A stretch of 64,000 nt of DNA. Source: an uncultured Bacteroidota bacterium. Its GTDB lineage: Bacteria > Bacteroidota > Bacteroidia > Flavobacteriales > Schleiferiaceae. This document shows, one piece after another, positions 1 through 64,000 of the stretch (position 1 is the first letter of the stretch; every line of letters begins with the position of its first letter). The DNA lies in NCBI GenBank assembly GCA_913057235.1, contig CAJXNI010000012.1:1-64000 (forward strand), given 5' to 3'. The notes under the pieces are model-generated. The model did no database searches. It saw nothing but the letters and a program-made list of their open reading frames with translations, and was not told where the DNA came from. The position numbers and the translations under genes are program-made.

Positions 1-711
1 CAGGGTGACTTTGCCAGCTTGTTTTGGAATGGCCAGTGGGTGAACGATGCGCCCAGTTATGAGCCGGGTGCCACGCGCTTGAACTATCAGCCCGCAGTGC
101 CACTGATTAATCTGCCTTACAAGTTTGCCGTAGGCGCTAGCGATTGGTGCGGGAGAAGCACGGCCCCCGGTGCTGCGCATGAAACCATCGCGCTGGGCAT
201 CACTAAAAACGGGAACCGGCTAAACCTCAACTGGACCCCCTACCAAGGCCAAACGGTGCAGCAGTACCGTATTTACAGCCTGGATAGCAGCCGGCAAAAC
301 TTAACGCTCCTGGATTCTGTGAACGCCAATACCCTGCAGCGTAGTTTATCGCTGCAGTCAGCCCAGTACCTGGTGGTAGAAGGGGTGCTAGACACCAGCC
401 TGGTGCCTGCAGATTGGCCTTTTCAAGGGCCGGTGGGTATGAATGAAATCCCCACCTCAGGCATTGGCTTGCCAGACGAAAAGCTGGGTTCATCGCTGGT
501 GCTTTTTCCCAATCCGGCCCAAGCAAAGATCACCGTTAACCGGGATTCAAAAAAAGCCACGGCTTACATTATTGCCAATGCCTTGGGACAAGAGGTACTG
601 GCGGGAACCCTCAAAGGAACCAGCGCTAAAATTGAGGTATCTGTTTTGCCTCCGGGCTGGTACAGTTTGCGTACCGAGTATGGGGCAACCCAAACTTTTT
701 TAAAAGAGTAA
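1..711 (+). CDS. T9SS-secreted protein, C-terminal part (5' truncated by window)
   Basis: The frame is open from the first base, so the true start lies outside the window; about 236 C-terminal residues are present. The last ~75 residues look like a type IX secretion (T9SS) type A sorting domain: a VLFPNPA-type motif, then short beta strands with a LPPGWYSL turn, ending in FLKE just before the stop. The part upstream is beta-rich with no motif I can assign to an enzyme. By family knowledge such proteins cross the outer membrane through T9SS and are cleaved and surface-attached or released. It converges on korB with a gap of 7 bases. The sorting domain is confident; the function of the missing N-terminal part is unknown. 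Confidence 0.8.
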   Translation, partial: QGDFASLFWNGQWVNDAPSYEPGATRLNYQPAVPLINLPYKFAVGASDWCGRSTAPGAAHETIALGITKNGNRLNLNWTPYQGQTVQQYRIYSLDSSRQNLTLLDSVNANTLQRSLSLQSAQYLVVEGVLDTSLVPADWPFQGPVGMNEIPTSGIGLPDEKLGSSLVLFPNPAQAKITVNRDSKKATAYIIANALGQEVLAGTLKGTSAKIEVSVLPPGWYSLRTEYGATQTFLKE

Positions 712-718
712 AGGGGCG

Positions 719-1726
719 CTAGGCTACCGTCCAGGAATTTTTGCCCCGCAACAGCTGATCCAAATCGGGCGCACCCAAAATTTCATGGGCTTTGTCCATT
801 TGGTTTTGGAGAGCTTCATCATAGGTAAAGCGCTTTTCCTGGTAAAGGATGCCCAAGGGGCGTGGCAGGCTTTCGTCAAAAAAGCGACTTAAAATATAGG
901 CCTTGGTAGCATCGCTGCTATCGTGCACCCATAAATCGTTGGGTGAAAAACCTTCGCTCAACTCTACCACCTCGGGCTTTAAGCCATTGAGGCGGATGCC
1001 CTTTTCTCCTTTGGCAAAAATCAGCGGTTCCCCCTCTTTGAGATCCAGAGTGGTGTAAGGTCTTTGCTTTTTATCGGTGAAAGCCTCAAAAGTGCCGTCA
1101 TTAAAAACGTTGCAGTTTTGGTACACCTCCACAAAGCTACTGCCCTGGTGCTGGTGCGACTGCTCCAAAATATGGCGCAGGTGCTGCGGATCGCGGTCCA
1201 GGGTGCGCGCCACAAAAGTGGCATCGGCCCCCAGAGCCAAAGCCAAGGGGTTAAAGGGGTGGTCTAAACTACCCAGCGGACTGCTTTTGGTGTACTTGCC
1301 AAACTCGCTAGTGGGCGAATACTGCCCCTTGGTAAGTCCGTAAATTTCATTGTTAAAAAGCAGCACGTTCAGGTCTACATTTCTACGCAGCAGGTGAATC
1401 AGGTGGTTACCGCCTATGCTCAGACCATCACCATCTCCGGTTATGACCCAAACGCTCAGGTTGGGATTGGTGAGTTTTAAACCGGTGGCCACGGCCGGGG
1501 CGCGCCCGTGAATACTGTGCATGCCGTAGGTGTTCATGTAATACGGGAAGCGCGAGCTGCAACCAATACCCGAAATAAAAACCAGGTCTTCTTTTTTAAT
1601 GCCCAGGGTAGGCACTACTGTTTGCATCTGTTTTAAAATGCTGTAGTCTCCACAACCCGGGCACCATTTCACCTCTTGGTCGCTGCTAAAATCTTTGGCG
1701 GTATAGCTATTCTCTGCGCTACTCAT
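719..1726 (-). CDS. korB: 2-oxoacid:ferredoxin oxidoreductase, beta subunit
   Basis: Thiamine-diphosphate subunit of the enzyme that decarboxylates a 2-oxoacid (most likely 2-oxoglutarate) with CoA and passes electrons to ferredoxin. Visible: WCPGCGD near the N-terminus (Cys22, Cys25), Cys56 in a GIGCSSRFP motif and Cys205 in QNCNVF, the usual four 4Fe-4S ligands of this subunit family; the ThDP motif GDGDGLSIGGNH begins at residue 97. The length (335 aa) is normal. The ATG overlaps the 3' end of korA by 8 bases, so the two are translationally coupled in the operon apbC-nifU-like-korA-korB. Substrate preference (2-oxoglutarate rather than pyruvate) is inferred from subunit layout, not shown by the sequence. 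Confidence 0.93.
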   Translation of the reverse strand: MSSAENSYTAKDFSSDQEVKWCPGCGDYSILKQMQTVVPTLGIKKEDLVFISGIGCSSRFPYYMNTYGMHSIHGRAPAVATGLKLTNPNLSVWVITGDGDGLSIGGNHLIHLLRRNVDLNVLLFNNEIYGLTKGQYSPTSEFGKYTKSSPLGSLDHPFNPLALALGADATFVARTLDRDPQHLRHILEQSHQHQGSSFVEVYQNCNVFNDGTFEAFTDKKQRPYTTLDLKEGEPLIFAKGEKGIRLNGLKPEVVELSEGFSPNDLWVHDSSDATKAYILSRFFDESLPRPLGILYQEKRFTYDEALQNQMDKAHEILGAPDLDQLLRGKNSWTVA

Positions 1727-3554
1727 GCGGCATTAATTCTTTAATCTTAGTCAAAATCTCTTCGGCCAAAAAAGGCTGCCCTTTAATTTTGTCAAAACCC
1801 TGTGCATCTACCAAAAACTGGCTGCGCAGTACGTGCACCAACTGGCCGTTGTTGAGCTCTGGCACCAATACCCTGCGGTAGCCTTTTAGGTAAATTTCCA
1901 AGTCGCTGGGCAGCGGATGCAAATTGCGCAGGTGCAGTTGCCCCACCGCCAAACCGGCAGCGCGGGCCTGGCTTACCGCCACTTTAATGGCGCCTTTGGT
2001 GTTGCCCCAGCCTACCACCAGCACATCGCCTTCAGGTTCACCCTGTTCTAAGGTGGTGGGGGTATAATTTTGGGCTACAGCCGATACTTTGGCCGCGCGC
2101 AACTCTACCATTTTTTGGTGATTATCAGGGTCATAGCTTACGTTGCCGGTGCGGTCTTCTTTTTCCAATCCACCTACGCGATGCTCCAGACCTGGCGTTC
2201 CGGGTAGGGCCCACTGGCGCACACCGGCATGGTTGCGCGCATAGGGCAGGTAGTTTTCATCAGCCGCTTGCATGACTGGTGCGCTAATCTCTGGTAGCGC
2301 CTCCGATTTAGGAAAAGCCCAGGGCTCCGAACCATTGGCCAGGTAACCATCTGAAAGGAGAATAACCGGGGTCATGTGCTCTATCGCCATTTTAGCTGCT
2401 TCCAGGGCTGCATTGAAACAATCGGCAGGGGAGCTGGCCGCAATAACCGGCACGGGGGCCTCTCCGTTACGGCCGTACAAAGCCTGGAATAAATCGCTCT
2501 GCTCGGTTTTGGTGGGCAGACCCGTGCTGGGGCCCCCACGCTGCACGTTCACCACCACCAAGGGCAGTTCCAACATGAGTACTAAACCCAGGCCTTCCGT
2601 TTTTAGCGCCATGCCCGGCCCTGAGGTAGCGGTCACCGCCAAACCTCCGGCAAAAGCCGACCCAATGGCCGCGGTGATGGCGGCAATCTCGTCTTCGGCC
2701 TGAAAGGTTTTTACGCCAAAATTTTTGTGGCGGGCCAGCTCGTGTAAAATATCGGAAGCGGGTGTAATAGGATACCCGGCATAAAATAAGTCCAGCTGGG
2801 CTTTTTGCGCAGCGGCAATTAAACCCAGGGCCAGCGCTTGGTTCCCGGTAATGTTGCGGTACTCGCCTTTGGGCAAGCGCGCTTTTTCTACCCGGTAACG
2901 CTGCAGGGCTTCAATGGTGTCTCCGTAGTTGTAGCCCGCTTTTAAAGAGCGAATGTTGGCCTCCAAAACTTCGGGCTTGCTCTTAAATTTATCCTGGAAA
3001 AACTGCAGGGTATTTTCTAAACTGCGGCTGTACAAAAAGTAGACAAAGCCCAGGGCAAACATGTTACGCGAGCGGTCTTTCTCCCGTGGACTCATCTTTA
3101 AATCCTTCAGCGCCTCACGGTTGAGTTTGGTGATGTCTACCTCGTAAAATTGCAGTTCCTCGGGTTTGTTGTCCAGCGGGTTTTCTTCGTCATCATAACC
3201 GGCCAGGCGCAAATTGCGCTTATCAAAACCGGCCGTGTTGGCAATAACCACCCCCCCGGATTTTAAGTTGGGGATGTTTTTACGATAGGCGGCCGCGTTC
3301 ATGGCCACCAGCACATCAGGCCTGCCCCCGGGGGTGTCAATTTCTACGCTTCCAAAATGAATTTGAAAGCCGCTCACTCCGGCCACGGTGCCTATGGGGG
3401 CGCGTATTTCAGCCGGAAAATCAGGAAAGGTACTGAGGTCGTTTCCCGCTAGGGCGGTGGTATTGGTAAACTGCGAGCCCGCCAGTTGAATACCGTCTCC
3501 GGAGTCACCGGCAAAATGGATGGTAACCTTTTGTAATTCTTTAACGGTGCTCAT
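1719..3554 (-). CDS. korA: 2-oxoacid:ferredoxin oxidoreductase, alpha subunit with fused gamma domain
   Basis: Partner of korB; 611 aa. The N-terminal ~190 residues form the gamma domain (GDSGDGIQLAGSQF near residue 17, then a PDFPAEIRAPIGT segment), fused ahead of the alpha domain, which carries YPITPASDILHEL and the TSGPGMALKTEGLGL and QRGGPSTGLPTKTEQSDL motifs typical of the pyrimidine-binding and CoA-facing region. This gamma-alpha fusion is the common two-subunit KorAB form. The start ATG lies 1 base after the nifU-like stop. The enzyme is cytoplasmic and oxygen-sensitive in many organisms. The operon link to Fe-S carrier proteins fits its need for a cluster in KorB. The window also encodes the NAD-linked 2-oxoglutarate dehydrogenase (sucA/sucB). 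Confidence 0.93.
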   Translation of the reverse strand: MSTVKELQKVTIHFAGDSGDGIQLAGSQFTNTTALAGNDLSTFPDFPAEIRAPIGTVAGVSGFQIHFGSVEIDTPGGRPDVLVAMNAAAYRKNIPNLKSGGVVIANTAGFDKRNLRLAGYDDEENPLDNKPEELQFYEVDITKLNREALKDLKMSPREKDRSRNMFALGFVYFLYSRSLENTLQFFQDKFKSKPEVLEANIRSLKAGYNYGDTIEALQRYRVEKARLPKGEYRNITGNQALALGLIAAAQKAQLDLFYAGYPITPASDILHELARHKNFGVKTFQAEDEIAAITAAIGSAFAGGLAVTATSGPGMALKTEGLGLVLMLELPLVVVNVQRGGPSTGLPTKTEQSDLFQALYGRNGEAPVPVIAASSPADCFNAALEAAKMAIEHMTPVILLSDGYLANGSEPWAFPKSEALPEISAPVMQAADENYLPYARNHAGVRQWALPGTPGLEHRVGGLEKEDRTGNVSYDPDNHQKMVELRAAKVSAVAQNYTPTTLEQGEPEGDVLVVGWGNTKGAIKVAVSQARAAGLAVGQLHLRNLHPLPSDLEIYLKGYRRVLVPELNNGQLVHVLRSQFLVDAQGFDKIKGQPFLAEEILTKIKELMPHE

Positions 3555-3555
3555 A

Positions 3556-3819
3556 TCAGGCTTTTGAGGCCATGCCTACTTCCACTACTTGCTTAACCTC
3601 CGGAGCGTGTTTTTTAATGGTCATTTCCACCCCGCTTTTTAAGGTCATTTGGTTTACGCTGCAGCCAATGCAAGCCCCGTGCAACTGCACCTTCACCGTA
3701 CCGTCCTCTTCCAATTCAATAAAACTGATGTCTCCACCGTCAGACTCTAAAAAGGGTCTGATTTCATTGAGGGCCGTGGCAATTTTAGCGATGGTTGCTT
3801 CTTTATTTTCCAAACTCAT
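3556..3819 (-). CDS. NifU C-terminal-domain Fe-S scaffold/carrier protein
   Basis: An 87-aa stand-alone NifU C-terminal (Nfu-type) domain. The CIGC pair (CxxC) in GACIGCSVNQMTLKSGVE is the site that binds a 4Fe-4S cluster at the dimer interface in this family. N-terminal helices with LNEIRPFLESDGGDI match the conserved LRPxLxxDGGDI region. It sits 3 bases downstream of apbC and 1 base upstream of korA, so it is almost certainly co-transcribed and probably hands clusters to apo-proteins such as KorB (inference). The length is typical of the small Nfu form without an A-type domain. Confidence 0.93.
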   Translation of the reverse strand: MSLENKEATIAKIATALNEIRPFLESDGGDISFIELEEDGTVKVQLHGACIGCSVNQMTLKSGVEMTIKKHAPEVKQVVEVGMASKA

Positions 3820-3822
3820 AAT

Positions 3823-4962
3823 TTACTTTTTAGCCACGGCAGAGCAGCCTGCCATGGTGGTTATGCGGGTAATTTCAGTGGGGGGCAAGGTTTCATTGCG
3901 CTTCATGAGTTGCTCTACCGTGTTGCGGGTTAGCTCTGTAAAGGCTTTAGCCGATGGGGTGTCTTGCTGCAAGGCAGCGGGGTGCCCTACGTCACCGCTT
4001 TCGCGGATGCTCTGCACCAGGGGAATTTCACCCAGAAAAGGCACGTTAAGCTCACGGCTCAGATTTTTCACGCCTTCCTTACCAAAAATGTAATACTTGT
4101 TATCCGGCAGTTCTTCCGGGGTAAAGTAGGCCATGTTCTCTACCAGGCCTAAAACCGGCACGTTGATGTTCTCTACCTTAAACATGCCTACGCCTTTACG
4201 CGCATCGGCCAGAGCCACATTTTGCGGGGTACTCACAATTACCGCTCCGGTAATGGGCACCGCCTGCACCAAGCTCAGGTGAATATCACCCGTGCCCGGA
4301 GGCAAGTCTACAATCATAAAATCCAATTCCCCCCAATGGGCATCACGGATAAGCTGATTCAAAGCCTTGCTGGCCATGGGTCCACGCCATACCACGGCCT
4401 GATTAGCTCCGGCAAAAAAGCCGATGGAAAGCAGCTTTACGCCATAACTTTCTACCGGATCCATTTTGGCTTTGCCATCTACATTAATGCTGCCGGGTTT
4501 CATGTTTTCCACATCAAACATCAAGGGCTGCGAGGGGCCGTAAATATCCGCATCTACCAAGCCTACCTTAAAACCCATTTGGGCCAGGTTTATAGAAAGG
4601 TTGGCGGCTATGGTGCTTTTGCCTACGCCTCCCTTGCCGGAAGCTACGGCAATAATATTTTTCACGCCTGGCAACTCTGCGCCCCTAATCATGTTGGCAC
4701 GCTCTTCAGCCGCTTTGGGCACTTCCAGGTTTACCTTTACTTTAAGTTTGCGGTCTACCTGCTCATGAATGGCCTTGAGCACGTCTACCTCCAGTTTCTT
4801 TTTCACGTGTAAAGCGGGGGACTCGCTGATGACGTCTACCACTACTTCATCGCCAAAAATCTGGATGTTTTTTACGTGACCTGCGTTAATAAGATGGGTG
4901 CCACCTTTGGTAGCTTTTATAGTTTTAAGAGCCTCAACAATAGCCTCTTTTTGTACTGCCAT
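3823..4962 (-). CDS. apbC: Mrp/ApbC-family Fe-S cluster carrier ATPase
   Basis: A 379-aa P-loop NTPase of the Mrp/NBP35 family that loads Fe-S clusters onto target proteins. An N-terminal MIP18/DUF59-type domain (~residues 1-90) is followed by the deviant Walker A GKGGVGKST and the VDADIYGPSQP and DLPPGTGD motifs. The family CxxC is not obvious; only isolated cysteines occur near the C-terminus (AGCSAV). It is the first gene of the operon leading into the nifU-like gene and korAB. The ATG is preceded by a perfect Bacteroidota -7 element 18 bases upstream, which supports this start and makes it the operon head. Confidence 0.92.
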   Translation of the reverse strand: MAVQKEAIVEALKTIKATKGGTHLINAGHVKNIQIFGDEVVVDVISESPALHVKKKLEVDVLKAIHEQVDRKLKVKVNLEVPKAAEERANMIRGAELPGVKNIIAVASGKGGVGKSTIAANLSINLAQMGFKVGLVDADIYGPSQPLMFDVENMKPGSINVDGKAKMDPVESYGVKLLSIGFFAGANQAVVWRGPMASKALNQLIRDAHWGELDFMIVDLPPGTGDIHLSLVQAVPITGAVIVSTPQNVALADARKGVGMFKVENINVPVLGLVENMAYFTPEELPDNKYYIFGKEGVKNLSRELNVPFLGEIPLVQSIRESGDVGHPAALQQDTPSAKAFTELTRNTVEQLMKRNETLPPTEITRITTMAGCSAVAKK

Positions 4963-4980
4963 AATTTAGTTTTTGCCTTG

Positions 4981-4988
4981 CAAAATTA
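4981..4988 (-). promoter_or_regulatory. -7 promoter element for the apbC-korB operon
   Basis: Reads TAATTTTG on the minus strand, a full match to the Bacteroidota consensus TAnnTTTG, with 18 bases between it and the apbC ATG. I saw no clear -33 TTG at good spacing. Confidence 0.6.
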
Positions 4989-5084
4989 GGGCATGCAGTT
5001 TCATTTACCGCATGACTTTAATCATCCTTTAAAGGCCATAAAGGTAGTCTATTTAGATTGATTCTTGGTTGTGGGTGGGGTGGG

Positions 5085-5230
5085 CGGTAGTTGGCAGTCC
5101 ACAGAGCGCAGTCCACAGACTTCCGTCATCGGTCATCCAGCATCCATCTCATTCCATCTTCCGTCTCCCGTTTCCGTCATCCAACAGCAAACATCGGTCA
5201 TCCAGCAACAAACATCCGTCACCCAAACCC
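5085..5230. repeat. Degenerate short tandem repeats in the apbC / histidine kinase intergenic region
   Basis: The region is built from variants of GTCATCC and CAGTCCACAG. The clearest part is two adjacent 21-base units at 5179-5199 and 5200-5220, which differ at three positions, with less perfect copies upstream. The base composition (C/A-rich, few G) differs from the flanking genes. It lies directly upstream of the kinase promoter. Any function is unknown; it may simply be slippage-prone spacer DNA. Confidence 0.65.
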
Positions 5231-5232
5231 CT

Positions 5233-5240
5233 TACCTTTG
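5233..5240 (+). promoter_or_regulatory. -7 promoter element, near-leaderless, for the histidine kinase gene
   Basis: TACCTTTG matches TAnnTTTG exactly and lies only 5 bases before the ATG at 5246. A transcript starting at the usual distance would have essentially no leader. This also argues against any longer N-terminal start. Confidence 0.65.
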
Positions 5241-5245
5241 CCGCC

Positions 5246-6400
5246 ATGGATTTTTACGGTAAAAAAAACCTTTGGAAATTTATACTGCTGGTTTTTGCCA
5301 TTCTCATTGGGGCGGCTACCCTCTTTTATACCGAGAGCTTCTTGAAGCAGTTACGGCAAGAAGAGATTAAAAAAGCCAGCCTGTGGGCCGATGCCATGAA
5401 TAGCCTGCAACAGGCCGACAATGAAGACGAGCTGACCCTTACCTCAAAAATTATAGAGAGCAACACCACCATTCCGGTAATTATTACCGATGAGGAAAAT
5501 ACCATTCTTTTTTCTGCCAACCTGGATGAAAACAGAGCCTCTGACCGGCAATGGCTCCAGGATTTGCTAAAAGACATGCAAGATGAAGGCAATGTGATTG
5601 AGCTTTCCATAGGCCCCGGTGAAAGTCAGTTTTTACACTACCAAAACTCTACCCTACTCACCAAGCTGCGTTTTTACCCCATTGTGTTGCTGGTAGTAAT
5701 TACCCTTTTTATTGGGGTGGCTTACGTGGCGTTTAGTAATTCGCGCAAAGCAGAACAAAACCGCGTTTGGAGTGGGTTGGCCAAAGAAACGGCCCACCAA
5801 ATAGGTACGCCCCTTTCTTCTTTAATGGGCTGGCTGGAAATGCTCAAACTTAAAAATGCCGATGCCAAAATGCTGGCTGAAATGGAAAAAGACATCAATC
5901 GTTTAAACACCATCACCAATCGTTTTAGTAAAATTGGCTCGCAACCGGCCCGCAGCCCTCAGCCCATTGGCGCCATTACCGAAGCAGCGGTAGAGTATCT
6001 TAAAAATAGGAGCCCCAAAAAAGTGCAGGTTGGTTTGAAGAGCCCTGCTCAAGACACTGAGGTTTTATTGAATGTACCCTTGTATGAATGGGTAATTGAA
6101 AACCTCATCCGCAACGCCATAGATGCACTGGAGCAAGAGGGCCATATTGAAGTGGAGGTGAGCCACCAGGAAAAAACGGTGGTGGTAGAAGTAACCGACA
6201 ATGGTAAAGGCATCCCCGCCAATCGGCTCAAAACCATTTTCAGGCCGGGCTACTCTACCAAAAAACGGGGCTGGGGTCTGGGCCTTAGTTTGGCCAAGCG
6301 CATTATTGAAGACTACCACCAAGGCAAAATTGTAGTGGCCGCCTCAGAGCCGCAAATGGGCACCACCTTTAGAATTACCCTCAAGCGCGAAACAAGCTAA
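5246..6400 (+). CDS. Membrane-bound sensor histidine kinase
   Basis: 384 aa from the ATG at 5246; the open frame extends further upstream, but into repeat DNA ahead of the promoter. TM1 is at ~11-28, a ~110-residue extracytoplasmic sensor region follows, and TM2 is at ~144-163. The H-box has His184 in ETAHQIGTPLSSL, a variant form with Gln-Ile-Gly-Thr-Pro after the His. The ATPase domain shows the N-box ENLIRNAIDAL, G1 DNGKGIP and G2 GWGLGLSLA. No response regulator is adjacent, so its partner is elsewhere (orphan kinase). It overlaps the hemW start by one base (TAATG), so the two are probably co-transcribed. The signal sensed is unknown. Confidence 0.88.
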   Translation: MDFYGKKNLWKFILLVFAILIGAATLFYTESFLKQLRQEEIKKASLWADAMNSLQQADNEDELTLTSKIIESNTTIPVIITDEENTILFSANLDENRASDRQWLQDLLKDMQDEGNVIELSIGPGESQFLHYQNSTLLTKLRFYPIVLLVVITLFIGVAYVAFSNSRKAEQNRVWSGLAKETAHQIGTPLSSLMGWLEMLKLKNADAKMLAEMEKDINRLNTITNRFSKIGSQPARSPQPIGAITEAAVEYLKNRSPKKVQVGLKSPAQDTEVLLNVPLYEWVIENLIRNAIDALEQEGHIEVEVSHQEKTVVVEVTDNGKGIPANRLKTIFRPGYSTKKRGWGLGLSLAKRIIEDYHQGKIVVAASEPQMGTTFRITLKRETS

Positions 6401-7527
6401 TGGCCGGCATTTACCTGCACATCCCATTTTGTAAACAGGCCTGCGTGTACTGCAATTTTCACTTTTCTACGCGACTGCAAAATAAAGGCGCCTTGTTAAA
6501 AACCCTAATCCGCGAGGCCCGGCTTCGGCAGGATTTCACGGAGGGAGAGGTGATTGACAGCATCTATTTTGGGGGCGGTACTCCCAGTCTGCTGAGCGCC
6601 TCAGAAATTGAAAGTTTACTGGAGGATCTGCACCAACTCTTCCCGGTATCGGCTGCAGCCGAAATTACCCTGGAAGCCAACCCAGACGATTTAAAACCCG
6701 GCTACCTGCAGGAGCTGGCGCAAACACCTGTAAACCGCCTGAGCATTGGCCTGCAAAGTTTTCGCGAAAGCGACCTCCAGTTTATGAACCGGGCGCATAA
6801 TGCCCAAGAAGCAATGCAGTGCGCAGTGCTGGCCCAGGATGCTGGCTTCTCCAACCTTACGGTAGACCTTATTTACGGCTTACCCGACTACGGGGTAGAC
6901 GAGTGGCAAGGCGCTTTGGCGCGAATCAAAGAATTAGAGGTCCCGCATTTCTCTGCCTACGCCCTTACGGTGGAGCCCAAAACTGCCTTACACCACCAAA
7001 TTGAAAAAGGAAAACGCGCCCCTTTGGATGAAGAGTTGGCCGCCCGGCATTTTGAGACCCTGCAAGAATTTGCCACGCGGGCTGGCTACCGCCATTACGA
7101 GCTCAGCAATTTGGCCCTGCCCGGTTTTGAGGCGGTACACAATTCCAGCTATTGGCAGGGAAAAACCTACCTGGGCCTGGGGCCGGCCGCCCACAGTTTT
7201 AGGCCGGGTGAGCGCCTTTGGAACGTGGCCAACAATACCCTTTACCTACAAGCCTTAGAAAAAAATGAGCTTCCGCTGGAAAGCGAAAAATTAAGCCTGC
7301 GCGACCAGTACAATGAGCGAGTGATGACCGCCCTGCGCCTGGAAGAAGGGCTTTCGCTCAGCCAGGTTGAAAAAGTTTTTGGCAAGCCCTACCGGCTCTA
7401 CGCGGAGCAACAAGCCCAAGCTCTGCTGCAAAAGGGAAGGTTGGTGCAAGAAGAAAATCGTTTGGTCATTCCGCCCGCCTGGCGTTTTCACAGTGATGGA
7501 CTGGCCGCGGAGTTGTTTTGGGTTTAG
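6400..7527 (+). CDS. hemW: Radical SAM haem chaperone HemW (coproporphyrinogen oxidase-like)
   Basis: A 375-aa radical SAM protein. The cluster motif is C11-x3-C15-x2-C18 followed by Asn-Phe; Phe at position 20, where true HemN has a fourth Cys, is the mark of HemW rather than oxygen-independent coproporphyrinogen III oxidase. A GGGTPS SAM-binding motif follows, then the RLSIGLQSF segment typical of the HemN/HemW superfamily and a C-terminal HemN_C domain. By family knowledge it binds haem and delivers it to respiratory proteins. The start ATG overlaps the kinase stop. No porphyrin-pathway gene is nearby. Confidence 0.93.
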   Translation: MAGIYLHIPFCKQACVYCNFHFSTRLQNKGALLKTLIREARLRQDFTEGEVIDSIYFGGGTPSLLSASEIESLLEDLHQLFPVSAAAEITLEANPDDLKPGYLQELAQTPVNRLSIGLQSFRESDLQFMNRAHNAQEAMQCAVLAQDAGFSNLTVDLIYGLPDYGVDEWQGALARIKELEVPHFSAYALTVEPKTALHHQIEKGKRAPLDEELAARHFETLQEFATRAGYRHYELSNLALPGFEAVHNSSYWQGKTYLGLGPAAHSFRPGERLWNVANNTLYLQALEKNELPLESEKLSLRDQYNERVMTALRLEEGLSLSQVEKVFGKPYRLYAEQQAQALLQKGRLVQEENRLVIPPAWRFHSDGLAAELFWV

Positions 7528-7550
7528 AAATTAAGCCGCACTTTTGAAGT

Positions 7551-8282
7551 ATGGAAATTAGTTTTACGCAAGGTCCGCATTCTTTTAAAGTAGACCTAAA
7601 AACCGGGATTGACTGCTCCAGCGTGTATGGCCTGCCCCGTGCTGAGCCGGCCGCCTGGCACTGCAGCCCCGTAAAAGTAGAGCCCGTACAAAATGGAGAC
7701 TGGGTAGGCTCTGTGCAGGCAGGCGCACCCATTAACTTTTACCAGGTACAGCTCAATCCGCATGGCAATGGCACCCACACCGAGTGCGTGGGGCACATTA
7801 GTGCCGAAAAGCAAAGCATCAATGAGGTGTTACCCGGCTTTCAGGGCTTGCTGCGCCTAGTGCGGCTTGCGCCCGATGGACAGAATTGTGTGCGCCTGGC
7901 CGATTTTAAAGCTAAAGTGCAAGAGCTGGTAGAACCCGCCCTGGCCATTGCCGTACCGGCTGATTTCCCTCAGGATTTTAGTGGTACCCACCCACCCTAC
8001 TTTGAACCTGAACTGATGCGCTACCTACGCCAGGCAGGCGTACACCATTTTATCACCAACTTACCCTCAGTAGACCCTGAGGAAGATGACGGTGCCCTGG
8101 CGGCCCACAAAGCTTTTTGGAACTATCCGCAGGAAATGGATCTCAAGCGTACCATCACAGAGCTGGCCCATTTTAAGACTGAATTGAAAGAAGGCCAGTA
8201 CTTTTTGAATTTACAAGTAGCACCCTTGCAAAATGATGCCGCTCCCAGCCGGGTGATGCTGCATGCGCTTAGTACCCCATGA
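7551..8282 (+). CDS. Cyclase-family (kynurenine formamidase-like) metal hydrolase
   Basis: 243 aa. The motif His71-x3-Thr75-His76-x-Glu78-x3-His82 matches the metal-binding HxGTHxDxxxH signature of the cyclase/kynurenine formamidase family (PF04199), with Glu in place of the usual Asp and an insertion between His71 and GTH. A C-terminal stretch with SVDPEEDDGALAAHKAFW resembles the SxD segment of the family. The substrate cannot be told: no kynurenine pathway gene is nearby. It starts 23 bases after hemW. A near-consensus -7 element (CACTTTTG) ends 4 bases before the ATG, so it may also have its own near-leaderless transcript. Confidence 0.78.
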   Translation: MEISFTQGPHSFKVDLKTGIDCSSVYGLPRAEPAAWHCSPVKVEPVQNGDWVGSVQAGAPINFYQVQLNPHGNGTHTECVGHISAEKQSINEVLPGFQGLLRLVRLAPDGQNCVRLADFKAKVQELVEPALAIAVPADFPQDFSGTHPPYFEPELMRYLRQAGVHHFITNLPSVDPEEDDGALAAHKAFWNYPQEMDLKRTITELAHFKTELKEGQYFLNLQVAPLQNDAAPSRVMLHALSTP

Positions 8283-8295
8283 GCGCGGGCGGTGC

Positions 8296-8991
8296 TTAAC
8301 CCCGTTTCATTTCTTCACTCACCGGTTTCTTAAGGGTGTGCTGTTTCATTTTATGAAAATGCGCTACCCGGTTGGTGTTGGGGAAAGGCTTATTGGGCAC
8401 CGGCACCTTTAAAAAAGCACAGAGGGGTCCCCAACCTTGTTTCACGTCATACACTAGCAGCTGTTCGGCCGGCACGTGCGCTTGCACTTCCTGGTTGTGC
8501 CGCTTAAAAATTTCAATGGCTTTGGCCTTGTTGAACTGCCGCATGCCAAAGGTTTCTTTAAAAATGGTTTTTTGAATGAGCCAACCTACCTGCATGAGCT
8601 GGCGCACCCGTTTCTTAAAAAAATAGTTGCGCAAAATGTAGAGCGCTTGCTTAAAATTGGGGTACGATCTAAAAATGGTTTTTGCTGCGCTTTGGTACCA
8701 ACTTTCCGGATCTCGGGTGGTCAGAATCACCTTGGCCTGGGGGTATTGCTGTAGCAACTCTTTGTAAAACAAACAACCGGGAAAATCAGTGATGCTGGAA
8801 AACCCCTCCAAGACAGAATCCCAGTGAGGCGCTTTACCCTGAGCCGCCTGCAACCACATTTTGGCGCGCTCTGGTTCATTGGTAAGTTCTATCATGTGAT
8901 AGCACGGTCCAAATCCTAATTCTTCCAGAGCGTGTTTAAGGGTCATGGTGCCCGTGCGGCCAAACCCTGCTCCAATTACATCCAGCGGCAT
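8296..8991 (-). CDS. Sulfotransferase family protein
   Basis: 231 aa from the ATG at 8991; a longer frame to 9072 exists but adds a Cys/Arg-rich, unconserved-looking N-terminus. GAGFGRTGTMTLKHALEELG right at the N-terminus is the 5'-phosphosulfate-binding loop of the sulfotransferase family typified by PF17784, followed by FGPCYHM and, later, the ILTTRDPESWYQS motif (3'-phosphate binding). The acceptor molecule is unknown. The gene stands alone on the minus strand, convergent with the cyclase gene (13-base gap). Confidence 0.85.
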   Translation of the reverse strand: MPLDVIGAGFGRTGTMTLKHALEELGFGPCYHMIELTNEPERAKMWLQAAQGKAPHWDSVLEGFSSITDFPGCLFYKELLQQYPQAKVILTTRDPESWYQSAAKTIFRSYPNFKQALYILRNYFFKKRVRQLMQVGWLIQKTIFKETFGMRQFNKAKAIEIFKRHNQEVQAHVPAEQLLVYDVKQGWGPLCAFLKVPVPNKPFPNTNRVAHFHKMKQHTLKKPVSEEMKRG

Positions 8992-9208
8992 ACCATTGCG
9001 TATTTTTTCCTCTAACCCCTTTTCAGGGGAAGGGTTTACAAAGATGCAGCACTCCTGCCGCCTTCCCCGCAAAGGGAGCTGCGCAGCGCGGTGGCATCTT
9101 CATTTGGCTACCCGGGCGGCAACCGATATTTTTGGCCTTACCCCATACCAAGAAGCCTAAAAATATGTTATTCACGCATTGATGATTCTGCCAACCCGTA
9201 TTAATGGT

Positions 9209-9216
9209 TATTTTTG
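9209..9216 (+). promoter_or_regulatory. -7 promoter element for the mannosyltransferase-pyrC transcript
   Basis: TATTTTTG, an exact TAnnTTTG match, with 20 bases to the TTG start at 9237. Confidence 0.55.
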
Positions 9217-9236
9217 CCCACCTTTAAAACTCCGCT

Positions 9237-9965
9237 TTGTCGCAATCACTGGTAATTATACCCACCTACAACGAAAAGGACAATATTGAGCGCATTTTGC
9301 GTGCGGTCATGGAATTGCCCAATGCCTACGAGGTGCTGGTGGTTGATGACAACTCACCCGATGGTACCCGCGAGATTGTGAGCCGCCTGCAGGAAGAGTA
9401 TCAGGAAAAAATCCACCTTTTAAAACGGGCAGGAAAACAAGGTTTGGGTACGGCCTATTTAGATGGTTTCCGTTGGGCGCTGGAACGCCAGTATCAGTAT
9501 GTTTTTGAAATGGATGCTGATTTTTCACACAACCCTACCGATCTTTGCCGTTTGTTCAAAGCCTGCGCAGAGCAGGGTCATGATGTAGCGGTGGGTTCAC
9601 GCTACGCCACGGGGGTAAATGTAGTGAACTGGCCCATGAGCCGGGTTTTGCTCAGCTATTTTGCCTCGCGGTATGTGCGCGTAATTTTGGGCATCCCCGT
9701 AGAGGATACTACGGCTGGCTTTGTTTGCTACAAAAGGGAAGTTTTGGAACGCATTAACTTTAAGCGTATCAAATTTGTAGGTTACGCTTTTCAGATTGAA
9801 ATGAAATTTATAGCCTTTAAATTAGGCTTTAAAATAAAAGAAGTACCGGTAATTTTTACAGACCGCACTGAAGGTACATCCAAAATGAGTAGAGGCATCA
9901 TAAATGAGGCCGTATTTGGAGTCTTAAAATTGAAATTGCGCAGCCTAATTAAACGTTACAAATAA
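9237..9965 (+). CDS. Polyprenol monophosphomannose synthase (GT2 glycosyltransferase)
   Basis: 242 aa. GT2 fold: an IIPTYNEKDNIERIL start, VVDDNSPDGT nucleotide-binding segment, the catalytic DxD in EMDADFSHNP, and VGSRYATG further on. This is the dolichol/polyprenol-phosphate mannosyltransferase pattern without C-terminal membrane helices, so probably a peripheral membrane enzyme transferring mannose (or a similar sugar) from a nucleotide donor to a lipid phosphate. The start is TTG at 9237, chosen because the conserved SLVIIPTYNE follows at once and an exact -7 promoter element lies 20 bases before it. pyrC follows after 12 bases. Confidence 0.9.
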   Translation: MSQSLVIIPTYNEKDNIERILRAVMELPNAYEVLVVDDNSPDGTREIVSRLQEEYQEKIHLLKRAGKQGLGTAYLDGFRWALERQYQYVFEMDADFSHNPTDLCRLFKACAEQGHDVAVGSRYATGVNVVNWPMSRVLLSYFASRYVRVILGIPVEDTTAGFVCYKREVLERINFKRIKFVGYAFQIEMKFIAFKLGFKIKEVPVIFTDRTEGTSKMSRGIINEAVFGVLKLKLRSLIKRYK

Positions 9966-9977
9966 GTTTTAGTAGAA

Positions 9978-11321
9978 ATGAGTAAAATACTCCTTAAAAA
10001 TACCCGCGTGGTGAATGAAGGAACTGTACAGGACGCAGACGTGTACATTTCTGAGGGGCGTATACAAAAGATAGACAAACACCTAAGCCAACGCAATAAT
10101 GAAACAACGGTTATTGATGCGGAGGGCAAATTTCTCATTCCTGGAGTGATAGATGATCAGGTGCACTTTAGAGAGCCAGGCCTTACCCAAAAAGCCACCA
10201 TTTACACCGAGAGCCGGGCGGCCGTAGCGGGCGGTATTACCAGCTACATTGAGCAACCCAACACCGTACCCCAGGCTTTAACGCTGGAATTACTGGAAAA
10301 CAAGTACGCCATTGCGGCCAAAGACTCGCTGGCCAACTACGGCTTTAACATGGGCGCCAGCAACAACAATCTTGAAGAACTTAAAAAAGTAGACCCCAAC
10401 CGTGTGCCGGGCGTAAAAGTGTTTATGGGCAGCAGCACCGGCAACATGTTGGTAGATGACCTCAAGGCCTTGGAAGGTATTTTTAGCCAGGTGTCTATTC
10501 CGGTAATCACCCACTGTGAAGACGAAGAAACCATCCGTAACAACCAGGCTAAATTTGTGGCCCAGTATGGTGAAGACATACCCATGCGTTTTCACCCTGA
10601 AATTCGCAGCCACGAAGCTTGCCTGAAGTCCTCTTCATTGGCGGTTGACTTGGCCAAAAAATTCAACACCCGCCTGCATGTTTATCACATAAGCACCGCA
10701 GAAGAATGTGATCTTTTTGACAACAAGCTGCCGCTGGAAGAAAAACGCATTACCGCAGAGGCCTGTATTCACCACCTTTGGTTTAATGACCAACAGTACG
10801 ATGAAAAGGGAAGTTTTATAAAATGGAACCCAGCGGTAAAATCGGAAAGCGACCGCCAGGAAATTTTTAATGCTGTACTGGATGGGCGCATTGACGTAAT
10901 TGCCACCGACCACGCCCCGCACACCTTAACAGAAAAACAGCAGGTGTATACCAAGGCGCCCAGTGGTGGTCCCTTGGTGCAGCATGCCCTGCCCGCCATG
11001 ATGGAATTTGTGCGTGATGAAAAAATGACCATTGAGCAGTTGGTAACTAAAATGTGCCATAACCCGGCTATACTTTTTAACATTAAAGAGCGCGGTTTTA
11101 TACGCGAAGGCTACCACGCTGATTTGGTGCTTTTAGACCCCTCCAGACCTTGGCGGGTAAGCAAAGAGAACTTGCTCTACAAATGCGGCTGGTCTCCATT
11201 TGAAGACACCACTTTTAGAGCGCGAGTGAGCCACACTTTTGTAAATGGCAGCCTGGTGTATGAAAATGGCAAAATTATTGAAGCGCCCGCTGCGCAAAGA
11301 CTAAGTTTTGAGCGGAAGTAA
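9978..11321 (+). CDS. pyrC: Dihydroorotase
   Basis: A 447-aa amidohydrolase that cyclises carbamoyl aspartate to dihydroorotate in pyrimidine synthesis. The first metal motif reads DDQVHFREPGLT: the HxH pair is QxH here, as I recall for other Bacteroidota dihydroorotases, so this is probably a lineage trait. Later metal-site motifs are present: VITHCEDE, HVYHIST, and DVIATDHAPHT with the catalytic Asp. A lysine that could be the carboxylated bridge is not certain. It lies 12 bases after the mannosyltransferase gene and overlaps the DUF4296 gene, giving a three-gene transcript. Confidence 0.92.
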   Translation: MSKILLKNTRVVNEGTVQDADVYISEGRIQKIDKHLSQRNNETTVIDAEGKFLIPGVIDDQVHFREPGLTQKATIYTESRAAVAGGITSYIEQPNTVPQALTLELLENKYAIAAKDSLANYGFNMGASNNNLEELKKVDPNRVPGVKVFMGSSTGNMLVDDLKALEGIFSQVSIPVITHCEDEETIRNNQAKFVAQYGEDIPMRFHPEIRSHEACLKSSSLAVDLAKKFNTRLHVYHISTAEECDLFDNKLPLEEKRITAEACIHHLWFNDQQYDEKGSFIKWNPAVKSESDRQEIFNAVLDGRIDVIATDHAPHTLTEKQQVYTKAPSGGPLVQHALPAMMEFVRDEKMTIEQLVTKMCHNPAILFNIKERGFIREGYHADLVLLDPSRPWRVSKENLLYKCGWSPFEDTTFRARVSHTFVNGSLVYENGKIIEAPAAQRLSFERK

Positions 11322-11745
11322 ATTTTTGGGGTTGGCTTTATTGGCCTTCGGTTTTGGGGTAGGCTGCGCCCCCGAAAAAATCTCCGAGCCCGATGAGCCC
11401 GCTTGGTTAATTCCACAAGATACTATGGTGCGTTTAATGACCGACATCCATCTGGTGGAAGGCAGCCGCATGGGCGGTAAAACCATTGGTGACACCCTGC
11501 CCACCCGGGTGTACTTTGAAAAAGTATGGGAAAAGTACGGCACTACGCGAGAAGCCTATGATAGTAATTTTCGTTACTACGTGCGCAATGCAGAGCGCAT
11601 GGATAAGATTTACGAGCAAGTGCTGGAAAACCTCAGTCAACTAGAAGCCTCTCTGCAAACGCCCAAAGATCGCCCTGCGCCCAGTCAGCCCACCACGCAA
11701 GAAGAACTGGATTCTGCTGTGAAACAACTGCGTAAAAAAAATTAA
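11308..11745 (+). CDS. DUF4296 lipoprotein
   Basis: 145 aa. An N-terminal hydrophobic stretch ends in a lipobox-like GFGVGC, so it is likely a lipoprotein. The middle (VRLMTDIHLVEGSRMGG, then YFEKVWEKYGTTREAYDSNFRYYVRN) matches the DUF4296 pattern known from Bacteroidota, where the gene commonly follows pyrC. The function is unknown. The start is uncertain: TTG at 11308 overlaps pyrC by 14 bases and no ATG precedes the signal peptide. The 3' end overlaps the convergent epimerase gene by 4 bases. Confidence 0.8.
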   Translation: MSGSKFLGLALLAFGFGVGCAPEKISEPDEPAWLIPQDTMVRLMTDIHLVEGSRMGGKTIGDTLPTRVYFEKVWEKYGTTREAYDSNFRYYVRNAERMDKIYEQVLENLSQLEASLQTPKDRPAPSQPTTQEELDSAVKQLRKKN

Positions 11746-12761
11746 GCAGAATGGTCTTTTTTATAGAAAGCGGCAATTTCCTGCACGCTTTGTTCCAAAG
11801 GTCTAAACTCAAAATTAAGAGCTTGCCTCACTTTCTGATTTTCATAGTAACAGGCTTGCAAAGCGGTAGAAGCGGTTTCTTTGGTAATCATGGGTTTTTT
11901 GCCCGTTAGCCAGCTTTTTAGTTTTTCAATACGCCAGGCCAAATTGCTCATCCAGGGCTTTACCTCTATGGAGGGAGCTTTTACCCCTAAGGCGTGAGCC
12001 ACGCTGGCAAAAAACTTTTGGTAGGTCCAGTTTTCGGCTGCCACCACAAATCGTTCGCCATCAATTTCACTGTGCATGAGCTGCTCCATAATAGCGGCCA
12101 CATCGCGGGCGTCTACGTAAGCGTTTACTCCCTGGGTGTAAAATTTAAAGCCCTGCGCTATACGACTGAACAAAGCGGCACTGCCACTCTGCCACGGGCC
12201 CGGGCCAATAATGATACTGGGGTTTACAATGACCAGGTTCAGCCCCTCTTCGTGGGCACGCCAAACTTCCAGTTCCGCCAGGTATTTACTTTTTGCGTAA
12301 GCGGAGTTGTTTTTACTTTCTACCCAGTGACTTTCTTCATCAAAATGCTGTTGACCTTCTTTTCGGCCCAGAGCCGCTACACTGCTTACGTGCATTAATT
12401 TTTTAATACCCAGGTGCAGTGCTAAATTCACCAAGTTGGCCGTGCCGGTAGGATTTTCATCCAACATGCGGGCTTTATCGGCTGGCGCAAAACTCACCAC
12501 AGCCGCACAATGGTAGAGGTAATCAGTGCCTTGGAGGGCTTGTTCTAAAGCGGGCAGGTCCAAGAGGTCAGCCTCTGCAAACTCAATTTTATCAAACTGC
12601 TCTTGAACCTTGGGGTGGTAATAGCCCAATACCTTTTTGAGAATACCAAGCTGAGAACTGGCGCGGTGCACCACGCGCACCTGCTTTTGCTGCTGGAGTA
12701 AATGCACCACCAGGTGGGCGCCTAAAAGTCCGGTTGCTCCTGTAACAGTGTGTGTTTTCAT
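11742..12761 (-). CDS. NAD(P)-dependent epimerase/dehydratase family protein
   Basis: A 339-aa extended short-chain dehydrogenase. The Rossmann motif TGATGLLGAHL is at the N-terminus, DYLYHCAAVVSF in the cofactor region, a VSSVAALG strand, and the catalytic YAKSK. It resembles the 3-beta-hydroxysteroid dehydrogenase / dihydroflavonol reductase branch, but the substrate is unknown. A single-gene unit; its 3' end overlaps the DUF4296 gene by 4 bases tail to tail. A second paralogous reductase lies at 55.6 kb. Confidence 0.87.
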   Translation of the reverse strand: MKTHTVTGATGLLGAHLVVHLLQQQKQVRVVHRASSQLGILKKVLGYYHPKVQEQFDKIEFAEADLLDLPALEQALQGTDYLYHCAAVVSFAPADKARMLDENPTGTANLVNLALHLGIKKLMHVSSVAALGRKEGQQHFDEESHWVESKNNSAYAKSKYLAELEVWRAHEEGLNLVIVNPSIIIGPGPWQSGSAALFSRIAQGFKFYTQGVNAYVDARDVAAIMEQLMHSEIDGERFVVAAENWTYQKFFASVAHALGVKAPSIEVKPWMSNLAWRIEKLKSWLTGKKPMITKETASTALQACYYENQKVRQALNFEFRPLEQSVQEIAAFYKKDHSA

Positions 12762-12884
12762 GGCCGCGGCTAAGGTAAATGTTCTGCCCTTTGTACCCTA
12801 ACCTAAAGTGGCTGTTGCTTTAGAAGATTATTGCGGTATAAAGCTTATTTTGGCCTTTTAATTGGTTTCTAAAGTAGCTGGATT

Positions 12885-13460
12885 ATGTTTGGTAAAATCA
12901 CCCCCTCTCAACGATTGAAAACAGGCTTAGCTCTGGGTTTAGTTTTTATATTGGTTTTTGCCACCAACCAGGTTGACAAAAAGCATTTTGAAAAGGCGCA
13001 GTATAACTTACGGTCCATATTTGAAGATCGCTTGGTAGTGAAAGGCTACCTCTATGAGCTTCAGGAAATGGTGTATGAAGAGGAGTTGGCTTTGGCCGAT
13101 AGCACTGCCCAAGGAATGATGGAGAATCCAAAACTGGATACCCTCATTCAAAAATATGGAGAAACCCGCCTTACCCCCAGAGAACGCAGTCACTTTGAAG
13201 ATTTGCAAGAAGAGCTCAAACAATACGCCCGGGTAAAATCCAATTCGCCCAACCTCCAGGCCTGGAACAATCAATTAGATCGCATTCACAATACTTTTTG
13301 TGCTTTAGCCGAAATCCAACTAAAGGAGGGTGAGGTGCTCAATAAATCCGCTGAAAAATCACTGGACTTTACCGCCTTTATCTCCCAATTAGAAGTAATT
13401 ATTCTAATCCTTACCGGAATAATTGTGCAGTTTTTAATCTTTTACCGCCCTAAAAAATAG
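12885..13460 (+). CDS. Two-TM protein with chemoreceptor-like helical periplasmic domain
   Basis: 191 aa. TM1 at ~13-29, a ~135-residue, charged, helix-rich extracytoplasmic segment, TM2 at ~167-186, then a basic tail of a few residues (YRPKK). The layout matches the four-helix-bundle sensor module of chemoreceptors (4HB_MCP type) but there is no HAMP, kinase or signalling domain after TM2. It may be a stand-alone sensor, or it may interact with a separate partner. Single gene, not obviously in an operon; tyrS follows after 80 bases with its own promoter. Function not recognised. Confidence 0.6.
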   Translation: MFGKITPSQRLKTGLALGLVFILVFATNQVDKKHFEKAQYNLRSIFEDRLVVKGYLYELQEMVYEEELALADSTAQGMMENPKLDTLIQKYGETRLTPRERSHFEDLQEELKQYARVKSNSPNLQAWNNQLDRIHNTFCALAEIQLKEGEVLNKSAEKSLDFTAFISQLEVIILILTGIIVQFLIFYRPKK

Positions 13461-13509
13461 GCTTCCACAACCTATCGATACGAGCTTAGCGTAAACCAAG
13501 CATTAGCTT

Positions 13510-13517
13510 TACTTTTG
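13510..13517 (+). promoter_or_regulatory. -7 promoter element for tyrS
   Basis: TACTTTTG, an exact TAnnTTTG match, 23 bases before the tyrS ATG. Confidence 0.6.
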
Positions 13518-13540
13518 CCGCAAATTTTTTTGAATTTGCT

Positions 13541-14830
13541 ATGACCTCATTTCTGGAAGAACTGCGCTGGCGGGGCATGCTGCATGACTTTATGCCCGGG
13601 ACTGAAGACCAACTGAAAAAAGAACGTACGGCCGCTTATGTAGGCATTGACCCTACGGCAGATTCACTGCATATTGGCCATTTGGTTAGCATTATGATGT
13701 TGCGCCATTTCCAGGAGGCTGGCCACAAGCCTATAGCCCTCATTGGTGGAGCTACTGGCATGATAGGTGACCCCAGCGGTAAAAGCAAAGAGCGCAATCT
13801 TTTAACCGAAGAAGAACTGAGGCACAACCAAAATGCCCTTAAAGCGCAGTTGGAAAAATTTCTGGATTTTAACAGTGAGGCGGAAAATGCCGCTGAGTTG
13901 GTGAACAACTATGACTGGATGCAAGATTTTAGTTTCCTGGGATTTATACGAGACGTGGGCAAGCACCTTACCGTCAATTATATGATGGCTAAAGACTCTG
14001 TGAAAAAACGCTTAAGCGGTGAGGGGGAAGGAATGTCTTTTACCGAGTTCACCTATCAATTGGTGCAGGGTTATGACTTTTTGCATCTCTACCGCCATAA
14101 AAACTGCAAGCTGCAGATGGGTGGCAGCGACCAATGGGGAAACATTACCACCGGCACAGAACTAATAAGACGTATGGAAAGCGGCCAGGCCTATGCCCTA
14201 ACCTGCCCCTTAATTACCAAAGCCGATGGCGGTAAGTTTGGCAAAACGGAAGAAGGCAATGTTTGGCTGGACCCCAAACGCACCAGCCCGTATAAGTTTT
14301 ACCAATTTTGGCTCAACACCAGTGATGAAGATGCCGCCAAATATTTGAAAATTTTCACCCTACTCGATCAGCATACCTGTGAAGAACTCATTGCTGCGCA
14401 TGCCGAAGCACCCCATCAGCGGAAGCTCCAAATACGATTGGCAGAGGAAATTACCACCATGGTGCATGGCGCCAAAGCTTTAAACCAGGCGCTGAAAGCC
14501 AGCCACATTCTCTTTGGCAAAAGCACAGAGGCCGATTTACGCGAGCTGGACGCAGCTACACTGGCTGAAGTCTTTCAGGGAGTACCGCAGTTTGAGGTAT
14601 CGCGCGAAAGCCTAAAAAATGAATTGGAAATTGTAGAGTTTTTAGCCAGTGAAACAGCCGTTTTTGGCAGCAAGGGAGAGGCCCGTAAATTGATTCAGGG
14701 GAACGGGGTGAGCCTCAATAAAACTAAGGTAGACCTAAACAAAAAGGTGACAGAGAACGATATAATTGCCGATAGATATTTATTGGCCCAACGTGGCAAG
14801 AAAAATTATTTCTTGATTACTGTAATTTAA
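13541..14830 (+). CDS. tyrS: Tyrosine--tRNA ligase
   Basis: 429 aa, the normal length for the bacterial TyrRS. The class I signature HIGH is at residues 44-47 ([14 protein letters not shown]), and the KMSKS-equivalent is KFGKT around residue 232. [11 protein letters not shown], the tyrosine-site loop, is present. The C-terminal ~80 residues form an S4-like RNA-binding domain ([17 protein letters not shown]). It charges tRNA-Tyr in the cytoplasm. A promoter match upstream and 18 bases to the sigma factor gene suggest possible read-through into it. Confidence 0.97.
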
Positions 14831-14848
14831 GACGCTCAAAACCACTCA

Positions 14849-15391
14849 TTGAAAAGTAAAGGTCTGGTAACCCCTGAAAATTTAGTAGAACTGCTTCAGC
14901 AAAAAAATGAGGCAGCTTTGGGTTATTTATACGACCATTACTCAGGCGCCTTGTACGGTGTTTTACTTAAGATGCTTAAGGAGCCTGAGTTGTGTCAAGA
15001 TCTCTTGCAGGAAAGCTTTGTGAAAATCTGGAAAAATATTGAGCGTTTTGACGCGGGAAAAGCCTCATTATACACGTGGATGCTCAATATTACCCGTAAC
15101 AATGCCATTGACTACATCCGCTCTAAGCGAAATAAAAACCAGCAAAAAAACCAGGGAATAGATAACTTCGTATATGCTTTGGAAAGCAACCAAAAATTTA
15201 ATCCCCAACACATAGGGTTGAATGAACTGGTGAAAAGCCTGCCGGCCGAGCAGCAACAAATTGTTCAACTTTCTTATTTTGAAGGTTTTACTCAACAAGA
15301 AATTTCAGAAGAATACGATATACCGCTTGGTACGGTAAAAAGCAGAGGACGAGCGGCTTTGCAAAAGCTTAAAAAGATGTTTAACCAATAA
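14849..15391 (+). CDS. ECF-type RNA polymerase sigma factor
   Basis: 180 aa. The sigma-2 region carries LGYLYDHYSGALYGVLLKML, the LLQESFVKIW segment of region 2.2, and YTWMLNITRNNAIDYIRSKR (2.4). Sigma-4 has a helix-turn-helix at QQEISEEYDIPLGTVKSRGRAALQ-like positions near the end. The start is TTG at 14849, 18 bases after tyrS. It is followed 5 bases later by an RskA-type anti-sigma factor, so the pair forms a membrane-anchored stress or envelope switch of the SigK/RskA kind. The signal is unknown. Confidence 0.92.
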   Translation: MKSKGLVTPENLVELLQQKNEAALGYLYDHYSGALYGVLLKMLKEPELCQDLLQESFVKIWKNIERFDAGKASLYTWMLNITRNNAIDYIRSKRNKNQQKNQGIDNFVYALESNQKFNPQHIGLNELVKSLPAEQQQIVQLSYFEGFTQQEISEEYDIPLGTVKSRGRAALQKLKKMFNQ

Positions 15392-15396
15392 TTGAA

Positions 15397-16212
15397 GTGG
15401 ATACCAAAGAATACATAGCGTCTGGTATTTTAGAAGCTTATGCCTTAGGCCTGTTAGCTGAAGAGGAGCGTAGCCAAGTGGAAGCTATGGCGGCTAAACA
15501 TCCTAATATACAGCGGCAACTGCAGGAAGAGGTAGAAAGCCTTAGCACCTTTAGCCAGGCCTATGCGGTACAACCCCCGCCTGAACTACGTGATAAAGTT
15601 TTGGCCGCTGCCTTGAAAACTGAAAATAAAGCCGCTACCGAGCCTACTGAAAAAGAAAAGGTTCAAAATCAAAAAGGTACCTCGCCTTGGGCTGTAGCCG
15701 CCACGGTTCTATTTTTAATAAGTGGTGGGTTTAATTTTTTCCAATACCAGCAAAGTCAATCTTTGCAACAAAATCTTAACCGCACGGAGTTACGCCTGGC
15801 CGAGATGGAAACCCAAAATGAGGTACTGGTGGCCCGCTATGAAATCATGGAAGAAAATGTGGCGGTACTTACAGATCCCAACACGGCCCAATTTATCATG
15901 AAAGGCGTGGAAGGGCGTGATCAACAAATGCGGGCCGATATTTTTTGGAATGCCAGCACCGAAACCGTGTACTTAGACGTTAAGAATCTTCCCCAACCTC
16001 CTTCTGATAAAGACTATCAACTTTGGGCTTTAAAAGATGGTAAGCCCATTGACATGGGCATTTTTAATAATCTTACCGATGCGCAGGAACTTTTAAAAGT
16101 AGGCCAGGTGCCAGGGGCAGATGCCTTTGCCGTTACGCTGGAACCTAAGGGTGGTTCTGAAAGCCCTACCTTGGAGGAGATGTACGTGTACGGAGAGCCC
16201 GTGCAGGTTTAA
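15397..16212 (+). CDS. RskA-family anti-sigma factor
   Basis: 271 aa from GTG at 15397, 5 bases after the sigma gene. The N-terminal ~95 residues form an anti-sigma zinc-finger-like helical domain (YIASGILEAYALGLLAEEE), though Cys ligands are absent. One TM helix at ~98-113 (WAVAATVLFLISGGFNFF) is followed by a coiled coil and the C-terminal RskA fold: DYQLWALKDGKPIDMG and FAVTLEPKGGSESPT. By family knowledge it holds the sigma factor inactive until cleaved on a membrane signal. The 3' end overlaps the convergent 16209-16955 gene by 4 bases. Confidence 0.88.
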   Translation: MDTKEYIASGILEAYALGLLAEEERSQVEAMAAKHPNIQRQLQEEVESLSTFSQAYAVQPPPELRDKVLAAALKTENKAATEPTEKEKVQNQKGTSPWAVAATVLFLISGGFNFFQYQQSQSLQQNLNRTELRLAEMETQNEVLVARYEIMEENVAVLTDPNTAQFIMKGVEGRDQQMRADIFWNASTETVYLDVKNLPQPPSDKDYQLWALKDGKPIDMGIFNNLTDAQELLKVGQVPGADAFAVTLEPKGGSESPTLEEMYVYGEPVQV

Positions 16213-16955
16213 AGCGCCAAATAGGTAAAAAGTATGCGCTCCATTAATTCTCTTTGAGCCGAGCTGGGTTTGTACAGATAGCTTATTTTAAAATCACCAT
16301 CTTCCCAACTGTCTTTTAGCTTTGGTACTTCTACTGTATGGTCATTGGTAATTACACAAAATGCCGATGTGCCATCTCTGAAAACCACAATCAAGCGAAA
16401 ATCATCCGGTTCCGTTAGGCTGGCATTTTGCTTACGAATTACATGAGCCGTAAACTCTTCAAAATCGCGTTCTTCTGCGTCATACGCACGCCATAACTGG
16501 GCAAAAGCTTCTTGCTGCTCGGTGCGGTTACGGATGGCCAATAATTGAGTCACCTCCTTTTCAGGGATAGAGTTATTGGCCCATTTGGTTTTAAAAACAT
16601 AGCCTTCCAAAACTACGGCCAGGCGGTCTTCACTTCTAAAACCTTCAACCGTATCTACCGCTACTAACTTCAACTCTGCTAAGGTTTCACCAATAGGTTC
16701 ATTCTCTTTATTACTGAGCTTGGTGCCTGCCAGCAACACCCCTTCAGAGGCAGTACCCATAGGCGCATAGGCCTTTTTACGGACCTTGTACCAGCCCGCT
16801 GCATCGGGTTCAAAACTGTACAGGCGCTCACCCTTTTGAAGCTGAAAAGCAGGCGCCCCTCTTTTGGCGTCTAAGATGGTGGTTTCTTCCTCTAGTTTTT
16901 GCCCAATGGTTTGGATACCTATTAGCAGAAGTACTGCCAGTACTGCGTTTTTCAT
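16209..16955 (-). CDS. Secreted or periplasmic protein of unknown function
   Basis: 248 aa. The N-terminus (MKNAVLAVLLLIGIQTIGQ) is a signal peptide. The middle has SH3-like spacing (GERLYSFEPDAAGWYKVRKK and an EGYVFKTKWANN segment), which suggests a bacterial SH3-like beta barrel, but I cannot confirm it. The C-terminal third is mixed alpha/beta. Single gene, tail to tail with the anti-sigma factor. No family recognised. Confidence 0.6.
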   Translation of the reverse strand: MKNAVLAVLLLIGIQTIGQKLEEETTILDAKRGAPAFQLQKGERLYSFEPDAAGWYKVRKKAYAPMGTASEGVLLAGTKLSNKENEPIGETLAELKLVAVDTVEGFRSEDRLAVVLEGYVFKTKWANNSIPEKEVTQLLAIRNRTEQQEAFAQLWRAYDAEERDFEEFTAHVIRKQNASLTEPDDFRLIVVFRDGTSAFCVITNDHTVEVPKLKDSWEDGDFKISYLYKPSSAQRELMERILFTYLAL

Positions 16956-17003
16956 GTTCTGAGTTTGTTAAGCAATCAACGTTCTTTTCTCAAATTTAGT
17001 TGG

Positions 17004-17996
17004 TTACACCACCAACAAATTGCACCCACGAATATCTGCCGTATCAAAACGCCCCATAACCTCAAAGGTGCCGTTAGGGTGTAAACGCGCTAAATCCTGG
17101 GTTTCAATAAAAGCACAGCTTTCAATATTCGCTAAATCTATAATATTCAGGCCACCGGTCTTGCCGGGCTTGGCCAAGCTAAAAGGGTCATCGGTTTGCC
17201 GTACGCTCACTTTTACCCAGGGAGGCGTGTTAAAAACACCTTCGCCCAAGCTGTAGGCCTGTGAGAGTAACTCGGTCATGCCATACTCTGAATGAATTTT
17301 TTCCAAATTAAAAGCTTCCTGCAAAAGGCTGTGCACCTGGCTACGCACCATTTCTTTGCGCCTTCCCTTCATACCTCCGGTTTCCATAAGCACCGCCCCT
17401 GAGAGGTCTTGCGGGTAATCACGTGCCAAGTCTAACAAAGCAAAAGTGACCCCTATCAAAAGAATTTTTTTACCGGCCGCTTTCTTGGCGGCTAAAAGTT
17501 GGCTCAAGGCCGATAGCTCGTCCAGGAAAAAACCGCTGTCTTCATCGGCCGAAAGGCCTATGAAATGCTGCACCATGCTTATTAAACTGGAACCGGAGCG
17601 CTCCAAATAAGAGGGAAGCAAGCCCGCCACAAAAAAATCTTGCAGCGGGCCGTAAAAACGCTCAAAAATGTTTTGGGTGTTCTGTTGGTAAAAGGGCAAA
17701 TCAAAAACAAAATGGCGGCTGGTTTGGGCGCCTGTAGTGCCTGAGCTGGTAAAGCTAAGGGCAGCCTCTGCCGTGGGTCTTATAGTTACAGCATCTGACT
17801 TAAAGAACTGTATGGGTAAATGCGGAATTTGCTCTAACCGCTTTACCTGCTGAGCCCTTAAGCCTAAATGCTCTAAATAAGCCCGGTAAATGGGGTTGGC
17901 TTGGGCCTGATACTGAAAGAGCGCCAGGGCCAAGGCATTAAAACCTTCGGGGGTGCAGTGGAATATTTTACTTTTGAAATATTGAGGAGCGCGCAA
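17004..17996 (-). CDS. LuxE/PaaK-type acyl-protein synthetase-like protein
   Basis: 330 aa. The phosphate-binding loop FTSSGTTGAQTSRHFV near residue 90 and an HSEYGMTELLSQAYS segment (motif A8-like) match the LuxE acyl-protein synthetase family (PF04443), a branch of the adenylate-forming enzymes that activates a carboxylate as an acyl-AMP. No luciferase or fatty acid reductase gene is nearby, so bioluminescence is not implied. In Bacteroidota such stand-alone proteins are often called acyl transferases; the substrate is unknown. It is divergent from the 18026 lipoprotein gene with 29 bases between starts. Confidence 0.82.
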   Translation of the reverse strand: MRAPQYFKSKIFHCTPEGFNALALALFQYQAQANPIYRAYLEHLGLRAQQVKRLEQIPHLPIQFFKSDAVTIRPTAEAALSFTSSGTTGAQTSRHFVFDLPFYQQNTQNIFERFYGPLQDFFVAGLLPSYLERSGSSLISMVQHFIGLSADEDSGFFLDELSALSQLLAAKKAAGKKILLIGVTFALLDLARDYPQDLSGAVLMETGGMKGRRKEMVRSQVHSLLQEAFNLEKIHSEYGMTELLSQAYSLGEGVFNTPPWVKVSVRQTDDPFSLAKPGKTGGLNIIDLANIESCAFIETQDLARLHPNGTFEVMGRFDTADIRGCNLLVV

Positions 17997-18012
17997 CGTT
18001 TTGGTAACTCTG

Positions 18013-18020
18013 TAGTTTTA
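18013..18020 (+). promoter_or_regulatory. Near-consensus -7 element before the 18026 gene
   Basis: TAGTTTTA differs from TAnnTTTG only in the last base and lies 5 bases before the ATG, the same spacing as the exact elements at 5233 and 30991. Confidence 0.4.
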
Positions 18021-18025
18021 GAAGT

Positions 18026-18553
18026 ATGAAATACATTTCAAAGGTACTGATTGCGGTATTGCTGTTGGGCACATTTGCTTGTGAGCAAGACAATAAGTTT
18101 GGCACTACCCCCAGGTTGCAGTGGAAAAGTGCCGAGCTGCGCTTTGCCGGTGATACCATTGACAACCGCAGAATTTTTGACCTCAAGGTGTATTTTACCG
18201 ATGGCGATGGCAATGTAGGCCGCGGGGATGAACCGGGAGCGGATACCTGCGACCTGAACAACTACCAGGCCTTTTTGAACCAGTATGACCTGTTCATTTA
18301 TTACTATGAGCAGGTAAATGGTTCTTTTAAAGAAATACCCCCTACCGATAGTTGTGTGCCCTACCATAATATTCTGCCCAACTTAACCCCTGAGGGCCAG
18401 AATAAAACCTTGGAAGGCGATATCATTACCCCCTTTGAGTACTCCAATTTTCCTGTAAATAATACCGACTCCGTAAAATTTGAATTATTGCTACGAGACC
18501 GAGCGGGTAATGAAAGTAACCGCGTTATGAGCCCAGCCATTGCCCTAGACTAA
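18026..18553 (+). CDS. Lipoprotein of unknown function
   Basis: 175 aa. The signal peptide ends in a lipobox at LGTFAC (Cys19), followed by EQDNKFG. The rest is beta-rich with a DGDGNVGRGDEPG loop that could bind calcium and a C-terminal LLLRDRAGNESN strand, giving an Ig-like or cadherin-like look. Similar short lipoproteins occur in Flavobacteriia; I cannot name a family. It is divergent from the LuxE-like gene and converges on the Na/Pi cotransporter gene with a 6-base gap. Confidence 0.7.
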   Translation: MKYISKVLIAVLLLGTFACEQDNKFGTTPRLQWKSAELRFAGDTIDNRRIFDLKVYFTDGDGNVGRGDEPGADTCDLNNYQAFLNQYDLFIYYYEQVNGSFKEIPPTDSCVPYHNILPNLTPEGQNKTLEGDIITPFEYSNFPVNNTDSVKFELLLRDRAGNESNRVMSPAIALD

Positions 18554-18559
18554 TGGCCG

Positions 18560-20278
18560 CTAAGCCTGACCTTTAGAGCTCTTTAAAGAACTGCTTATGC
18601 TGGCGGCATGGTCGGCAATGCGCTCCAGCTCTGCCAATAAATCACTGTAATACAAACCGCTTTGAATGCGGTATTTACCTTTTTCCACCTTAGCGATGTA
18701 CTCTGCCCTAAACTGCTGAAAGGTCTCATTTACGTCACGCTCTAATTTGCGAGCCTCTTCAAAATCAGCTTCTCCCTCTTGACTTTCCAAATTGCGCACC
18801 ATTTGGTCCAGGCAGCGTGCTACTTTCTCAGCGAGTTGAATCACCTTGGTGCGCATATCTGGCGTGAAATAAGCCTTTTGTTCTTTGCGGGTGGTGAGGT
18901 TTCGGCTTACTTCCAAGTAGATATCTCCTATGCGTTCTAAATAGTTAGCAATATGTAACATAGTGCGCACTCTTTGGCTGCCCAGGGTGCTTAGTTCGGC
19001 CCGGCTGGCCTCACTCAGATAATTTGAAATCTCCATTTCCATGCGATCGGAAATGTCTTCATACTTCTGAAGCTTGAGGGTATACTGCTTGAGTTTCTTT
19101 TCCTCCATTTCAGTAATAAGCATGGGGATGTACTTAAAGGCTCTGCGCATTAAGTCAGCAAATTTCACCAACTCTTTACGGGCCTCTACTAAGGAAAGCT
19201 CTGGCGTAGCCATTAAACCACTACCAATGTAATCAAGACTAAACTCCTCATCTTCTGAGCCCTTGGAAGGTACCATCAAGATAGCCAACTTGGCAATAAA
19301 TGCGGTAAAGCTGAAAAATATGAGCAAGTTAAACAGGTTAAAAGAGGTGTGGAATAAGCTTAGGGAAAGGGGTATAACGGAGGCGCTTTCATAAGGATTG
19401 GCGCCAAAAAGCCATTGCGAGCTACTGGCAATCAGATTCAAAAAAGGGGGCAATAAAAACAGTGACCAGAGTACGCCTAAAACATTAAAAATAAAGTGCG
19501 CCCGGGCCGAGCGCTTGGCGTGCACATTTCCAATTACCGCTGCTAAATTGGCGGTTACGGTGGTGCCGATATTTTCACCCAATACAATAGCGGCCGCCAG
19601 CGGAAAGCTAATCCACCCTTCACTAGTGAGAATTATGGTAAAGGCAATGGCGGCACTGGAAGACTGCACCATAATGGTCATTAACGCACCCACCAAAATA
19701 AATACAGCCGCTATGCCCAGCTTGGCCAGGTAGCTCTTTCCGCTGTAGCTATAATCTTTTAAGAAGCTTAGCAATTCTTTATGCTCCTGCAGGTCTGGCA
19801 GGGCATCACGCATGAGGGTAAGACCTAATAGTAAGAGGGCAAAGCCTATGAGTACTTCGGCCCAGAGCTTCACTCGCTCACGCGGTATAAATATCAGCGG
19901 AAGCGAAATGGCCAGAAGCGGAAGAATAAGCAGGCTGAGCGAAAGCTTGCCGTTATCTACCAAGGCTACCAACCAAGCAGTAACGGTAGTTCCTAGGTTG
20001 GCGCCCATAATAACGCCAATAGACTCTATGAGACTAATTAAACCGGCATTTACAAAACTTACCACCATTACCGTGGTAGCACTGGAAGACTGCAGCAGCA
20101 CCGTTATAAGCAAACCGGTTACCACTCCCACAGATTTACGGGCAGTCATGGCATTGAGGGCTTTACGCAAGCGGGTACCGGCTACTTTTTGAATGGCCTC
20201 GCTCATTACCTTCATACCGTAAATGAACAAGCCCAAAGAGCCAATAATTGCCACAATATTTAAAATGCCTTCACCCAT
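18560..20278 (-). CDS. Na/Pi cotransporter family protein with C-terminal PhoU-like domain
   Basis: 572 aa. About nine TM segments in the first ~340 residues, with the internally duplicated motif QSSSATTVMVVSF (near residue 63) and QSSSAAIAFTIIL (near residue 205), the mark of the NptA/PF02690 family. The last ~200 residues form a helical PhoU-like domain. It takes up inorganic phosphate with sodium, and the PhoU-like tail may regulate it. It lies at the end of the candidate phosphate locus; a terminator-like hairpin separates it from the T9SS gene upstream, and I saw no 11-bp Pho-type repeat in front of it, so its regulation may differ from its neighbours. Confidence 0.88.
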   Translation of the reverse strand: MGEGILNIVAIIGSLGLFIYGMKVMSEAIQKVAGTRLRKALNAMTARKSVGVVTGLLITVLLQSSSATTVMVVSFVNAGLISLIESIGVIMGANLGTTVTAWLVALVDNGKLSLSLLILPLLAISLPLIFIPRERVKLWAEVLIGFALLLLGLTLMRDALPDLQEHKELLSFLKDYSYSGKSYLAKLGIAAVFILVGALMTIMVQSSSAAIAFTIILTSEGWISFPLAAAIVLGENIGTTVTANLAAVIGNVHAKRSARAHFIFNVLGVLWSLFLLPPFLNLIASSSQWLFGANPYESASVIPLSLSLFHTSFNLFNLLIFFSFTAFIAKLAILMVPSKGSEDEEFSLDYIGSGLMATPELSLVEARKELVKFADLMRRAFKYIPMLITEMEEKKLKQYTLKLQKYEDISDRMEMEISNYLSEASRAELSTLGSQRVRTMLHIANYLERIGDIYLEVSRNLTTRKEQKAYFTPDMRTKVIQLAEKVARCLDQMVRNLESQEGEADFEEARKLERDVNETFQQFRAEYIAKVEKGKYRIQSGLYYSDLLAELERIADHAASISSSLKSSKGQA

Positions 20279-20312
20279 GAATTGCTAAAAATGCAGCTGC
20301 ATCAATTAAAGA

Positions 20313-20342
20313 AAGGGATGCCACAGTATTGCGGCATCCCTT
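20313..20342 (-). terminator. Rho-independent terminator after the 20369-23524 gene
   Basis: A perfect 10-bp stem (AAGGGATGCC with GGCATCCCTT), a 10-base loop, then TTTCTTT on the minus strand. It stands between the large T9SS gene and the Na/Pi cotransporter gene. Confidence 0.7.
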
Positions 20343-20368
20343 AAATCTTATGCACAAAGGATTGAAGA

Positions 20369-23300
20369 TTATTTCACCACTAGCTTTTGGCTAGCCGTTC
20401 TTCCATCAACCGTAAGGTTTACAAAATATACACCCGGTGCTAAATCAGCTACACTTACCTGCATGGTAGCGGCTGTGCTGCTGGCTTGCTTTACTACCTG
20501 ACCATTTACATTGGTAATGGTAAGCGCTTTGGACTGATTAGCATAACCTTCTACACTAAACAGCTTGGTAGCAGGATTTGGGTAAATGGTGAAATCTAAG
20601 GCCATAAACTCATTTACACTAAAGTCTGGTTGTAAGTTGCCGGGGCTGCCCACATCTCCGTTAAGAGATGTGTAAGCTCCATTTACTCCATCTGCCGAGC
20701 TGCCTAAAAGATTTCCGTCATTATCAAACTCCAATGAAAAACCAGCATTTACATCGGCTCCAGCATAAGCCACTGAAGAGATCAAACGTAGACCATCGTC
20801 ATAGAGGTTCACTTCATCGCCACCGCTGCTAAATCCAGAGAAACCGTTATCAAACTGGTTGCCTTCGTTCAGAACTACAAGAGGACCGTTGCTTTGGCCC
20901 CACTCAGCAATCCAAAGAGGTACATCGGCCGTAGCCGCTTCCAAGAGGATAATAGACTCACCGGCCGCAATACTTACACTGGTGGTAACGGTGTGGTTAC
21001 CAGCATCGCGACTTTCATCGTCCCAGCTAAAGTTTTGAATATCAATAGCGGTGCTTCCGGTATTGGTAACTTCAAACCAGTCGCCATCTATTGGGCTACC
21101 CAAGTTACTACTTGGCATTACCTCGGTAATGGAAAGCGTTGGAATGTCAATAGGAATGATGTCGTTGGTATCTCTAGGGAAGATTTGATAACCTTCATCG
21201 TAAGGGCTTGAGTTATCAAACTGACCGCCCACGCCAATCACGTCAAAATAAGCGGCTGGGGCCGGAGTACCATCTATTTCAGTGTCACGATCAATACGCA
21301 TTACCAAAGTGTCTTGACCGTTGGTGATATCAATGTTGGCATTGCTACCCGCTATTAGCGGCCATTGGTTAGGGTCAGCCAGGTAAAAACCGTTTAAACG
21401 GATGAGTTCACTCTCGGTAGTTTCATCAAGGTCAAAAACCTGAGTGACACTGGTGATTGGATTGCCCGTGCTAATAAGAGCCATAGAATCTGGAATGATC
21501 TCAGTAAGTCCGTTAAAGAAATCAATTTCACCAATCACTCGAATTGAGTCGCCAATGGTAGGCATGGTATAGCCCGGTACATCATTAAAGTTAAACACGT
21601 TGATACCCCCGGTACCATCGTGAATGTAAAAACTATACCCTGCGTTGGAATCAAAGTCAATGGTGAAAACGGTACCCAATACCTTGCAATAGGTATTCAG
21701 TGAATCGGGCTCACCGTTGGCATCATTGGTAGTAACGGCCGCAATGGGGTAGGTAGGTATAATTTGGTCATTGTCTTGAACTATAAACTGATGGTTTAGG
21801 GTATTGCCCAAGGTTAAATTAGCCGAAGTACCCACAATGTCTACAAAAAGGGTTTCGTTACCTTCCATAATGGCATCGTCTACAATAGAGATCACAAAAC
21901 CAGTAGAATCTTCGTTAGCCGGAACCACTAATTCAAATAAACCGGTGGTTAAATTGGGCAAAGGCGTAATGGTTCCATCACCAGGAATGGTCACATTAGC
22001 ACCCAATGTAGCTTGCAAGAACACGGTGTCTTGGGTGGTGCTAGCCGGGTTTATTGACAAACTTACTGTAACACTGCCCGCATCTTCCAGAACCGTTATA
22101 GAAGCCGCGTCAAAGTCTACTTCTGGGGTAGTGGGTACCACACAGTTAGAAGTGTGACCGCCTAAAAAGCTAAAGGTATTGCTGGGATTTACGGTCCATT
22201 GGGTAGCGCCTACACTCCAGTCTGTAGTACCGTTGGTTACTGATGCATTACGCACCAAGGTGTGGTTTTGGGTAGAGCCACTGCCCACGGTCCAAGAGGA
22301 TCCAGGGTCTTGCCCTACAACCCCTATGATATCTAAGGTGTCACCGGTAACGGTATCCATTAAAAACAAGGCGTCATCACCATTAAAGTGTGCCACGCTG
22401 GGGAATGAAAGAGCGGTATCGGCTACAGCCAACATAGTAGGATCAGCTTGGTCTGTTGTAATGGTATACACCGCACCTGAGGCAAGCAGACCGGTAAGGT
22501 TAAAGCTATTGGTGAAGCTACCTCCGTTTCCGGAAAGCATTACTTGATAAGGACCTAGGTCTAAGGGAGTAGCAGTGGGATTGTAAATCTCAAACCCTTT
22601 GTTTTGACTGCTTCCTTCAATGTATTCACTGAAAAAAGGCTGCGAACAGGGAGGCGTTACACAAACGGAAACGTGACTGCCTAAAAAGCTGAAAGTGTTG
22701 CTGGCGTTTACCGTCCATTGGGTGCTGGCAATACTCCAGTCTGTTTCACCCATAGTCACAGTGGCATTGCGCACTAAAGTGTGGTTTTGAGTAGATCCGC
22801 TTCCAACGGTCCAGGATGAACCAGGATCCTGACCTACAATCCCGATGATATCTAATGTGTCTCCAGTTACGGTGTCCATTAGAAATAAAGCATCATCACC
22901 ATTGAAGTGCGCCACACTGGGAAAAGAGAGAGCTGTATCGGCTACAGCCAACATTAAGGGGTCTGCTTGGTCTGTAGTTACGGTGTAAACCGCACCAGAA
23001 GCTATAGTACCACTTAAATCAAAGCTATTGGTGAAACTACCTCCGTTACCGGAAAGCATTACTCGGTAGGTACTCAAATCCAAAGGACCTGAAGTAGGGT
23101 TGTAAATTTCAAAACCTTTGTTTTGACTGCTACCTTCAATATACTCGCTAAAGTAAGGTTGCGAGCAAGGCGTGCTGATGGAAACGGCATTTACCGTAAT
23201 GCTGCCAACCATGCCTAAACCAGCATGCGGATCACACTGGTAGTCATAGGTACCGGGTGTGTTGAAAATGAACTGGTAGGTCCACATACCGCTGGCGGCC

Positions 23301-23524
23301 GAACCATTGGTAAATGATACCGGGTTGTTTGGAAAGGTAGCAATAGAACCATTCACATTGTGGAATCCACTCATGTTGGTCCAGATCACCGTATCGCCTT
23401 GATTGATGGTTAAAGACGAAGGCGTATACACGTTAGAGGTTACCGACACATTGTGCACGGTTGCCCAGGCAGAGCTTAGGGCTGCTGCCAATAAAAGAGT
23501 TGCAAAGCGTAGTCTGTTCTTCAT
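20369..23524 (-). CDS. Large T9SS-secreted protein: cupredoxin, lamin-tail, Calx-beta and OB-fold modules
   Basis: 1051 aa with a signal peptide (~1-21). Residues ~24-112 form a plastocyanin-like cupredoxin with type 1 copper ligands His55, Cys97, His100 and Met105 in order. Two near-identical lamin-tail-like modules occupy ~120-288 and ~293-461. A Calx-beta domain (~468-585) is followed by OB-fold-like domains (~603-785, with GYSFYIHDGTGGINVF and GDSIRVIGEI) that resemble those beside the nuclease in ExeM/YhcR-type secreted nucleases. A third lamin-tail domain lies at ~797-960, then a T9SS type A sorting domain (~977-1051, YPNPATKLF). No nuclease or phosphatase domain is visible. A candidate Pho-type box sits upstream. 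Exported and probably surface-attached; a role in phosphate acquisition or adhesion is inference. Confidence 0.85.
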   Translation of the reverse strand: MKNRLRFATLLLAAALSSAWATVHNVSVTSNVYTPSSLTINQGDTVIWTNMSGFHNVNGSIATFPNNPVSFTNGSAASGMWTYQFIFNTPGTYDYQCDPHAGLGMVGSITVNAVSISTPCSQPYFSEYIEGSSQNKGFEIYNPTSGPLDLSTYRVMLSGNGGSFTNSFDLSGTIASGAVYTVTTDQADPLMLAVADTALSFPSVAHFNGDDALFLMDTVTGDTLDIIGIVGQDPGSSWTVGSGSTQNHTLVRNATVTMGETDWSIASTQWTVNASNTFSFLGSHVSVCVTPPCSQPFFSEYIEGSSQNKGFEIYNPTATPLDLGPYQVMLSGNGGSFTNSFNLTGLLASGAVYTITTDQADPTMLAVADTALSFPSVAHFNGDDALFLMDTVTGDTLDIIGVVGQDPGSSWTVGSGSTQNHTLVRNASVTNGTTDWSVGATQWTVNPSNTFSFLGGHTSNCVVPTTPEVDFDAASITVLEDAGSVTVSLSINPASTTQDTVFLQATLGANVTIPGDGTITPLPNLTTGLFELVVPANEDSTGFVISIVDDAIMEGNETLFVDIVGTSANLTLGNTLNHQFIVQDNDQIIPTYPIAAVTTNDANGEPDSLNTYCKVLGTVFTIDFDSNAGYSFYIHDGTGGINVFNFNDVPGYTMPTIGDSIRVIGEIDFFNGLTEIIPDSMALISTGNPITSVTQVFDLDETTESELIRLNGFYLADPNQWPLIAGSNANIDITNGQDTLVMRIDRDTEIDGTPAPAAYFDVIGVGGQFDNSSPYDEGYQIFPRDTNDIIPIDIPTLSITEVMPSSNLGSPIDGDWFEVTNTGSTAIDIQNFSWDDESRDAGNHTVTTSVSIAAGESIILLEAATADVPLWIAEWGQSNGPLVVLNEGNQFDNGFSGFSSGGDEVNLYDDGLRLISSVAYAGADVNAGFSLEFDNDGNLLGSSADGVNGAYTSLNGDVGSPGNLQPDFSVNEFMALDFTIYPNPATKLFSVEGYANQSKALTITNVNGQVVKQASSTAATMQVSVADLAPGVYFVNLTVDGRTASQKLVVK
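22142..23167 (-). repeat. Tandem duplication of a lamin-tail-like module within the T9SS gene
   Basis: Two copies, 22661-23167 and 22142-22648, with a 519-base period (173 residues). The proteins are nearly identical over long stretches (for example FPSVAHFNGDDALFLMD in both), while the DNA differs at many third positions. This shows an old duplication held under protein-level constraint rather than a fresh copy. Confidence 0.85.
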
Positions 23525-23584
23525 TTTATTTGAATTTTTGATCTGCGAAAGTATAGTTTAACGCACTATTTAATTGCTTAACCG

Positions 23585-23601
23585 GGTAAAGCCCATGTTA
23601 A
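23585..23601 (-). promoter_or_regulatory. Candidate Pho-type box upstream of the large T9SS gene
   Basis: On the minus strand: TTAACA, five bases, TTTACC, an 11-bp direct repeat of the kind bound by PhoB/PhoP-type OmpR-family regulators (B. subtilis PhoP boxes are TTAACA-like with 11-bp spacing). A near-consensus -7 element (TACTTTCG, 23546-23553) lies downstream, ahead of the ATG at 23524. One of the two half-sites is imperfect. Confidence 0.45.
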
Positions 23602-23662
23602 GTTTGCAAAGATAGCACAGTAAACCAAGTTTTAGGCACTTAGTTTACTGAACTTTAATTGA

Positions 23663-26587
23663 TTAAAAACGGTAGCTGTAACTGATGGAAGCTTGAATAC
23701 CGGGTTCCCATTGCGAGAATATCTGATCTTGCGCCTGAAAGCCCACAAAAAAGCTTTCGCGAACATCGTTTAAAAGGTTCGCTACTTTCAGGCTTACGGT
23801 TTGGTTGTATTCTTCACCAAAACTAAAGCTACCGCTAACGTTCAAGCTGTGAAACATCTCGGTGTACACATCGGGGAATAAGCCCCCGCCTACAACTTCC
23901 AGGGTTCTACCTTTTACATTGTAGAAGGCTCCAATATTGTATTGCTTGCGCGGATTATCATAAATAAGACCCGCGTTTACCACATAAGGCGCCTGACCGG
24001 CCATGTCTCGCGTGTTTTCAACATTTTGCCCTACCTTCTCGTAGCGCTTGCGTGCGCTAAACTCCACCTCGGTCATATCAATTTGCGAATACACGTAGGT
24101 GAAATTACCGCTGAAAGAGAGGTTTTTAACGGCCTCGTTAATAAATCCCAGGCCTTTCGTGATTTCAAACTCGGCACCATACACCAAACCATCACCCACG
24201 TTACGGGGCTGAAACTCAGGGGTAGTTTGCGCTTCTGGAATACGCACCAATTCAATAGGGTCATTAAACGTTTTTACAAAGGCCGTTACTGAAATAATCT
24301 CACCCGGGTCCATGAAATACTCCCAGCGGAGGTCCATGTTGTTGATGCGGGTCTCGGTAAGATCACCTGCCCAAGAGCCTGGATACGGAAACAAGCCTCC
24401 GTTAAAGGTACGGTTGGTGGTAGGGTCTAAAATTTGGGCAAATGACAACTCCTTGAAAGAAGGACGGGCAATGGAGCGGAAATATGAAGCTCTTAAATTC
24501 TGGTTCTCATCAATCATATACACCAGGTTGGCACTGGGGAAAAGGTCTAAGGAGTTCAGCACCACGTCATTGTCTAAGGCGTCTTCCAAATCATCCGGAT
24601 CTGCCCCCTGCCCAATTTGCACGGCTGCGGTACCACTTCGACCGGTATGGCGTTGCACAAAATACTCTGCCCGCAAACCTATAATGGCCTTAAATCCTAA
24701 AACCGGAGTAAACTCATAGGAGGTGTAAGCCCCTAAATTATTGTTGTTAGATGAATACTGATTGGCATTGGGCGTACCAAACTGCTCTTGGTAGTACAGT
24801 GTCCCGTCCGGGAAGTAACGATCGCTAATTAAGACCTGGTTAGGGTCTCCTGAAAAATCGGGCTGCGACCCAAAGAATTGTAAGTCATAGTCTAAAATCT
24901 CGTAATCACGGTTTTTAAACACGTTGCTCAAACCAAATTTGAGCTTGGCCTCCCGTTCAAACAACTCCATATTACGCGTTACGTCAACCTTGCCTACGGC
25001 ATTAATTTCATCAAGGGTACGCCAGATTCTTTTGGGGTTACCCCCCTGGCCGGGGGCAAAAATAGAATCTCCGGTGGCGGCATCTATAGTAAAGGGAGTT
25101 CTACGCAAATCGGGCTCCACTATATTGGAAAGGGTGGGCGATACTTTCCACTCCACGTCCCATTTTTCATCTACCGAGTGGTGCTCACCAGCCAGCAATA
25201 AATTGGTAATCCCCCGCTGGTAGAATTCCAGGTTATTCACAAAAGCACGGTACCCTGAGGCGCCCACGGCAGCACCATCTTCATTATTATCAATGGCAAA
25301 TTGCGAAGCTACAGACTCTCCATTCTGCAAGTGCATTAGCGTTACGCGGTATTTGGATAATCCCGTTTTGTAGCTAAATCCGGCCAGACCGCCTAAAAGA
25401 ACATTGCGGCTGGCTTCTACCCCACGCTGAATGTTGGTATAAATTAACTCTGTGTCAATGGAATCTTTTGGACGGATGTATTCACCGTAAGTAACGTTAT
25501 CAAAAAACTCGGTTTCATTGCGGTAGGTAGCTGAAAAAATGTAAGCCCATTTGTCGCCATTTACTGTTGTGTACTGGTTACCCATAGATAGGCCCAGGTT
25601 AAAGTCCATTAAGCTGGTGTTTTGAGTAGCCCCAAGAGTGGTGTTAAAACTGCGCATGAAGTTGTTGATGTCATCATTGCTGTAAACATTAGGCGCCAAT
25701 GGGCTGGGAATAGGCGCAGACTCTGCACCGTCTGGTAAGGCCCTGGCGCCACCGTCAAAGCCTAAAGCATCGGTACCGGAACCGTCATAACTAATGTAGT
25801 TAGAGTTGAAGTGCATGTTGGGATTGTAACCCACACCGGCCGATACCTTAAATATTTTATTGGTAGGAAAGTCTTTAGTTTCAATATTCACCAATCCTCC
25901 GGCAAAATCAGCGGGCAACTCCGCCAAACCGGTTTTTAGGATGGTCATGTTGGATATTAGATTGGTTGGGAAAATGTCAATTTGAATGGCATTTCTATCA
26001 GGATCTAAGCCTGGAATATCTACCCCGTTTAACATGGTTTTGGTGTAGCGGTCTCCTAAACCCCGCACGTACACATATTTGCCACCTTCTACTGATACAC
26101 CGGTAACCCGCTTGGCCGCATCACCGGCATCGGAATCGCCAATTTTTTGGAGTTTGGCCGAAGAAATACCGTCAATCATGTTGGCCGATTTCCGCTTGGC
26201 GGTTACCATGGCCGCCTCGGTATTGCGCACCGCTTCAGCGGTAACCGTAACGGCACCCAGCTCATTAGTGGCGGGTTTCACCACAATATCGCCTACGGCT
26301 GTAACTTCACCTGCCTGCACTAATACTCCACTTACGGTAGTAGACTGCATCCCTATAAAAGAAATCTCTAAGTTGTAGGTACCGGGGTCTGCTTTAATTT
26401 CAAATAATCCATCAAAGTCTGTGGTGGCACCTTGAGTTGTTCCCTTAAGCACTGCGTTAGCAGCAAATAAAGGCTCTCCGGTTTCACCGTCAATAACCTT
26501 ACCTCTAACTGTACCTTTCTGAGCCTGTGCCCCAAAGGTTAAAAAAGCCGCTACTGCAAGAAAAAATAGCTTTGTGAAGTTAGACAT
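23663..26587 (-). CDS. TonB-dependent outer membrane receptor
   Basis: 974 aa from the ATG at 26587 (MSNFTKLFFLAVAAFLTFG..., a clear signal peptide); the frame runs on upstream without one. Residues ~25-105 form a carboxypeptidase-regulatory-like beta sandwich typical of Bacteroidota receptors. A plug domain follows (RVTGVSVEGGKYVYVRGLG, and LPADFAGGLVNIETKDFP), then a large C-terminal barrel ending in a terminal Phe (SISYSYRF). It is not paired with a SusD. It lies between the beta-helix lipoprotein gene (upstream on the same strand) and the large T9SS gene, next to phoB-phoR-like genes, so uptake of a phosphate-containing ligand is inferred. The hairpin at 26640-26672 stands between it and the lipoprotein gene. 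Confidence 0.92.
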   Translation of the reverse strand: MSNFTKLFFLAVAAFLTFGAQAQKGTVRGKVIDGETGEPLFAANAVLKGTTQGATTDFDGLFEIKADPGTYNLEISFIGMQSTTVSGVLVQAGEVTAVGDIVVKPATNELGAVTVTAEAVRNTEAAMVTAKRKSANMIDGISSAKLQKIGDSDAGDAAKRVTGVSVEGGKYVYVRGLGDRYTKTMLNGVDIPGLDPDRNAIQIDIFPTNLISNMTILKTGLAELPADFAGGLVNIETKDFPTNKIFKVSAGVGYNPNMHFNSNYISYDGSGTDALGFDGGARALPDGAESAPIPSPLAPNVYSNDDINNFMRSFNTTLGATQNTSLMDFNLGLSMGNQYTTVNGDKWAYIFSATYRNETEFFDNVTYGEYIRPKDSIDTELIYTNIQRGVEASRNVLLGGLAGFSYKTGLSKYRVTLMHLQNGESVASQFAIDNNEDGAAVGASGYRAFVNNLEFYQRGITNLLLAGEHHSVDEKWDVEWKVSPTLSNIVEPDLRRTPFTIDAATGDSIFAPGQGGNPKRIWRTLDEINAVGKVDVTRNMELFEREAKLKFGLSNVFKNRDYEILDYDLQFFGSQPDFSGDPNQVLISDRYFPDGTLYYQEQFGTPNANQYSSNNNNLGAYTSYEFTPVLGFKAIIGLRAEYFVQRHTGRSGTAAVQIGQGADPDDLEDALDNDVVLNSLDLFPSANLVYMIDENQNLRASYFRSIARPSFKELSFAQILDPTTNRTFNGGLFPYPGSWAGDLTETRINNMDLRWEYFMDPGEIISVTAFVKTFNDPIELVRIPEAQTTPEFQPRNVGDGLVYGAEFEITKGLGFINEAVKNLSFSGNFTYVYSQIDMTEVEFSARKRYEKVGQNVENTRDMAGQAPYVVNAGLIYDNPRKQYNIGAFYNVKGRTLEVVGGGLFPDVYTEMFHSLNVSGSFSFGEEYNQTVSLKVANLLNDVRESFFVGFQAQDQIFSQWEPGIQASISYSYRF

Positions 26588-26639
26588 GATCTGTGCGTTT
26601 AAATGAAGAATTGAATGTGGCTTGTTTTGATAGACAAAA

Positions 26640-26672
26640 AAAACTTGCCCCTTAAAGACAGAGGCAAGTTTT
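26640..26672 (-). terminator. Rho-independent terminator or attenuator between the lipoprotein and TonB-receptor genes
   Basis: A 10-bp stem (AAAACTTGCC with GGCAAGTTTT) with a 13-base loop and an uninterrupted U-tract on the minus strand. I found no strong promoter between it and the receptor ATG, so partial read-through may set receptor levels relative to the lipoprotein. Confidence 0.75.
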
Positions 26673-26694
26673 CTAAAAATGTATTTGCTAAAAA

Positions 26695-27933
26695 TTAGAG
26701 TCCAATAGTACCTAAGGCACCTGATTGTCTGGCCCAAGTCCAGCTAAAAGCACCTAGGTCTACGTTACCAGGAAGTGAAGATGCTTCCATGATAGCATTA
26801 GGCACATTATCATTTGGATTGAACATGTCAGCAAGAGACTGAGAACCTAACTCAATAGTAATGTTAGCGGTGTTGCAATTTTGATCACCACCCCAAGACT
26901 CAAAAGGATCAAACTCTTCGTCATCATCAGTAGTAGCAGGATCATCTGCAATGTATACGTAGTCATTCTGGATACCAAAGAAGTGAATGTTAGTAAGACC
27001 AGCATTGGTACCACCGTCCCAGTCAATTAGGTGATCAATGCCTCCACCAGCGTAAACCACACCGTTGTTGAAAGAGTGACATCCGCGGTTAATGTTGCCC
27101 TCAGGACCATCTAGTTCAAAGGCTGAACCACCATCAGGAGTTACCACTACAAAGTTTTCGCAAGTACCAATCCAGTCTTGATCAGTATCTAAAGCGTCAT
27201 CACCAGAGTTCCACACTAAGGCATTGGTAATATTTACATCACCACCGTACCACTCGATACCATCGTCTTGGTTAGCTACAACCTCAATGTTGTTAATGGT
27301 TGTACCAGAACCAACACCACCTAAAGAAAGACCGTTAATTTCATTACCCGCGCCAATGTTGGTACCACCGTGGCGAATAGATACGTAGGTGAACACACCT
27401 GAGCTGTGCGTATCTTCTGAACCTCCGTAAAGACCGTTGGCGTCAGAGGTAGGAATACCCTCAATTTGCACCTCTGGCTCAGAAGCAGAAATGGTAGCTT
27501 TTCCTAGAATAAGCACACCACCCCAAAGACCGTTGTTTTGAGGGTCCATGTTAGGGCTCTCAATTTCACCAGGCTGAATGTTATCAGCAACTGATGTAAA
27601 GATGATGGGCTCAGCAGCAGTACCTTCAGCCATGATCATACCTTCACGGGCAATCATAAGGGCAGAAGCAAACTGACCGGCTCCAGGAGCACCTTTAATA
27701 ATAGTACCGGGCTCAATGGTTAAGGTAGCGCCACCGGTTACGGTAACACGGCCATCTAAACGGTAAATATTATTGGCCGTCCAGGTTTCATCAGCGGTGA
27801 TTTCGCCTGTTACAGACACTACATTGGCTCCAGTAGAACCACCCCCGTTGTTGTTTTCTTCCTCATCATCGCATGAGGTTAATGCGAATACTGCCGCTGC
27901 GCTGTACAGTAAAAGTGATTTTAATTTTTTCAT
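26695..27933 (-). CDS. Secreted lipoprotein with right-handed beta-helix-like repeats
   Basis: 412 aa. The signal peptide ends in the lipobox ALTSC (Cys21) followed by an acidic, Asn/Gly-rich linker (~22-36). The body shows repeating strand-turn patterns such as GGATLTIEPGTIIKGAPG, NNIEVVANQDDGIEWYGGDVNITNALVWNSGDDALDT, consistent with a parallel beta-helix, with many Asp-rich loops that could bind calcium. No catalytic motif recognised. It is the first gene of the minus-strand group behind a candidate Pho-type box, and is followed by a terminator and then the TonB-dependent receptor, so it is probably the receptor's surface partner. Function inferred only from context. Confidence 0.72.
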   Translation of the reverse strand: MKKLKSLLLYSAAAVFALTSCDDEEENNNGGGSTGANVVSVTGEITADETWTANNIYRLDGRVTVTGGATLTIEPGTIIKGAPGAGQFASALMIAREGMIMAEGTAAEPIIFTSVADNIQPGEIESPNMDPQNNGLWGGVLILGKATISASEPEVQIEGIPTSDANGLYGGSEDTHSSGVFTYVSIRHGGTNIGAGNEINGLSLGGVGSGTTINNIEVVANQDDGIEWYGGDVNITNALVWNSGDDALDTDQDWIGTCENFVVVTPDGGSAFELDGPEGNINRGCHSFNNGVVYAGGGIDHLIDWDGGTNAGLTNIHFFGIQNDYVYIADDPATTDDDEEFDPFESWGGDQNCNTANITIELGSQSLADMFNPNDNVPNAIMEASSLPGNVDLGAFSWTWARQSGALGTIGL

Positions 27934-27985
27934 TGTAAAGTGAATTTGTGCGTTTTGAATTCGGGGGCAAAGAAAGAGCGGCCTT

Positions 27986-28002
27986 GTTAAGGAAGCGTTA
28001 AG
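27986..28002 (-). promoter_or_regulatory. Candidate Pho-type box of the lipoprotein/receptor operon
   Basis: On the minus strand: CTTAAC, five bases (GCTTC), CTTAAC, an exact 11-bp direct repeat. It lies 10 bases upstream of a near-consensus -7 element (TTTCTTTG, 27968-27975), so it covers the -35 region, the position expected for a PhoB-type activator. Confidence 0.6.
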
Positions 28003-28088
28003 TTAATTTAAACATTACTAAAGCCTTTTTAATCTCCGCCTAAATCAAAAGCCTGGCTCAAAAAAACTTAAAACCAGCAAAGTAGAGG

Positions 28089-28136
28089 TTAACAGGGGCT
28101 TAACATATTTAAAGCTGCATTAACCTTTTGTTAAGA
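28089..28136 (+). promoter_or_regulatory. Two tandem candidate Pho-type boxes upstream of the phoB-like gene
   Basis: 28089-28105 is TTAACA, GGGGC, TTAACA, an exact 11-bp repeat; 28120-28136 is TTAACC, TTTTG, TTAAGA, again 11-bp spaced. The two pairs are 31 bp apart, about three helical turns. A near-consensus -7 element (TATTTTTA, 28162-28169) follows. This is consistent with autoregulation by the adjacent response regulator. Confidence 0.6.
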
Positions 28137-28192
28137 CAGCTTCCTTCAAAAGCTTTAATACTATTTTTACCGCGCAGATAATTAAAAGCCCC

Positions 28193-28876
28193 ATGAAAAA
28201 CGGCAATTACACTTTATTACTGGTAGATGATGAACCCGATATTCTAGAGTTTGTAGGCTACAACCTCCGTAAAGAAGGTTTTAAGGTACTTACGGCCAAC
28301 AATGGTCAAGAGGGCCTAAAAATTGCCCGTAAGGAAAAACCTGAATTAATTCTCTTAGACGTAATGATGCCCGGCATGGATGGCATTGAAACGTGTGATG
28401 AAATCCGCAAGAGCTCAGATCTTGAAGATACGCTGATTGCCTTTTTAACTGCACGTGGCGAAGACTATTCACAAGTGGCAGGCTTTGATGCCGGAGCCGA
28501 TGATTACATTACCAAGCCTATAAAACCCAAGGTGCTTATCAGTCGCATTAAGGCACTTTTAAGGCGCTATGGGCAAAATAAAAAAGGGCGGTCTACGCAG
28601 GAATTTGGTGAGGTCAGCATAGACTTAGACAAGTACCAGGTTCGTTACCGCGATAAAAAATTAGATCTGCCGCGAAAAGAGTTTGAACTGCTCACCCTAC
28701 TCACCTCCCGCCCCGGCAAAGTTTTTCACCGCGATGAAATTCTGGACAAAATTTGGGGTAATGAAGTAGTGGTGGGTGGCCGCACCATTGATGTTCACAT
28801 CCGTAAGCTGCGGGAAAAAATTGGCGACCGTTACATTAAAACGGTAAAAGGGGTAGGTTATAAATTTGACGCATAA
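28193..28876 (+). CDS. phoB: OmpR/PhoB-family response regulator
   Basis: 227 aa. Receiver domain ~1-123: acidic pocket VDDEPD, phospho-acceptor Asp56 (LILLDVMMPG), then AFLTARGE and YITKPIK at the conserved Thr and Lys positions. The C-terminal winged helix (~130-227) has GGRTIDVHIRKLREKIGD and the final KTVKGVGYKF of OmpR-type regulators. It is followed by a histidine kinase after 15 bases and preceded by 11-bp-period repeats of the PhoP-box type. I give it the phoB name from this context: cofactor-free Pho control of the receptor, lipoprotein and T9SS genes is inference. A generic OmpR-type regulator is the alternative. Confidence 0.85.
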   Translation: MKNGNYTLLLVDDEPDILEFVGYNLRKEGFKVLTANNGQEGLKIARKEKPELILLDVMMPGMDGIETCDEIRKSSDLEDTLIAFLTARGEDYSQVAGFDAGADDYITKPIKPKVLISRIKALLRRYGQNKKGRSTQEFGEVSIDLDKYQVRYRDKKLDLPRKEFELLTLLTSRPGKVFHRDEILDKIWGNEVVVGGRTIDVHIRKLREKIGDRYIKTVKGVGYKFDA

Positions 28877-28891
28877 AGCTATCTTGCGCTT

Positions 28892-29938
28892 ATGCGTCTG
28901 GAAAAACCGCAAATAATTGCCCTCTCCCTCAGCACCTTTTTGGCTGTTTGCATCATAGGACTGCTAACTATCCTGCAGGTTTTCTTTCAAGTTCCGTTAG
29001 GGCCATTACTAATAGCCGGCACTGCTCTGGTCAGTTTCTTGATTTTTTTTTTCACCATCCGGTTTACCGTAGAAGAGTTTATTTACCAAAAGGTAAAACT
29101 CATTTACAAGAATATTCATGAGCTTAAAGTAGGCAGTGAAAATGAAGAGAACGAGGTGGTGCGCAGCAGCGATTTAGACATGGTTACCCGCGAGGTGGCC
29201 GAATGGGCCGATGAAAGACGCAACGAAATTAAAGAGTTACGCGCCCGTGAAGATTTCAGACGGGAATTCATTGGCAACATTTCCCATGAGCTAAAAACCC
29301 CCATATTCAACATTCAAGGTTACATGCTTACCTTGCTAGATGGGGCTTTGGATGATGAAGAAATCAATCGTAAATACCTTAAACGGGCCAACAAATCGGT
29401 AGATCGCATGATTGCCATTATTGACGATTTAGAAGTAATTGCTGACCTGGAGGGCAACCGCGTACAACTCAATTTAAAGCAGTACGACCTGGTGGAGCAG
29501 GTAGAAGATGTTTTTGAACTGCTGGAAGACAAGGCCAAAAAGAAACACATTAAACTAAAGTTAAAACCACTGGGCGATAAACCCGTGCGGGTGCAAGCCG
29601 ATCAAGCCAAAATTGAGCAAGTACTTATTAACCTAATTAGCAATGCCATTAAATACGGCAATGACAAGGGAAAAGTAGAAGTGGCCTTTTTTGATATGGC
29701 CGATAAATACCTCATTGAAGTAAATGACGATGGCCTGGGCATACCGGAGGAGGATTTACCCCGCGTTTTTGAACGATTTTACCGGGTAGATAAAAGCCGC
29801 TCGCGCGAAGCGGGGGGTACCGGCTTAGGACTCTCCATTGTAAAACACATATTAGAAGCGCACAAGCAGGCTATTAACGTACGAAGCAGTGAAGATGCAG
29901 GCTCAACCTTCTCTTTTACCCTCAAAAAGGCCAAATAA
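28892..29938 (+). CDS. phoR: PhoR-like sensor histidine kinase
   Basis: 348 aa. Two TM segments (~9-28 and ~37-55) with a very short loop, so no real periplasmic sensor domain, as in PhoR kinases that sense through partner proteins. HisKA H-box with His132 in GNISHELKTPIFNIQG; HATPase with the N-box VLINLISNAIKYG, G1 DDGLGIP, F-box VFERFYRVDKSRS and G2 GGTGLGLSIVKH. It lies 15 bases after the response regulator. Its last 36 bases overlap the convergent glycosyltransferase gene, which is unusual for two full-length coding genes. The Pho role is inferred from the neighbours. Confidence 0.85.
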   Translation: MRLEKPQIIALSLSTFLAVCIIGLLTILQVFFQVPLGPLLIAGTALVSFLIFFFTIRFTVEEFIYQKVKLIYKNIHELKVGSENEENEVVRSSDLDMVTREVAEWADERRNEIKELRAREDFRREFIGNISHELKTPIFNIQGYMLTLLDGALDDEEINRKYLKRANKSVDRMIAIIDDLEVIADLEGNRVQLNLKQYDLVEQVEDVFELLEDKAKKKHIKLKLKPLGDKPVRVQADQAKIEQVLINLISNAIKYGNDKGKVEVAFFDMADKYLIEVNDDGLGIPEEDLPRVFERFYRVDKSRSREAGGTGLGLSIVKHILEAHKQAINVRSSEDAGSTFSFTLKKAK

Positions 29939-30961
29939 TTTAGACCACTGATTATCCGGAGCAGGTTCTAAGAAGCGACCAGGCTTACGCAGTGCCTCCT
30001 CACACAAAGCTTTCAAATTCAAGGTGTTTTGCTGGCCTATGGCATATTTTGTTTGGTGAGTCTTGGCCAAAAACTCTTGCTCGCCCTGTCCGGGGGTGGG
30101 AATTAACACCGCCTTTGTTCCCAACGCGGCATAATCCATTATACTGCTATAGCCGCTGCGGCTAATCACCACCTGGGCGCGCTGCAATAGTTTTTGCAGG
30201 TCGGCACTGCTTAAACGGCCGTGTACGGTTATTGCCTCTTGGGGCGATGGTGTGGGGTTTTCCACACCAGTAACCAGGTGAAAACGAGGGCCCGGCCAGG
30301 CCTGCATAGCTGTGCGTATTGCCTGATCCAAGAGGGTCCTTTGTGGTTCTGGGCCACTTAAAATAGCCACAATCTCTCGTGTTCTAGTACCTGTTAGCCT
30401 GGTAAAGCGCGACAAGTTACCCGTAAACTGAAGCTTGTTTTTGCAGGAAATTGGGGCCTGACTAAGGCCAGCACTAAGCGTACGTTCCGGCCCATCTGGA
30501 ATCCATAGCGCTGAGAACTTTTGGTAATACCGTTGGTGCGCCCATCGCGCGAAAGCGGCACCGTACCTTACCGGTACCTGCAACTGGTGCGTAAGATAGG
30601 CGCTGGGCACCGCGGCATGAAAAAACCCCAGGCGATTATCTGAGATGAGGCCGGTAAAACCATGCCTTTTGTAAAACCGCGCCACCAGCTGATTTTCCTT
30701 TTGGGCTACGTAAGCCAACCTGGGCAACTGACTCAGTAATTTGGGCAACTGATGCCGGCCCCGCGCATACCGCACTTTGTAACCGGGCAGCCGCAAAACA
30801 CTTAGCTGCGGAAATTCCCCTTGCAACCATTCCAGCGCTTCACCGTCACTTGCCAAGGTGACTTCAAACCCATGTTGGAGAAGCTGGTCTATTATTGGTT
30901 TGCTGCGGGTGGCGTGCCCCAGACCCCAGTTTAAAACCCCGTATAAAATATGACCCTTCAT
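29903..30961 (-). CDS. GT-B glycosyltransferase-like protein
   Basis: 352 aa from the ATG at 30961, chosen because GHILYGVLNWGLGHATRSKPI, the N-terminal nucleotide-sugar glycosyltransferase pattern (GxGHATR), follows directly. The C-terminal half has RAQVVISRSGYSSIMDYAALGTKAVLIPTPGQGEQEF, the MurG/UGT-like donor-binding segment. This branch is often annotated as glycosyl transferase or conserved hypothetical. The acceptor is unknown. It is divergent from trmB (41 bases between start codons) and its 3' end overlaps the phoR-like gene by 36 bases. Confidence 0.82.
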   Translation of the reverse strand: MKGHILYGVLNWGLGHATRSKPIIDQLLQHGFEVTLASDGEALEWLQGEFPQLSVLRLPGYKVRYARGRHQLPKLLSQLPRLAYVAQKENQLVARFYKRHGFTGLISDNRLGFFHAAVPSAYLTHQLQVPVRYGAAFARWAHQRYYQKFSALWIPDGPERTLSAGLSQAPISCKNKLQFTGNLSRFTRLTGTRTREIVAILSGPEPQRTLLDQAIRTAMQAWPGPRFHLVTGVENPTPSPQEAITVHGRLSSADLQKLLQRAQVVISRSGYSSIMDYAALGTKAVLIPTPGQGEQEFLAKTHQTKYAIGQQNTLNLKALCEEALRKPGRFLEPAPDNQWSKLFGLFEGKREG

Positions 30962-30990
30962 AAAAGGCCAAGTTGCAGAAAACAATCCGT

Positions 30991-30998
30991 TATTTTTG
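30991..30998 (+). promoter_or_regulatory. -7 promoter element, near-leaderless, for trmB
   Basis: TATTTTTG, an exact TAnnTTTG match, with only 4 bases before the ATG at 31003. A TTG sits 15 bases upstream of it. The expected transcript would be leaderless or nearly so, which also fixes the start at 31003. Confidence 0.65.
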
Positions 30999-31002
30999 CG
31001 CC

Positions 31003-31677
31003 ATGGCTCGAAAAAAATTAGCGCGCTTTAAAGAAAATGCGCAGTACCCACATGTAATTGAACCCAGTCGTGAGCAGGTGCTGGCCGGCTTTAGGCAGAA
31101 AGGAAAATGGCATGAGCTCTTTAAAAATGATAAGCCCATTGTTTTAGAGCTGGGTTGCGGCAAAGGAGAGTATACCGTGGCTTTAGCCCGAAAATACCCC
31201 GATGCGAATTTTATTGGCATAGACATAAAAGGCGCCCGCATCTGGTACGGAGCCACCACCGTGGCCGAAGAAAAACTACCCAATGCGGCCTTTTTACGCA
31301 CCCAAATTGAATTGATTCATCATTGTTTTGCACCTGGCGAAGTAGCTGAGATTTGGATCACCTTCCCTGACCCACAGATAAAAATAAGCCGCACCAAACA
31401 CCGCCTTACCCACCCTGAGTTTTTAGAGCGGTACCAGCAGATTTTAGCGAAAGATGGTTTGGTACACTTGAAAACCGATAGCGCTTTTTTACACGGCTAC
31501 ACCCAAGCTATTTTGCAAAGTTTAAACTACCCCATTTTAGAAGGCTATTTTGACATTGACTTGCAGATGGCCCATCAGCCTGAGCATGTATTGCATACGG
31601 TGCGCACCCATTATGAACAGCTCTTTAGAGAAAAGGGAGCCAAAATAACCTACTTAAAGTTTCAGCTTGAAAAATGA
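31003..31677 (+). CDS. trmB: tRNA (guanosine(46)-N7)-methyltransferase
   Basis: 224 aa. The SAM-binding motif LELGCGKGEYTV, the FIGIDIKGARIW strand, and the family signature ITFPDPQIKISRTKHRL (with the TrmB-type PDPxxKxRHxxR pattern, slightly altered) are present. It methylates G46 in the tRNA variable loop. The start is set by the promoter 4 bases upstream; a longer frame would begin inside or ahead of it. The 3' end overlaps the ATL gene by 11 bases, and rsmI follows, making a small nucleic-acid-modification operon. Confidence 0.93.
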   Translation: MARKKLARFKENAQYPHVIEPSREQVLAGFRQKGKWHELFKNDKPIVLELGCGKGEYTVALARKYPDANFIGIDIKGARIWYGATTVAEEKLPNAAFLRTQIELIHHCFAPGEVAEIWITFPDPQIKISRTKHRLTHPEFLERYQQILAKDGLVHLKTDSAFLHGYTQAILQSLNYPILEGYFDIDLQMAHQPEHVLHTVRTHYEQLFREKGAKITYLKFQLEK

Positions 31678-32005
31678 TTTTTACCAACGCGTGTATGCCG
31701 TAGTGGCCCAAATCCCTTTTGGCCGGGTCACCAGTTACGGGGCTATTGCCCGATTTTTAGGAGCCGCCAAAAGTAGTCGCATGGTGGGCTATGCTTTAAA
31801 AAATAGTTTGAGCCTGCAAAACCTTCCGGCCCACCGGGTACTTAACCGCCAGGGACTTCTTACCGGCAAGCACTATTTTGGCGGTAGCACGGTAATGCAA
31901 GACTTGCTGGAGGGCGAAGGACTGAAGGTGGTGAAAGACCAGGTACAGGGTTTTGAGCAGCATTTTTGGGACCCGGCAGAGCACTTAAACCCCAATCAAT
32001 TTTAA
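31667..32005 (+). CDS. Alkyltransferase-like protein (MGMT fold without the acceptor Cys)
   Basis: 112 aa, a single C-terminal MGMT/Ogt domain. IPFGRVTSYGAIAR is the helical DNA-binding segment and RMVGYALKNS carries the arginine finger. At the acceptor site the usual PCHR reads PAHR (Ala55), so it cannot accept alkyl groups. This is the ATL family, which binds O6-alkylguanine and flags it for nucleotide excision repair. The start is TTG at 31667, overlapping trmB by 11 bases. rsmI starts 4 bases later. Confidence 0.9.
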   Translation: MKNDFYQRVYAVVAQIPFGRVTSYGAIARFLGAAKSSRMVGYALKNSLSLQNLPAHRVLNRQGLLTGKHYFGGSTVMQDLLEGEGLKVVKDQVQGFEQHFWDPAEHLNPNQF

Positions 32006-32009
32006 AGGT

Positions 32010-32690
32010 ATGAGCGGAATTCTATATTTGGTACCTACCCCCATTGGCAATCTTAAAGACATAACCTTACGGGCCATTGAAACTCTGCAAAATGCAGAAT
32101 TGATTTTAGCCGAAGATACGCGCACCAGCACTAAGCTCCTAAAGCAATATGACATAGCCACGCCGCTGCGGGCCTATCACATGCACAATGAGCATAAGAT
32201 TAGTGATGGCTTGGTAGACCAACTAAAAGCAGGTCAAACGCTTGCGCTCATTACCGATGCCGGCACCCCGGGGATTTCAGACCCCGGCTATTTATTGGCC
32301 CGTAAGGCCATAGATGCCGGCCTTACCGTTCAAACCTTGCCCGGGGCCACCGCCTTTGTACCGGCCTTGGTAAACTCGGGCCTGCCCAATCACAATTTTG
32401 TATTTGAAGGCTTTTTACCGCCTAAAAAAGGCCGGCAAACCAAACTGCAAGCACTGGCCAGCGAAACGCGCACGCTGGTTTTTTACGAATCGCCCTATCG
32501 CCTGGAGCGCACCTTGCGGGATTTAGCCAAGTATTTGGGTAATGACCGCCCCGCCAGCTTTAGCCGTGAAATTTCCAAAAAGTTTGAAGATACCCAGCGC
32601 GGCTCTTTGGCCGAATTAGCCCAATACGTAAAAGATCATTCACCCAAAGGTGAGTTTGTGATTTGTGTGGGTGGGGCGGCTTCCAAGTAA
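32010..32690 (+). CDS. rsmI: 16S rRNA (cytidine(1402)-2'-O)-methyltransferase
   Basis: 226 aa, of the tetrapyrrole-methylase-fold SAM enzyme type. Motifs: YLVPTPIGNLKDITLRAIE at the N-terminus, LAEDTRTSTKLLKQY, ITDAGTPGISDPGY, and the PGATAFVPALVNSGLP segment. The C-terminal region is shorter than in some homologues, which is common. It methylates C1402 in the decoding centre. The start ATG is 4 bases after the ATL gene, so trmB-ATL-rsmI form one unit. Confidence 0.95.
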   Translation: MSGILYLVPTPIGNLKDITLRAIETLQNAELILAEDTRTSTKLLKQYDIATPLRAYHMHNEHKISDGLVDQLKAGQTLALITDAGTPGISDPGYLLARKAIDAGLTVQTLPGATAFVPALVNSGLPNHNFVFEGFLPPKKGRQTKLQALASETRTLVFYESPYRLERTLRDLAKYLGNDRPASFSREISKKFEDTQRGSLAELAQYVKDHSPKGEFVICVGGAASK

Positions 32691-32790
32691 GCTCTTTAGG
32701 GGGAAAACATCTGGTCATTACCGCTGCATGGCACTAAAAAAGCCGCCACGAAAACGCAAGGGCTTTCCTAAGATCTGAGCGGTTTTTGTT

Positions 32791-33345
32791 CTAAACCGTC
32801 ATAATATCCTTCTCCTTGTTCTCAAGTACGGAGTCTACTTTCTTGATGTACTTGTTGGTTAAGGTTTGCACCTCTTCTTCCGCGTCTTTCATTTGATCTT
32901 CATTGAGATCGTCAATTTTCTTAATTTCATCGTTGGCCTCCTTACGGGAGTTACGGATAGAAATGCGGGCTTCTTCAGCTTCATGGCGGGCACTGCGCAC
33001 CAATTCCTTTCTGCGCTCTTCGGTCAAAGCCGGAATATTGATGATCACCATTTCACCATTGTTCTGGGGATTTAAACCCAGATTAGCGGCCATGATGGCT
33101 TTTTCAATATCCGTTATCAAACCTTTCTCCCAAGGCTGCACAGACAGGGTGCGTGCATCAGGCGTGTTTATATTGGAGACTTGCGATAATGGCGTTTGGG
33201 CACCGTAGTAATCCAGTTTCACTCCTTCTAGCATAGCCGGGTTTGCGCGCCCCGCTCTAATTTTCAAAAGCTCTTTCTCAAGGTGCTCAATGGATTTTTT
33301 CATGTTATCGGCTGCCATTTCCAGCACCATATTTAACTCTTCCAT
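32791..33345 (-). CDS. frr: Ribosome recycling factor
   Basis: 184 aa, normal length. The N-terminal helix carries MKKSIEHLEKELLKIRAGRANP, with the RAGRA segment that contacts 23S rRNA. Domain II strands follow (LDYYGAQTPLSQVSNI), then long charged helices. It separates post-termination ribosomes with EF-G. It starts 15 bases after pyrH, the standard pyrH-frr pair, and both probably use the promoter at 34091. Confidence 0.96.
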   Translation of the reverse strand: MEELNMVLEMAADNMKKSIEHLEKELLKIRAGRANPAMLEGVKLDYYGAQTPLSQVSNINTPDARTLSVQPWEKGLITDIEKAIMAANLGLNPQNNGEMVIINIPALTEERRKELVRSARHEAEEARISIRNSRKEANDEIKKIDDLNEDQMKDAEEEVQTLTNKYIKKVDSVLENKEKDIMTV

Positions 33346-33360
33346 GGTTTTGTTCTTTTT

Positions 33361-34068
33361 TTAATTCGCTACTAAAGTTCCTACTTCTTCGCCCTTTACT
33401 ACTTTTTGCAGATTGCCCGGGGTATTCATATCAAAAACCAAAATGGGCAGCTCATTTTCTTTACTCAAGGTAAAGGCGGTCATGTCCATTACGTTCAGTC
33501 CTTTTTCATACACCTCTTTAAAAGAGAGCGTTTGGTACTTGGTAGCACTTTTATCTTTTTCCGGGTCGGCTGTGTAAATGCCGTCTACCCGGGTACCCTT
33601 TAAAATAACTTCGGCATCAATTTCTATGGCTCTTAAAGTAGCGGCTGTATCTGTAGTAAAGTAGGGGTTCCCGGTACCTCCGCCAAAAATTACTACCCGG
33701 CCTTTTTCCAGGTGGCGTATGGCTTTGCGCCTTATGAAGGGCTCAGCCACTTTATCCATTTCAATGGCGCTTTGCAAACGGGTTTTTAAACCGGCATCTT
33801 CCATAGCGCTCTGCAAGGCCAAGCCATTGATTACGGTGGCCAGCATGCCCATGTGATCTGCCTGGGTGCGGTCCATCCCTTCGCTGGCCCCTTTTAAGCC
33901 TCTAAAAATGTTGCCACCGCCAATAACTATGGCAATTTCAACGCCTAGTTCCGCTACAGCTTTTACTTCTTGCGCGTATTCTTTGAGCCGCTCTCCATTT
34001 ATTCCGTAAGGCTCATCACCCATGAGGGCTTCACCGCTTAATTTCAATAGAATTCTTTTATACTTCAT
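33361..34068 (-). CDS. pyrH: UMP kinase
   Basis: A 235-aa amino acid kinase fold enzyme that makes UDP from [19 protein letters not shown] at the N-terminus, [26 protein letters not shown] and [20 protein letters not shown] are characteristic of bacterial PyrH. Its start lies 22 bases after an exact -7 element. frr follows after 15 bases. The upstream tsf terminator marks it as a separate transcription unit from rplM-rpsI-rpsB-tsf. Confidence 0.96.
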
Positions 34069-34090
34069 GGAGCTGCGGGTAAATTTTCAG

Positions 34091-34098
34091 CAAATATA
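34091..34098 (-). promoter_or_regulatory. -7 promoter element for pyrH-frr
   Basis: Reads TATATTTG on the minus strand (exact TAnnTTTG), 22 bases before the pyrH ATG. Confidence 0.6.
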
Positions 34099-34179
34099 AA
34101 ATGATGCTGAAGATTTGGCGCGAAAAAATTAAAGGATTGAGTGCCCCTTGAAATTCAGGTCAGAATGATTGCACAAAAA

Positions 34180-34209
34180 AACCCCATCGGGCGAAAGCCC
34201 AATGAGGTT
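34180..34209 (-). terminator. Rho-independent terminator after tsf
   Basis: A 13-bp stem with a GAAA-type tetraloop (AACCCCATCGGGC against GCCCAATGAGGTT, one G-T/A mismatch zone), followed on the minus strand by a run of U residues. It ends the rpsB-tsf transcript. Confidence 0.8.
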
Positions 34210-34239
34210 AAAATATGCTAATTGAAAAGCTAGCCAGGC

Positions 34240-35067
34240 TTAAACGCCTAAACCTACTCTTCTAAATTTAGTAGCTTCTAAACCTTTGGCAACAGAGCCT
34301 AGGTATTTAGAAACGCTTTGTTTGTTGTCTTTGATGTAGGCTTGGTCTACCAAAGTGTTTTCTTTAAAGAACTTGTTTAAGCGACCTTGCGCAATTTTAT
34401 CAAGCATTTCCTCAGGCTTACCTTCCTGACGAGCCAAGTCTTTGCCTACTTCCAATTCGCGGTCAATTACGTCTTGAGGAACCTCATCGCGATTAAGCGC
34501 TACTGGATTCATAGCAGCAGCCTGCATAGCTACGTTACGCCCAGCCTCTTCTGCTTCTGCAGTAAGGCCTACCACGGTGGCGAGCTTATTGCCTGGGTGA
34601 ATGTAAGAAGCTACGTAAGGTGCTTCTACCACGTCATACCCACCAATTTCCAATTTCTCACCAATTACACCGGTTTGCTCGGTAAGCTTTTCGGCCACGG
34701 TTAAGTTACCGTCTAAGCTTAGCGCCAAAAGGTCTTCTTTAGTTTGGGCTTTGTTTTCTATAGCTACCTTTAGAATAGAGTTAGTAAGTTCTACAAAGCT
34801 GTCATTTTTGGCTACAAAGTCGGTTTCGCAATTAAGGCTTACCACTACACCAAAGGTGTTTTCACCGTTAGTTCCGGCTAGCACACAACCTTCAGTAGCT
34901 TCGCGGTCAGCTCTTTTAGCGGCTACTTTCTGACCTTTTTTACGTAGAATATCTACGGCTTTATCAAAATCTCCTTCGGCTTCGGTAAGGGCTTTTTTAC
35001 AGTCCATCATACCGGCACCGGTTTGCTTTCTTAATTTATTTACTTCAGCTGCGGTTATTTTAGCCAT
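34240..35067 (-). CDS. tsf: Elongation factor Ts
   Basis: 275 aa. The N-terminal UBA-like helix bundle has EVNKLRKQTGAGMMDCKKALTE, the EF-Ts signature, followed by a core with FGVVVSLNCETDFVAKN. It exchanges GDP for GTP on EF-Tu. It lies downstream of rpsB, as usual, with a strong hairpin in the gap (35108-35137) that may tune tsf relative to rpsB. Confidence 0.97.
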   Translation of the reverse strand: MAKITAAEVNKLRKQTGAGMMDCKKALTEAEGDFDKAVDILRKKGQKVAAKRADREATEGCVLAGTNGENTFGVVVSLNCETDFVAKNDSFVELTNSILKVAIENKAQTKEDLLALSLDGNLTVAEKLTEQTGVIGEKLEIGGYDVVEAPYVASYIHPGNKLATVVGLTAEAEEAGRNVAMQAAAMNPVALNRDEVPQDVIDRELEVGKDLARQEGKPEEMLDKIAQGRLNKFFKENTLVDQAYIKDNKQSVSKYLGSVAKGLEATKFRRVGLGV

Positions 35068-35107
35068 TGCAGTAAAATTTAGTTTTGAAAAATTGTTTTG
35101 AAAAATG

Positions 35108-35137
35108 GAAGGGATAAAAATTGCTTTTTATCCCTTC
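35108..35137 (-). terminator. Perfect hairpin in the rpsB-tsf gap (attenuator candidate)
   Basis: A 13-bp perfect stem (GAAGGGATAAAAA with TTTTTATCCCTTC) around a 4-base loop. On the minus strand a short U-rich tract (CATTTTTC) follows. It is intergenic between co-oriented rpsB and tsf, so it is more likely a partial terminator or processing site than a full stop. Confidence 0.6.
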
Positions 35138-35173
35138 TGAAACTGTTTACTTAACCTTATTTATTGTTTAAGC

Positions 35174-36031
35174 TTAGTCTTTCTTTTCAGCTTTAGCCGG
35201 GGCTTCCTCTTTTTTAGCCTCTGTCTTTTTAGCCTCAGGCTTATCTTCAGACTTTTTAGCTTCTTTAGCCTCATCGGCTACAGCCGCTTCTTGCTTGTTG
35301 GCTGCCTTTTTAATTTTGGCGTCCCCAGCTTTGCTCTTTTCAGCTTTGCGTTCCTGCAAGCCCTCTTTGATAGCCTCGGTTACGCTACTCACCAAAATAT
35401 TGATCGACTTGGTGGCGTCATCGTTACCTGGAATGGCAAAGTCTACTTCTTGAGGATCTGAATTGGTATCAACGATAGCGAAAGTGGGGATACCCAGTTT
35501 TTTTGCCTCTTTCACCGCGATGTGCTCTTTAGTGATGTCCACAATAAAAAGCGCACCTGGCAAACGGGTCATTTCAGAAATAGATCCCAACTGACGGTCA
35601 AGCTTAGCGCGCTGACGGTCAATTTGCAAGCGCTCACGTTTAGACAAGGAATTGAAACTTCCGTCTTCCTTCATCTTGTCTATGTTCTGCATCTTTTTAA
35701 CCGCCTTGCGAATAGTCACAAAGTTGGTTAACATTCCCCCTGGCCAACGCTCCGTAATGTATGGCTGATTTACAGAACCAGCGTTTTCAGAGATGATGTC
35801 TTTAGCTTGTTTTTTGGTGGCCACGTACATGATTTTACGTCCACTGGCGGCAATTTTTTTAAGCGCCTCTTGGGCTTGCTTAAGTTTAGCCTCAGTTTTG
35901 TAAAGATCAATAATGTGGATGCCATTGCGCTCCATGAAAATGTAAGGAGCCATGTGCGGATGCCATTTACGCGTTAGGTGCCCAAAGTGAACACCGGCAT
36001 CCAGCATTTCTTTAATTTTTTGTTCTGCCAT
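35174..36031 (-). CDS. rpsB: 30S ribosomal protein S2
   Basis: 285 aa. A classic S2 core to about residue 228 (MLDAGVHFGHLTRKWHP, PYITERWPGGMLTNFVTIRK and PTFAIVDTNSDP). The C-terminal ~55 residues are a Lys/Ala/Glu-rich low-complexity tail, longer than in E. coli S2 and typical of Bacteroidota. It is preceded by rpsI with a 96-base gap. The gene is in the order rplM-rpsI-rpsB-tsf on the minus strand. Confidence 0.97.
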   Translation of the reverse strand: MAEQKIKEMLDAGVHFGHLTRKWHPHMAPYIFMERNGIHIIDLYKTEAKLKQAQEALKKIAASGRKIMYVATKKQAKDIISENAGSVNQPYITERWPGGMLTNFVTIRKAVKKMQNIDKMKEDGSFNSLSKRERLQIDRQRAKLDRQLGSISEMTRLPGALFIVDITKEHIAVKEAKKLGIPTFAIVDTNSDPQEVDFAIPGNDDATKSINILVSSVTEAIKEGLQERKAEKSKAGDAKIKKAANKQEAAVADEAKEAKKSEDKPEAKKTEAKKEEAPAKAEKKD

Positions 36032-36127
36032 TTTTGTTTGTTTACTTTCTCTAAAATCAACCCACTGGTGGTTTAAAGCCTTTGGCCAAAAAGCCCAGTG
36101 AATTTGGATACTAAACCCAAATATTGT

Positions 36128-36514
36128 TTAACGCTTGCTGAACTGGAATTTCTTACGCGCTTTCTTCTGACCAAATTTCTTACGCTCTACCATACGCGGA
36201 TCACGCATTAGGAAGCCTTCTGGCTTAAGCTGTGTTCTAAAATCAGGATTGATCTCACAAAGAGCGCGGCTGATTCCCAAGCGAATGGCTTCGGCCTGAC
36301 CGTTCTTCCCTCCACCTGTAACGTTCACGGTGATGTCATACTGACCCGTAGTTTCTGTTACCTTGCAGGCCTGCTCTACTTTGTAGTGCATGGTATCGGT
36401 GGTAAAATAGTCTTTGTAATCACGTTTGTTAACGGTAATAGCACCCTTGCCTTCACTAAGGAAAACACGCGCCACTGAAGTTTTTCTTCTACCTATGGTA
36501 TGCGTTACAGCCAT
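36128..36514 (-). CDS. rpsI: 30S ribosomal protein S9
   Basis: 128 aa. [17 protein letters not shown] at the N-terminus, [19 protein letters not shown] in the middle, and the basic C-terminal tail ending KKFQFSKR that reaches the P-site tRNA. It follows rplM by 7 bases, the normal rplM-rpsI pair. Confidence 0.97.
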
Positions 36515-36521
36515 CTAATTA

Positions 36522-36977
36522 TTATTTAACGTCTTTAATTTCAATTTTGGTGGGCTTTTGCGCCTCTTGCTTATGCTCAGCACCTTCATACACATAAAGG
36601 TTGCGGAATAACTCACGCCCTAAACGATTTTTTGGAAGCATGCCTTTTACGGCATTCTCCAACACCTTGGTAGGACGCTTCATTAAAAGCTCTTCAGGAG
36701 TTGTGAAACGCTGTCCGCCAGGATACTCGGTGTGGCGCACGTATTGCTTATCGGTAGCCTTCTGACCACTCAAAACAATTTTCTCAGCATTAATCACCAC
36801 CACATTATCACCGCAATCTACGTGTGGGGTGAAATCAGGCTTATTCTTACCTCTTAGCAAATAGGCAATATTGGAAGCTAAACGTCCTAGAGTTTGCCCT
36901 TCTGCATCTACCAACACCCAATTTTTAGTAACAGTTTGGCTGTTTGCCGATACTGTTTTATAGCTTATTGTATTCAC
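36522..36977 (-). CDS. rplM: 50S ribosomal protein L13
   Basis: 151 aa. WVLVDAEGQTLGRLASNIAYLLRGKNKPDFTPH and the MLPKNRLGRELFRNLYVY segment identify L13. The start is GTG at 36977. It heads the ribosomal group; a promoter and short hairpin-bearing leader (36978-37043) lie upstream. It is divergent from the metalloprotease gene. Confidence 0.97.
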   Translation of the reverse strand: MNTISYKTVSANSQTVTKNWVLVDAEGQTLGRLASNIAYLLRGKNKPDFTPHVDCGDNVVVINAEKIVLSGQKATDKQYVRHTEYPGGQRFTTPEELLMKRPTKVLENAVKGMLPKNRLGRELFRNLYVYEGAEHKQEAQKPTKIEIKDVK

Positions 36978-37043
36978 AACTTATTAATTTTTAACCTATT
37001 ACGCTTAAAAGCTCCCCTGTTTTCAAAAGGGGCTGCGAATTTA
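36978..37043 (-). promoter_or_regulatory. Promoter and hairpin-bearing leader of rplM-rpsI
   Basis: The minus strand has a near-consensus -7 element TAAATTCG (37036-37043) with a TTG 21 bases upstream of it. Transcription would begin near 37031, so a 5-bp GC hairpin (CCCCT/AGGGG, 37014-37032) sits at the very 5' end of the leader. Autoregulatory L13 leaders are known in other bacteria; whether this is one is a guess from position only. Confidence 0.4.
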
Positions 37044-37165
37044 CAATAATTTATACCAAACTACCAACCCCCTTTAGCGTTAAATTATTGATTGCCAATT
37101 AAGGATGCGCGGCCGTCCCAAAAATGAATGTGACTTACGCAGTTTAACAGGCAATGGCGAAAGTA

Positions 37166-37173
37166 TATATTTG
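37166..37173 (+). promoter_or_regulatory. -7 promoter element for the metalloprotease gene
   Basis: TATATTTG, an exact TAnnTTTG match, 24 bases before the ATG at 37198. Confidence 0.6.
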
Positions 37174-37197
37174 CAACCCTTGGATTAAAAATAATTT

Positions 37198-39273
37198 ATG
37201 AAGTTTTTACAATTTTTAGCGCCCCTGCTACTTTTTAGTGCCTATATCTCTAATGCTCAGCACAACCACAATTGGTGCGGGCATGATGAAATGCAGCAAG
37301 AATTAATGGACAATGATGAAGACTATGCCGCAGATTTGGAGCAACTCAATCAAATTTTAAGCGCTCCAGCACCAGAGGGCGAGCAGAGTACCCTGCGCAT
37401 TATTCCCGTGGTTTTTCACGTGGTTTATGCCACTGAAGCTGATAATATCTCCAAAGCGCAAATCCTGGATGGCCTGCGGGTGCTCAATGAGGATTTTCGT
37501 AAACTCAATGCAGATACTTCTACTATCCGAAACATTTTTAGAAATGATGCAGCCGATATTGAAATTGAATTCAGATTGGCCACCAAAGATCCTAACGGGA
37601 ATTGCACCGATGGGATTACCCGCACCCAGGATAACGAATCCTTAACCGGAGATAACGATGTTAAAAATGTGATTAATTGGGATAATTCACGCTACTACAA
37701 TATTTGGGTAACCCGCAGGGTATTGGGCACCTCCAGGGGCCCAGGACAACGCACTGTTTTAGGTTACTCCTACTTTCCAAGACCAGGCGGTAATTCCTTC
37801 CGGCAAGATGGAACGGTTATACGCCATGATGAGCTAGGCTCAATTGGCACTTCTATTGCCGATGGGCGTACTTTAACCCATGAAACGGGGCACTACTTGG
37901 CTCTTTATCACCCTTTTCAATCGCAACAGGGCTCATCTAATGGCTGCATTGGCCCGGGTGATTTTGTGAGTGATACGCCACCTGCGCAATTGGAAAACTT
38001 TGGCTGTGACTACAATACCAACTCCTGTACCAGTGACAATTTACCCGACATGATTGAAAATCACATGGATTATTCCAGCTGTGCGGTGATGTTCACTAAC
38101 GGCCAGAAGGCGCGCATGGTCAATTCTGTTACCAACAGTAGCTTAAGAGGCGGCATGGTTTCTACGGGAAACCTCAATTTCACCGGAGTTAACAATCCTT
38201 TAGTTTGTGCTCCTGAGGCCAAGTTTGAAGCGGAAAGACGTTTTGTCTGCACCAATGAGCCCATTCAGTTTTTTGACCGCAGTGAGGAGGGACCAGCCAC
38301 TAGCTGGAATTGGACCGTCAATACCCCCACCCAACAGACTTCTACCGTACAAAATCCCACTTTCACCTTTACGCAACCTGGGGTTTATGATGTAAGTCTG
38401 CAGGCAAGCAACGCCAGTGGTAGCAACAGCACAACGGAGACCGAATATATCTACGTAAAAAATGCTGACAGTCCCTTCTTTGACAAATTATGGGTGCAGA
38501 GCTTTGAAAACCCTACCATTCCATTTACCGTAACCCCGGTTGATGTAGGCGGTGATGGAACCACCTTTGAAGTATTCACCAATGCAGGATCACATCAAAG
38601 CCAAAGTTTAATTTTACGCAACAATGCGCTTTATACAGGTGAGATTGATGAGTTAATTTCTCCGGCCATTAGCACCCAAGGTGCTGGCTCAGACCTCACC
38701 CTTTTCTTTGATTATGCCTTTGCCGCCCGCACCAGTGGCGATGACGATGTGCTGGAAGTTTATGCTTCTCGCGATTGTGGAGAAACCTGGATTCGCAGAC
38801 GTTTTTACCGTAATAACCGACTCACAACAGCCCCCAATACTTTCAACAACTTTGTGCCTAACGCTCAACAATGGACCACAGAGTCTATCAACTTTGGCGC
38901 CTACGTGCAAAATGATCCCATCCTAATCAAGTTTGTGTTTGAGAATGGGGGTGGCAATAATTTTTATATTGACAACATCCGTTTTGGTGAGGGGCCCGAT
39001 GTAGGGGTGGATGAGTTTACCGCCCGCACAGACCTGGAGTTATACCCCAACCCCAATAATGGTAGCTTTACCCTAAAAGCTAGTGGCCAAGCCGATGAAG
39101 TGCTGCAACTGAGTATTTTAGATGTGAGCGGTAAACGCGTTTATGAGCAAAGCCTAACTTTAGAAAATGGCAGCCTGGAAACAAAGCTACAGTTGAATTT
39201 AAAGCCCGGTGTGTATGTCCTTAATCTGGCTGGTGCCGATGGACAAAGCACGGAGAGGCTGGTGATAAAGTAA
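37198..39273 (+). CDS. Secreted M43-type zinc metalloprotease with PKD and T9SS sorting domains
   Basis: 691 aa. Signal peptide ~1-20. The zinc site is H228-E229-T-G-H232 with a third ligand at His238 (HETGHYLALYH), as in the M43 cytophagalysin/pappalysin family, and an HMDYSSC Met-turn follows about 55 residues later. After it come a PKD domain (~370-420, with FTFTQPGVYDVSLQASNASGS), a beta-sandwich domain (~430-620) and a C-terminal T9SS type A domain (LYPNPNNGSF to LVIK, ~620-691). Exported by T9SS and active outside the cell or on its surface. Single gene with its own promoter and a strong terminator. Confidence 0.92.
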   Translation: MKFLQFLAPLLLFSAYISNAQHNHNWCGHDEMQQELMDNDEDYAADLEQLNQILSAPAPEGEQSTLRIIPVVFHVVYATEADNISKAQILDGLRVLNEDFRKLNADTSTIRNIFRNDAADIEIEFRLATKDPNGNCTDGITRTQDNESLTGDNDVKNVINWDNSRYYNIWVTRRVLGTSRGPGQRTVLGYSYFPRPGGNSFRQDGTVIRHDELGSIGTSIADGRTLTHETGHYLALYHPFQSQQGSSNGCIGPGDFVSDTPPAQLENFGCDYNTNSCTSDNLPDMIENHMDYSSCAVMFTNGQKARMVNSVTNSSLRGGMVSTGNLNFTGVNNPLVCAPEAKFEAERRFVCTNEPIQFFDRSEEGPATSWNWTVNTPTQQTSTVQNPTFTFTQPGVYDVSLQASNASGSNSTTETEYIYVKNADSPFFDKLWVQSFENPTIPFTVTPVDVGGDGTTFEVFTNAGSHQSQSLILRNNALYTGEIDELISPAISTQGAGSDLTLFFDYAFAARTSGDDDVLEVYASRDCGETWIRRRFYRNNRLTTAPNTFNNFVPNAQQWTTESINFGAYVQNDPILIKFVFENGGGNNFYIDNIRFGEGPDVGVDEFTARTDLELYPNPNNGSFTLKASGQADEVLQLSILDVSGKRVYEQSLTLENGSLETKLQLNLKPGVYVLNLAGADGQSTERLVIK

Positions 39274-39293
39274 TTGATCACTTCTTATAATTG

Positions 39294-39329
39294 AAAAGCC
39301 CCTTGAAGCAAACTTCAAGGGGCTTTTTT
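39294..39329 (+). terminator. Rho-independent terminator after the metalloprotease gene
   Basis: A perfect 15-bp stem (AAAAGCCCCTTGAAG with CTTCAAGGGGCTTTT), loop CAAA, then U residues. It follows the stop by about 20 bases. Confidence 0.88.
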
Positions 39330-39456
39330 AAGAGCTCATTTGGTACTTAAAAAAGGTAGTATCAGGTGAAAGTCTACTTTTAATAATTAGGGTATCATAA
39401 CCTGCTTGTATTCCTTAAAGCGTTTGTAACCTAAAAACGGCAGGCATGCATAAAGC

Positions 39457-39909
39457 TTAATGCACTTCCAAAATTTGGTGCTGCTGCTTTTTAAAGGTAA
39501 TATTATCGCCTGACTTTTTACCTAAAAATTGCTGGGCAATGGGCGATACGGGTGAAATAACGTAGTATTTTTTACCGGCTAAAATCACTTCGCCAATGCC
39601 AATGCTAATCCAAAACACGCCACGGTCAGTTACTATTAAACTTCCGGCTTTAATAGCAGCGCTAGGCGTGGTGTGCTCAAAAGCGTTGAGCCTTCCCAAA
39701 CTGGTTTCTAAGCTTTTCAGTTGATGCCCCAGTTTTTCCAATTCCAAATGCGTCATAGCCGTACCCGTTTCAAATTTATCACCGGCTGAGCTTTTGGTAT
39801 CTCCAGCCGAAGATTCTTTTTGAAGCGCTATGGCATCATTTACGCTTTTTAGTTTAGCCTTAAACAGCTCAGCGCATAAGGAGTGCAAGGCTTTTTTTAC
39901 ATCGTTCAT
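39457..39909 (-). CDS. GreA/GreB-family elongation factor-like protein
   Basis: 150 aa from the ATG at 39909 (an earlier in-frame ATG at 39933 would add eight residues). The first ~95 residues form a helical hairpin-like segment (SSAGDKFETGTAMTHLELEKLGHQL); the last ~55 match the C-terminal FKBP-like domain of GreA/GreB (GSLIVTDRGVFWISIGIGEV and VSPIAQQFLGKKSGD). It looks like the short Bacteroidota Gre-like protein rather than classic GreA. A near-consensus -7 element (39918-39925) lies 8 bases before the ATG. A role in rescuing stalled RNA polymerase is inferred from the fold. Confidence 0.75.
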   Translation of the reverse strand: MNDVKKALHSLCAELFKAKLKSVNDAIALQKESSAGDTKSSAGDKFETGTAMTHLELEKLGHQLKSLETSLGRLNAFEHTTPSAAIKAGSLIVTDRGVFWISIGIGEVILAGKKYYVISPVSPIAQQFLGKKSGDNITFKKQQHQILEVH

Positions 39910-40030
39910 TCTATGCGCAAGTATAGTATTCATTTTGCAAATTGGGTTGGCTTTTTAAATGAATAGGATTAGAAGACTCCCTAATGCAATGCTACTTGAA
40001 AACTGCACTTGATTTGCTAAACGCCCTCAG

Positions 40031-40141
40031 TTGTCAGGCTGAGTGCCCCGAAAGCTTTCGGGTTGGATCGAAGCCCGGTTGTAGTGCTGGCAATACCGCC
40101 TTCGATACAACGCTCGTTCCTCGCGCCACTCTGGCTGACAA
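40031..40141. repeat. Palindrome-rich intergenic repeat element (MITE/REP-like candidate)
   Basis: This 111-base unit lies in the 365-base gap between the Gre-like gene and sucB. Its ends form an imperfect inverted repeat (TTGTCAGGCTGAGTG against CACTCTGGCTGACAA, 13 of 15 pairing). Inside are a perfect 16-bp palindrome (CCCGAAAGCTTTCGGG, 40047-40062) and a nested inverted pair ATCGAAG/CTTCGAT (40067-40073, 40100-40106). No convincing coding frame. The rest of the gap (39910-40030, 40142-40224) shows nothing I can assign. I recall similar GTCAGGCTGAG...CGAAG segments between genes in other Flavobacteriia, from memory only. Confidence 0.55.
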
Positions 40142-40224
40142 CGGGGGAAACATTAGATTTGAGTACAAAGACCCCCGTCATCAAACACCCAACACCTCCA
40201 CCATCGGCCTACGAGCCAAAAAAA

Positions 40225-40252
40225 AGCCCCACCAGCAATTACTGATGGGGCT
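40225..40252 (-). terminator. Rho-independent terminator after sucB
   Basis: Stem AGCCCCACCAG with CTGATGGGGCT (one internal mismatch), followed on the minus strand by a long U run. It ends the sucA-sucB transcript. Confidence 0.85.
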
Positions 40253-40274
40253 TCTATTTAAAAGGGTAATGGCT

Positions 40275-41552
40275 TTACAATTCCAAAGCACGTTTTACCA
40301 CGTCATCACCACCCATAAGCAGTTCAGTGGGGTTTTCAAGCGCTTCTTTCACCGCCACTAAAAAGCCAACCGATTCACGGCCATCAATTACCCGGTGATC
40401 GTAACTCAAAGCTACGTACATAATGGGGCGCACGTCAATTTTGCCATCAATGGCAACGGGGCGCTCTACAATGTTGTGCATGCCCAAAATGGCACTTTGC
40501 GGAGGGTTAATAATGGGCGTAGAAAGCATGGAGCCAAAAACTCCCCCGTTGGTAATGGTAAAGGTGCCTCCAGTCATTTCGTCTACGGTAATTTTGCCAT
40601 CACGCACGCGGGTTGCCAGGCGTTTCACTTCTTTCTCCACCCCGGCAAAACTCATATTTTCGGCATTGCGTAACACGGGCACCATCAAACCTTTGGGGCC
40701 GCTTACCGCGATGCTCACATCGGCATAATCAAAGCTTACCAGCTCATCACCGTCAATCATGCTGTTTACCTGCGGAAATTCTTTGAGGGCACGGGTAACG
40801 GCTTTGGTGAAGAAACTCATAAAACCTAAACTCACCCCATGCTTGGTTTTAAAATCTTCTTTGTACTGGGCGCGCAGGTCAAAAATGGGTTTCATGTCTA
40901 CCTCATTAAAGGTGGTTAACATGGCGGTTTCATTCTTCACCGATACCAACCTGCTGGCCAACCTTCTGCGTAGTGAACTCATGCGCTTGCGCTCGCTGGG
41001 GCGGGCTGCGTTTCCGGGAGATCCCATACTGGCTTCGGCCTTAAGGGCATCTTCTTTAGTGATGCGACCATCGCGGCCAGTACCGGTTACCTCTTTGGGG
41101 TCAATATTTTTTTCGTTTAAAATCTTTTTGGCAGCCGGTGAAGCTGAACCCGTTGCATAGGTTTGCTTGGCATCACTTTTTGCTGCCTCTTTTTCACCAG
41201 ACTGGGCTTCTTCTTTTTTAGAACCGCCTTCCTGCTCATAGGCTTTAGCCTCAGAAGAAGACTTCTCTTCATCTTTATTCTTAGAATCTCCACCACCGGA
41301 GCCTTCGGGCGCTTTTGCGTCAGTATCAATGGTGGCAATCACCTGGCCCACGGCTACCTCTTCGCCTTCTTCAGCCTTAATGGAAATAACTCCCGCTTCT
41401 TCGGCCGGTAGCGCCAAAGTAGCTTTGTCTGAGTCTATTTCTGCTATTTCTTGATCACGCTCTACGTAGTCGCCATCTGAGACTAACCAACTGGCTATTT
41501 CTACTTCAGAAACGGATTCACCGGGTGAGGGAACTTTTACTTCTATACTCAT
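40275..41552 (-). CDS. sucB: 2-oxoglutarate dehydrogenase E2, dihydrolipoyllysine succinyltransferase
   Basis: 425 aa. One N-terminal lipoyl domain with the lipoylated Lys43 in IDSDKATL, then an Ala/Glu/Ser-rich flexible linker (~80-135), a peripheral E3-binding domain ([19 protein letters not shown]), and the catalytic acyltransferase domain ending with [16 protein letters not shown] (catalytic His and Asp). It transfers succinyl from lipoate to CoA. It lies 18 bases downstream of sucA, forming the operon sucA-sucB. No E3 gene is adjacent. Confidence 0.95.
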
Positions 41553-41570
41553 GGTTGTGGGATGCTATTC

Positions 41571-44333
41571 TTATGCGTTAAAAATATTATTAATTAATTC
41601 TTCTTGCCTGGCCATGGCCAACTGTGGTGAACCGGCAGCCGTACTGGCGCTGGCTGGCGTAGTAATGAGGTCTTTAATTTCTTTTGGAAAGTTTAATTTG
41701 ATGTAGGAAGCGGCTCCCATATTTTTAGGTTCTTCCTGCGCCCAGTAAAGCTCTTGAACGTTGGGGTAGCTTTTCACCAACTCTTCTATTCTTTTAGCGG
41801 GTAAGGGGTAGAGTTGCTCTAGGCGGATAAAAGCTCTATCGGTTTTCTTTTGGTCTTCCCGAGCTTTATCAATGTCGTAGTAGAGTTTACCGCTTACAAA
41901 AAACAGCTTTTTCACTTTCTTCTTGTCCTCAATCATGGGGTCGTCCAAAAGGGTTTCAAACTGACCGTTGGCCAAATCTTCCAGCGGAGAAACTACCTTT
42001 GGGTGGCGCAGCAAGCTCTTGGGGCTCATCACTACCAAGGGTTTCCTAAAATCGCGCAGCATTTGCCTGCGTAGTAAGTGGTAAAAATTGGCCGGAGTGG
42101 TTACGTTTACCACCTGCATGTTTAGTTGGGCGCATTGCTGCAGCCAGCGTTCTAAACGGGCGCTACTGTGCTCAGCACCCTGACCTTCATAGCCATGGGG
42201 TAAATACAAGACTAAACCGTTTTGTACTTTCCACTTGTCTTCAGCAGCCGATAAAAACTGATCTACAATAATTTGTGCTCCGTTAAAGAAATCGCCAAAC
42301 TGGGCTTCCCAAATTACCAGGGTCTCAGGTGAAGCCATGGCGTAGCCATAGTCAAAACCTAAAACTCCGTACTCGCTTAAAAGGGAATTGTACACGGCAA
42401 AACGGCCTTCACGCCCTTCAATGTTATTCAAAAGCATGTGCTCCTCTTCAGAGTCTTCAACTTTTATAACCGCATGGCGGTGTGAGAAAGTACCGCGCTC
42501 AGAATCTTCTCCGCTTAAGCGCACATTATAGCCATCACTAATTAAAGTTCCATAGGCCAGCAACTCAGCCATGCCCCAATCTAGAGCGTTGCGGTCTTCT
42601 ACCATAGCCCAACGGTCGGCCATGAGCTTTTTTATCTTGGTAAAAAACTTTTTGTCTTCCGGCAGCGTGGTAATGGTTTTGGCTATGCCTTTAAGGCGAT
42701 CTAGGTCAAAAGTGGTATCAATTTCCTGATCAAAGTCTTTCCATTCAGCCGCACGGTACTGCTCCCACTCATCTTTCATAAACTGCTTGATGGTGTTGCG
42801 CTCAATCTTTTTAGATTCATCAAAGCGCATTTCCAGTACCTCCTTAAACTCCCGCTCCAGGCCTTTAATAAAATCCTTGCCTATCACTCCGGCTTTTTCA
42901 AGCTTGTCACTGTAAATCTGCTTAGGGTTGGGGTGCTTACTAATAGCTTTGTACAGCACCGGTTGGGTAAAGCGTGGCTCATCGCCTTCATTGTGTCCGT
43001 ATTTACGGTAGCACAATAAATCAATGAAAATATCACGATTGTAACGCTGGCGGTACTCAATGGCAAAAAGCATGGTGTGAATCACCGCCTCCACGTCATC
43101 TCCGTTCACGTGCAGTACAGGAGCCAAAACGGTTTTAGCAATGTCGGTGCAGTAGGTGCTAGAGCGGGCATCCAGATAGTTAGTGGTAAAACCCACCTGA
43201 TTATTTATAACAATGTGAAGGGTGCCTCCGGTGCGGTAGCCTTCCAAACGCTCCATTTGCAACACTTCATACACTATACCCTGGGCGGCCACGGCAGCAT
43301 CACCGTGTATAAGAATGGGCATTACCTTGCTCTCATCCTTCTCATAATCGTTATTAATTTTTGCGCGGGTTATGCCCTCCACCACGGCATCTACCGCCTC
43401 TAGGTGACTTGGGTTGGGGGAAAGGTTCAGCTTTACATCTTTGCCGTTGTCTAAGGTTTTTTGCGAAGAATAGCCCAAGTGGTATTTTACATCACCGTCA
43501 AATTCATCCTCGGCAAATTTTTTCCCTTCAAACTCGCTAAAAATATCCCGTTGGGTTTTCCCGAAAATATTGGATAAAACATTTAATCGACCCCTGTGGG
43601 CCATGCCCATTACAAATTCCTCTACCCCGTGCTCACTGGCATGTTTGATGCCAAAATCAAGGGCCGGAATTAACGATTCAGCGCCTTCTATAGAAAAGCG
43701 CTTTTGGCCTACAAATTTTCTATTCAGAAAATTTTCAAAGGCTACCGCTTCATTTAATTTTTGAAGAATGCGTTTTTTATCGCTGTCAGAGTAATTGGGT
43801 TGGTTGTCATTTACGTGCAGCTTAGACTGTATCCACTTCACCTTTTCGTCATCGCGGATGTACATGTACTCTACCCCTATGCTTTGGCAGTAAGTGCGTT
43901 TTAGTTTGTCAATGATTTCCTGCAGGGTTTTAGAACCTTCAAAGCCAATTTCTTTGGCGGCTTGAAAAGTTTTTCCAAGATCCTCCTCGGTTAAACCGTA
44001 ATTATCTAAGGTTAGCTTGGGGTAGTACTCTCTGCGTGAGCGCACGGGGTTTGTTTCAGTAAAAAGATGCCCTCGATTGCGGTAATCGTCAATGAGGTCC
44101 AGCACTTGAAACTCCTTTCTGATTTCACGAACAATATCTTCATGGCTCATGGCCATGGCCACGGCATCCCCGTTTTGAGCAGCTTCTTCACCGTATTCTT
44201 CCAGCGCAAAATCATAGCCCTGAAAAAAAGCCCGCCAACTGGGCTCAATGGTATCGGGGCTACTTAAATATTGTTGGTAAAGATCGTCAATGAAAGTGGC
44301 GTGAACTCCTCCCAGAAAGGAAAATCTGTCCAT
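41571..44333 (-). CDS. sucA: 2-oxoglutarate dehydrogenase E1 component
   Basis: 920 aa, normal for OdhA/SucA. A short N-terminal E2-binding region (YLSSPDTIEPSWRAFFQGYDF), the ThDP-binding fold with MGMAHRGRLNVLSNIFGK, IHGDAAVAAQGIVYE, and the DLLCYRKYGHNEGDEP segment, and a C-terminal domain with YLPHGYEGQGAEHSSAR. It decarboxylates 2-oxoglutarate and passes succinyl to E2. The first gene of the sucA-sucB operon. With korAB, the organism has both the NAD-linked and the ferredoxin-linked route. Confidence 0.96.
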   Translation of the reverse strand: MDRFSFLGGVHATFIDDLYQQYLSSPDTIEPSWRAFFQGYDFALEEYGEEAAQNGDAVAMAMSHEDIVREIRKEFQVLDLIDDYRNRGHLFTETNPVRSRREYYPKLTLDNYGLTEEDLGKTFQAAKEIGFEGSKTLQEIIDKLKRTYCQSIGVEYMYIRDDEKVKWIQSKLHVNDNQPNYSDSDKKRILQKLNEAVAFENFLNRKFVGQKRFSIEGAESLIPALDFGIKHASEHGVEEFVMGMAHRGRLNVLSNIFGKTQRDIFSEFEGKKFAEDEFDGDVKYHLGYSSQKTLDNGKDVKLNLSPNPSHLEAVDAVVEGITRAKINNDYEKDESKVMPILIHGDAAVAAQGIVYEVLQMERLEGYRTGGTLHIVINNQVGFTTNYLDARSSTYCTDIAKTVLAPVLHVNGDDVEAVIHTMLFAIEYRQRYNRDIFIDLLCYRKYGHNEGDEPRFTQPVLYKAISKHPNPKQIYSDKLEKAGVIGKDFIKGLEREFKEVLEMRFDESKKIERNTIKQFMKDEWEQYRAAEWKDFDQEIDTTFDLDRLKGIAKTITTLPEDKKFFTKIKKLMADRWAMVEDRNALDWGMAELLAYGTLISDGYNVRLSGEDSERGTFSHRHAVIKVEDSEEEHMLLNNIEGREGRFAVYNSLLSEYGVLGFDYGYAMASPETLVIWEAQFGDFFNGAQIIVDQFLSAAEDKWKVQNGLVLYLPHGYEGQGAEHSSARLERWLQQCAQLNMQVVNVTTPANFYHLLRRQMLRDFRKPLVVMSPKSLLRHPKVVSPLEDLANGQFETLLDDPMIEDKKKVKKLFFVSGKLYYDIDKAREDQKKTDRAFIRLEQLYPLPAKRIEELVKSYPNVQELYWAQEEPKNMGAASYIKLNFPKEIKDLITTPASASTAAGSPQLAMARQEELINNIFNA

Positions 44334-44443
44334 GGTATATATGTAGGTCTTACAAAAATTTCTACAAAATTAACACAAATAAAATGGGTAGTTAGGTTAG
44401 GCTGAAATGTTTTGAAGGCACTTATTGAAATTTTCAATAATAG

Positions 44444-44451
44444 TAACTTTG
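44444..44451 (+). promoter_or_regulatory. -7 promoter element for the 44476 gene
   Basis: TAACTTTG, an exact TAnnTTTG match with a TTG at 44425-44427, 16 bases upstream, and 24 bases to the ATG at 44476. Confidence 0.65.
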
Positions 44452-44475
44452 TGTATCTTATTTCGTTACCCCATT

Positions 44476-45117
44476 ATGAAAAAGTTACTAGCCCTGCTCT
44501 TTGTCTTGGGTACCTGTCAGCTTTACGCTCAAAATGAGCGATTTAAAACTGGAGGAGGCCGCAGCCAAAACAACCAAGAGCAAGAACAAAAAGCACCGGA
44601 AAAAAAGAAGAAGAAAGCATTAAATGAAAGGCCCTTTCGGGATCGATTGGTTTTTGGGGGTGGATTAGGCCTATCTTTTGGCAATACCACGCAAATCATG
44701 CTGGCCCCGCAGGTGGGGTACCGCCAAACCGAGGATTTTATTTACGGGGTGGGCTTTATTTACAATTACCTTAATGTTAATGAAGTTTACAATGCGGGCA
44801 CCGGCCGCTGGGAGCCCATTGATTTTGAAAGTACCATTTATGGCCCTAACCTATTTGCTGATTATTTTTTATTTGACCAAGGGTTTGTGGGAGCCCAATT
44901 AGAAATTTTAAACTTTGATAGCTACGGTCTTAATAGCAACTCTGGCAACTTTGAGGTGAACAATATTTGGGGTACGGTTCTTTGGCTGGAAGGGGGCTAT
45001 TTGACGCGACTGGGTGGAAACTCTTTTGCGCAGATTGGCGTGCGTGTGAATCTGTTACACGGGGCAAACTCTCCTTACGGAAACTGGTGGTTGCCTATGA
45101 TTAGTTTTTTCTTTTAA
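44476..45117 (+). CDS. Outer membrane beta-barrel-like protein
   Basis: 213 aa from the ATG at 44476; an upstream ATG in frame lies ahead of the promoter and is rejected. Signal peptide MKKLLALLFVLGTCQLYAQ, then a polar Gln/Lys-rich linker (~20-50) and alternating hydrophobic strands ending in aromatic residues, with a terminal FFF, which suits a small outer membrane barrel. No enzyme motif. Single gene, between sucA and the 45119 gene on opposite strands, tail to tail with the latter (1-base gap). Confidence 0.65.
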   Translation: MKKLLALLFVLGTCQLYAQNERFKTGGGRSQNNQEQEQKAPEKKKKKALNERPFRDRLVFGGGLGLSFGNTTQIMLAPQVGYRQTEDFIYGVGFIYNYLNVNEVYNAGTGRWEPIDFESTIYGPNLFADYFLFDQGFVGAQLEILNFDSYGLNSNSGNFEVNNIWGTVLWLEGGYLTRLGGNSFAQIGVRVNLLHGANSPYGNWWLPMISFFF

Positions 45118-45118
45118 C

Positions 45119-45424
45119 CTAAAGTTTGCCGGAATACTGTGCTCTAAAGATTACTTTTTGGGCTTCCCGCTCTAAGATTTGCAAAGCCAATTGCTCAAAA
45201 CCTCTCTGTGGCGGGGCTTGCACTTTCTTTTCTGACAAGTCAATCCGATAAAGCACCTCTGCCAACTGCTGTGTATGCTCTTGCAACCAATGGCTAAGCC
45301 ACACCAGTAGATCCTTTTCAGGAATCTGCTCTACAGAAAGCCTTAAATCTTTGGCCAGCTGTTGGCGCAGCGCCTCCTTTAATTGCGGTTTGTCTTTTTT
45401 TAGTTGCAGCCAGGCATTGGGCAT
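45119..45424 (-). CDS. Small helical protein of unknown function
   Basis: 101 aa from the ATG at 45424, chosen because it avoids running into the polyprenyl synthetase gene; a longer frame to 45466 would overlap it by 32 bases. All-helical and charged (QLKKDKPQLKEALRQQLAKDLRL, LSHWLQEHTQQLAEVLYRIDLSEK), with no signal peptide or Cys. It lies 10 bases downstream of the polyprenyl synthetase gene, on the same strand, so it is probably co-transcribed. Not recognised. Confidence 0.6.
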   Translation of the reverse strand: MPNAWLQLKKDKPQLKEALRQQLAKDLRLSVEQIPEKDLLVWLSHWLQEHTQQLAEVLYRIDLSEKKVQAPPQRGFEQLALQILEREAQKVIFRAQYSGKL

Positions 45425-45434
45425 GGGTTTGCTT

Positions 45435-46397
45435 TTAGCGATCTCGGTGCGCCAGCCACGTGGCAAATTCTTTCAGTTGCTCGGCTACAGCCTGATTTGA
45501 ACCAGCCGCGTTTTTTAAGGCATCGTGGGCTTCCCCTAAGAAAAAATCACGTTTTTCAATGGCCTTTGATCGGGCGCCACTTTCAACAAACAACTTTTGC
45601 CAGGCCTGCACTTTCGCATCGCCCGAAAGGGCAGACTGCGTAAGCGCCTCGGTGCCTTTAGGATCTAATTCACGGGCATAAATGCGCAAAAGGGTTTTCT
45701 TGTCTTGCAGAATATCGCCTCCTACTTTTTTACCAAACTTAGAGGGGTCGCCAAAAGCGTCCAGTAAATCATCCTGCACCTGAAAGGCAAGCCCGGCATT
45801 TATGCCAAAGTGGTAAAGGCTGTGCGCCTTGGCCTCAGTGGCACGCCCTACCAGCGCGCCTATTTTTAAAGCGGCTCCTAGAAGCACGGCTGTTTTGAGG
45901 CGAATCATTTCGATGTAATCATCCTCGGCAACAGATTCCATCCTTTCAAAACTCATGTCTAGTTGCTGGCCTTCGCAAATTTCCAGAGCCGTACTTGAAA
46001 AGCATTTGAGCACTTTAGGGAGTATGGCTTTATCTACCTTAGCAACGTATTGGTATGCTTTTACCAGCATGGCGTCTCCCGCTAAAATGGCGATGTTGGT
46101 GTTCCATTTTTCATGCACCGTTTTCTTGCCCCTCCTTACCGGAGCTTCGTCCATAATATCATCATGTACCAAGCTAAAATTGTGAAAAACCTCAATACCC
46201 AGGGCGGGCAATAAGGCCTCTTCCAGCTCCCCGTTAAAAAGATCGCATCCCGCCAAGGTTAAAGCAGGCCGCAACCGCTTACCACCTAAGGCCAAAATAT
46301 AGGAAATGGGCTGATACAGCTCTTGCGGCTCATGATCAAAATCCTGCCGGGCTAGGGTGTTCTCCAAAAGACGCTGGTAGCGCTTGAAATCCTGCAT
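45435..46397 (-). CDS. Polyprenyl (trans-isoprenyl) diphosphate synthase
   Basis: 320 aa. First Asp-rich motif DDIMDEAPVRRG, second motif region with QVQDDLLDAFGD, and the GGDILQDKKTLL segment. It condenses isopentenyl diphosphate onto an allylic primer; the chain length (quinone side chain or undecaprenyl-like) cannot be told from these motifs. It starts 0 bases after rfbA ends (adjacent), so the gene order rfbA-synthase-small helical protein is one unit. Confidence 0.92.
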   Translation of the reverse strand: MQDFKRYQRLLENTLARQDFDHEPQELYQPISYILALGGKRLRPALTLAGCDLFNGELEEALLPALGIEVFHNFSLVHDDIMDEAPVRRGKKTVHEKWNTNIAILAGDAMLVKAYQYVAKVDKAILPKVLKCFSSTALEICEGQQLDMSFERMESVAEDDYIEMIRLKTAVLLGAALKIGALVGRATEAKAHSLYHFGINAGLAFQVQDDLLDAFGDPSKFGKKVGGDILQDKKTLLRIYARELDPKGTEALTQSALSGDAKVQAWQKLFVESGARSKAIEKRDFFLGEAHDALKNAAGSNQAVAEQLKEFATWLAHRDR

Positions 46398-47267
46398 TTA
46401 GTCTTGCTCTTCAATTAAATCTAAGAGATACTTTCCGTAGCCACTTTTGAGCAAGGGCTGCGCAATTTCCCGTACCTCACTGGCTGTAATGAAGCCTTGG
46501 CGGTAGGCAATCTCTTCAATGCAGCCCACGCTAAAGCCCTGGCGCTCTTCAATTACCTGTACAAACTGACCGGCCTGCATAAGACTTGGGAAAGTGCCCG
46601 TATCTAACCAAGCCGTACCACGGTCTAAAATTCCCACCTGCAATTGACCCATTTCCAGGTACTTTTTATTCACATCAGTAATTTCATACTCACCTCGGGC
46701 CGAAGGCTCTAGATTTTTTGCAATTTCTACCACCTGATTATCGTAGAAATACAAACCTGGTACCGCATAGCGCGACTTAGGTTTGGCCGGCTTTTCTTCA
46801 ATAGAGCGTGCCTTCAAATTCTCGTCAAAATCTACTACCCCATAGCGTTCCGGGTCACTCACTTGGTAAGCAAATACTACCCCTCCTTTAGGATCTCGGC
46901 TGTCTTTTAACAATTGCTCCATTTCAGTGCCGTAAAAAATGTTATCGCCTAATACCAGGGCTACACTGTCATCGCCAATAAATTTCTCACCTAATACAAA
47001 AGCCTGGGCCAGGCCATTGGGTTCTTCCTGTACCGTGTAGCTAAAAGAACAACCTATGCGGCTACCATCTCCTAAAAGCTTTTTAAAGAGGGGCATGTCA
47101 TGCGGAGTGGAAATAATCAGTATTTCCCGAATACCCGCCTGCATGAGCGTACTTAAAGGGTAGTAAATCATGGGCTTATCGTAAACCGGCATGAGTTGTT
47201 TACTTACGGCAACGGTTAGAGGGTGTAAACGCGTGCCAGAACCTCCGGCTAGAATTATACCTTTCAT
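46398..47267 (-). CDS. rfbA: Glucose-1-phosphate thymidylyltransferase
   Basis: 289 aa. [37 protein letters not shown] is the nucleotidyltransferase signature, VLGDNIFYG follows, and [16 protein letters not shown] is typical of RmlA/RfbA. It makes dTDP-glucose for dTDP-rhamnose or related surface sugars. The other rml genes are not in the window. It lies directly upstream of the polyprenyl synthase gene and 16 bases after the RND transporter gene. Confidence 0.95.
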
Positions 47268-47283
47268 AGTGTTTGTTTGTGGT

Positions 47284-49662
47284 TTATTTATCTTCTATCA
47301 CAGCCTGTTCGTATTCGTCATCTTCGCCCTCATCATAAATAGAAATGTAGGATTCTGTAAATGACTTACTAATGATTAGACGCTCAAAACTAAGCAATAA
47401 TGTAGGTAACAACAGCAAGTTCCCAATCATGGCTACAATTAGGGTAATACTTACCAAAACACCCAGCGCTACAATGCCGCCAAAGCTAGATGCTGTAAAT
47501 ACACTAAAGCCAAAAAAGAGCACTATGCTGGTGTAAAACATGCTTACCCCGGTTTCCCGGATGGCCCTTAAAACCGACTGCCCAATATTTTGCCGGGTTT
47601 GCTTGAGCTCTTGCCGGTATTTGGCCAAAAAGTGAATGGTGTCGTCTACCGAAATACCAAAAGCCACACTGAATACCAAAATGGTGGAAGGCTTTAAGGG
47701 GATACCAAAGTAGCCCATAATAGCTGCGGTTAGTAAAAGGGGAAAAAGGTTAGGCACCAGTGACACCAGCACCATAGCCAGCGACCGAAATATGATGGCC
47801 ATAACCAAGGCAATGACGCTAATGGCCAAGCTAAGACTAATCAATAAATTTTTAATTAAATAGACCGTACCACGCTGAAACACCATCCAGGCCCCGGTAA
47901 CGGTAACCCCGTACCGCTCTTGCGGAAAGATACGGACAATGTTGCTATTTAGAGCCTCCTTGAGGTATGTGCTTTCTTCTTTGCCCATATCCTTAACCTG
48001 CAAAGAAATTCGGGCGTAACGCCCCGTGCTGTCTACCATAGATTTGAGCACCCCGCTCTGCCCTAAATCTCCGGTTGGTAAATAACTTTGCATAAAGGTG
48101 CGCTCCTGGCTAGTGGGCAGCGCATAAAAATCGGGGTTACCCCGATAGTAGGCCTGCTTGGCAAATTTCAGTCCATTCACCAAACTAAGGCTCTTGCCCA
48201 AGCCGGGCAATTTGGCCAAAGTGTCTTGCAGCTGTTCCATCCGCTTGAGCGTGCTACTTTTATACACGCCTCCTTTGCGCCTGGTGTCTACCACAATTTC
48301 CAGAGGCATTACGCCATTAAAGCGCTCTTCAAAAAACTTTAAATCCTTGAGAAGAGGGTCTGATTTTTTAAATTCCTCAGTGAGATTACCGGTGGTATAA
48401 ATTTGTTTGATACCAAAAGCGGCCACGACTAACAACACCACTAAAGCCGCATAAATAATTTTGCGATTGTACATGGTGTTATGGATTAAAAAGTTGATGA
48501 AGCCCTTTACCCATTTTTGATCTAAGTGCTTGTAATGCCGCACTTTTGGAGGTTTTCTAAAGCTGTAATAAATAGGAATGAGTACCAGAGATATGGCAAA
48601 AACCACCATAATATTTAAAGAAGCTACTACACCAAACTCTTTAAGCACCACGCTATCGGTTAAAATAAGCGAAGCAAAGCCCAGAGCGGTGGTAGCATTT
48701 GTCATGAAAGTGGCCGCCCCTATTTTGCGTATAACGCGCTGCAGGGCCAATATTCTACGGCCGTGGTTCTTATACTCGTTGTGGTATTTATTGATGAGAA
48801 AAATACAGTTAGGTACGCCAATAACAATAACTAAAGTAGGCACCAGACTGGAGAGCATACTTATTTCATAGTCAAGCACAGAAATGAGTCCAAAGGCCCA
48901 AAAGACGCCCAGAATTACTACCGCAATGGATATAAACATGGCCGTAAAGCTGCGCAGAAAAATGAGCAGAATTATGGAGGTAACCAGCAATGCTAATCCT
49001 ACCAAAAGGAATATTTCACGGCTTACTTTCTCTGTATTAGCCATGCGAATGTGCGGCAAGCCACTAATCTTAAAGTCGCGGCCGGTAGCAGCCTCTGTTT
49101 CTTCTACCACCACCAGCACTTCTTTTACAATGCGCACAATATTACTATCATACAGCATGGTAGGTTTAAGTTGCACCAGCATAAGGGGTACCTGCCCATC
49201 TTGGCTGGCTAAAAGCCCTTGATAAAAGGGCATGTTTTCAAAGTCTTGCGCAGCCGCGGCTAAATCAGGCGCGCTGTCAGTGGGGAGTATGGGGGCGTAC
49301 TCCAGTTTTTGGAGGGAATCATTACGCCTGAGCTTAATGGCATTAATTGGCGACACCACCCCAGCAATACCCTCAATGCCTCCTAAAGATTCTTGCAGAC
49401 CTTGCCACAAGACAAAGTTTTCTGCTTCAAAAACGTTGAAGCTATCGGCAGAAACCACAATAGTGTTGCCCACCTGATTAAAACGTTCTCTAAAAACATC
49501 ATAATCTACTTGGGTACTATCTGTTTTGGGGAGTAAACGCGAGAACTTAAAGCTTACTTGCACAAATTGGCCCTGGTAGGCCATAAAAAAAGAGGTGGCT
49601 ACAATGGCCACCAGCCACGCAATTCTATTGCGTAAAATTAACCGGGCAATAAATGTAAACAT
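47284..49662 (-). CDS. RND/MMPL-family transporter with two SSD-like halves
   Basis: 792 aa. A TM near 13-30, a large extracytoplasmic loop, a block of about five TMs around ~215-370 ([20 protein letters not shown]), a second loop, and another block at ~620-770 ([20 protein letters not shown], with [20 protein letters not shown]). This is the pseudo-twofold RND/MMPL (sterol-sensing-domain-like) layout without a separate adaptor. It could export lipids or hopanoids, but the cargo is unknown. Co-oriented with rfbA after 16 bases. Confidence 0.88.
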
Positions 49663-49809
49663 GTATGCGGACCAGTGGCGTTAAAAATTGCGGCAAAAAT
49701 ATAAATTTAGACTACCTAACCCAGACCCCTTTCATGATCAATTGTTTACGGTAAGGTTTTTAAATCTGGCACTGTAGTTTTACCAACTGTTTAGGTAGAC
49801 CACTCTGCT

Positions 49810-52311
49810 CTAGAGGGCAAACTTGCTGGTGAGCTTTAAAGCAAAATTATCTTCAAAATGCTGCAGGCTATTAGGACCATAGCGGTAGTAAAATCCCAAG
49901 CCCAGGCCTATGAAATTACCCACATACAGGCGATTCAACTCCAGACCGCTTTCAAAAAATCCCTGTTCCAAAGTTTTAAAGGCTATGCCCTGGTGCAGCT
50001 CTGGGTTGCGTAGGCTGCCTAAAGCCGCGCGGTTTACTAGTTCCAAGTGGGGTCTAAATTTTTCACCTCGGTAGAAGAGCGTTTTAAAATCCTGGCGCCA
50101 CATAATCTCTAAATACGAATCGCTCAAAAACTCATTAAAGCGCATGGTTTCAAATGAACTCCGGTCGGCCAGGCCTTCACTGCGCTCCCAAAAATTAGGA
50201 CTATTGATACCATTGGCGGTGCCCACAAAGTTTTGCTGATAGGGTAAATCTTGAAAAAGATGGCCTGCCCTCAAGTTCAACACCGTGGTACCCAGCCGCA
50301 GTGTTTTCTTGCGATACTCTGCCTGAAACTGCAGCTTGTCAAAATAAAAATCGCCATTAAGCGTACCGGCCAAACCACGGCTGTAGCTGATCCAAAACAC
50401 CGGAAAGCCGCCAGTTAAGGTGATTTTACCAAAAGGGGTTTCGGCAAATTCTTCTTTGGGTGCAATTCTAAAGGTGTTAATGATTTCCGTGTATTGGAAA
50501 CCTCGTTTTAAAAATTCGGCTCCATCGCCTAAATTGGCATCAAATCGGTAATTGCCCACGGTATGCCTTCGCGATAAGCGGCCTCTTAATTCATAGCTAA
50601 CCATGGGCAGGGGATCTATTTGTAAGGCCGCGTACTGCTTATACTCGCGGTCCCATTGTTCAATAAAAAGCCTGCGGTAATTATCCTGAAAAAGCCCCCC
50701 TTGCTCCTGGCCCGGTATGCTAAAACTCCCACTTTCGGCCAAATCAAACTGGGTGCCCCCCAGAATGGCAAAACGCAGGTTTTTAATCAAGTTTATTTTG
50801 GTACTTAACCCATATTTATTGCGCTCATCTCTAAAGCCATAAGCGTAGTAGCCACTAAGGGTAAACCAATCTGAAAGCTTACTATTGGTGCTGGCACCCA
50901 AACCGAGCCGAAAGCCTTCGTATACATTGTAATTTAAAAGGCTACCAACATCTACATTTATAGGCCCCAAAGGCACGTAGCCCCTGGAAATTGTGAGCAA
51001 TAGATTCAGGTTACGCTCAAAGTCTTCTTCTTCTGCTACACTATCCATAAAGGTATAGGTGCGCTTTTCCAGACTAGAAAGGGTATCTGAACGGTACTGG
51101 TCCAAAAGGTCTTGCGCCTTGCTGCTGGCATCATCTGGTATGGAAAGTTGCGCCATAGAAACCTCGGCTCGCTTTAAGTCTTTATTCAACTCAATATCTA
51201 AAAGCCGCCTGCGCATGACCGCTTGTGGGGTGGCAGCGTTAATGCGTATCATTCGCAGGTCAATATCGGCTTCAAAAGCCGTGGGAAACCAGGTATGCGC
51301 ACCGTACCGCTGGTAGGATTGCCTGATAACCACCGGCAAGCTTTCAGTGCTGGCCGGTTGTGCCCGCACATTTTCAATGGCCCAGTCTGAACTATTAATG
51401 CTCAGCACCCCTTTCATGGCCTTAAATCCTTTGCCGGGCCGCGGTCTAAAGCTAATAATAAAGGTGGTGTCTCCCGGTGTTTTAAAAAGGGTGTCTTCCA
51501 AAATAAAATAGTAGCGCTTGGTGCTACCTTTACTAATGGGGTTTAAATACTCGTTACCGGTAATACCTACGTAATTGCCGTAAAATGAAAAGGACTGAAG
51601 CTGGGTTACCAAAAGGGCAAACATGGGATTTTTAAAGCCAGAGGTTCGCTGGGCCAGCACAGTCTCATTATCGCGCAAAGCCGACCGGAATTTGCGCTCC
51701 GTAACGGTTTCCATGAAAAACAAGTGCTGGTTGGAGAAAAGTTGGTGCATTTTAAAACCCGAGCTGTCAATTTTAGCAATGCTATCTGCACCGGCTGCAA
51801 CGCTGTCGGTTTCGGTTTGCAGCAGTTCAGAGGCCATCACTGTATCAATCTCAGGATCAATGCTATCCAGGTTGAAACTCACCCAAAACTTGCTGTAAGT
51901 CTTGTACTGAAAGCTCTCTAGGTTTTCGGGGTTATTGGCTTCGGCATTAGCCACCACATTTTTTATAATGCGGTGGGCCGGATTCTCTCCCGGAGTAATG
52001 GTTACCTCCTCCAGGGTTTCAACATTGGGCTCCAGCACCACTTTTAGGTTGGGCTTTAGGCTTTCGCCCAAAAGGGTTTTAGGCTTGAAGCCGATGTATG
52101 AAAAACGAAGTTGTTTTAATGGTTGTGCGATTTGGAGGCTGAAGCGGCCATCTAAATCTGTGGTGGTTCCGGCTTTTCCGCCATTAGCGGTAATATTTAC
52201 AAAAGGAAGGGGTGTACCCTCTGGGTCTGTAATCAGACCTTTAATTTCGTATTGCGCACAGAGATTGGAAAAGACCAACAGTAGTAGTAAGCCTAAGATC
52301 GTGTTCTTCAT
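49810..52311 (-). CDS. DUF5686 family outer membrane protein with carboxypeptidase-regulatory-like domain
   Basis: 833 aa. The signal peptide (MKNTILGLLLLLVFSNLCAQ) is followed by a CarboxypepD_reg-like beta sandwich (~22-100, GLITDPEGTPLPFVNITANGG), and then the DUF5686 region, ending in a predicted outer membrane barrel with a C-terminal aromatic (TSKFAL). Such proteins are widespread in Bacteroidota and are not tied to one substrate. Single gene. Function unknown. Confidence 0.88.
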   Translation of the reverse strand: MKNTILGLLLLLVFSNLCAQYEIKGLITDPEGTPLPFVNITANGGKAGTTTDLDGRFSLQIAQPLKQLRFSYIGFKPKTLLGESLKPNLKVVLEPNVETLEEVTITPGENPAHRIIKNVVANAEANNPENLESFQYKTYSKFWVSFNLDSIDPEIDTVMASELLQTETDSVAAGADSIAKIDSSGFKMHQLFSNQHLFFMETVTERKFRSALRDNETVLAQRTSGFKNPMFALLVTQLQSFSFYGNYVGITGNEYLNPISKGSTKRYYFILEDTLFKTPGDTTFIISFRPRPGKGFKAMKGVLSINSSDWAIENVRAQPASTESLPVVIRQSYQRYGAHTWFPTAFEADIDLRMIRINAATPQAVMRRRLLDIELNKDLKRAEVSMAQLSIPDDASSKAQDLLDQYRSDTLSSLEKRTYTFMDSVAEEEDFERNLNLLLTISRGYVPLGPINVDVGSLLNYNVYEGFRLGLGASTNSKLSDWFTLSGYYAYGFRDERNKYGLSTKINLIKNLRFAILGGTQFDLAESGSFSIPGQEQGGLFQDNYRRLFIEQWDREYKQYAALQIDPLPMVSYELRGRLSRRHTVGNYRFDANLGDGAEFLKRGFQYTEIINTFRIAPKEEFAETPFGKITLTGGFPVFWISYSRGLAGTLNGDFYFDKLQFQAEYRKKTLRLGTTVLNLRAGHLFQDLPYQQNFVGTANGINSPNFWERSEGLADRSSFETMRFNEFLSDSYLEIMWRQDFKTLFYRGEKFRPHLELVNRAALGSLRNPELHQGIAFKTLEQGFFESGLELNRLYVGNFIGLGLGFYYRYGPNSLQHFEDNFALKLTSKFAL

Positions 52312-52383
52312 TTTTTATGCCTAGCTATGATCCTTGACAACCCGAAATCTAAATAGGTTGCCCCGGCTTTTAAAAGTTGAAAT

Positions 52384-52701
52384 TTATAAGGCTACCACCC
52401 TTTGCAACAGGCTTTTGTAAATGCTTTTGAATTCAGGCGAAATACTCTCACTGCGCACAGATTCAAAAACATGCTGGTCATTAATGGTTTCAATAAAGAA
52501 ACGGCCCAGCTGTTTTTGACTATCAACACAAAGTGGGCCTAAAGTAGCCTGATGCTCTTGACCGTTGCATTGAAAAGAAATGCGGTAACGTACTTTTACG
52601 TTACGACTTGCCATACGTAAGGGTGGATAACCTTCATCACAAATATCTACTTCCTCAAGATGGTCTTTAAGGCATTGCAGGTCTTTTTGAACTAATTCCA
52701 T
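52384..52701 (-). CDS. Small cytoplasmic protein of unknown function
   Basis: 105 aa. No signal peptide; a mixed alpha/beta pattern (LQCLKDHLEEVDICDEG, NVKVRYRISFQCNGQEHQATL). Four cysteines (residues ~10, 21, 46, 58) could bind a metal but are not in a tight motif. A near-consensus -7 element (TACTTTTA, 52706-52713) lies 4 bases before the ATG. Not recognised. Confidence 0.6.
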   Translation of the reverse strand: MELVQKDLQCLKDHLEEVDICDEGYPPLRMASRNVKVRYRISFQCNGQEHQATLGPLCVDSQKQLGRFFIETINDQHVFESVRSESISPEFKSIYKSLLQRVVAL

Positions 52702-52829
52702 GCTCTAAAAGTATAGGGAATTACTGAAACTTGAAAGTGTATTCAGCCCAATTTCAAATCTACGGGTCAGGGACTTTAGACATATTGTATCTTTACCTAA
52801 ATACCTTTTGATATGAGAGTTCTAAAATT

Positions 52830-53000
52830 ATGCGGATTAGCCTTTTAACCTTAAGTCTATTCCTGAGCCTGAGCGCTTGTAATGGAGGCCAGGCTCCCAA
52901 CCAAGAGGAAGCATCCGAGGAAAAAACCGAAGAGGTTCAGGAAGAACCTAAAGAGCAAACCAATGAGCATCCCAATGGCGGCAGTAAGCACCCTAATTAA
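52830..53000 (+). CDS. Very small lipoprotein
   Basis: 56 aa. MRISLLTLSLFLSLSAC is a complete lipoprotein signal with the lipobox LSAC (Cys17), followed by an acidic, Glu/Gln/Pro-rich tail (NQEEASEEKTEEVQEEPKE) ending HPNGGSKHPN. A longer start at 52813 in another frame stops after 11 codons, so the ATG at 52830 is preferred. The signal peptide is too good to be random, though the tail is low complexity. The function is unknown. It converges on the transglutaminase gene. Confidence 0.6.
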   Translation: MRISLLTLSLFLSLSACNGGQAPNQEEASEEKTEEVQEEPKEQTNEHPNGGSKHPN

Positions 53001-53048
53001 TGCTTAAAAAAGCTGCGCTAAGCCTAGAAGCCAAAACAGCAAGGACTT

Positions 53049-53981
53049 TTACAGAGCCTCCTTCTCTTGATTGGCCGGAGCCATAGGCAAACGCTTAAAG
53101 CTAAATTGTGACTTTACCTGCAGAGACTGGCCTGCTACCTCCAAGATGGGATAGGCTAAAAAAGGTATAGCCTGCTTTGGGCCTGGTTCTACTTTGATAT
53201 GCCGACCCTTGCTCAACGTAAAACGATTGGCCGGGTGATGGCCAAAATAATAAGTGGATAGTGCGCTGTATTTATCGGCCTCACTAAGGTCTACCGGCCA
53301 CCATTTGCCAGCCGCGTAAAATTCTGCCCAACAGTGGTAGCCGTTTACGCCTCCTTCTTGGCTGGCGGCTGGTAAAGCAGCGCCAATACCAAAGCGGGCA
53401 GGAATGTTAGCGGTACGAGCCAGAGCTATAAACAGTGAGTGAAACTCAGTACAGTTTCCTGAGCGAGCGTCACAGGCATAATCAGCATCACCGGTACCGT
53501 AAGTGCCTTGCTTTGCGTAGCGCACATTATCTATAACATAGTCGTATAAGGCGCGTGCTTTTACCAAATCTGTTACCAGCGTTTTTCCATCCAAGGCTTC
53601 ATTAACCAATTTTGAAAAACGGCCCCCAACGGGCAGCAAAGGCGTGGGCGCCTGGTATTGATTGGATTGGGGCCGGGGTGCTTGGTAAGCCGATTTTTCC
53701 AGACGGCTCACGCGGTAACGCCAATTGAGCTTTTGCGCTTTTGCATGAGGCGGCAACTTTAAGTAGGCCACGGCTGTAAGATTAGCGCTATCTCGTAAGA
53801 TTTGAGGTTTTAATTCTTTTGGGTACTGAATTTCATGAATGGTTTGAAATTCATCACTTTGCGGCCAGGGATACCATAGCTCAGCAGTATCTTGTAAGGC
53901 GGGAATTGTAAAGGCGTAGCTAAACTCAAAACTGTCTTTTTCATGAATAACACCTAGAAGCTGAGGCGGAGCCCCTTCCAA
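53049..53981 (-). CDS. Transglutaminase-like protein, separated by one stop codon from the upstream lipoprotein frame
   Basis: 310 aa. An N-terminal beta domain (~1-110), then a transglutaminase core with the catalytic Cys in ARSGNCTEFHSLFIALART, His in GYHCWAEFY and Asp in WWPVDLSEA, so the triad looks intact. No signal peptide and only a TTG start, odd for a family usually exported. Directly upstream, in the same frame, a TAA (53991-53993) separates it from a lipoprotein domain. Translated through, the two give one exported lipoprotein-transglutaminase of about 458 aa. It may be a nonsense-split gene or two genes; see findings. Confidence 0.7.
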   Translation of the reverse strand: MEGAPPQLLGVIHEKDSFEFSYAFTIPALQDTAELWYPWPQSDEFQTIHEIQYPKELKPQILRDSANLTAVAYLKLPPHAKAQKLNWRYRVSRLEKSAYQAPRPQSNQYQAPTPLLPVGGRFSKLVNEALDGKTLVTDLVKARALYDYVIDNVRYAKQGTYGTGDADYACDARSGNCTEFHSLFIALARTANIPARFGIGAALPAASQEGGVNGYHCWAEFYAAGKWWPVDLSEADKYSALSTYYFGHHPANRFTLSKGRHIKVEPGPKQAIPFLAYPILEVAGQSLQVKSQFSFKRLPMAPANQEKEAL

Positions 53982-53990
53982 AGGTTGGCG

Positions 53991-54392
53991 TTACCAAGTT
54001 TCATGAGCCTGTTGCTGCCAGGTATAAAAAGGCTGACCATTTAATTTATGAACTGTGGTTTCCGTAACCCGCATGGCAGTGGGCTTGCCAGCTAAAAAGA
54101 AGTCCACATCGTATACATCTCCAGATGTATCAGCCAGGTCTACACAGGCAAAATAACGCCCTTCGCCCAACACAGAAAGATACTCCGTATGCACCCGCAC
54201 CAACCTGAGCTCCAAATCAAAGCTATCTGCCCTAAGCGAAAAAAACCCTTGATTTTGCTCCGTTTCTGCACGTATGTATTGGCGTATACCATTTTCCACA
54301 TCGGCCAGGGTAGCCTTGGCTGGCTTTTCTTCTTTGGCTGGAGCCGATGAGTTACAGCCCAACATGCCGAGACCGAGCGTGGCCATTAGCAC
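53991..54392 (-). CDS. Lipoprotein domain, in frame with the transglutaminase gene
   Basis: 133 aa from GTG at 54392 (an ATG follows at 54386). A lipobox GMLGC is followed by an Ala/Lys/Pro linker and a ~110-residue alpha/beta domain with FACVDLADTSGDVYDVDFFLAGKP. The signal peptide from this start lacks the usual basic N-region. Reading 10 codons upstream gives ATG AAA AAA TAA and then CRSLVWVLMATL, that is, an MKK start broken by a stop, and a perfect -7 element lies 8 bases before that ATG. The stop codon at 53991-53993 is followed in frame by the transglutaminase. Possibly a decayed gene. The domain itself is not recognised. Confidence 0.55.
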   Translation of the reverse strand: MLMATLGLGMLGCNSSAPAKEEKPAKATLADVENGIRQYIRAETEQNQGFFSLRADSFDLELRLVRVHTEYLSVLGEGRYFACVDLADTSGDVYDVDFFLAGKPTAMRVTETTVHKLNGQPFYTWQQQAHETW

Positions 54393-54430
54393 CCATACTA
54401 GGGACCTGCATTATTTTTTCATAATTACCT

Positions 54431-54438
54431 CAAAATTA
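54431..54438 (-). promoter_or_regulatory. -7 promoter element before the MKK-stop frame
   Basis: Reads TAATTTTG on the minus strand, an exact TAnnTTTG match, 8 bases before the ATG at 54422. It points to ATG-AAA-AAA as the original translation start, which is followed at once by a TAA. Confidence 0.55.
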
Positions 54439-54498
54439 AAAGGTTCTTTAACGCTGGCACTAGCACCTTTTTCTAAACACTTTTAAAAGCAGGCCGGG

Positions 54499-55626
54499 CT
54501 ATGCGCCTTCTTCCCACCACAGTGGCCGGGGGAATTCTTGATTCAGCTGAAAACGCTGACCAATGTAGGGATGCACCATGGGAACACCAGCTTGGCTGCT
54601 GGCCACTTTAAACCGCTTTATGGGCTCAGTCCATTCGTGTACCGCTAATTTGAAAGCGCCCCAATGAATAGGCATCAAAAGCTTTGCCTGTAGATCCCTA
54701 CCCGCCTTTACACTTTCTTCAGGCATCATGTGAATTTGAGACCAGGCCTTGTTGTACTGCCCGCACTCTAAAAAAGCCAAATCAAAAGGCCCATACTTTT
54801 CACCAATTTCGGTAAAGTGCGGCCCGTAACCGCCATCACCACTAAAATAAAGCTGGTGGTGTTTGCCTTTAATCACCCAACTGGCCCATTGGGTCTTATT
54901 CCTATCGGTTAAACCACGCCCCGAAAAATGGCGGGCCGGGGTTGCCACCAATTCTAAACCTTGGCTTTTAGCCGATTGCCACCAGTCTAATTCTATAATC
55001 TTGTGAGATGGCACACCCCATTTTTGCAGGTGACTACCCAAACCAAGGGCCGTGTAAAAGTGTCCTACCTCATCCTTCAACTTTAAAATGGTGGGGTAGT
55101 CGAGGTGGTCGTAGTGATCATGCGATAAAATAACCGCATCAATTTGGGTAAGATCCTCCAGCGGAATGGCTTTTTGGTATTTAAAACGAGTACTGCCAAA
55201 GGAAACAGGAGCGGCAGTTTCACCCAGCATGGGATCTATTAAAATGCGTTGGCCTTCCAGCTCAAGCAAAAAGGCCGAATGCCCGTACCAGGTTACAAAG
55301 CAAGCCGTATCGGCTGTAGCCTTAGTAGCATTTTCTCCAAATTTTACAGGTAAAGCTTGCTGCGGAGTTTGCCCCTTGCCAAAAAGCATCTTAGGCAAGG
55401 TTTGCATCATTTCGCCAAATGAGCCCATACCCGTTTCAATCAGGTTCACAAATTGGTCGTTTTGGTAATGAGGCGATTGCTGCAGTTTTTTTAGGTGCTC
55501 TCCTTGAGGGGGCTGGCCAAACTGAGGGGCCGTTTTCACAAAAATAAAGGTTCCGGCAACTAAAGCTGCCAGCACTAATATTAAGGCAATAAGCATGCGC
55601 TTGAGAAATTTAAAGGCTGTTTTCAT
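54499..55626 (-). CDS. Metallo-beta-lactamase-fold hydrolase with N-terminal membrane anchor
   Basis: 375 aa. A TM or uncleaved signal at ~9-30 (MLIALILVLAALVAGTFIFV). The metal-binding motif is SHDHYDHLDYP (HxHxDH) and the fold continues with YFSGDGGYG and MPIHWGAF, as in NAPE-PLD-like/UPF0173-like lipid hydrolases and YtnP-type proteins. It may act on phospholipids or lactones; the substrate is not shown. It starts 11 bases after the reductase gene, so the two are one operon. Confidence 0.88.
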   Translation of the reverse strand: MKTAFKFLKRMLIALILVLAALVAGTFIFVKTAPQFGQPPQGEHLKKLQQSPHYQNDQFVNLIETGMGSFGEMMQTLPKMLFGKGQTPQQALPVKFGENATKATADTACFVTWYGHSAFLLELEGQRILIDPMLGETAAPVSFGSTRFKYQKAIPLEDLTQIDAVILSHDHYDHLDYPTILKLKDEVGHFYTALGLGSHLQKWGVPSHKIIELDWWQSAKSQGLELVATPARHFSGRGLTDRNKTQWASWVIKGKHHQLYFSGDGGYGPHFTEIGEKYGPFDLAFLECGQYNKAWSQIHMMPEESVKAGRDLQAKLLMPIHWGAFKLAVHEWTEPIKRFKVASSQAGVPMVHPYIGQRFQLNQEFPRPLWWEEGA

Positions 55627-55637
55627 TAGAATTAGCC

Positions 55638-56687
55638 TTAGACCATCTTACGGTTAATCAGATCCTGAAAAGCGTCTTCCATGGTTTCTTGCAGGGGTCT
55701 TAACCGGATGCCTAACTCTTTTTTAATTTTAGAATTATCGGCTTGCCAAGGCACATTCACATTATTTTTAATGAATTGGCGGTCTAAACTTTTATTAATT
55801 AAGGGCCCCACCAACATTAAAAGCCACTTGGGGAGCGCTTTTTTGGGCACCGGATAGTTACTACCAAATTTGGGTTGCAACGCTTTACCCAGTTCTAAAA
55901 AGTTGGTGTTATGCGCACTGGTGATATGACGGCCCTTAGCTGCTGGTGTAAAGCCAGCCGCATAATGGGCATCGGCTACATCACGCACGTCTACCATGCC
56001 AATTCCCACCTTGGGCGCCCCCATTTTCATAGTGCCATCTCCCATTTGTTTTAAGAGGCTAAAGCTTTCAGAAGTTACTTTGCCGTGATTCAGTGCCGGC
56101 CCTAAAACCAGACTAGGGTTAATGGTGACCAAATCCCACTGCGACTGCTTTTCCTGAATTTCCCAGGCCTTCTTTTCAGCCAGGGTTTTTGAATACGAGT
56201 ACGGCTGGTATTCTAATGAGGCCGTAGTGTTCCACTTTTCTTCTGTAAGGGGCTTTTGGGTTGTTTCTGAGGCATCTGTGTAAATGGCTGCGCAACTGCT
56301 GGTGAGTATAACCCGCTTTACTGTTGGCGTTTTATTGGCTTGTTCTAAAACATTGACGGTGCCCTTTACGGCCGGGTCAATCAACTCTTTCTGGGGGTCT
56401 TTAAAATCTGAAGTAAATGGAGATGCCGTATGGTAGACCAATTCACAATCTTTCATGGCTTCCGCATACGAACCTTCTTCTAAAAGATCAGCCTTAAAGA
56501 ATTTAATGGAGCCGGTGGCGTTTTCCGCTAGCTCCTGTAAGTGCTTAATTTTAGTTTCATTTTCAGGATTGCGCACCGGAGCATACACGGTTAAGCCTTC
56601 TTCTAAAAGCTTCTTTACAAGCCAACCGGCTACATAGCCTGTGGCACCAGTTACCATTACCGGTTTGGCGGTATCAATCTTTGTCAT
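55638..56687 (-). CDS. NAD(P)-dependent reductase of the extended SDR family
   Basis: 349 aa. Rossmann motif VTGATGYVAGWLVKKL, LVYHTASPFTSDFKDPQ, TSSCAAIYTD and the catalytic YSYSKTLAEKKAW. Closest in pattern to the dihydroflavonol-4-reductase/aldehyde reductase branch, and a relative of the 11742-12761 gene. A palindromic site (56700-56713) lies 12 bases upstream of the ATG, resembling one ahead of the tetR gene, so TetR-type repression is likely. It is co-transcribed with the MBL-fold hydrolase. Confidence 0.88.
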   Translation of the reverse strand: MTKIDTAKPVMVTGATGYVAGWLVKKLLEEGLTVYAPVRNPENETKIKHLQELAENATGSIKFFKADLLEEGSYAEAMKDCELVYHTASPFTSDFKDPQKELIDPAVKGTVNVLEQANKTPTVKRVILTSSCAAIYTDASETTQKPLTEEKWNTTASLEYQPYSYSKTLAEKKAWEIQEKQSQWDLVTINPSLVLGPALNHGKVTSESFSLLKQMGDGTMKMGAPKVGIGMVDVRDVADAHYAAGFTPAAKGRHITSAHNTNFLELGKALQPKFGSNYPVPKKALPKWLLMLVGPLINKSLDRQFIKNNVNVPWQADNSKIKKELGIRLRPLQETMEDAFQDLINRKMV

Positions 56688-56699
56688 AGTTCTTGGTTT

Positions 56700-56713
56700 A
56701 GTGAGTGCTTACT
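56700..56713. promoter_or_regulatory. Candidate TetR operator upstream of the reductase gene
   Basis: AGTGAGTGCTTACT, an imperfect palindrome (arms AGTGAG and CTTACT). A related sequence, AGTGAGTGAGTAATTACTT, is at 57257-57275 before the tetR start. Both carry AGTGAGTG and a TTACT arm. Confidence 0.45.
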
Positions 56714-56733
56714 TTTTTATTGATTGAAAAAAA

Positions 56734-57255
56734 TTACAATTCGTATTTGGCCTTTAGGGCATCTAAAATATGATTTTGCCGGGCCGGTGGGTGCAGCAAA
56801 AAGGCGGTAGCTGCTCCATCAATAAACATAAATATTAGCTCGGTCTCAGCCGATGGGTTGGGGTAAGCCAATTCCTTCAAAGCATGTTCTACCGCCCTTT
56901 TAACTGGCTGGGTGTATTCCGAATTATCCTGATCAGTTTGCCATTTAAGCGCATAGGTGAGCCGCCACATCTCATATTGATCTTCCTTAATAGCAAAGGG
57001 TAATTCCAAGGTTTTGCGGATAACCTCCTTGGGGGTTGTTTCCATAACAATTTCGGCAAAATAACCCTTGGCCATGGCCATACTTTGATCCAAAATAGCC
57101 GATAGCAAGCCCTCCTTATTTTAAAAGTGCCTGAAAATTAATCCTTCTGAAACTCCAGCTCTTTCAGCCACTTTGCGAGTAGAGGTGGCAGCATAGCCCT
57201 CCAGCGCAAACAGCTCAAGAGCCGATTTTATTATTTTCTCTTGTTTCTCGGTCAT
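56734..57255 (-). pseudogene. TetR-family transcriptional regulator broken by an in-frame TAA
   Basis: From the ATG at 57255 the frame reads MTEKQEKIIKSALELFALEG and a normal TetR helix-turn-helix (TSTRKVAERAGVSEGLIFRHF), then TAA (57121-57123), then NKEGLLSAILDQ with the rest of a TetR ligand-binding domain to the stop at 56734. In TetR proteins this junction is normally F-K-N-K-E-G, so AAA to TAA explains the break with one base. Intact it would be about 173 aa, a usual size. The repressor is probably lost, or made only by read-through; the two reductase/hydrolase genes downstream may then be derepressed. Confidence 0.8.
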
Positions 57256-57256
57256 T

Positions 57257-57275
57257 AGTGAGTGAGTAATTACTT
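57257..57275. promoter_or_regulatory. Candidate TetR autoregulatory operator
   Basis: Contains the perfect 10-bp palindrome AGTAATTACT (57265-57274) next to AGTGAGTG, and lies 1 base upstream of the preferred tetR ATG at 57255. It is similar to the site at 56700. Confidence 0.45.
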
Positions 57276-57471
57276 GCATATGTATTGAGGATTTTATTCT
57301 CCTGCAAACCAATTCTTGAAAAAGTATCGCAAAAGGCTTCTAAATTCACCCCCTTCTCACGTACACCAATCACCTAAAGGCAGGCTTGTGTTTATACAGT
57401 TGAAATTGATTGATTTTTAAACTCTTAGCCCTCAAATAGCCTTCTACATTCAAATTTAAAACGAAAGTATT

Positions 57472-57696
57472 ATGGCTATCCGATTAGCATCAAGTTGTTC
57501 ACATTTCGAAGCGCTCAGCGCTGATAACCAATGTGCAGTGCATGACATTAAAGTAAATGCCAATTATGTTTGCGACCGATTTTCGCTTAAGCCGCAACTT
57601 AATGGTGCACGCCACTGTGGTAGTTGCGCCCGATACAATGGAAGTTCCTGTGCGCACTCTCAAAAGGCCGCTGAAGGTATGTTATGTGCAAGCTAG
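57472..57696 (+). CDS. Small Cys-rich, probable metal-binding protein, possibly truncated by TAG
   Basis: 74 aa with seven Cys (9, 21, 34, 49, 52, 60, 72), including CGSC and a CARYNGSSC stretch, and His residues beside some of them; a zinc or Fe-S site is likely. No signal peptide. After the TAG at 57694-57696 the frame continues GCG CCC CAG GCT TAA, so with a Trp codon in place of TAG it would end CASWAPQA, the form I would expect from similar small proteins in Flavobacteriia (recalled, not checked). Single gene, downstream of the broken tetR on the other strand. Function unknown. Confidence 0.65.
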   Translation: MAIRLASSCSHFEALSADNQCAVHDIKVNANYVCDRFSLKPQLNGARHCGSCARYNGSSCAHSQKAAEGMLCAS

Positions 57697-57850
57697 GCGC
57701 CCCAGGCTTAAGTTATTTGAAAACGTATGGGTGTTTTAAGTCCAGCCCCTAAATAGCCACTTAAGTGGTTTAAGCAAAAAAGTGGATGATCTATATCGCA
57801 CTCTATAAAGTAAGGGTTAAAAATTGTTAAGCCCTAGAATGAAATAAAAT

Positions 57851-57882
57851 AAACCCTGCCAGCCAATAGGCTGGCAGGGTTT
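57851..57882 (-). terminator. Rho-independent terminator after tRNA-Ser
   Basis: A perfect 14-bp stem (AAACCCTGCCAGCC with GGCTGGCAGGGTTT) around AATA, followed on the minus strand by TATTTTATTTC. Confidence 0.85.
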
Positions 57883-57886
57883 ATAG

Positions 57887-57974
57887 CGGAGAGGAAGAGA
57901 TTCGAACTCTCGAAACCCGGTTAGGGTTTACACACTTTCCAGGCGTGCGCCTTCGACCACTCGGCCACCTCTCC
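57887..57974 (-). tRNA. tRNA-Ser (anticodon GGA)
   Basis: 88 nt on the minus strand. Acceptor GGAGAGG pairs with CCTCTCC with discriminator G; the CCA end is not encoded. GTTCGAATC in the T loop and GTGGTCGAAGGC in the D arm are canonical; the long variable arm fits class II serine tRNAs. The anticodon loop reads CTGGAAA, so it decodes UCC/UCU. Confidence 0.95.
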
Positions 57975-58199
57975 TTTTTCTGCAAAAAATCGGCCTTGAG
58001 CCAACCTTTTCAATTATTGTAGTCTAAAACTCTACTGGGCAGCAAATTTACAAATATGAATAGCTACCGTGGGCAATCAACCCTTTTTTTTGTGTAATCT
58101 GGCCCCGTATGTTACCTAAATGTCAAAATTTCTTGGCGGTAACTTTTGCTTTGGTTCAAGTTTGTTAATTTCACCGCAAATTTTAATCAACATTTAAAA

Positions 58200-59063
58200 A
58201 TGAAAAAAGCACTTTCTATTTTGGCTATCTTCGGTTTAGTGGCCTTATCATCGGCAAATGTATCAGCCCAGGACCAGGTTGATTCAACCGCACAAACCGA
58301 AATGGCCGCGACCGATTCCACCCAAGGTGATTCTGCTGCCATGGACTCAGCAGCTGCTGCTCCTGCTGAAACCCCGGCCAAAGAAGAAGCAACAACCGCC
58401 ACTGAGGAAGAGGCTGAAGCTCCCGAGCCTACTTTTCACCAAGTATTGAAAGAAAAGTTTATTGAAGGTGGTGCCGGCTTCATGGGTATTGTACTCTTAG
58501 CCTTAATTCTAGGTTTAGCCATTTCAATTGAGCGTATTATCTACTTAAACATGGCTACGCCTAATGCCAAAAAATTGTTAAATGAAATTGAAGATGCCTT
58601 GAACAGCGGTGGCGTTGAGCAAGCAAAAGAAGTTTGCCGTAACACTCGCGGACCAGTAGCCAGTATTTTTTACCAAGGTCTAGAACGCATGGACGAGGGC
58701 ATAGACATGGTTGAAAAATCAATCGTATCCTACGGATCAGTGCAAATGGGGCTATTGGAACGCAACGTTTCCTGGATCTCACTATTTATTGCCTTGGCGC
58801 CAATGCTTGGTTTCATGGGTACCGTAATTGGTATGATCGCGGCCTTTGATGCTATTGAAGCAGCTGGTGATATCTCTCCTTCACTAGTAGCCGGAGGTAT
58901 TAAGCAAGCCCTTTTGACTACCGTATTTGGTCTGATTGTGGCTATTATTCTCCAAATCTTTTATAACTACATTATTTCTAAAGTAGACTCAATTGTAAAC
59001 ACCATGGAGGATTCATCTATTTCCTTAATAGATGTGTTGGTGAAATATGACGCTAAGAAATAA
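58200..59063 (+). CDS. MotA/TolQ/ExbB-type proton channel protein
   Basis: 287 aa from the ATG at 58200, where a signal peptide begins (MKKALSILAIFGLVALSSANVSAQ). A Thr/Ala/Glu/Pro-rich linker (~25-78) precedes three TM segments typical of ExbB/TolQ (~95-118, ~195-225, ~240-270), with GLERMDEGIDMVEKSIV in between. A cleaved signal plus such a linker ahead of an ExbB core is unusual for E. coli ExbB but common in Bacteroidota. First gene of a four-gene operon with two ExbD genes, supplying proton-motive force to TonB-type or T9SS-linked transport. Confidence 0.9.
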   Translation: MKKALSILAIFGLVALSSANVSAQDQVDSTAQTEMAATDSTQGDSAAMDSAAAAPAETPAKEEATTATEEEAEAPEPTFHQVLKEKFIEGGAGFMGIVLLALILGLAISIERIIYLNMATPNAKKLLNEIEDALNSGGVEQAKEVCRNTRGPVASIFYQGLERMDEGIDMVEKSIVSYGSVQMGLLERNVSWISLFIALAPMLGFMGTVIGMIAAFDAIEAAGDISPSLVAGGIKQALLTTVFGLIVAIILQIFYNYIISKVDSIVNTMEDSSISLIDVLVKYDAKK

Positions 59064-59068
59064 GCTTT

Positions 59069-59404
59069 ATGAACGATACAGTAATTAACATTGGAATTTA
59101 CCTCACCTACATCTTAATTGGTGCAGCGGTGTTGGGCATTCTCATATTCTCAGTGAGTAATATTGCCAAAAACCCCAAGGCAGCAAAAAGCGCTTTAATT
59201 GGTATTGGTGGTCTAGTGGTTATCTTCGGTCTTACCTACGCAATTAGCACGGGTGCCGATGCCACTTTGTACTCATCTGATGACGAAGTTGTAACCGAGG
59301 GTATGTCTCGATTAGTAGGTATGGGCCTCTTTTCCTTTTATGTTTTAGGAGGGCTTACCATACTTTCTATACTTTATGTAGAAGTTACCCGTTTATTCAA
59401 ATAA
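59069..59404 (+). CDS. Three-TM membrane protein of unknown function in the ExbB/ExbD operon
   Basis: 111 aa with three predicted TM segments (~8-30, ~43-62, ~87-108) and no polar domain of any size. Not an ExbB or ExbD paralogue by motif. It lies 5 bases after the exbB-like gene and 1 base before the first exbD-like gene, so it is surely part of the motor operon; it may be an extra stator or scaffold subunit. Not recognised beyond this. Confidence 0.7.
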   Translation: MNDTVINIGIYLTYILIGAAVLGILIFSVSNIAKNPKAAKSALIGIGGLVVIFGLTYAISTGADATLYSSDDEVVTEGMSRLVGMGLFSFYVLGGLTILSILYVEVTRLFK

Positions 59405-59405
59405 T

Positions 59406-59975
59406 ATGGCAAAAAGAGCTTTACCAGAAATTAATGCCGGCTCCATGGCCGATATTGCTTTCTTACTCCTGATCTTCTTCTTGGTAACCACTACCATGGA
59501 CGTTGATTCTGGAATTAATAGAAAGCTACCCCCTTGGGAACCGGAGCAACTTCAGGATCCTCCCCCCATTAAAAAGAAAAATATTTTTACCGTGTTGGTA
59601 AACTCCAATGACCAACTGCTGGTAGAAGAGCAATTAATGGATATTGAGGATTTGCGAGAAGCAACCAAACGCTTTTTAAATAATAATGGTGACGGCAGTT
59701 GCGATTATTGCGTTGGTGGCTTGCAAAGCCCCACTTCTTCTGATAACCCTGGTAAGGCCATTGTTTCATTGCAAAATGACCGCGGTACTAGCTATGACAT
59801 TTACATAGCGGTGCAAAATGAACTGGCTGCCGCCTACAATGAGTTGCGTAATGAACTTGCCCAAAGGCAATATGGCCGCGACTATGAAAATCTCAGTGAT
59901 GATCAGATGGACGAAGTACAAGATGCCTATCCGCAAAAGATTTCAGAAGCAGAACCCGTAAGTTTAGGAGGTTAA
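59406..59975 (+). CDS. ExbD/TolR-family biopolymer transport protein
   Basis: 189 aa. A single TM (~15-35) with the proton-path Asp16 in GSMADIAFLLLIFFLV, then a periplasmic ~150-residue domain longer than E. coli ExbD (141 aa), with two Cys close together (CDYC). It is paired with a second ExbD gene 1 base later. The two probably form a heteromeric partner of the ExbB-like channel. Confidence 0.9.
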   Translation: MAKRALPEINAGSMADIAFLLLIFFLVTTTMDVDSGINRKLPPWEPEQLQDPPPIKKKNIFTVLVNSNDQLLVEEQLMDIEDLREATKRFLNNNGDGSCDYCVGGLQSPTSSDNPGKAIVSLQNDRGTSYDIYIAVQNELAAAYNELRNELAQRQYGRDYENLSDDQMDEVQDAYPQKISEAEPVSLGG

Positions 59976-59976
59976 T

Positions 59977-60453
59977 ATGAGCAAGTTTAAAAAGAAAACC
60001 GGAGGCGGTACACCCGCCATTTCAACGGCTTCATTGCCTGACATTGTTTTTATGCTCTTGTTTTTCTTTATGGTTACTACCGTTATGCGTGAAGTTACCT
60101 TAAAGGTAGAAAACAAAAAGCCCAAGGCTACGGAAATCAAAAAGCTAGAGCGGAAGTCCTTGGTTACTTACATTTACGCAGGTGCCCCTAAAAAGGCCTA
60201 CCAGTCTCAAATGGGCACTGAGCCCCGCGTGCAGCTGAATGATGCTTTTGCCCGGGTAAAAGAAATCCAGAACTATGTAATAACCGAAAGAGAGGCCATT
60301 AACGAAGCGGAACGTCCACTAATGACCGTTTCCATTAAAGCCGACAAAGAGGTGAAAATGGGTTTGATTACCGATATTAAGCAAGAGCTGCGAAAAGCCA
60401 ACACCCTTAAAATAAACTACTCCACAACCAAAGGAGAAGTATACAACAATTAG
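59977..60453 (+). CDS. ExbD/TolR-family biopolymer transport protein (second copy)
   Basis: 158 aa. A Lys-rich cytoplasmic N-terminus, then a TM (~20-40) with Asp22 in SLPDIVFMLLFFFMV, and a periplasmic domain with no Cys. Differs from the first ExbD in its N-terminus and periplasmic region, so it is not a recent copy. Last gene of the operon; a terminator follows. Confidence 0.9.
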   Translation: MSKFKKKTGGGTPAISTASLPDIVFMLLFFFMVTTVMREVTLKVENKKPKATEIKKLERKSLVTYIYAGAPKKAYQSQMGTEPRVQLNDAFARVKEIQNYVITEREAINEAERPLMTVSIKADKEVKMGLITDIKQELRKANTLKINYSTTKGEVYNN

Positions 60454-60477
60454 AAAGTGCTATAATTGGAATAAGAG

Positions 60478-60507
60478 CCCGCTGAATTTTCTTCAGCGGG
60501 TTTTTTT
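60478..60507 (+). terminator. Rho-independent terminator after the ExbB/ExbD operon
   Basis: A 9-bp stem (CCCGCTGAA with TTCAGCGGG), loop of 5, then seven U residues. It also lies at the tail of the minus-strand CPBP gene. Confidence 0.88.
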
Positions 60508-60509
60508 GT

Positions 60510-61415
60510 CTATAACTGTCTCGGTTTAATATAGTTTTTAAACAGGCCAAGGCTCAGCACCAAAACCACTAACATCCCCAAACTGTAAACCCACTCTGTA
60601 GTCCCGGCATTAGTAAGGTAATCATCTCCCGTAAAAAAAACCCAAACCACAATAGCGCCATTATTCATGAAATGAGCTAAAGTAGATACCCACAAAGAGC
60701 CTGACCAGGCCCTTAGGTAGCCTAAAATCACCCCCAGGGCAAAAATGGATAGAAAGGCCAAAGGCTGCTGATGGAGCAGCGCAAAAACAAAGGCCGTTAT
60801 AAAAACGCCCTTAGTTTGGCCCATAGATTCTGAAAGTAAAGGCTGCAGCACGCCTCTGAAAAATGCCTCTTCGGCTACAGCCGGAAGTAAGGCCATGACC
60901 AACAGAACACGCATAAAGACTAAGAAGTTAGGCATATCTAAAAAGGACTGGTAGCGAGCATTCATTTGATTTTGGCTGGCCTCAATGTAATTTTGCACGA
61001 CTTCCCAGCTTTCAGGCCAGGGAATAGACACACTTAGTTGGTAGAGGGCGTCACTTAAAAAGCCCCCACTAAAACTTATGAGCACTATCAGCAGCAAAGC
61101 AGCCAAAGGCGGTTGAGCAAAAGATTCAAGCCCCAGAAAGCGCTGAGGCTGCAAAGAAAATAGGTAGGCCCCTACCAAGGCCGGCACCAGAAAAGTTCCC
61201 ACCGTAGCAAAACCTTGTACCAGCCTTAAGAGCTCTGCAGTAGCGCGGCTGTCTGCCTGACTTAAAGCTTCCGCAATTTCTTCAAAGCTTAAGCCGTATA
61301 CGCTAACGGCCAAACCCATCCCCACTGAGGTAAAAACTATTGCGCCCAAAAGGAGCAGCGTAAAAAGCATAAATAGCTTGGCACTTAGGCTGCGCGTGGC
61401 CAAAAATCCTTTCAT
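60510..61415 (-). CDS. CPBP-family intramembrane metalloprotease
   Basis: 301 aa with about seven TM segments. The CPBP/Rce1-type motif EEAFFRGVLQPLL (motif 1) and a later FALLHQQPLAFLS segment (His ligand, motif 2) with AHFMNNG (motif 3) carry the presumed metal ligands, so the site appears complete. Substrates are unknown; some relatives process prenylated or secreted peptides. It is divergent from dusB, whose promoter lies in the 52-base gap between starts. Confidence 0.88.
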   Translation of the reverse strand: MKGFLATRSLSAKLFMLFTLLLLGAIVFTSVGMGLAVSVYGLSFEEIAEALSQADSRATAELLRLVQGFATVGTFLVPALVGAYLFSLQPQRFLGLESFAQPPLAALLLIVLISFSGGFLSDALYQLSVSIPWPESWEVVQNYIEASQNQMNARYQSFLDMPNFLVFMRVLLVMALLPAVAEEAFFRGVLQPLLSESMGQTKGVFITAFVFALLHQQPLAFLSIFALGVILGYLRAWSGSLWVSTLAHFMNNGAIVVWVFFTGDDYLTNAGTTEWVYSLGMLVVLVLSLGLFKNYIKPRQL

Positions 61416-61436
61416 AGGAGTAGTGTGTGATTTTTA

Positions 61437-61444
61437 TAGTTTTG
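61437..61444 (+). promoter_or_regulatory. -7 promoter element for dusB
   Basis: TAGTTTTG, an exact TAnnTTTG match, 23 bases before the TTG start at 61468. Confidence 0.6.
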
Positions 61445-61467
61445 CAAAATTGATAAAAACAAGCGGT

Positions 61468-62481
61468 TTGGTTAAGATTAGTGATATTGAAGTTGGTGAA
61501 TTTCCGCTTTTATTAGCGCCCATGGAAGATGTAAGCGACCCACCCTTTAGGGCGCTTTGCAAAGAAAATGGAGCGGACGTGATGTACACGGAATTCATTA
61601 GCTCAGAGGGACTGATTAGAGATGCCGCCAAAAGCCGCCAAAAGCTTGATATTTTTGAATACGAAAGACCCATTGGTATTCAAATTTTTGGCAGTGAAAT
61701 AGAATCTATGCGCCAGGCGGCCGCTATTACCGAAGAAGCCAACCCCGATATTATTGACATTAACTACGGATGCCCGGTAAAAAATGTGGCCTGTAAAGGC
61801 GCGGGCGCGGGCATTTTGCAAGACATCCCTAAAATGGTAAGCATGACAGCCGAAATTGTAAAGGCGGTTGACAAACCGGTGACGGTTAAAACGCGCCTGG
61901 GCTGGGATGATAATACCAAGTACATTGTTGAGGTAGCCGAAAGGCTTCAGGATGTGGGTATCAAAGCCATTTCTATACATGGCCGAACCCGTAAGCAAAT
62001 GTACAAGGGAGAGGCAGATTGGAGCTTGATTGGCGCTATTAAGGAAAACCCCCGGATGCACATACCCGTTTTTGGCAATGGCGATGTGGACTCCCCCACC
62101 AAAGCCCTGGAAATGAAAAACCGCTTTGGTGTAGACGGAATAATGATTGGTCGGGCTAGTATTGGTTACCCTTGGATTTTTAGAGAAATTAAGCACTTTT
62201 TAGCCACGGGAGAACAGCTGGACCCACCCACCATTCACGAAAGGGTTAGAGCCTGCCGTAGACACGTAGATATGGCCGTGGCCTGGAAAGGAGAACGCAC
62301 CGGCATTCATGAAACGCGCAGGCACTACACCAATTATTTTAAGGGTATACCTCACTTTAAACACCTGCGCATGGTTTTGGTAACTTCAGAAGAGCTACAG
62401 CCTATTTATGACACCTTAGATCGTATTGAGCAGGAATTTTCTGAGGTGCAGGTGCCTTTACCCTATGAGCCGGTAATTTAA
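61468..62481 (+). CDS. dusB: tRNA-dihydrouridine synthase B
   Basis: 337 aa from TTG at 61468, chosen because a perfect -7 element lies 23 bases upstream and the conserved VKISDIEVGEFPLLLAPMEDVSDPPFR follows; the frame stays open further upstream, but ahead of the promoter. FMN-binding TIM barrel with INYGCPVKNVACKGAGAG (the catalytic Cys is the one in VACKG), ISIHGRTRKQMYKG, and GNGDVDSPTKALEM. It reduces uridines in tRNA D-loops. Its last 24 bases overlap the convergent permease gene. Confidence 0.95.
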   Translation: MVKISDIEVGEFPLLLAPMEDVSDPPFRALCKENGADVMYTEFISSEGLIRDAAKSRQKLDIFEYERPIGIQIFGSEIESMRQAAAITEEANPDIIDINYGCPVKNVACKGAGAGILQDIPKMVSMTAEIVKAVDKPVTVKTRLGWDDNTKYIVEVAERLQDVGIKAISIHGRTRKQMYKGEADWSLIGAIKENPRMHIPVFGNGDVDSPTKALEMKNRFGVDGIMIGRASIGYPWIFREIKHFLATGEQLDPPTIHERVRACRRHVDMAVAWKGERTGIHETRRHYTNYFKGIPHFKHLRMVLVTSEELQPIYDTLDRIEQEFSEVQVPLPYEPVI

Positions 62482-63663
62482 GCGTTGTGCCGTAAGGGCA
62501 CTCACCAAAAGGCTAAGCCCTAAAACCGTGGCACTTACCAGAAATACATCGCGCCAAGCCAGCTTAACCGGGTACGCCTCAATAATATAGCCCTCACCCA
62601 CGGCTAGCCAACCAAATTGTTGCTGCAATAGAACCAGACTTATGCCTAGCAGCAACCCTGCGCCCCCTCCGGTAAGACTTATAATTAAACCCTCTTTAAA
62701 AAAGATGCCGCGCAACTCTGTCATATTCAAACCCAAGGCACTGAGGGTGGCCAGGTTTTGCTTCTTTTCAAACATAAGCATGGTTAAACTGCCGGCAATG
62801 GTAAAGGTGGCAATAGCTAAAATAAGGGCGAAGATTAAAAAGGTGAAAAGCCCTTCGGTTTTCATCACCTTGTAAAAAACAGCCTGTTGTGCTAAACGGT
62901 CTTCTACCTTAAAGCCTGGGCCTAAGATAGATTGAAGGTCTTCTTTTACCCTTTCCTCATTCGCCTTGGCCTTCAACCTGATTTCTAATGCGCTGGCCAT
63001 GTTTGGCCTATTGAGCATTTCTCTCAGAAAAGCTAGGGGAACCAAGCAGTACTTTTCATCAAACTCTGGTTGAACAGAAAAAATACCCAATGGATAAATT
63101 TTGTGTGTTGAAAAGCTTTGAGAGGGATCGGCTCCGGAATAGTCTTTGGGAATGAATAATTGCACCGGCTCCTCAAAATTAGCTTGAGAAAAGCGCAAGT
63201 AATAAGCCACCCCAGCCCCAATTACCGCTGGGGTAACCGGTAAATTGTGGTCAAGCCGATAGTTACCTGAGCGGAGATACCTGGTTATTTCATTTACCGC
63301 TGGATAGAGGGTGTCTACCCCCTTTAAAGTAGCAATGTACTCACGGTCTCTAAAGGTAAACAGCGCCTTTTCTTCCAAAACCAGGCTGACCACGGCAATT
63401 TCCTCCTCTTGAAACAGTTTGTTTGGTAAGGTATCTGGCTCAAAAAATTTACCCTCAGTGGGGCTTACTTTTAATTGCGGATCAAAAGCTTGGTAAAAAT
63501 TCTTCACCATGTGCTCCAGGCCGTTAAAAGCACTGAGCACAATTACCAAAGCAGCCGTACCCACTAAAATACCCAGCACTGAAATGCCGGTAATAATATT
63601 AACCGCATTGCTGCTCCCTTTGGCAAAAAAGTACCGCTTGGCTATAAAAGTGCTTACTTTCAC
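62458..63663 (-). CDS. FtsX-type ABC transporter permease (LolC/E-like)
   Basis: 401 aa from GTG at 63663, overlapping the rbfA stop. An N-terminal TM (~20-42), a ~210-residue periplasmic domain, then three TMs (~280-300, ~320-345, ~370-395), with the FtsX-like segment MFEKKQNLATLSALGLNMTELRGIFFKEGLI before the last two. This is the LolC/LolE (lipoprotein release) or MacB-type permease layout; the ATPase gene is not in the window. Its 3' end overlaps dusB by 24 bases. Confidence 0.88.
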   Translation of the reverse strand: MKVSTFIAKRYFFAKGSSNAVNIITGISVLGILVGTAALVIVLSAFNGLEHMVKNFYQAFDPQLKVSPTEGKFFEPDTLPNKLFQEEEIAVVSLVLEEKALFTFRDREYIATLKGVDTLYPAVNEITRYLRSGNYRLDHNLPVTPAVIGAGVAYYLRFSQANFEEPVQLFIPKDYSGADPSQSFSTHKIYPLGIFSVQPEFDEKYCLVPLAFLREMLNRPNMASALEIRLKAKANEERVKEDLQSILGPGFKVEDRLAQQAVFYKVMKTEGLFTFLIFALILAIATFTIAGSLTMLMFEKKQNLATLSALGLNMTELRGIFFKEGLIISLTGGGAGLLLGISLVLLQQQFGWLAVGEGYIIEAYPVKLAWRDVFLVSATVLGLSLLVSALTAQRLNYRLIG

Positions 63664-64000
63664 TTGATGGGGCTGTCCCCGCCTTCCTTTAAAATTTTAT
63701 CAATCTCCGCTTGGGCGTCTATAGCCTCATCTAAATGAAAAAACAGCTCTGGCATTTTACGTAATTTGCCTTCAAAACGTTTTACCAGTTTATCTTTAAT
63801 TAGGCTTTTATGGGCGTTGCACCAGTCTATTATAAGCTCTTTATCTTTTACCGGAAACAAACTCAAGTTCACGTGAGCAATTGATAAATCTGCAGTTATG
63901 CGCACTGAGCTTACCGTAAAAAGCACTCCCTGAAATTTCTCCTGCGCCAGATGCCGAAAAATTTCCGCTAAATCTTTCTGAACCTGGCCCTCTACTTTTT
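63660..64000 (-). CDS. rbfA: Ribosome-binding factor A, 5' end cut off by the window
   Basis: About 113 residues are visible, open to the end of the window; the start lies beyond it. EGQVQKDLAEIFRHLAQEKF then GVLFTVSSVRITADLSIAHVNLSLFP is the RbfA KH-like core. It binds 16S rRNA during 30S maturation. The TGA stop overlaps the GTG of the permease gene (GTGA), so the two are coupled. Confidence 0.9.
   Translation of the reverse strand, partial: KVEGQVQKDLAEIFRHLAQEKFQGVLFTVSSVRITADLSIAHVNLSLFPVKDKELIIDWCNAHKSLIKDKLVKRFEGKLRKMPELFFHLDEAIDAQAEIDKILKEGGDSPIK

Follow-up and report, generated by a model that had tools for sequence, protein, structure and literature searches.

Candidate Pho boxes with TTAACA half-sites in the divergent phoB promoter region of a Schleiferiaceae bacterium and before phosphate genes of related Bacteroidota

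Bacteroidota play a major part in phosphorus recycling in soils and in the sea, and their promoters carry a -7 element with the consensus TAnnTTTG. In Escherichia coli, the Pho box of PhoB is an 11-bp direct repeat of the half-site CTGTCA that stands in place of the -35 region. The PhoP box of Bacillus subtilis consists of TTAACA-like direct repeats with an 11-bp period. The half-site TGTTAA occurs in the 11-bp repeats of the E. coli ArcA box, and ArcA controls respiration genes.

The closest described gene cluster is that of Flavobacterium johnsoniae, which comprises a glycosyltransferase gene (Fjoh_0541), phoR (0543), phoB (0544) and the genes of a TonB receptor (0545) and of the lipoprotein FII (0546; PMC8115612). 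On phosphate depletion, the receptor and the lipoprotein are induced by log2 8–10, phoR hardly, and the lamin-tail (PF00932) nucleases EndA1 and EndA2 are induced as well (PMC8115612). The main text of that study gives no DNA-binding motif. PhoB of Bacteroides fragilis was shown by EMSA to bind the pstC promoter, with no motif in the text (PMC3547664). In Riemerella anatipestifer, DAP-seq of PhoP yielded an ArcA-like motif with the conserved core TTTAACA, which was also found at its own promoter. In the accessible part of that report (PMC9603813), PhoP is presented as a virulence/redox regulator, and no 11-bp consensus is linked with phosphate genes or promoter geometry. We found neither an earlier PhoB motif of Flavobacterium or Bacteroides nor a Bacteroidota Pho consensus with promoter geometry in the open-licence PMC papers searched.

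We analysed a 64,000-nucleotide stretch (the window) from the genome of an uncultured member of the Schleiferiaceae. The locus studied is the Flavobacteriales PhoBR cluster, in which a TonB receptor and a lipoprotein gene face phoB, phoR and a glycosyltransferase gene. The phoB-like gene (28193-28876, plus strand) encodes a response regulator of the OmpR/PhoB family with Response_reg and Trans_reg_C domains. Its top NCBIfam models are two PhoB models, and it scores below the equivalog cut-offs of both (217 vs 296 bits for TIGR02154 and 211 vs 270 bits for NF053854). It is followed by a phoR-like sensor histidine kinase gene (28892-29938, plus), whose best models, PnpS and PhoR, are also below their cut-offs, and by a glycosyltransferase-like gene (29903-30985, minus), the counterpart of the lipid-remodelling gene of the F. 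johnsoniae phoBR cluster (PMC8115612). In most Flavobacteriaceae loci, the gene in the corresponding position is 35–40% identical to this glycosyltransferase-like gene. Divergent from phoBR lie the gene of a lipoprotein (26695-27933, minus), the probable counterpart of F. johnsoniae FII (PMC8115612), and that of a TonB-dependent receptor (23663-26590, minus); the order of these two is opposite to that in Flavobacterium. In the F. panici and F. potami loci the regulator, kinase, receptor, lipoprotein and glycosyltransferase genes also stand together. Further along the minus strand are the genes of a T9SS-sorted lamin-tail protein that in part resembles extracellular nucleases of the ExeM type (20369-23524), and of a Na+/Pi cotransporter-like protein whose C-terminus carries a PhoU domain (18560-20278). 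Synteny of the cotransporter gene with the lipoprotein gene is conserved, the two being ~8-10 kb apart in several relatives too. The F. johnsoniae PhoBR cluster (PUSIV) has the same gene set and is induced by phosphate depletion (PMC8115612), in agreement with the suggestion of the initial annotation that the genes on both sides of the promoter region fit phosphate control.

The gap between the lipoprotein gene and the response-regulator gene is 259 bp long and contains three direct repeats with an 11-bp period, the period expected of a Pho box. All three are at the positions where they had first been noticed; for the third pair, the strand had to be corrected. Box 1 is the CTTAAC-N5-CTTAAC repeat of the lipoprotein promoter (CTTAACgcttcCTTAAC, 27986-28002, minus strand). 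Box 3, the distal box of phoB, is an exact TTAACA-N5-TTAACA repeat (TTAACAggggcTTAACA, 28089-28105, plus). The third pair had been placed on the plus strand (TTAACCttttgTTAAGA, 28120-28136). As the weight matrix described below gives 18.2 bits to the minus-strand reading (TTAACAaaaggTTAATG, TTAACA-N5-TTAATG, 28118-28134) and 8.0 bits to the plus-strand one, we read this pair on the minus strand as Box 2, the proximal box of phoB. Relatives of the same family keep the minus reading, and they keep Box 1 as well. An overlapping third half-site extends Box 1 by 11 bp further upstream (27994-28013, minus, 10.4 bits), and several relatives have such an extension too (19.0 and 13.6 bits in two of them). 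Against dinucleotide shuffles, the gap holds 8 TTAAC/GTTAA words where 1.45 are expected, and 2 exact pairs with an 11-bp period where 0.005 are expected; 2 such pairs were reached in 0 of 5000 shuffles. A chance origin of the three repeats is excluded. Putative -7 elements could be assigned to both promoters: TTTCTTTG (27968-27975, minus), of the Bacteroidota type TAnnTTTG, for the lipoprotein gene, and TATTTTTA (28162-28169, plus) for phoB, where most relatives have TACTTTTG.

A 20-bp weight matrix was derived solely from 20 relatives of the family that share this divergent gene arrangement; the genome studied here did not contribute to it. Its consensus is [C/G]TTAACA-N4-[C/G]TTAA[C/T]A, with the half-site [C/G]TTAACA in place of the E. 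coli-type CTGTCA. When both strands of the window were scored, the top three sites were those of Box 3 (28088, plus, 20.5 bits), Box 1 (27983, minus, 19.3 bits) and Box 2 (28116, minus, 18.2 bits). In the 21 intergenic regions, TTAA pairs at exactly 11 bp occur 37 times, whereas shuffles give 1.1 and the next most frequent spacing reaches 17. An additional candidate box (CTTAACATGGGCTTTACCCG, 23583-23602, minus, 14.9 bits), the fifth best of the window, lies just upstream of the lamin-tail gene. The fourth best (15.8 bits) is a minus-strand site inside the phoB coding sequence (28544-28563).

The matrix was also applied to phoX and pitA, genes outside its training set, and the proposed enrichment before phosphate genes of relatives was observed. 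Upstream regions of phoX (PF05787) exceeded 10 bits in 10 of 13 cases, compared to 5% of 95 control genes (p = 6e-8), and the two strongest of these controls were pitA genes. Among the recognisable pitA genes, 20 of 26 had a site above 10 bits, in most cases between -50 and -74, and such sites were present even where the upstream DNA is 55–60% GC. The enrichment likewise held for phoB: the median score upstream of this gene in 58 Bacteroidota loci was 12.2 bits, compared to 4.1 bits for 353 other genes (p = 4e-16), the control genes being drawn partly from phosphate-gene neighbourhoods. Among the best 'controls' were in fact, from other Bacteroidota, pstS (22.6 bits), a Na/Pi symporter gene (22.3 bits) and pitA (19.9 bits), followed closely by porin and glycosyltransferase genes; the pstS, Na/Pi symporter and porin sites are single cases. 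In this genome, there is a site in the phoX/moxR gap (contig C4, 85434) and another before pitA (contig C6, 103291). The boxes thus recur before phosphate-uptake and phosphatase genes of the same and of related genomes, as Pho boxes should. The promoters of the Na/Pi symporters of the family, scored with the matrix, had no close box of their own, and no member of the PstS family PF12849 was found in this genome. Members of several further Flavobacteriales families retain the 11-bp repeat before phoB and some are without it; a good site was absent before the phoB orthologues of four loci.

Two further observations were made among these promoters. The phoX gene and a moxR-type gene share a common promoter region with boxes (contig C4, ~85434), and this pairing recurs in relatives. 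In R. anatipestifer, moxR is among the EMSA-confirmed PhoP targets named in the accessible part of the report (PMC9603813), which suggests that phosphate control and the moxR/bat genes may be linked in a conserved way. Elsewhere in this genome (contig C9, 103867-103894), three tandem 11-bp half-sites, the best pair scoring 21.6 bits, precede the gene for a small secreted 122-aa protein.

The placement of the boxes relative to the predicted -7 elements was found to be fixed. The distance from the start of the lipoprotein box to the T[AT]nnTTTG element is 27 bp in 13 promoters of the family, which puts the box over the -33/-35 region, as had been claimed for this repeat. For the proximal phoB box, the distance to this element is 45-46 bp in 15 of the family's 21 promoters, and the two facing phoB boxes are a constant 28 bp apart, start to start, wherever both occur in relatives. 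In a pooled set of 1094 upstream regions, from which most phoB-type genes and lipoprotein loci of the family had been removed, strong sites were accompanied by TTTG at +31 (15 cases) or +42 (13 cases). These peaks, one helical turn apart, appear on the same (coding) strand only; the opposite strand gave 1 and 1 cases. The +31 cases include the window's own lipoprotein gene, one other family lipoprotein gene and four that apparently stem from a single Flavobacterium gene, one of the four entering the count twice; the peak remains when these are left out. Judged with predicted -7 elements, the boxes therefore lie at fixed positions over or just upstream of the -33 element, the local equivalent of the -35 region, and the +31/+42 geometry is the trace to be expected of an activator that would replace the -33 element.

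We propose that the repeats are the operators (Pho boxes) of the PhoB-like regulator encoded at 28193-28876, and we give this whole explanation, activation and autoregulation included, a probability of about 0.88. Phosphorylated PhoB dimers would bind to two [C/G]TTAACA half-sites whose 11-bp spacing, one helical turn, would keep them on the same face of the DNA. At the lipoprotein–TonB operon, the box would stand in place of the -33 element and activate transcription under phosphate starvation in a class II-like manner, and the same may apply to pitA where a genome has the 31-bp geometry. The facing pair of boxes upstream of phoB would provide autoregulation, probably positive.

The sign of regulation is the least certain point of this proposal. 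The phoB-side pair could instead be a repressor site for negative autoregulation, the lipoprotein-side box being the activating one; this we regard as unlikely. In its favour, the phoB boxes point towards each other, and their distance upstream of the -7 element exceeds that of the lipoprotein box (45-46 compared to 27 bp). In addition, loss of PhoPR in an R. anatipestifer double mutant raised pstS mRNA 8-fold (PMC5399024), so that the sign may differ between lineages. However, phosphate depletion raised phoB ~8-fold (log2 3.06) in F. johnsoniae (PMC8115612), and the sites before phoB are located upstream of the -7 element, not on it.

Assignment of the boxes to this regulator, as opposed to another of its family, depends on its DNA-binding domain and on the nature of the targets. 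The genome encodes only two OmpR-type DNA-binding domains. The recognition helix of the PhoB-like protein, RTIDVHIRKLR, hardly differs from those of E. coli PhoB and ArcA, and it is invariant among aligned Bacteroidota PhoB-type regulators from Flavobacterium to Alistipes. The boxes also resemble those of E. coli PhoB in having an 11-bp repeat at the place of the -35 region, and differ in the half-site (CTGTCA in E. coli, TTAACA here). The likeness to the Bacillus PhoP box, pointed out in the initial annotation, extends to the half-site, the spacing, the OmpR-family regulator and the phosphate genes, whereas the phylum and the promoter type are different, the site here probably replacing a Bacteroidota -33 element. 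The half-site does not belong to PhoP alone, as TGTTAA of the ArcA box is the reverse complement of TTAACA and also occurs in 11-bp repeats; ArcA, in contrast, acts on respiration genes and has no phosphate link.

This shared half-site, together with the ArcA-like motif named in the accessible part of the R. anatipestifer report (PMC9603813), would be compatible with real operators of another regulator, of the ArcA type or an RprY-type OmpR protein, with phoB merely as one of its target genes. A TTAAC repeat (TTAACGCCACTTTAACA, 9.5 bits; contig C31, 9850) indeed immediately precedes the histidine kinase gene that is linked to this genome's only other OmpR-type regulator. The DNA-binding domain of this paralogue, however, has a different helix, paralogue promoters are without the site (maximum 10.8 bits among 21 upstream regions), and the targets found are phosphate genes, which makes such an assignment highly improbable and argues for the PhoB-like protein as the regulator.

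Two of the MAG contigs compared bear the names Chryseobacterium gleum and Actinomyces viscosus, which appear to be wrong judging by their regulators. The regulator of the former has at most 63% identity to anything in 298 genomes of the order, and that of the latter is 61% identical to the window's Bacteroidota PhoB. The contig labelled Chryseobacterium was considered as a representative of the Weeksellaceae and rejected, as it does not resemble one.

We examined the genome by pattern searches and in targeted stretches, the matrix being used on the stretches. The suggested genome search for TTAAC-N6-TTAAC returned 16 matches, compared to 11 for the reversed control. A genome-wide pattern search with up to one mismatch gave 57 compared to 35, likewise a modest excess. 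A composite pattern with the -7 element and two mismatches gave no genome-wide excess (113 vs 113 in the control), and the window-wide count with one mismatch was 10 where 8 are expected. As the short word by itself is not rare in the genome, the evidence must rest on conservation and context. It is extremely improbable that the boxes are AT-rich promoter sequence conserved by descent and bound by no regulator: AT-rich intergenic DNA often contains TTAA-rich words and the loose genome-wide counts equal the control, but such descent predicts neither enrichment before unrelated genes nor a fixed distance to the -7 element, whereas the matrix transfers to phoX and pitA, sites are present in GC-rich promoters, the 11-bp peak is sharp and the +31/+42 geometry is strand-specific.

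The proposal of a candidate Bacteroidota Pho box is therefore supported, with the correction that a PhoP motif of this kind had already been reported from R. anatipestifer (PMC9603813). As far as the accessible part of that report goes, the likeness is one of reported motif and targets: the species belongs to the same class (Flavobacteriia), its motif has the TTTAACA core, a site lies upstream of the regulator's own operon, and moxR is a target there while a box lies between phoX and moxR here. This kind of operator is thus already known; its consensus and its geometry across the Flavobacteriales seem to be new. With moderate confidence, we lean towards a single grammar, [C/G]TTAACA-N4-[C/G]TTAA[C/T]A with TTTG of the -7 element at +31 or +42, that may hold throughout the Flavobacteriales, reach into other Bacteroidota and suffice to predict Pho regulons, the phoX–moxR/bat link included; it would illustrate the mode of action of an OmpR-family activator on the unusual promoters of Bacteroidota.

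In the literature that we found, the mapping of the Bacteroidota Pho regulon comes mainly from expression and proteomic studies of a few species. Because the motif recurs at fixed promoter distances before phosphate genes, it could be used to predict phosphate-starvation genes. A tested consensus with its promoter geometry would allow the regulon to be read from genomes alone, and the boxes would show cleanly where an activator sits on the -33/-7 promoters of Bacteroidota.
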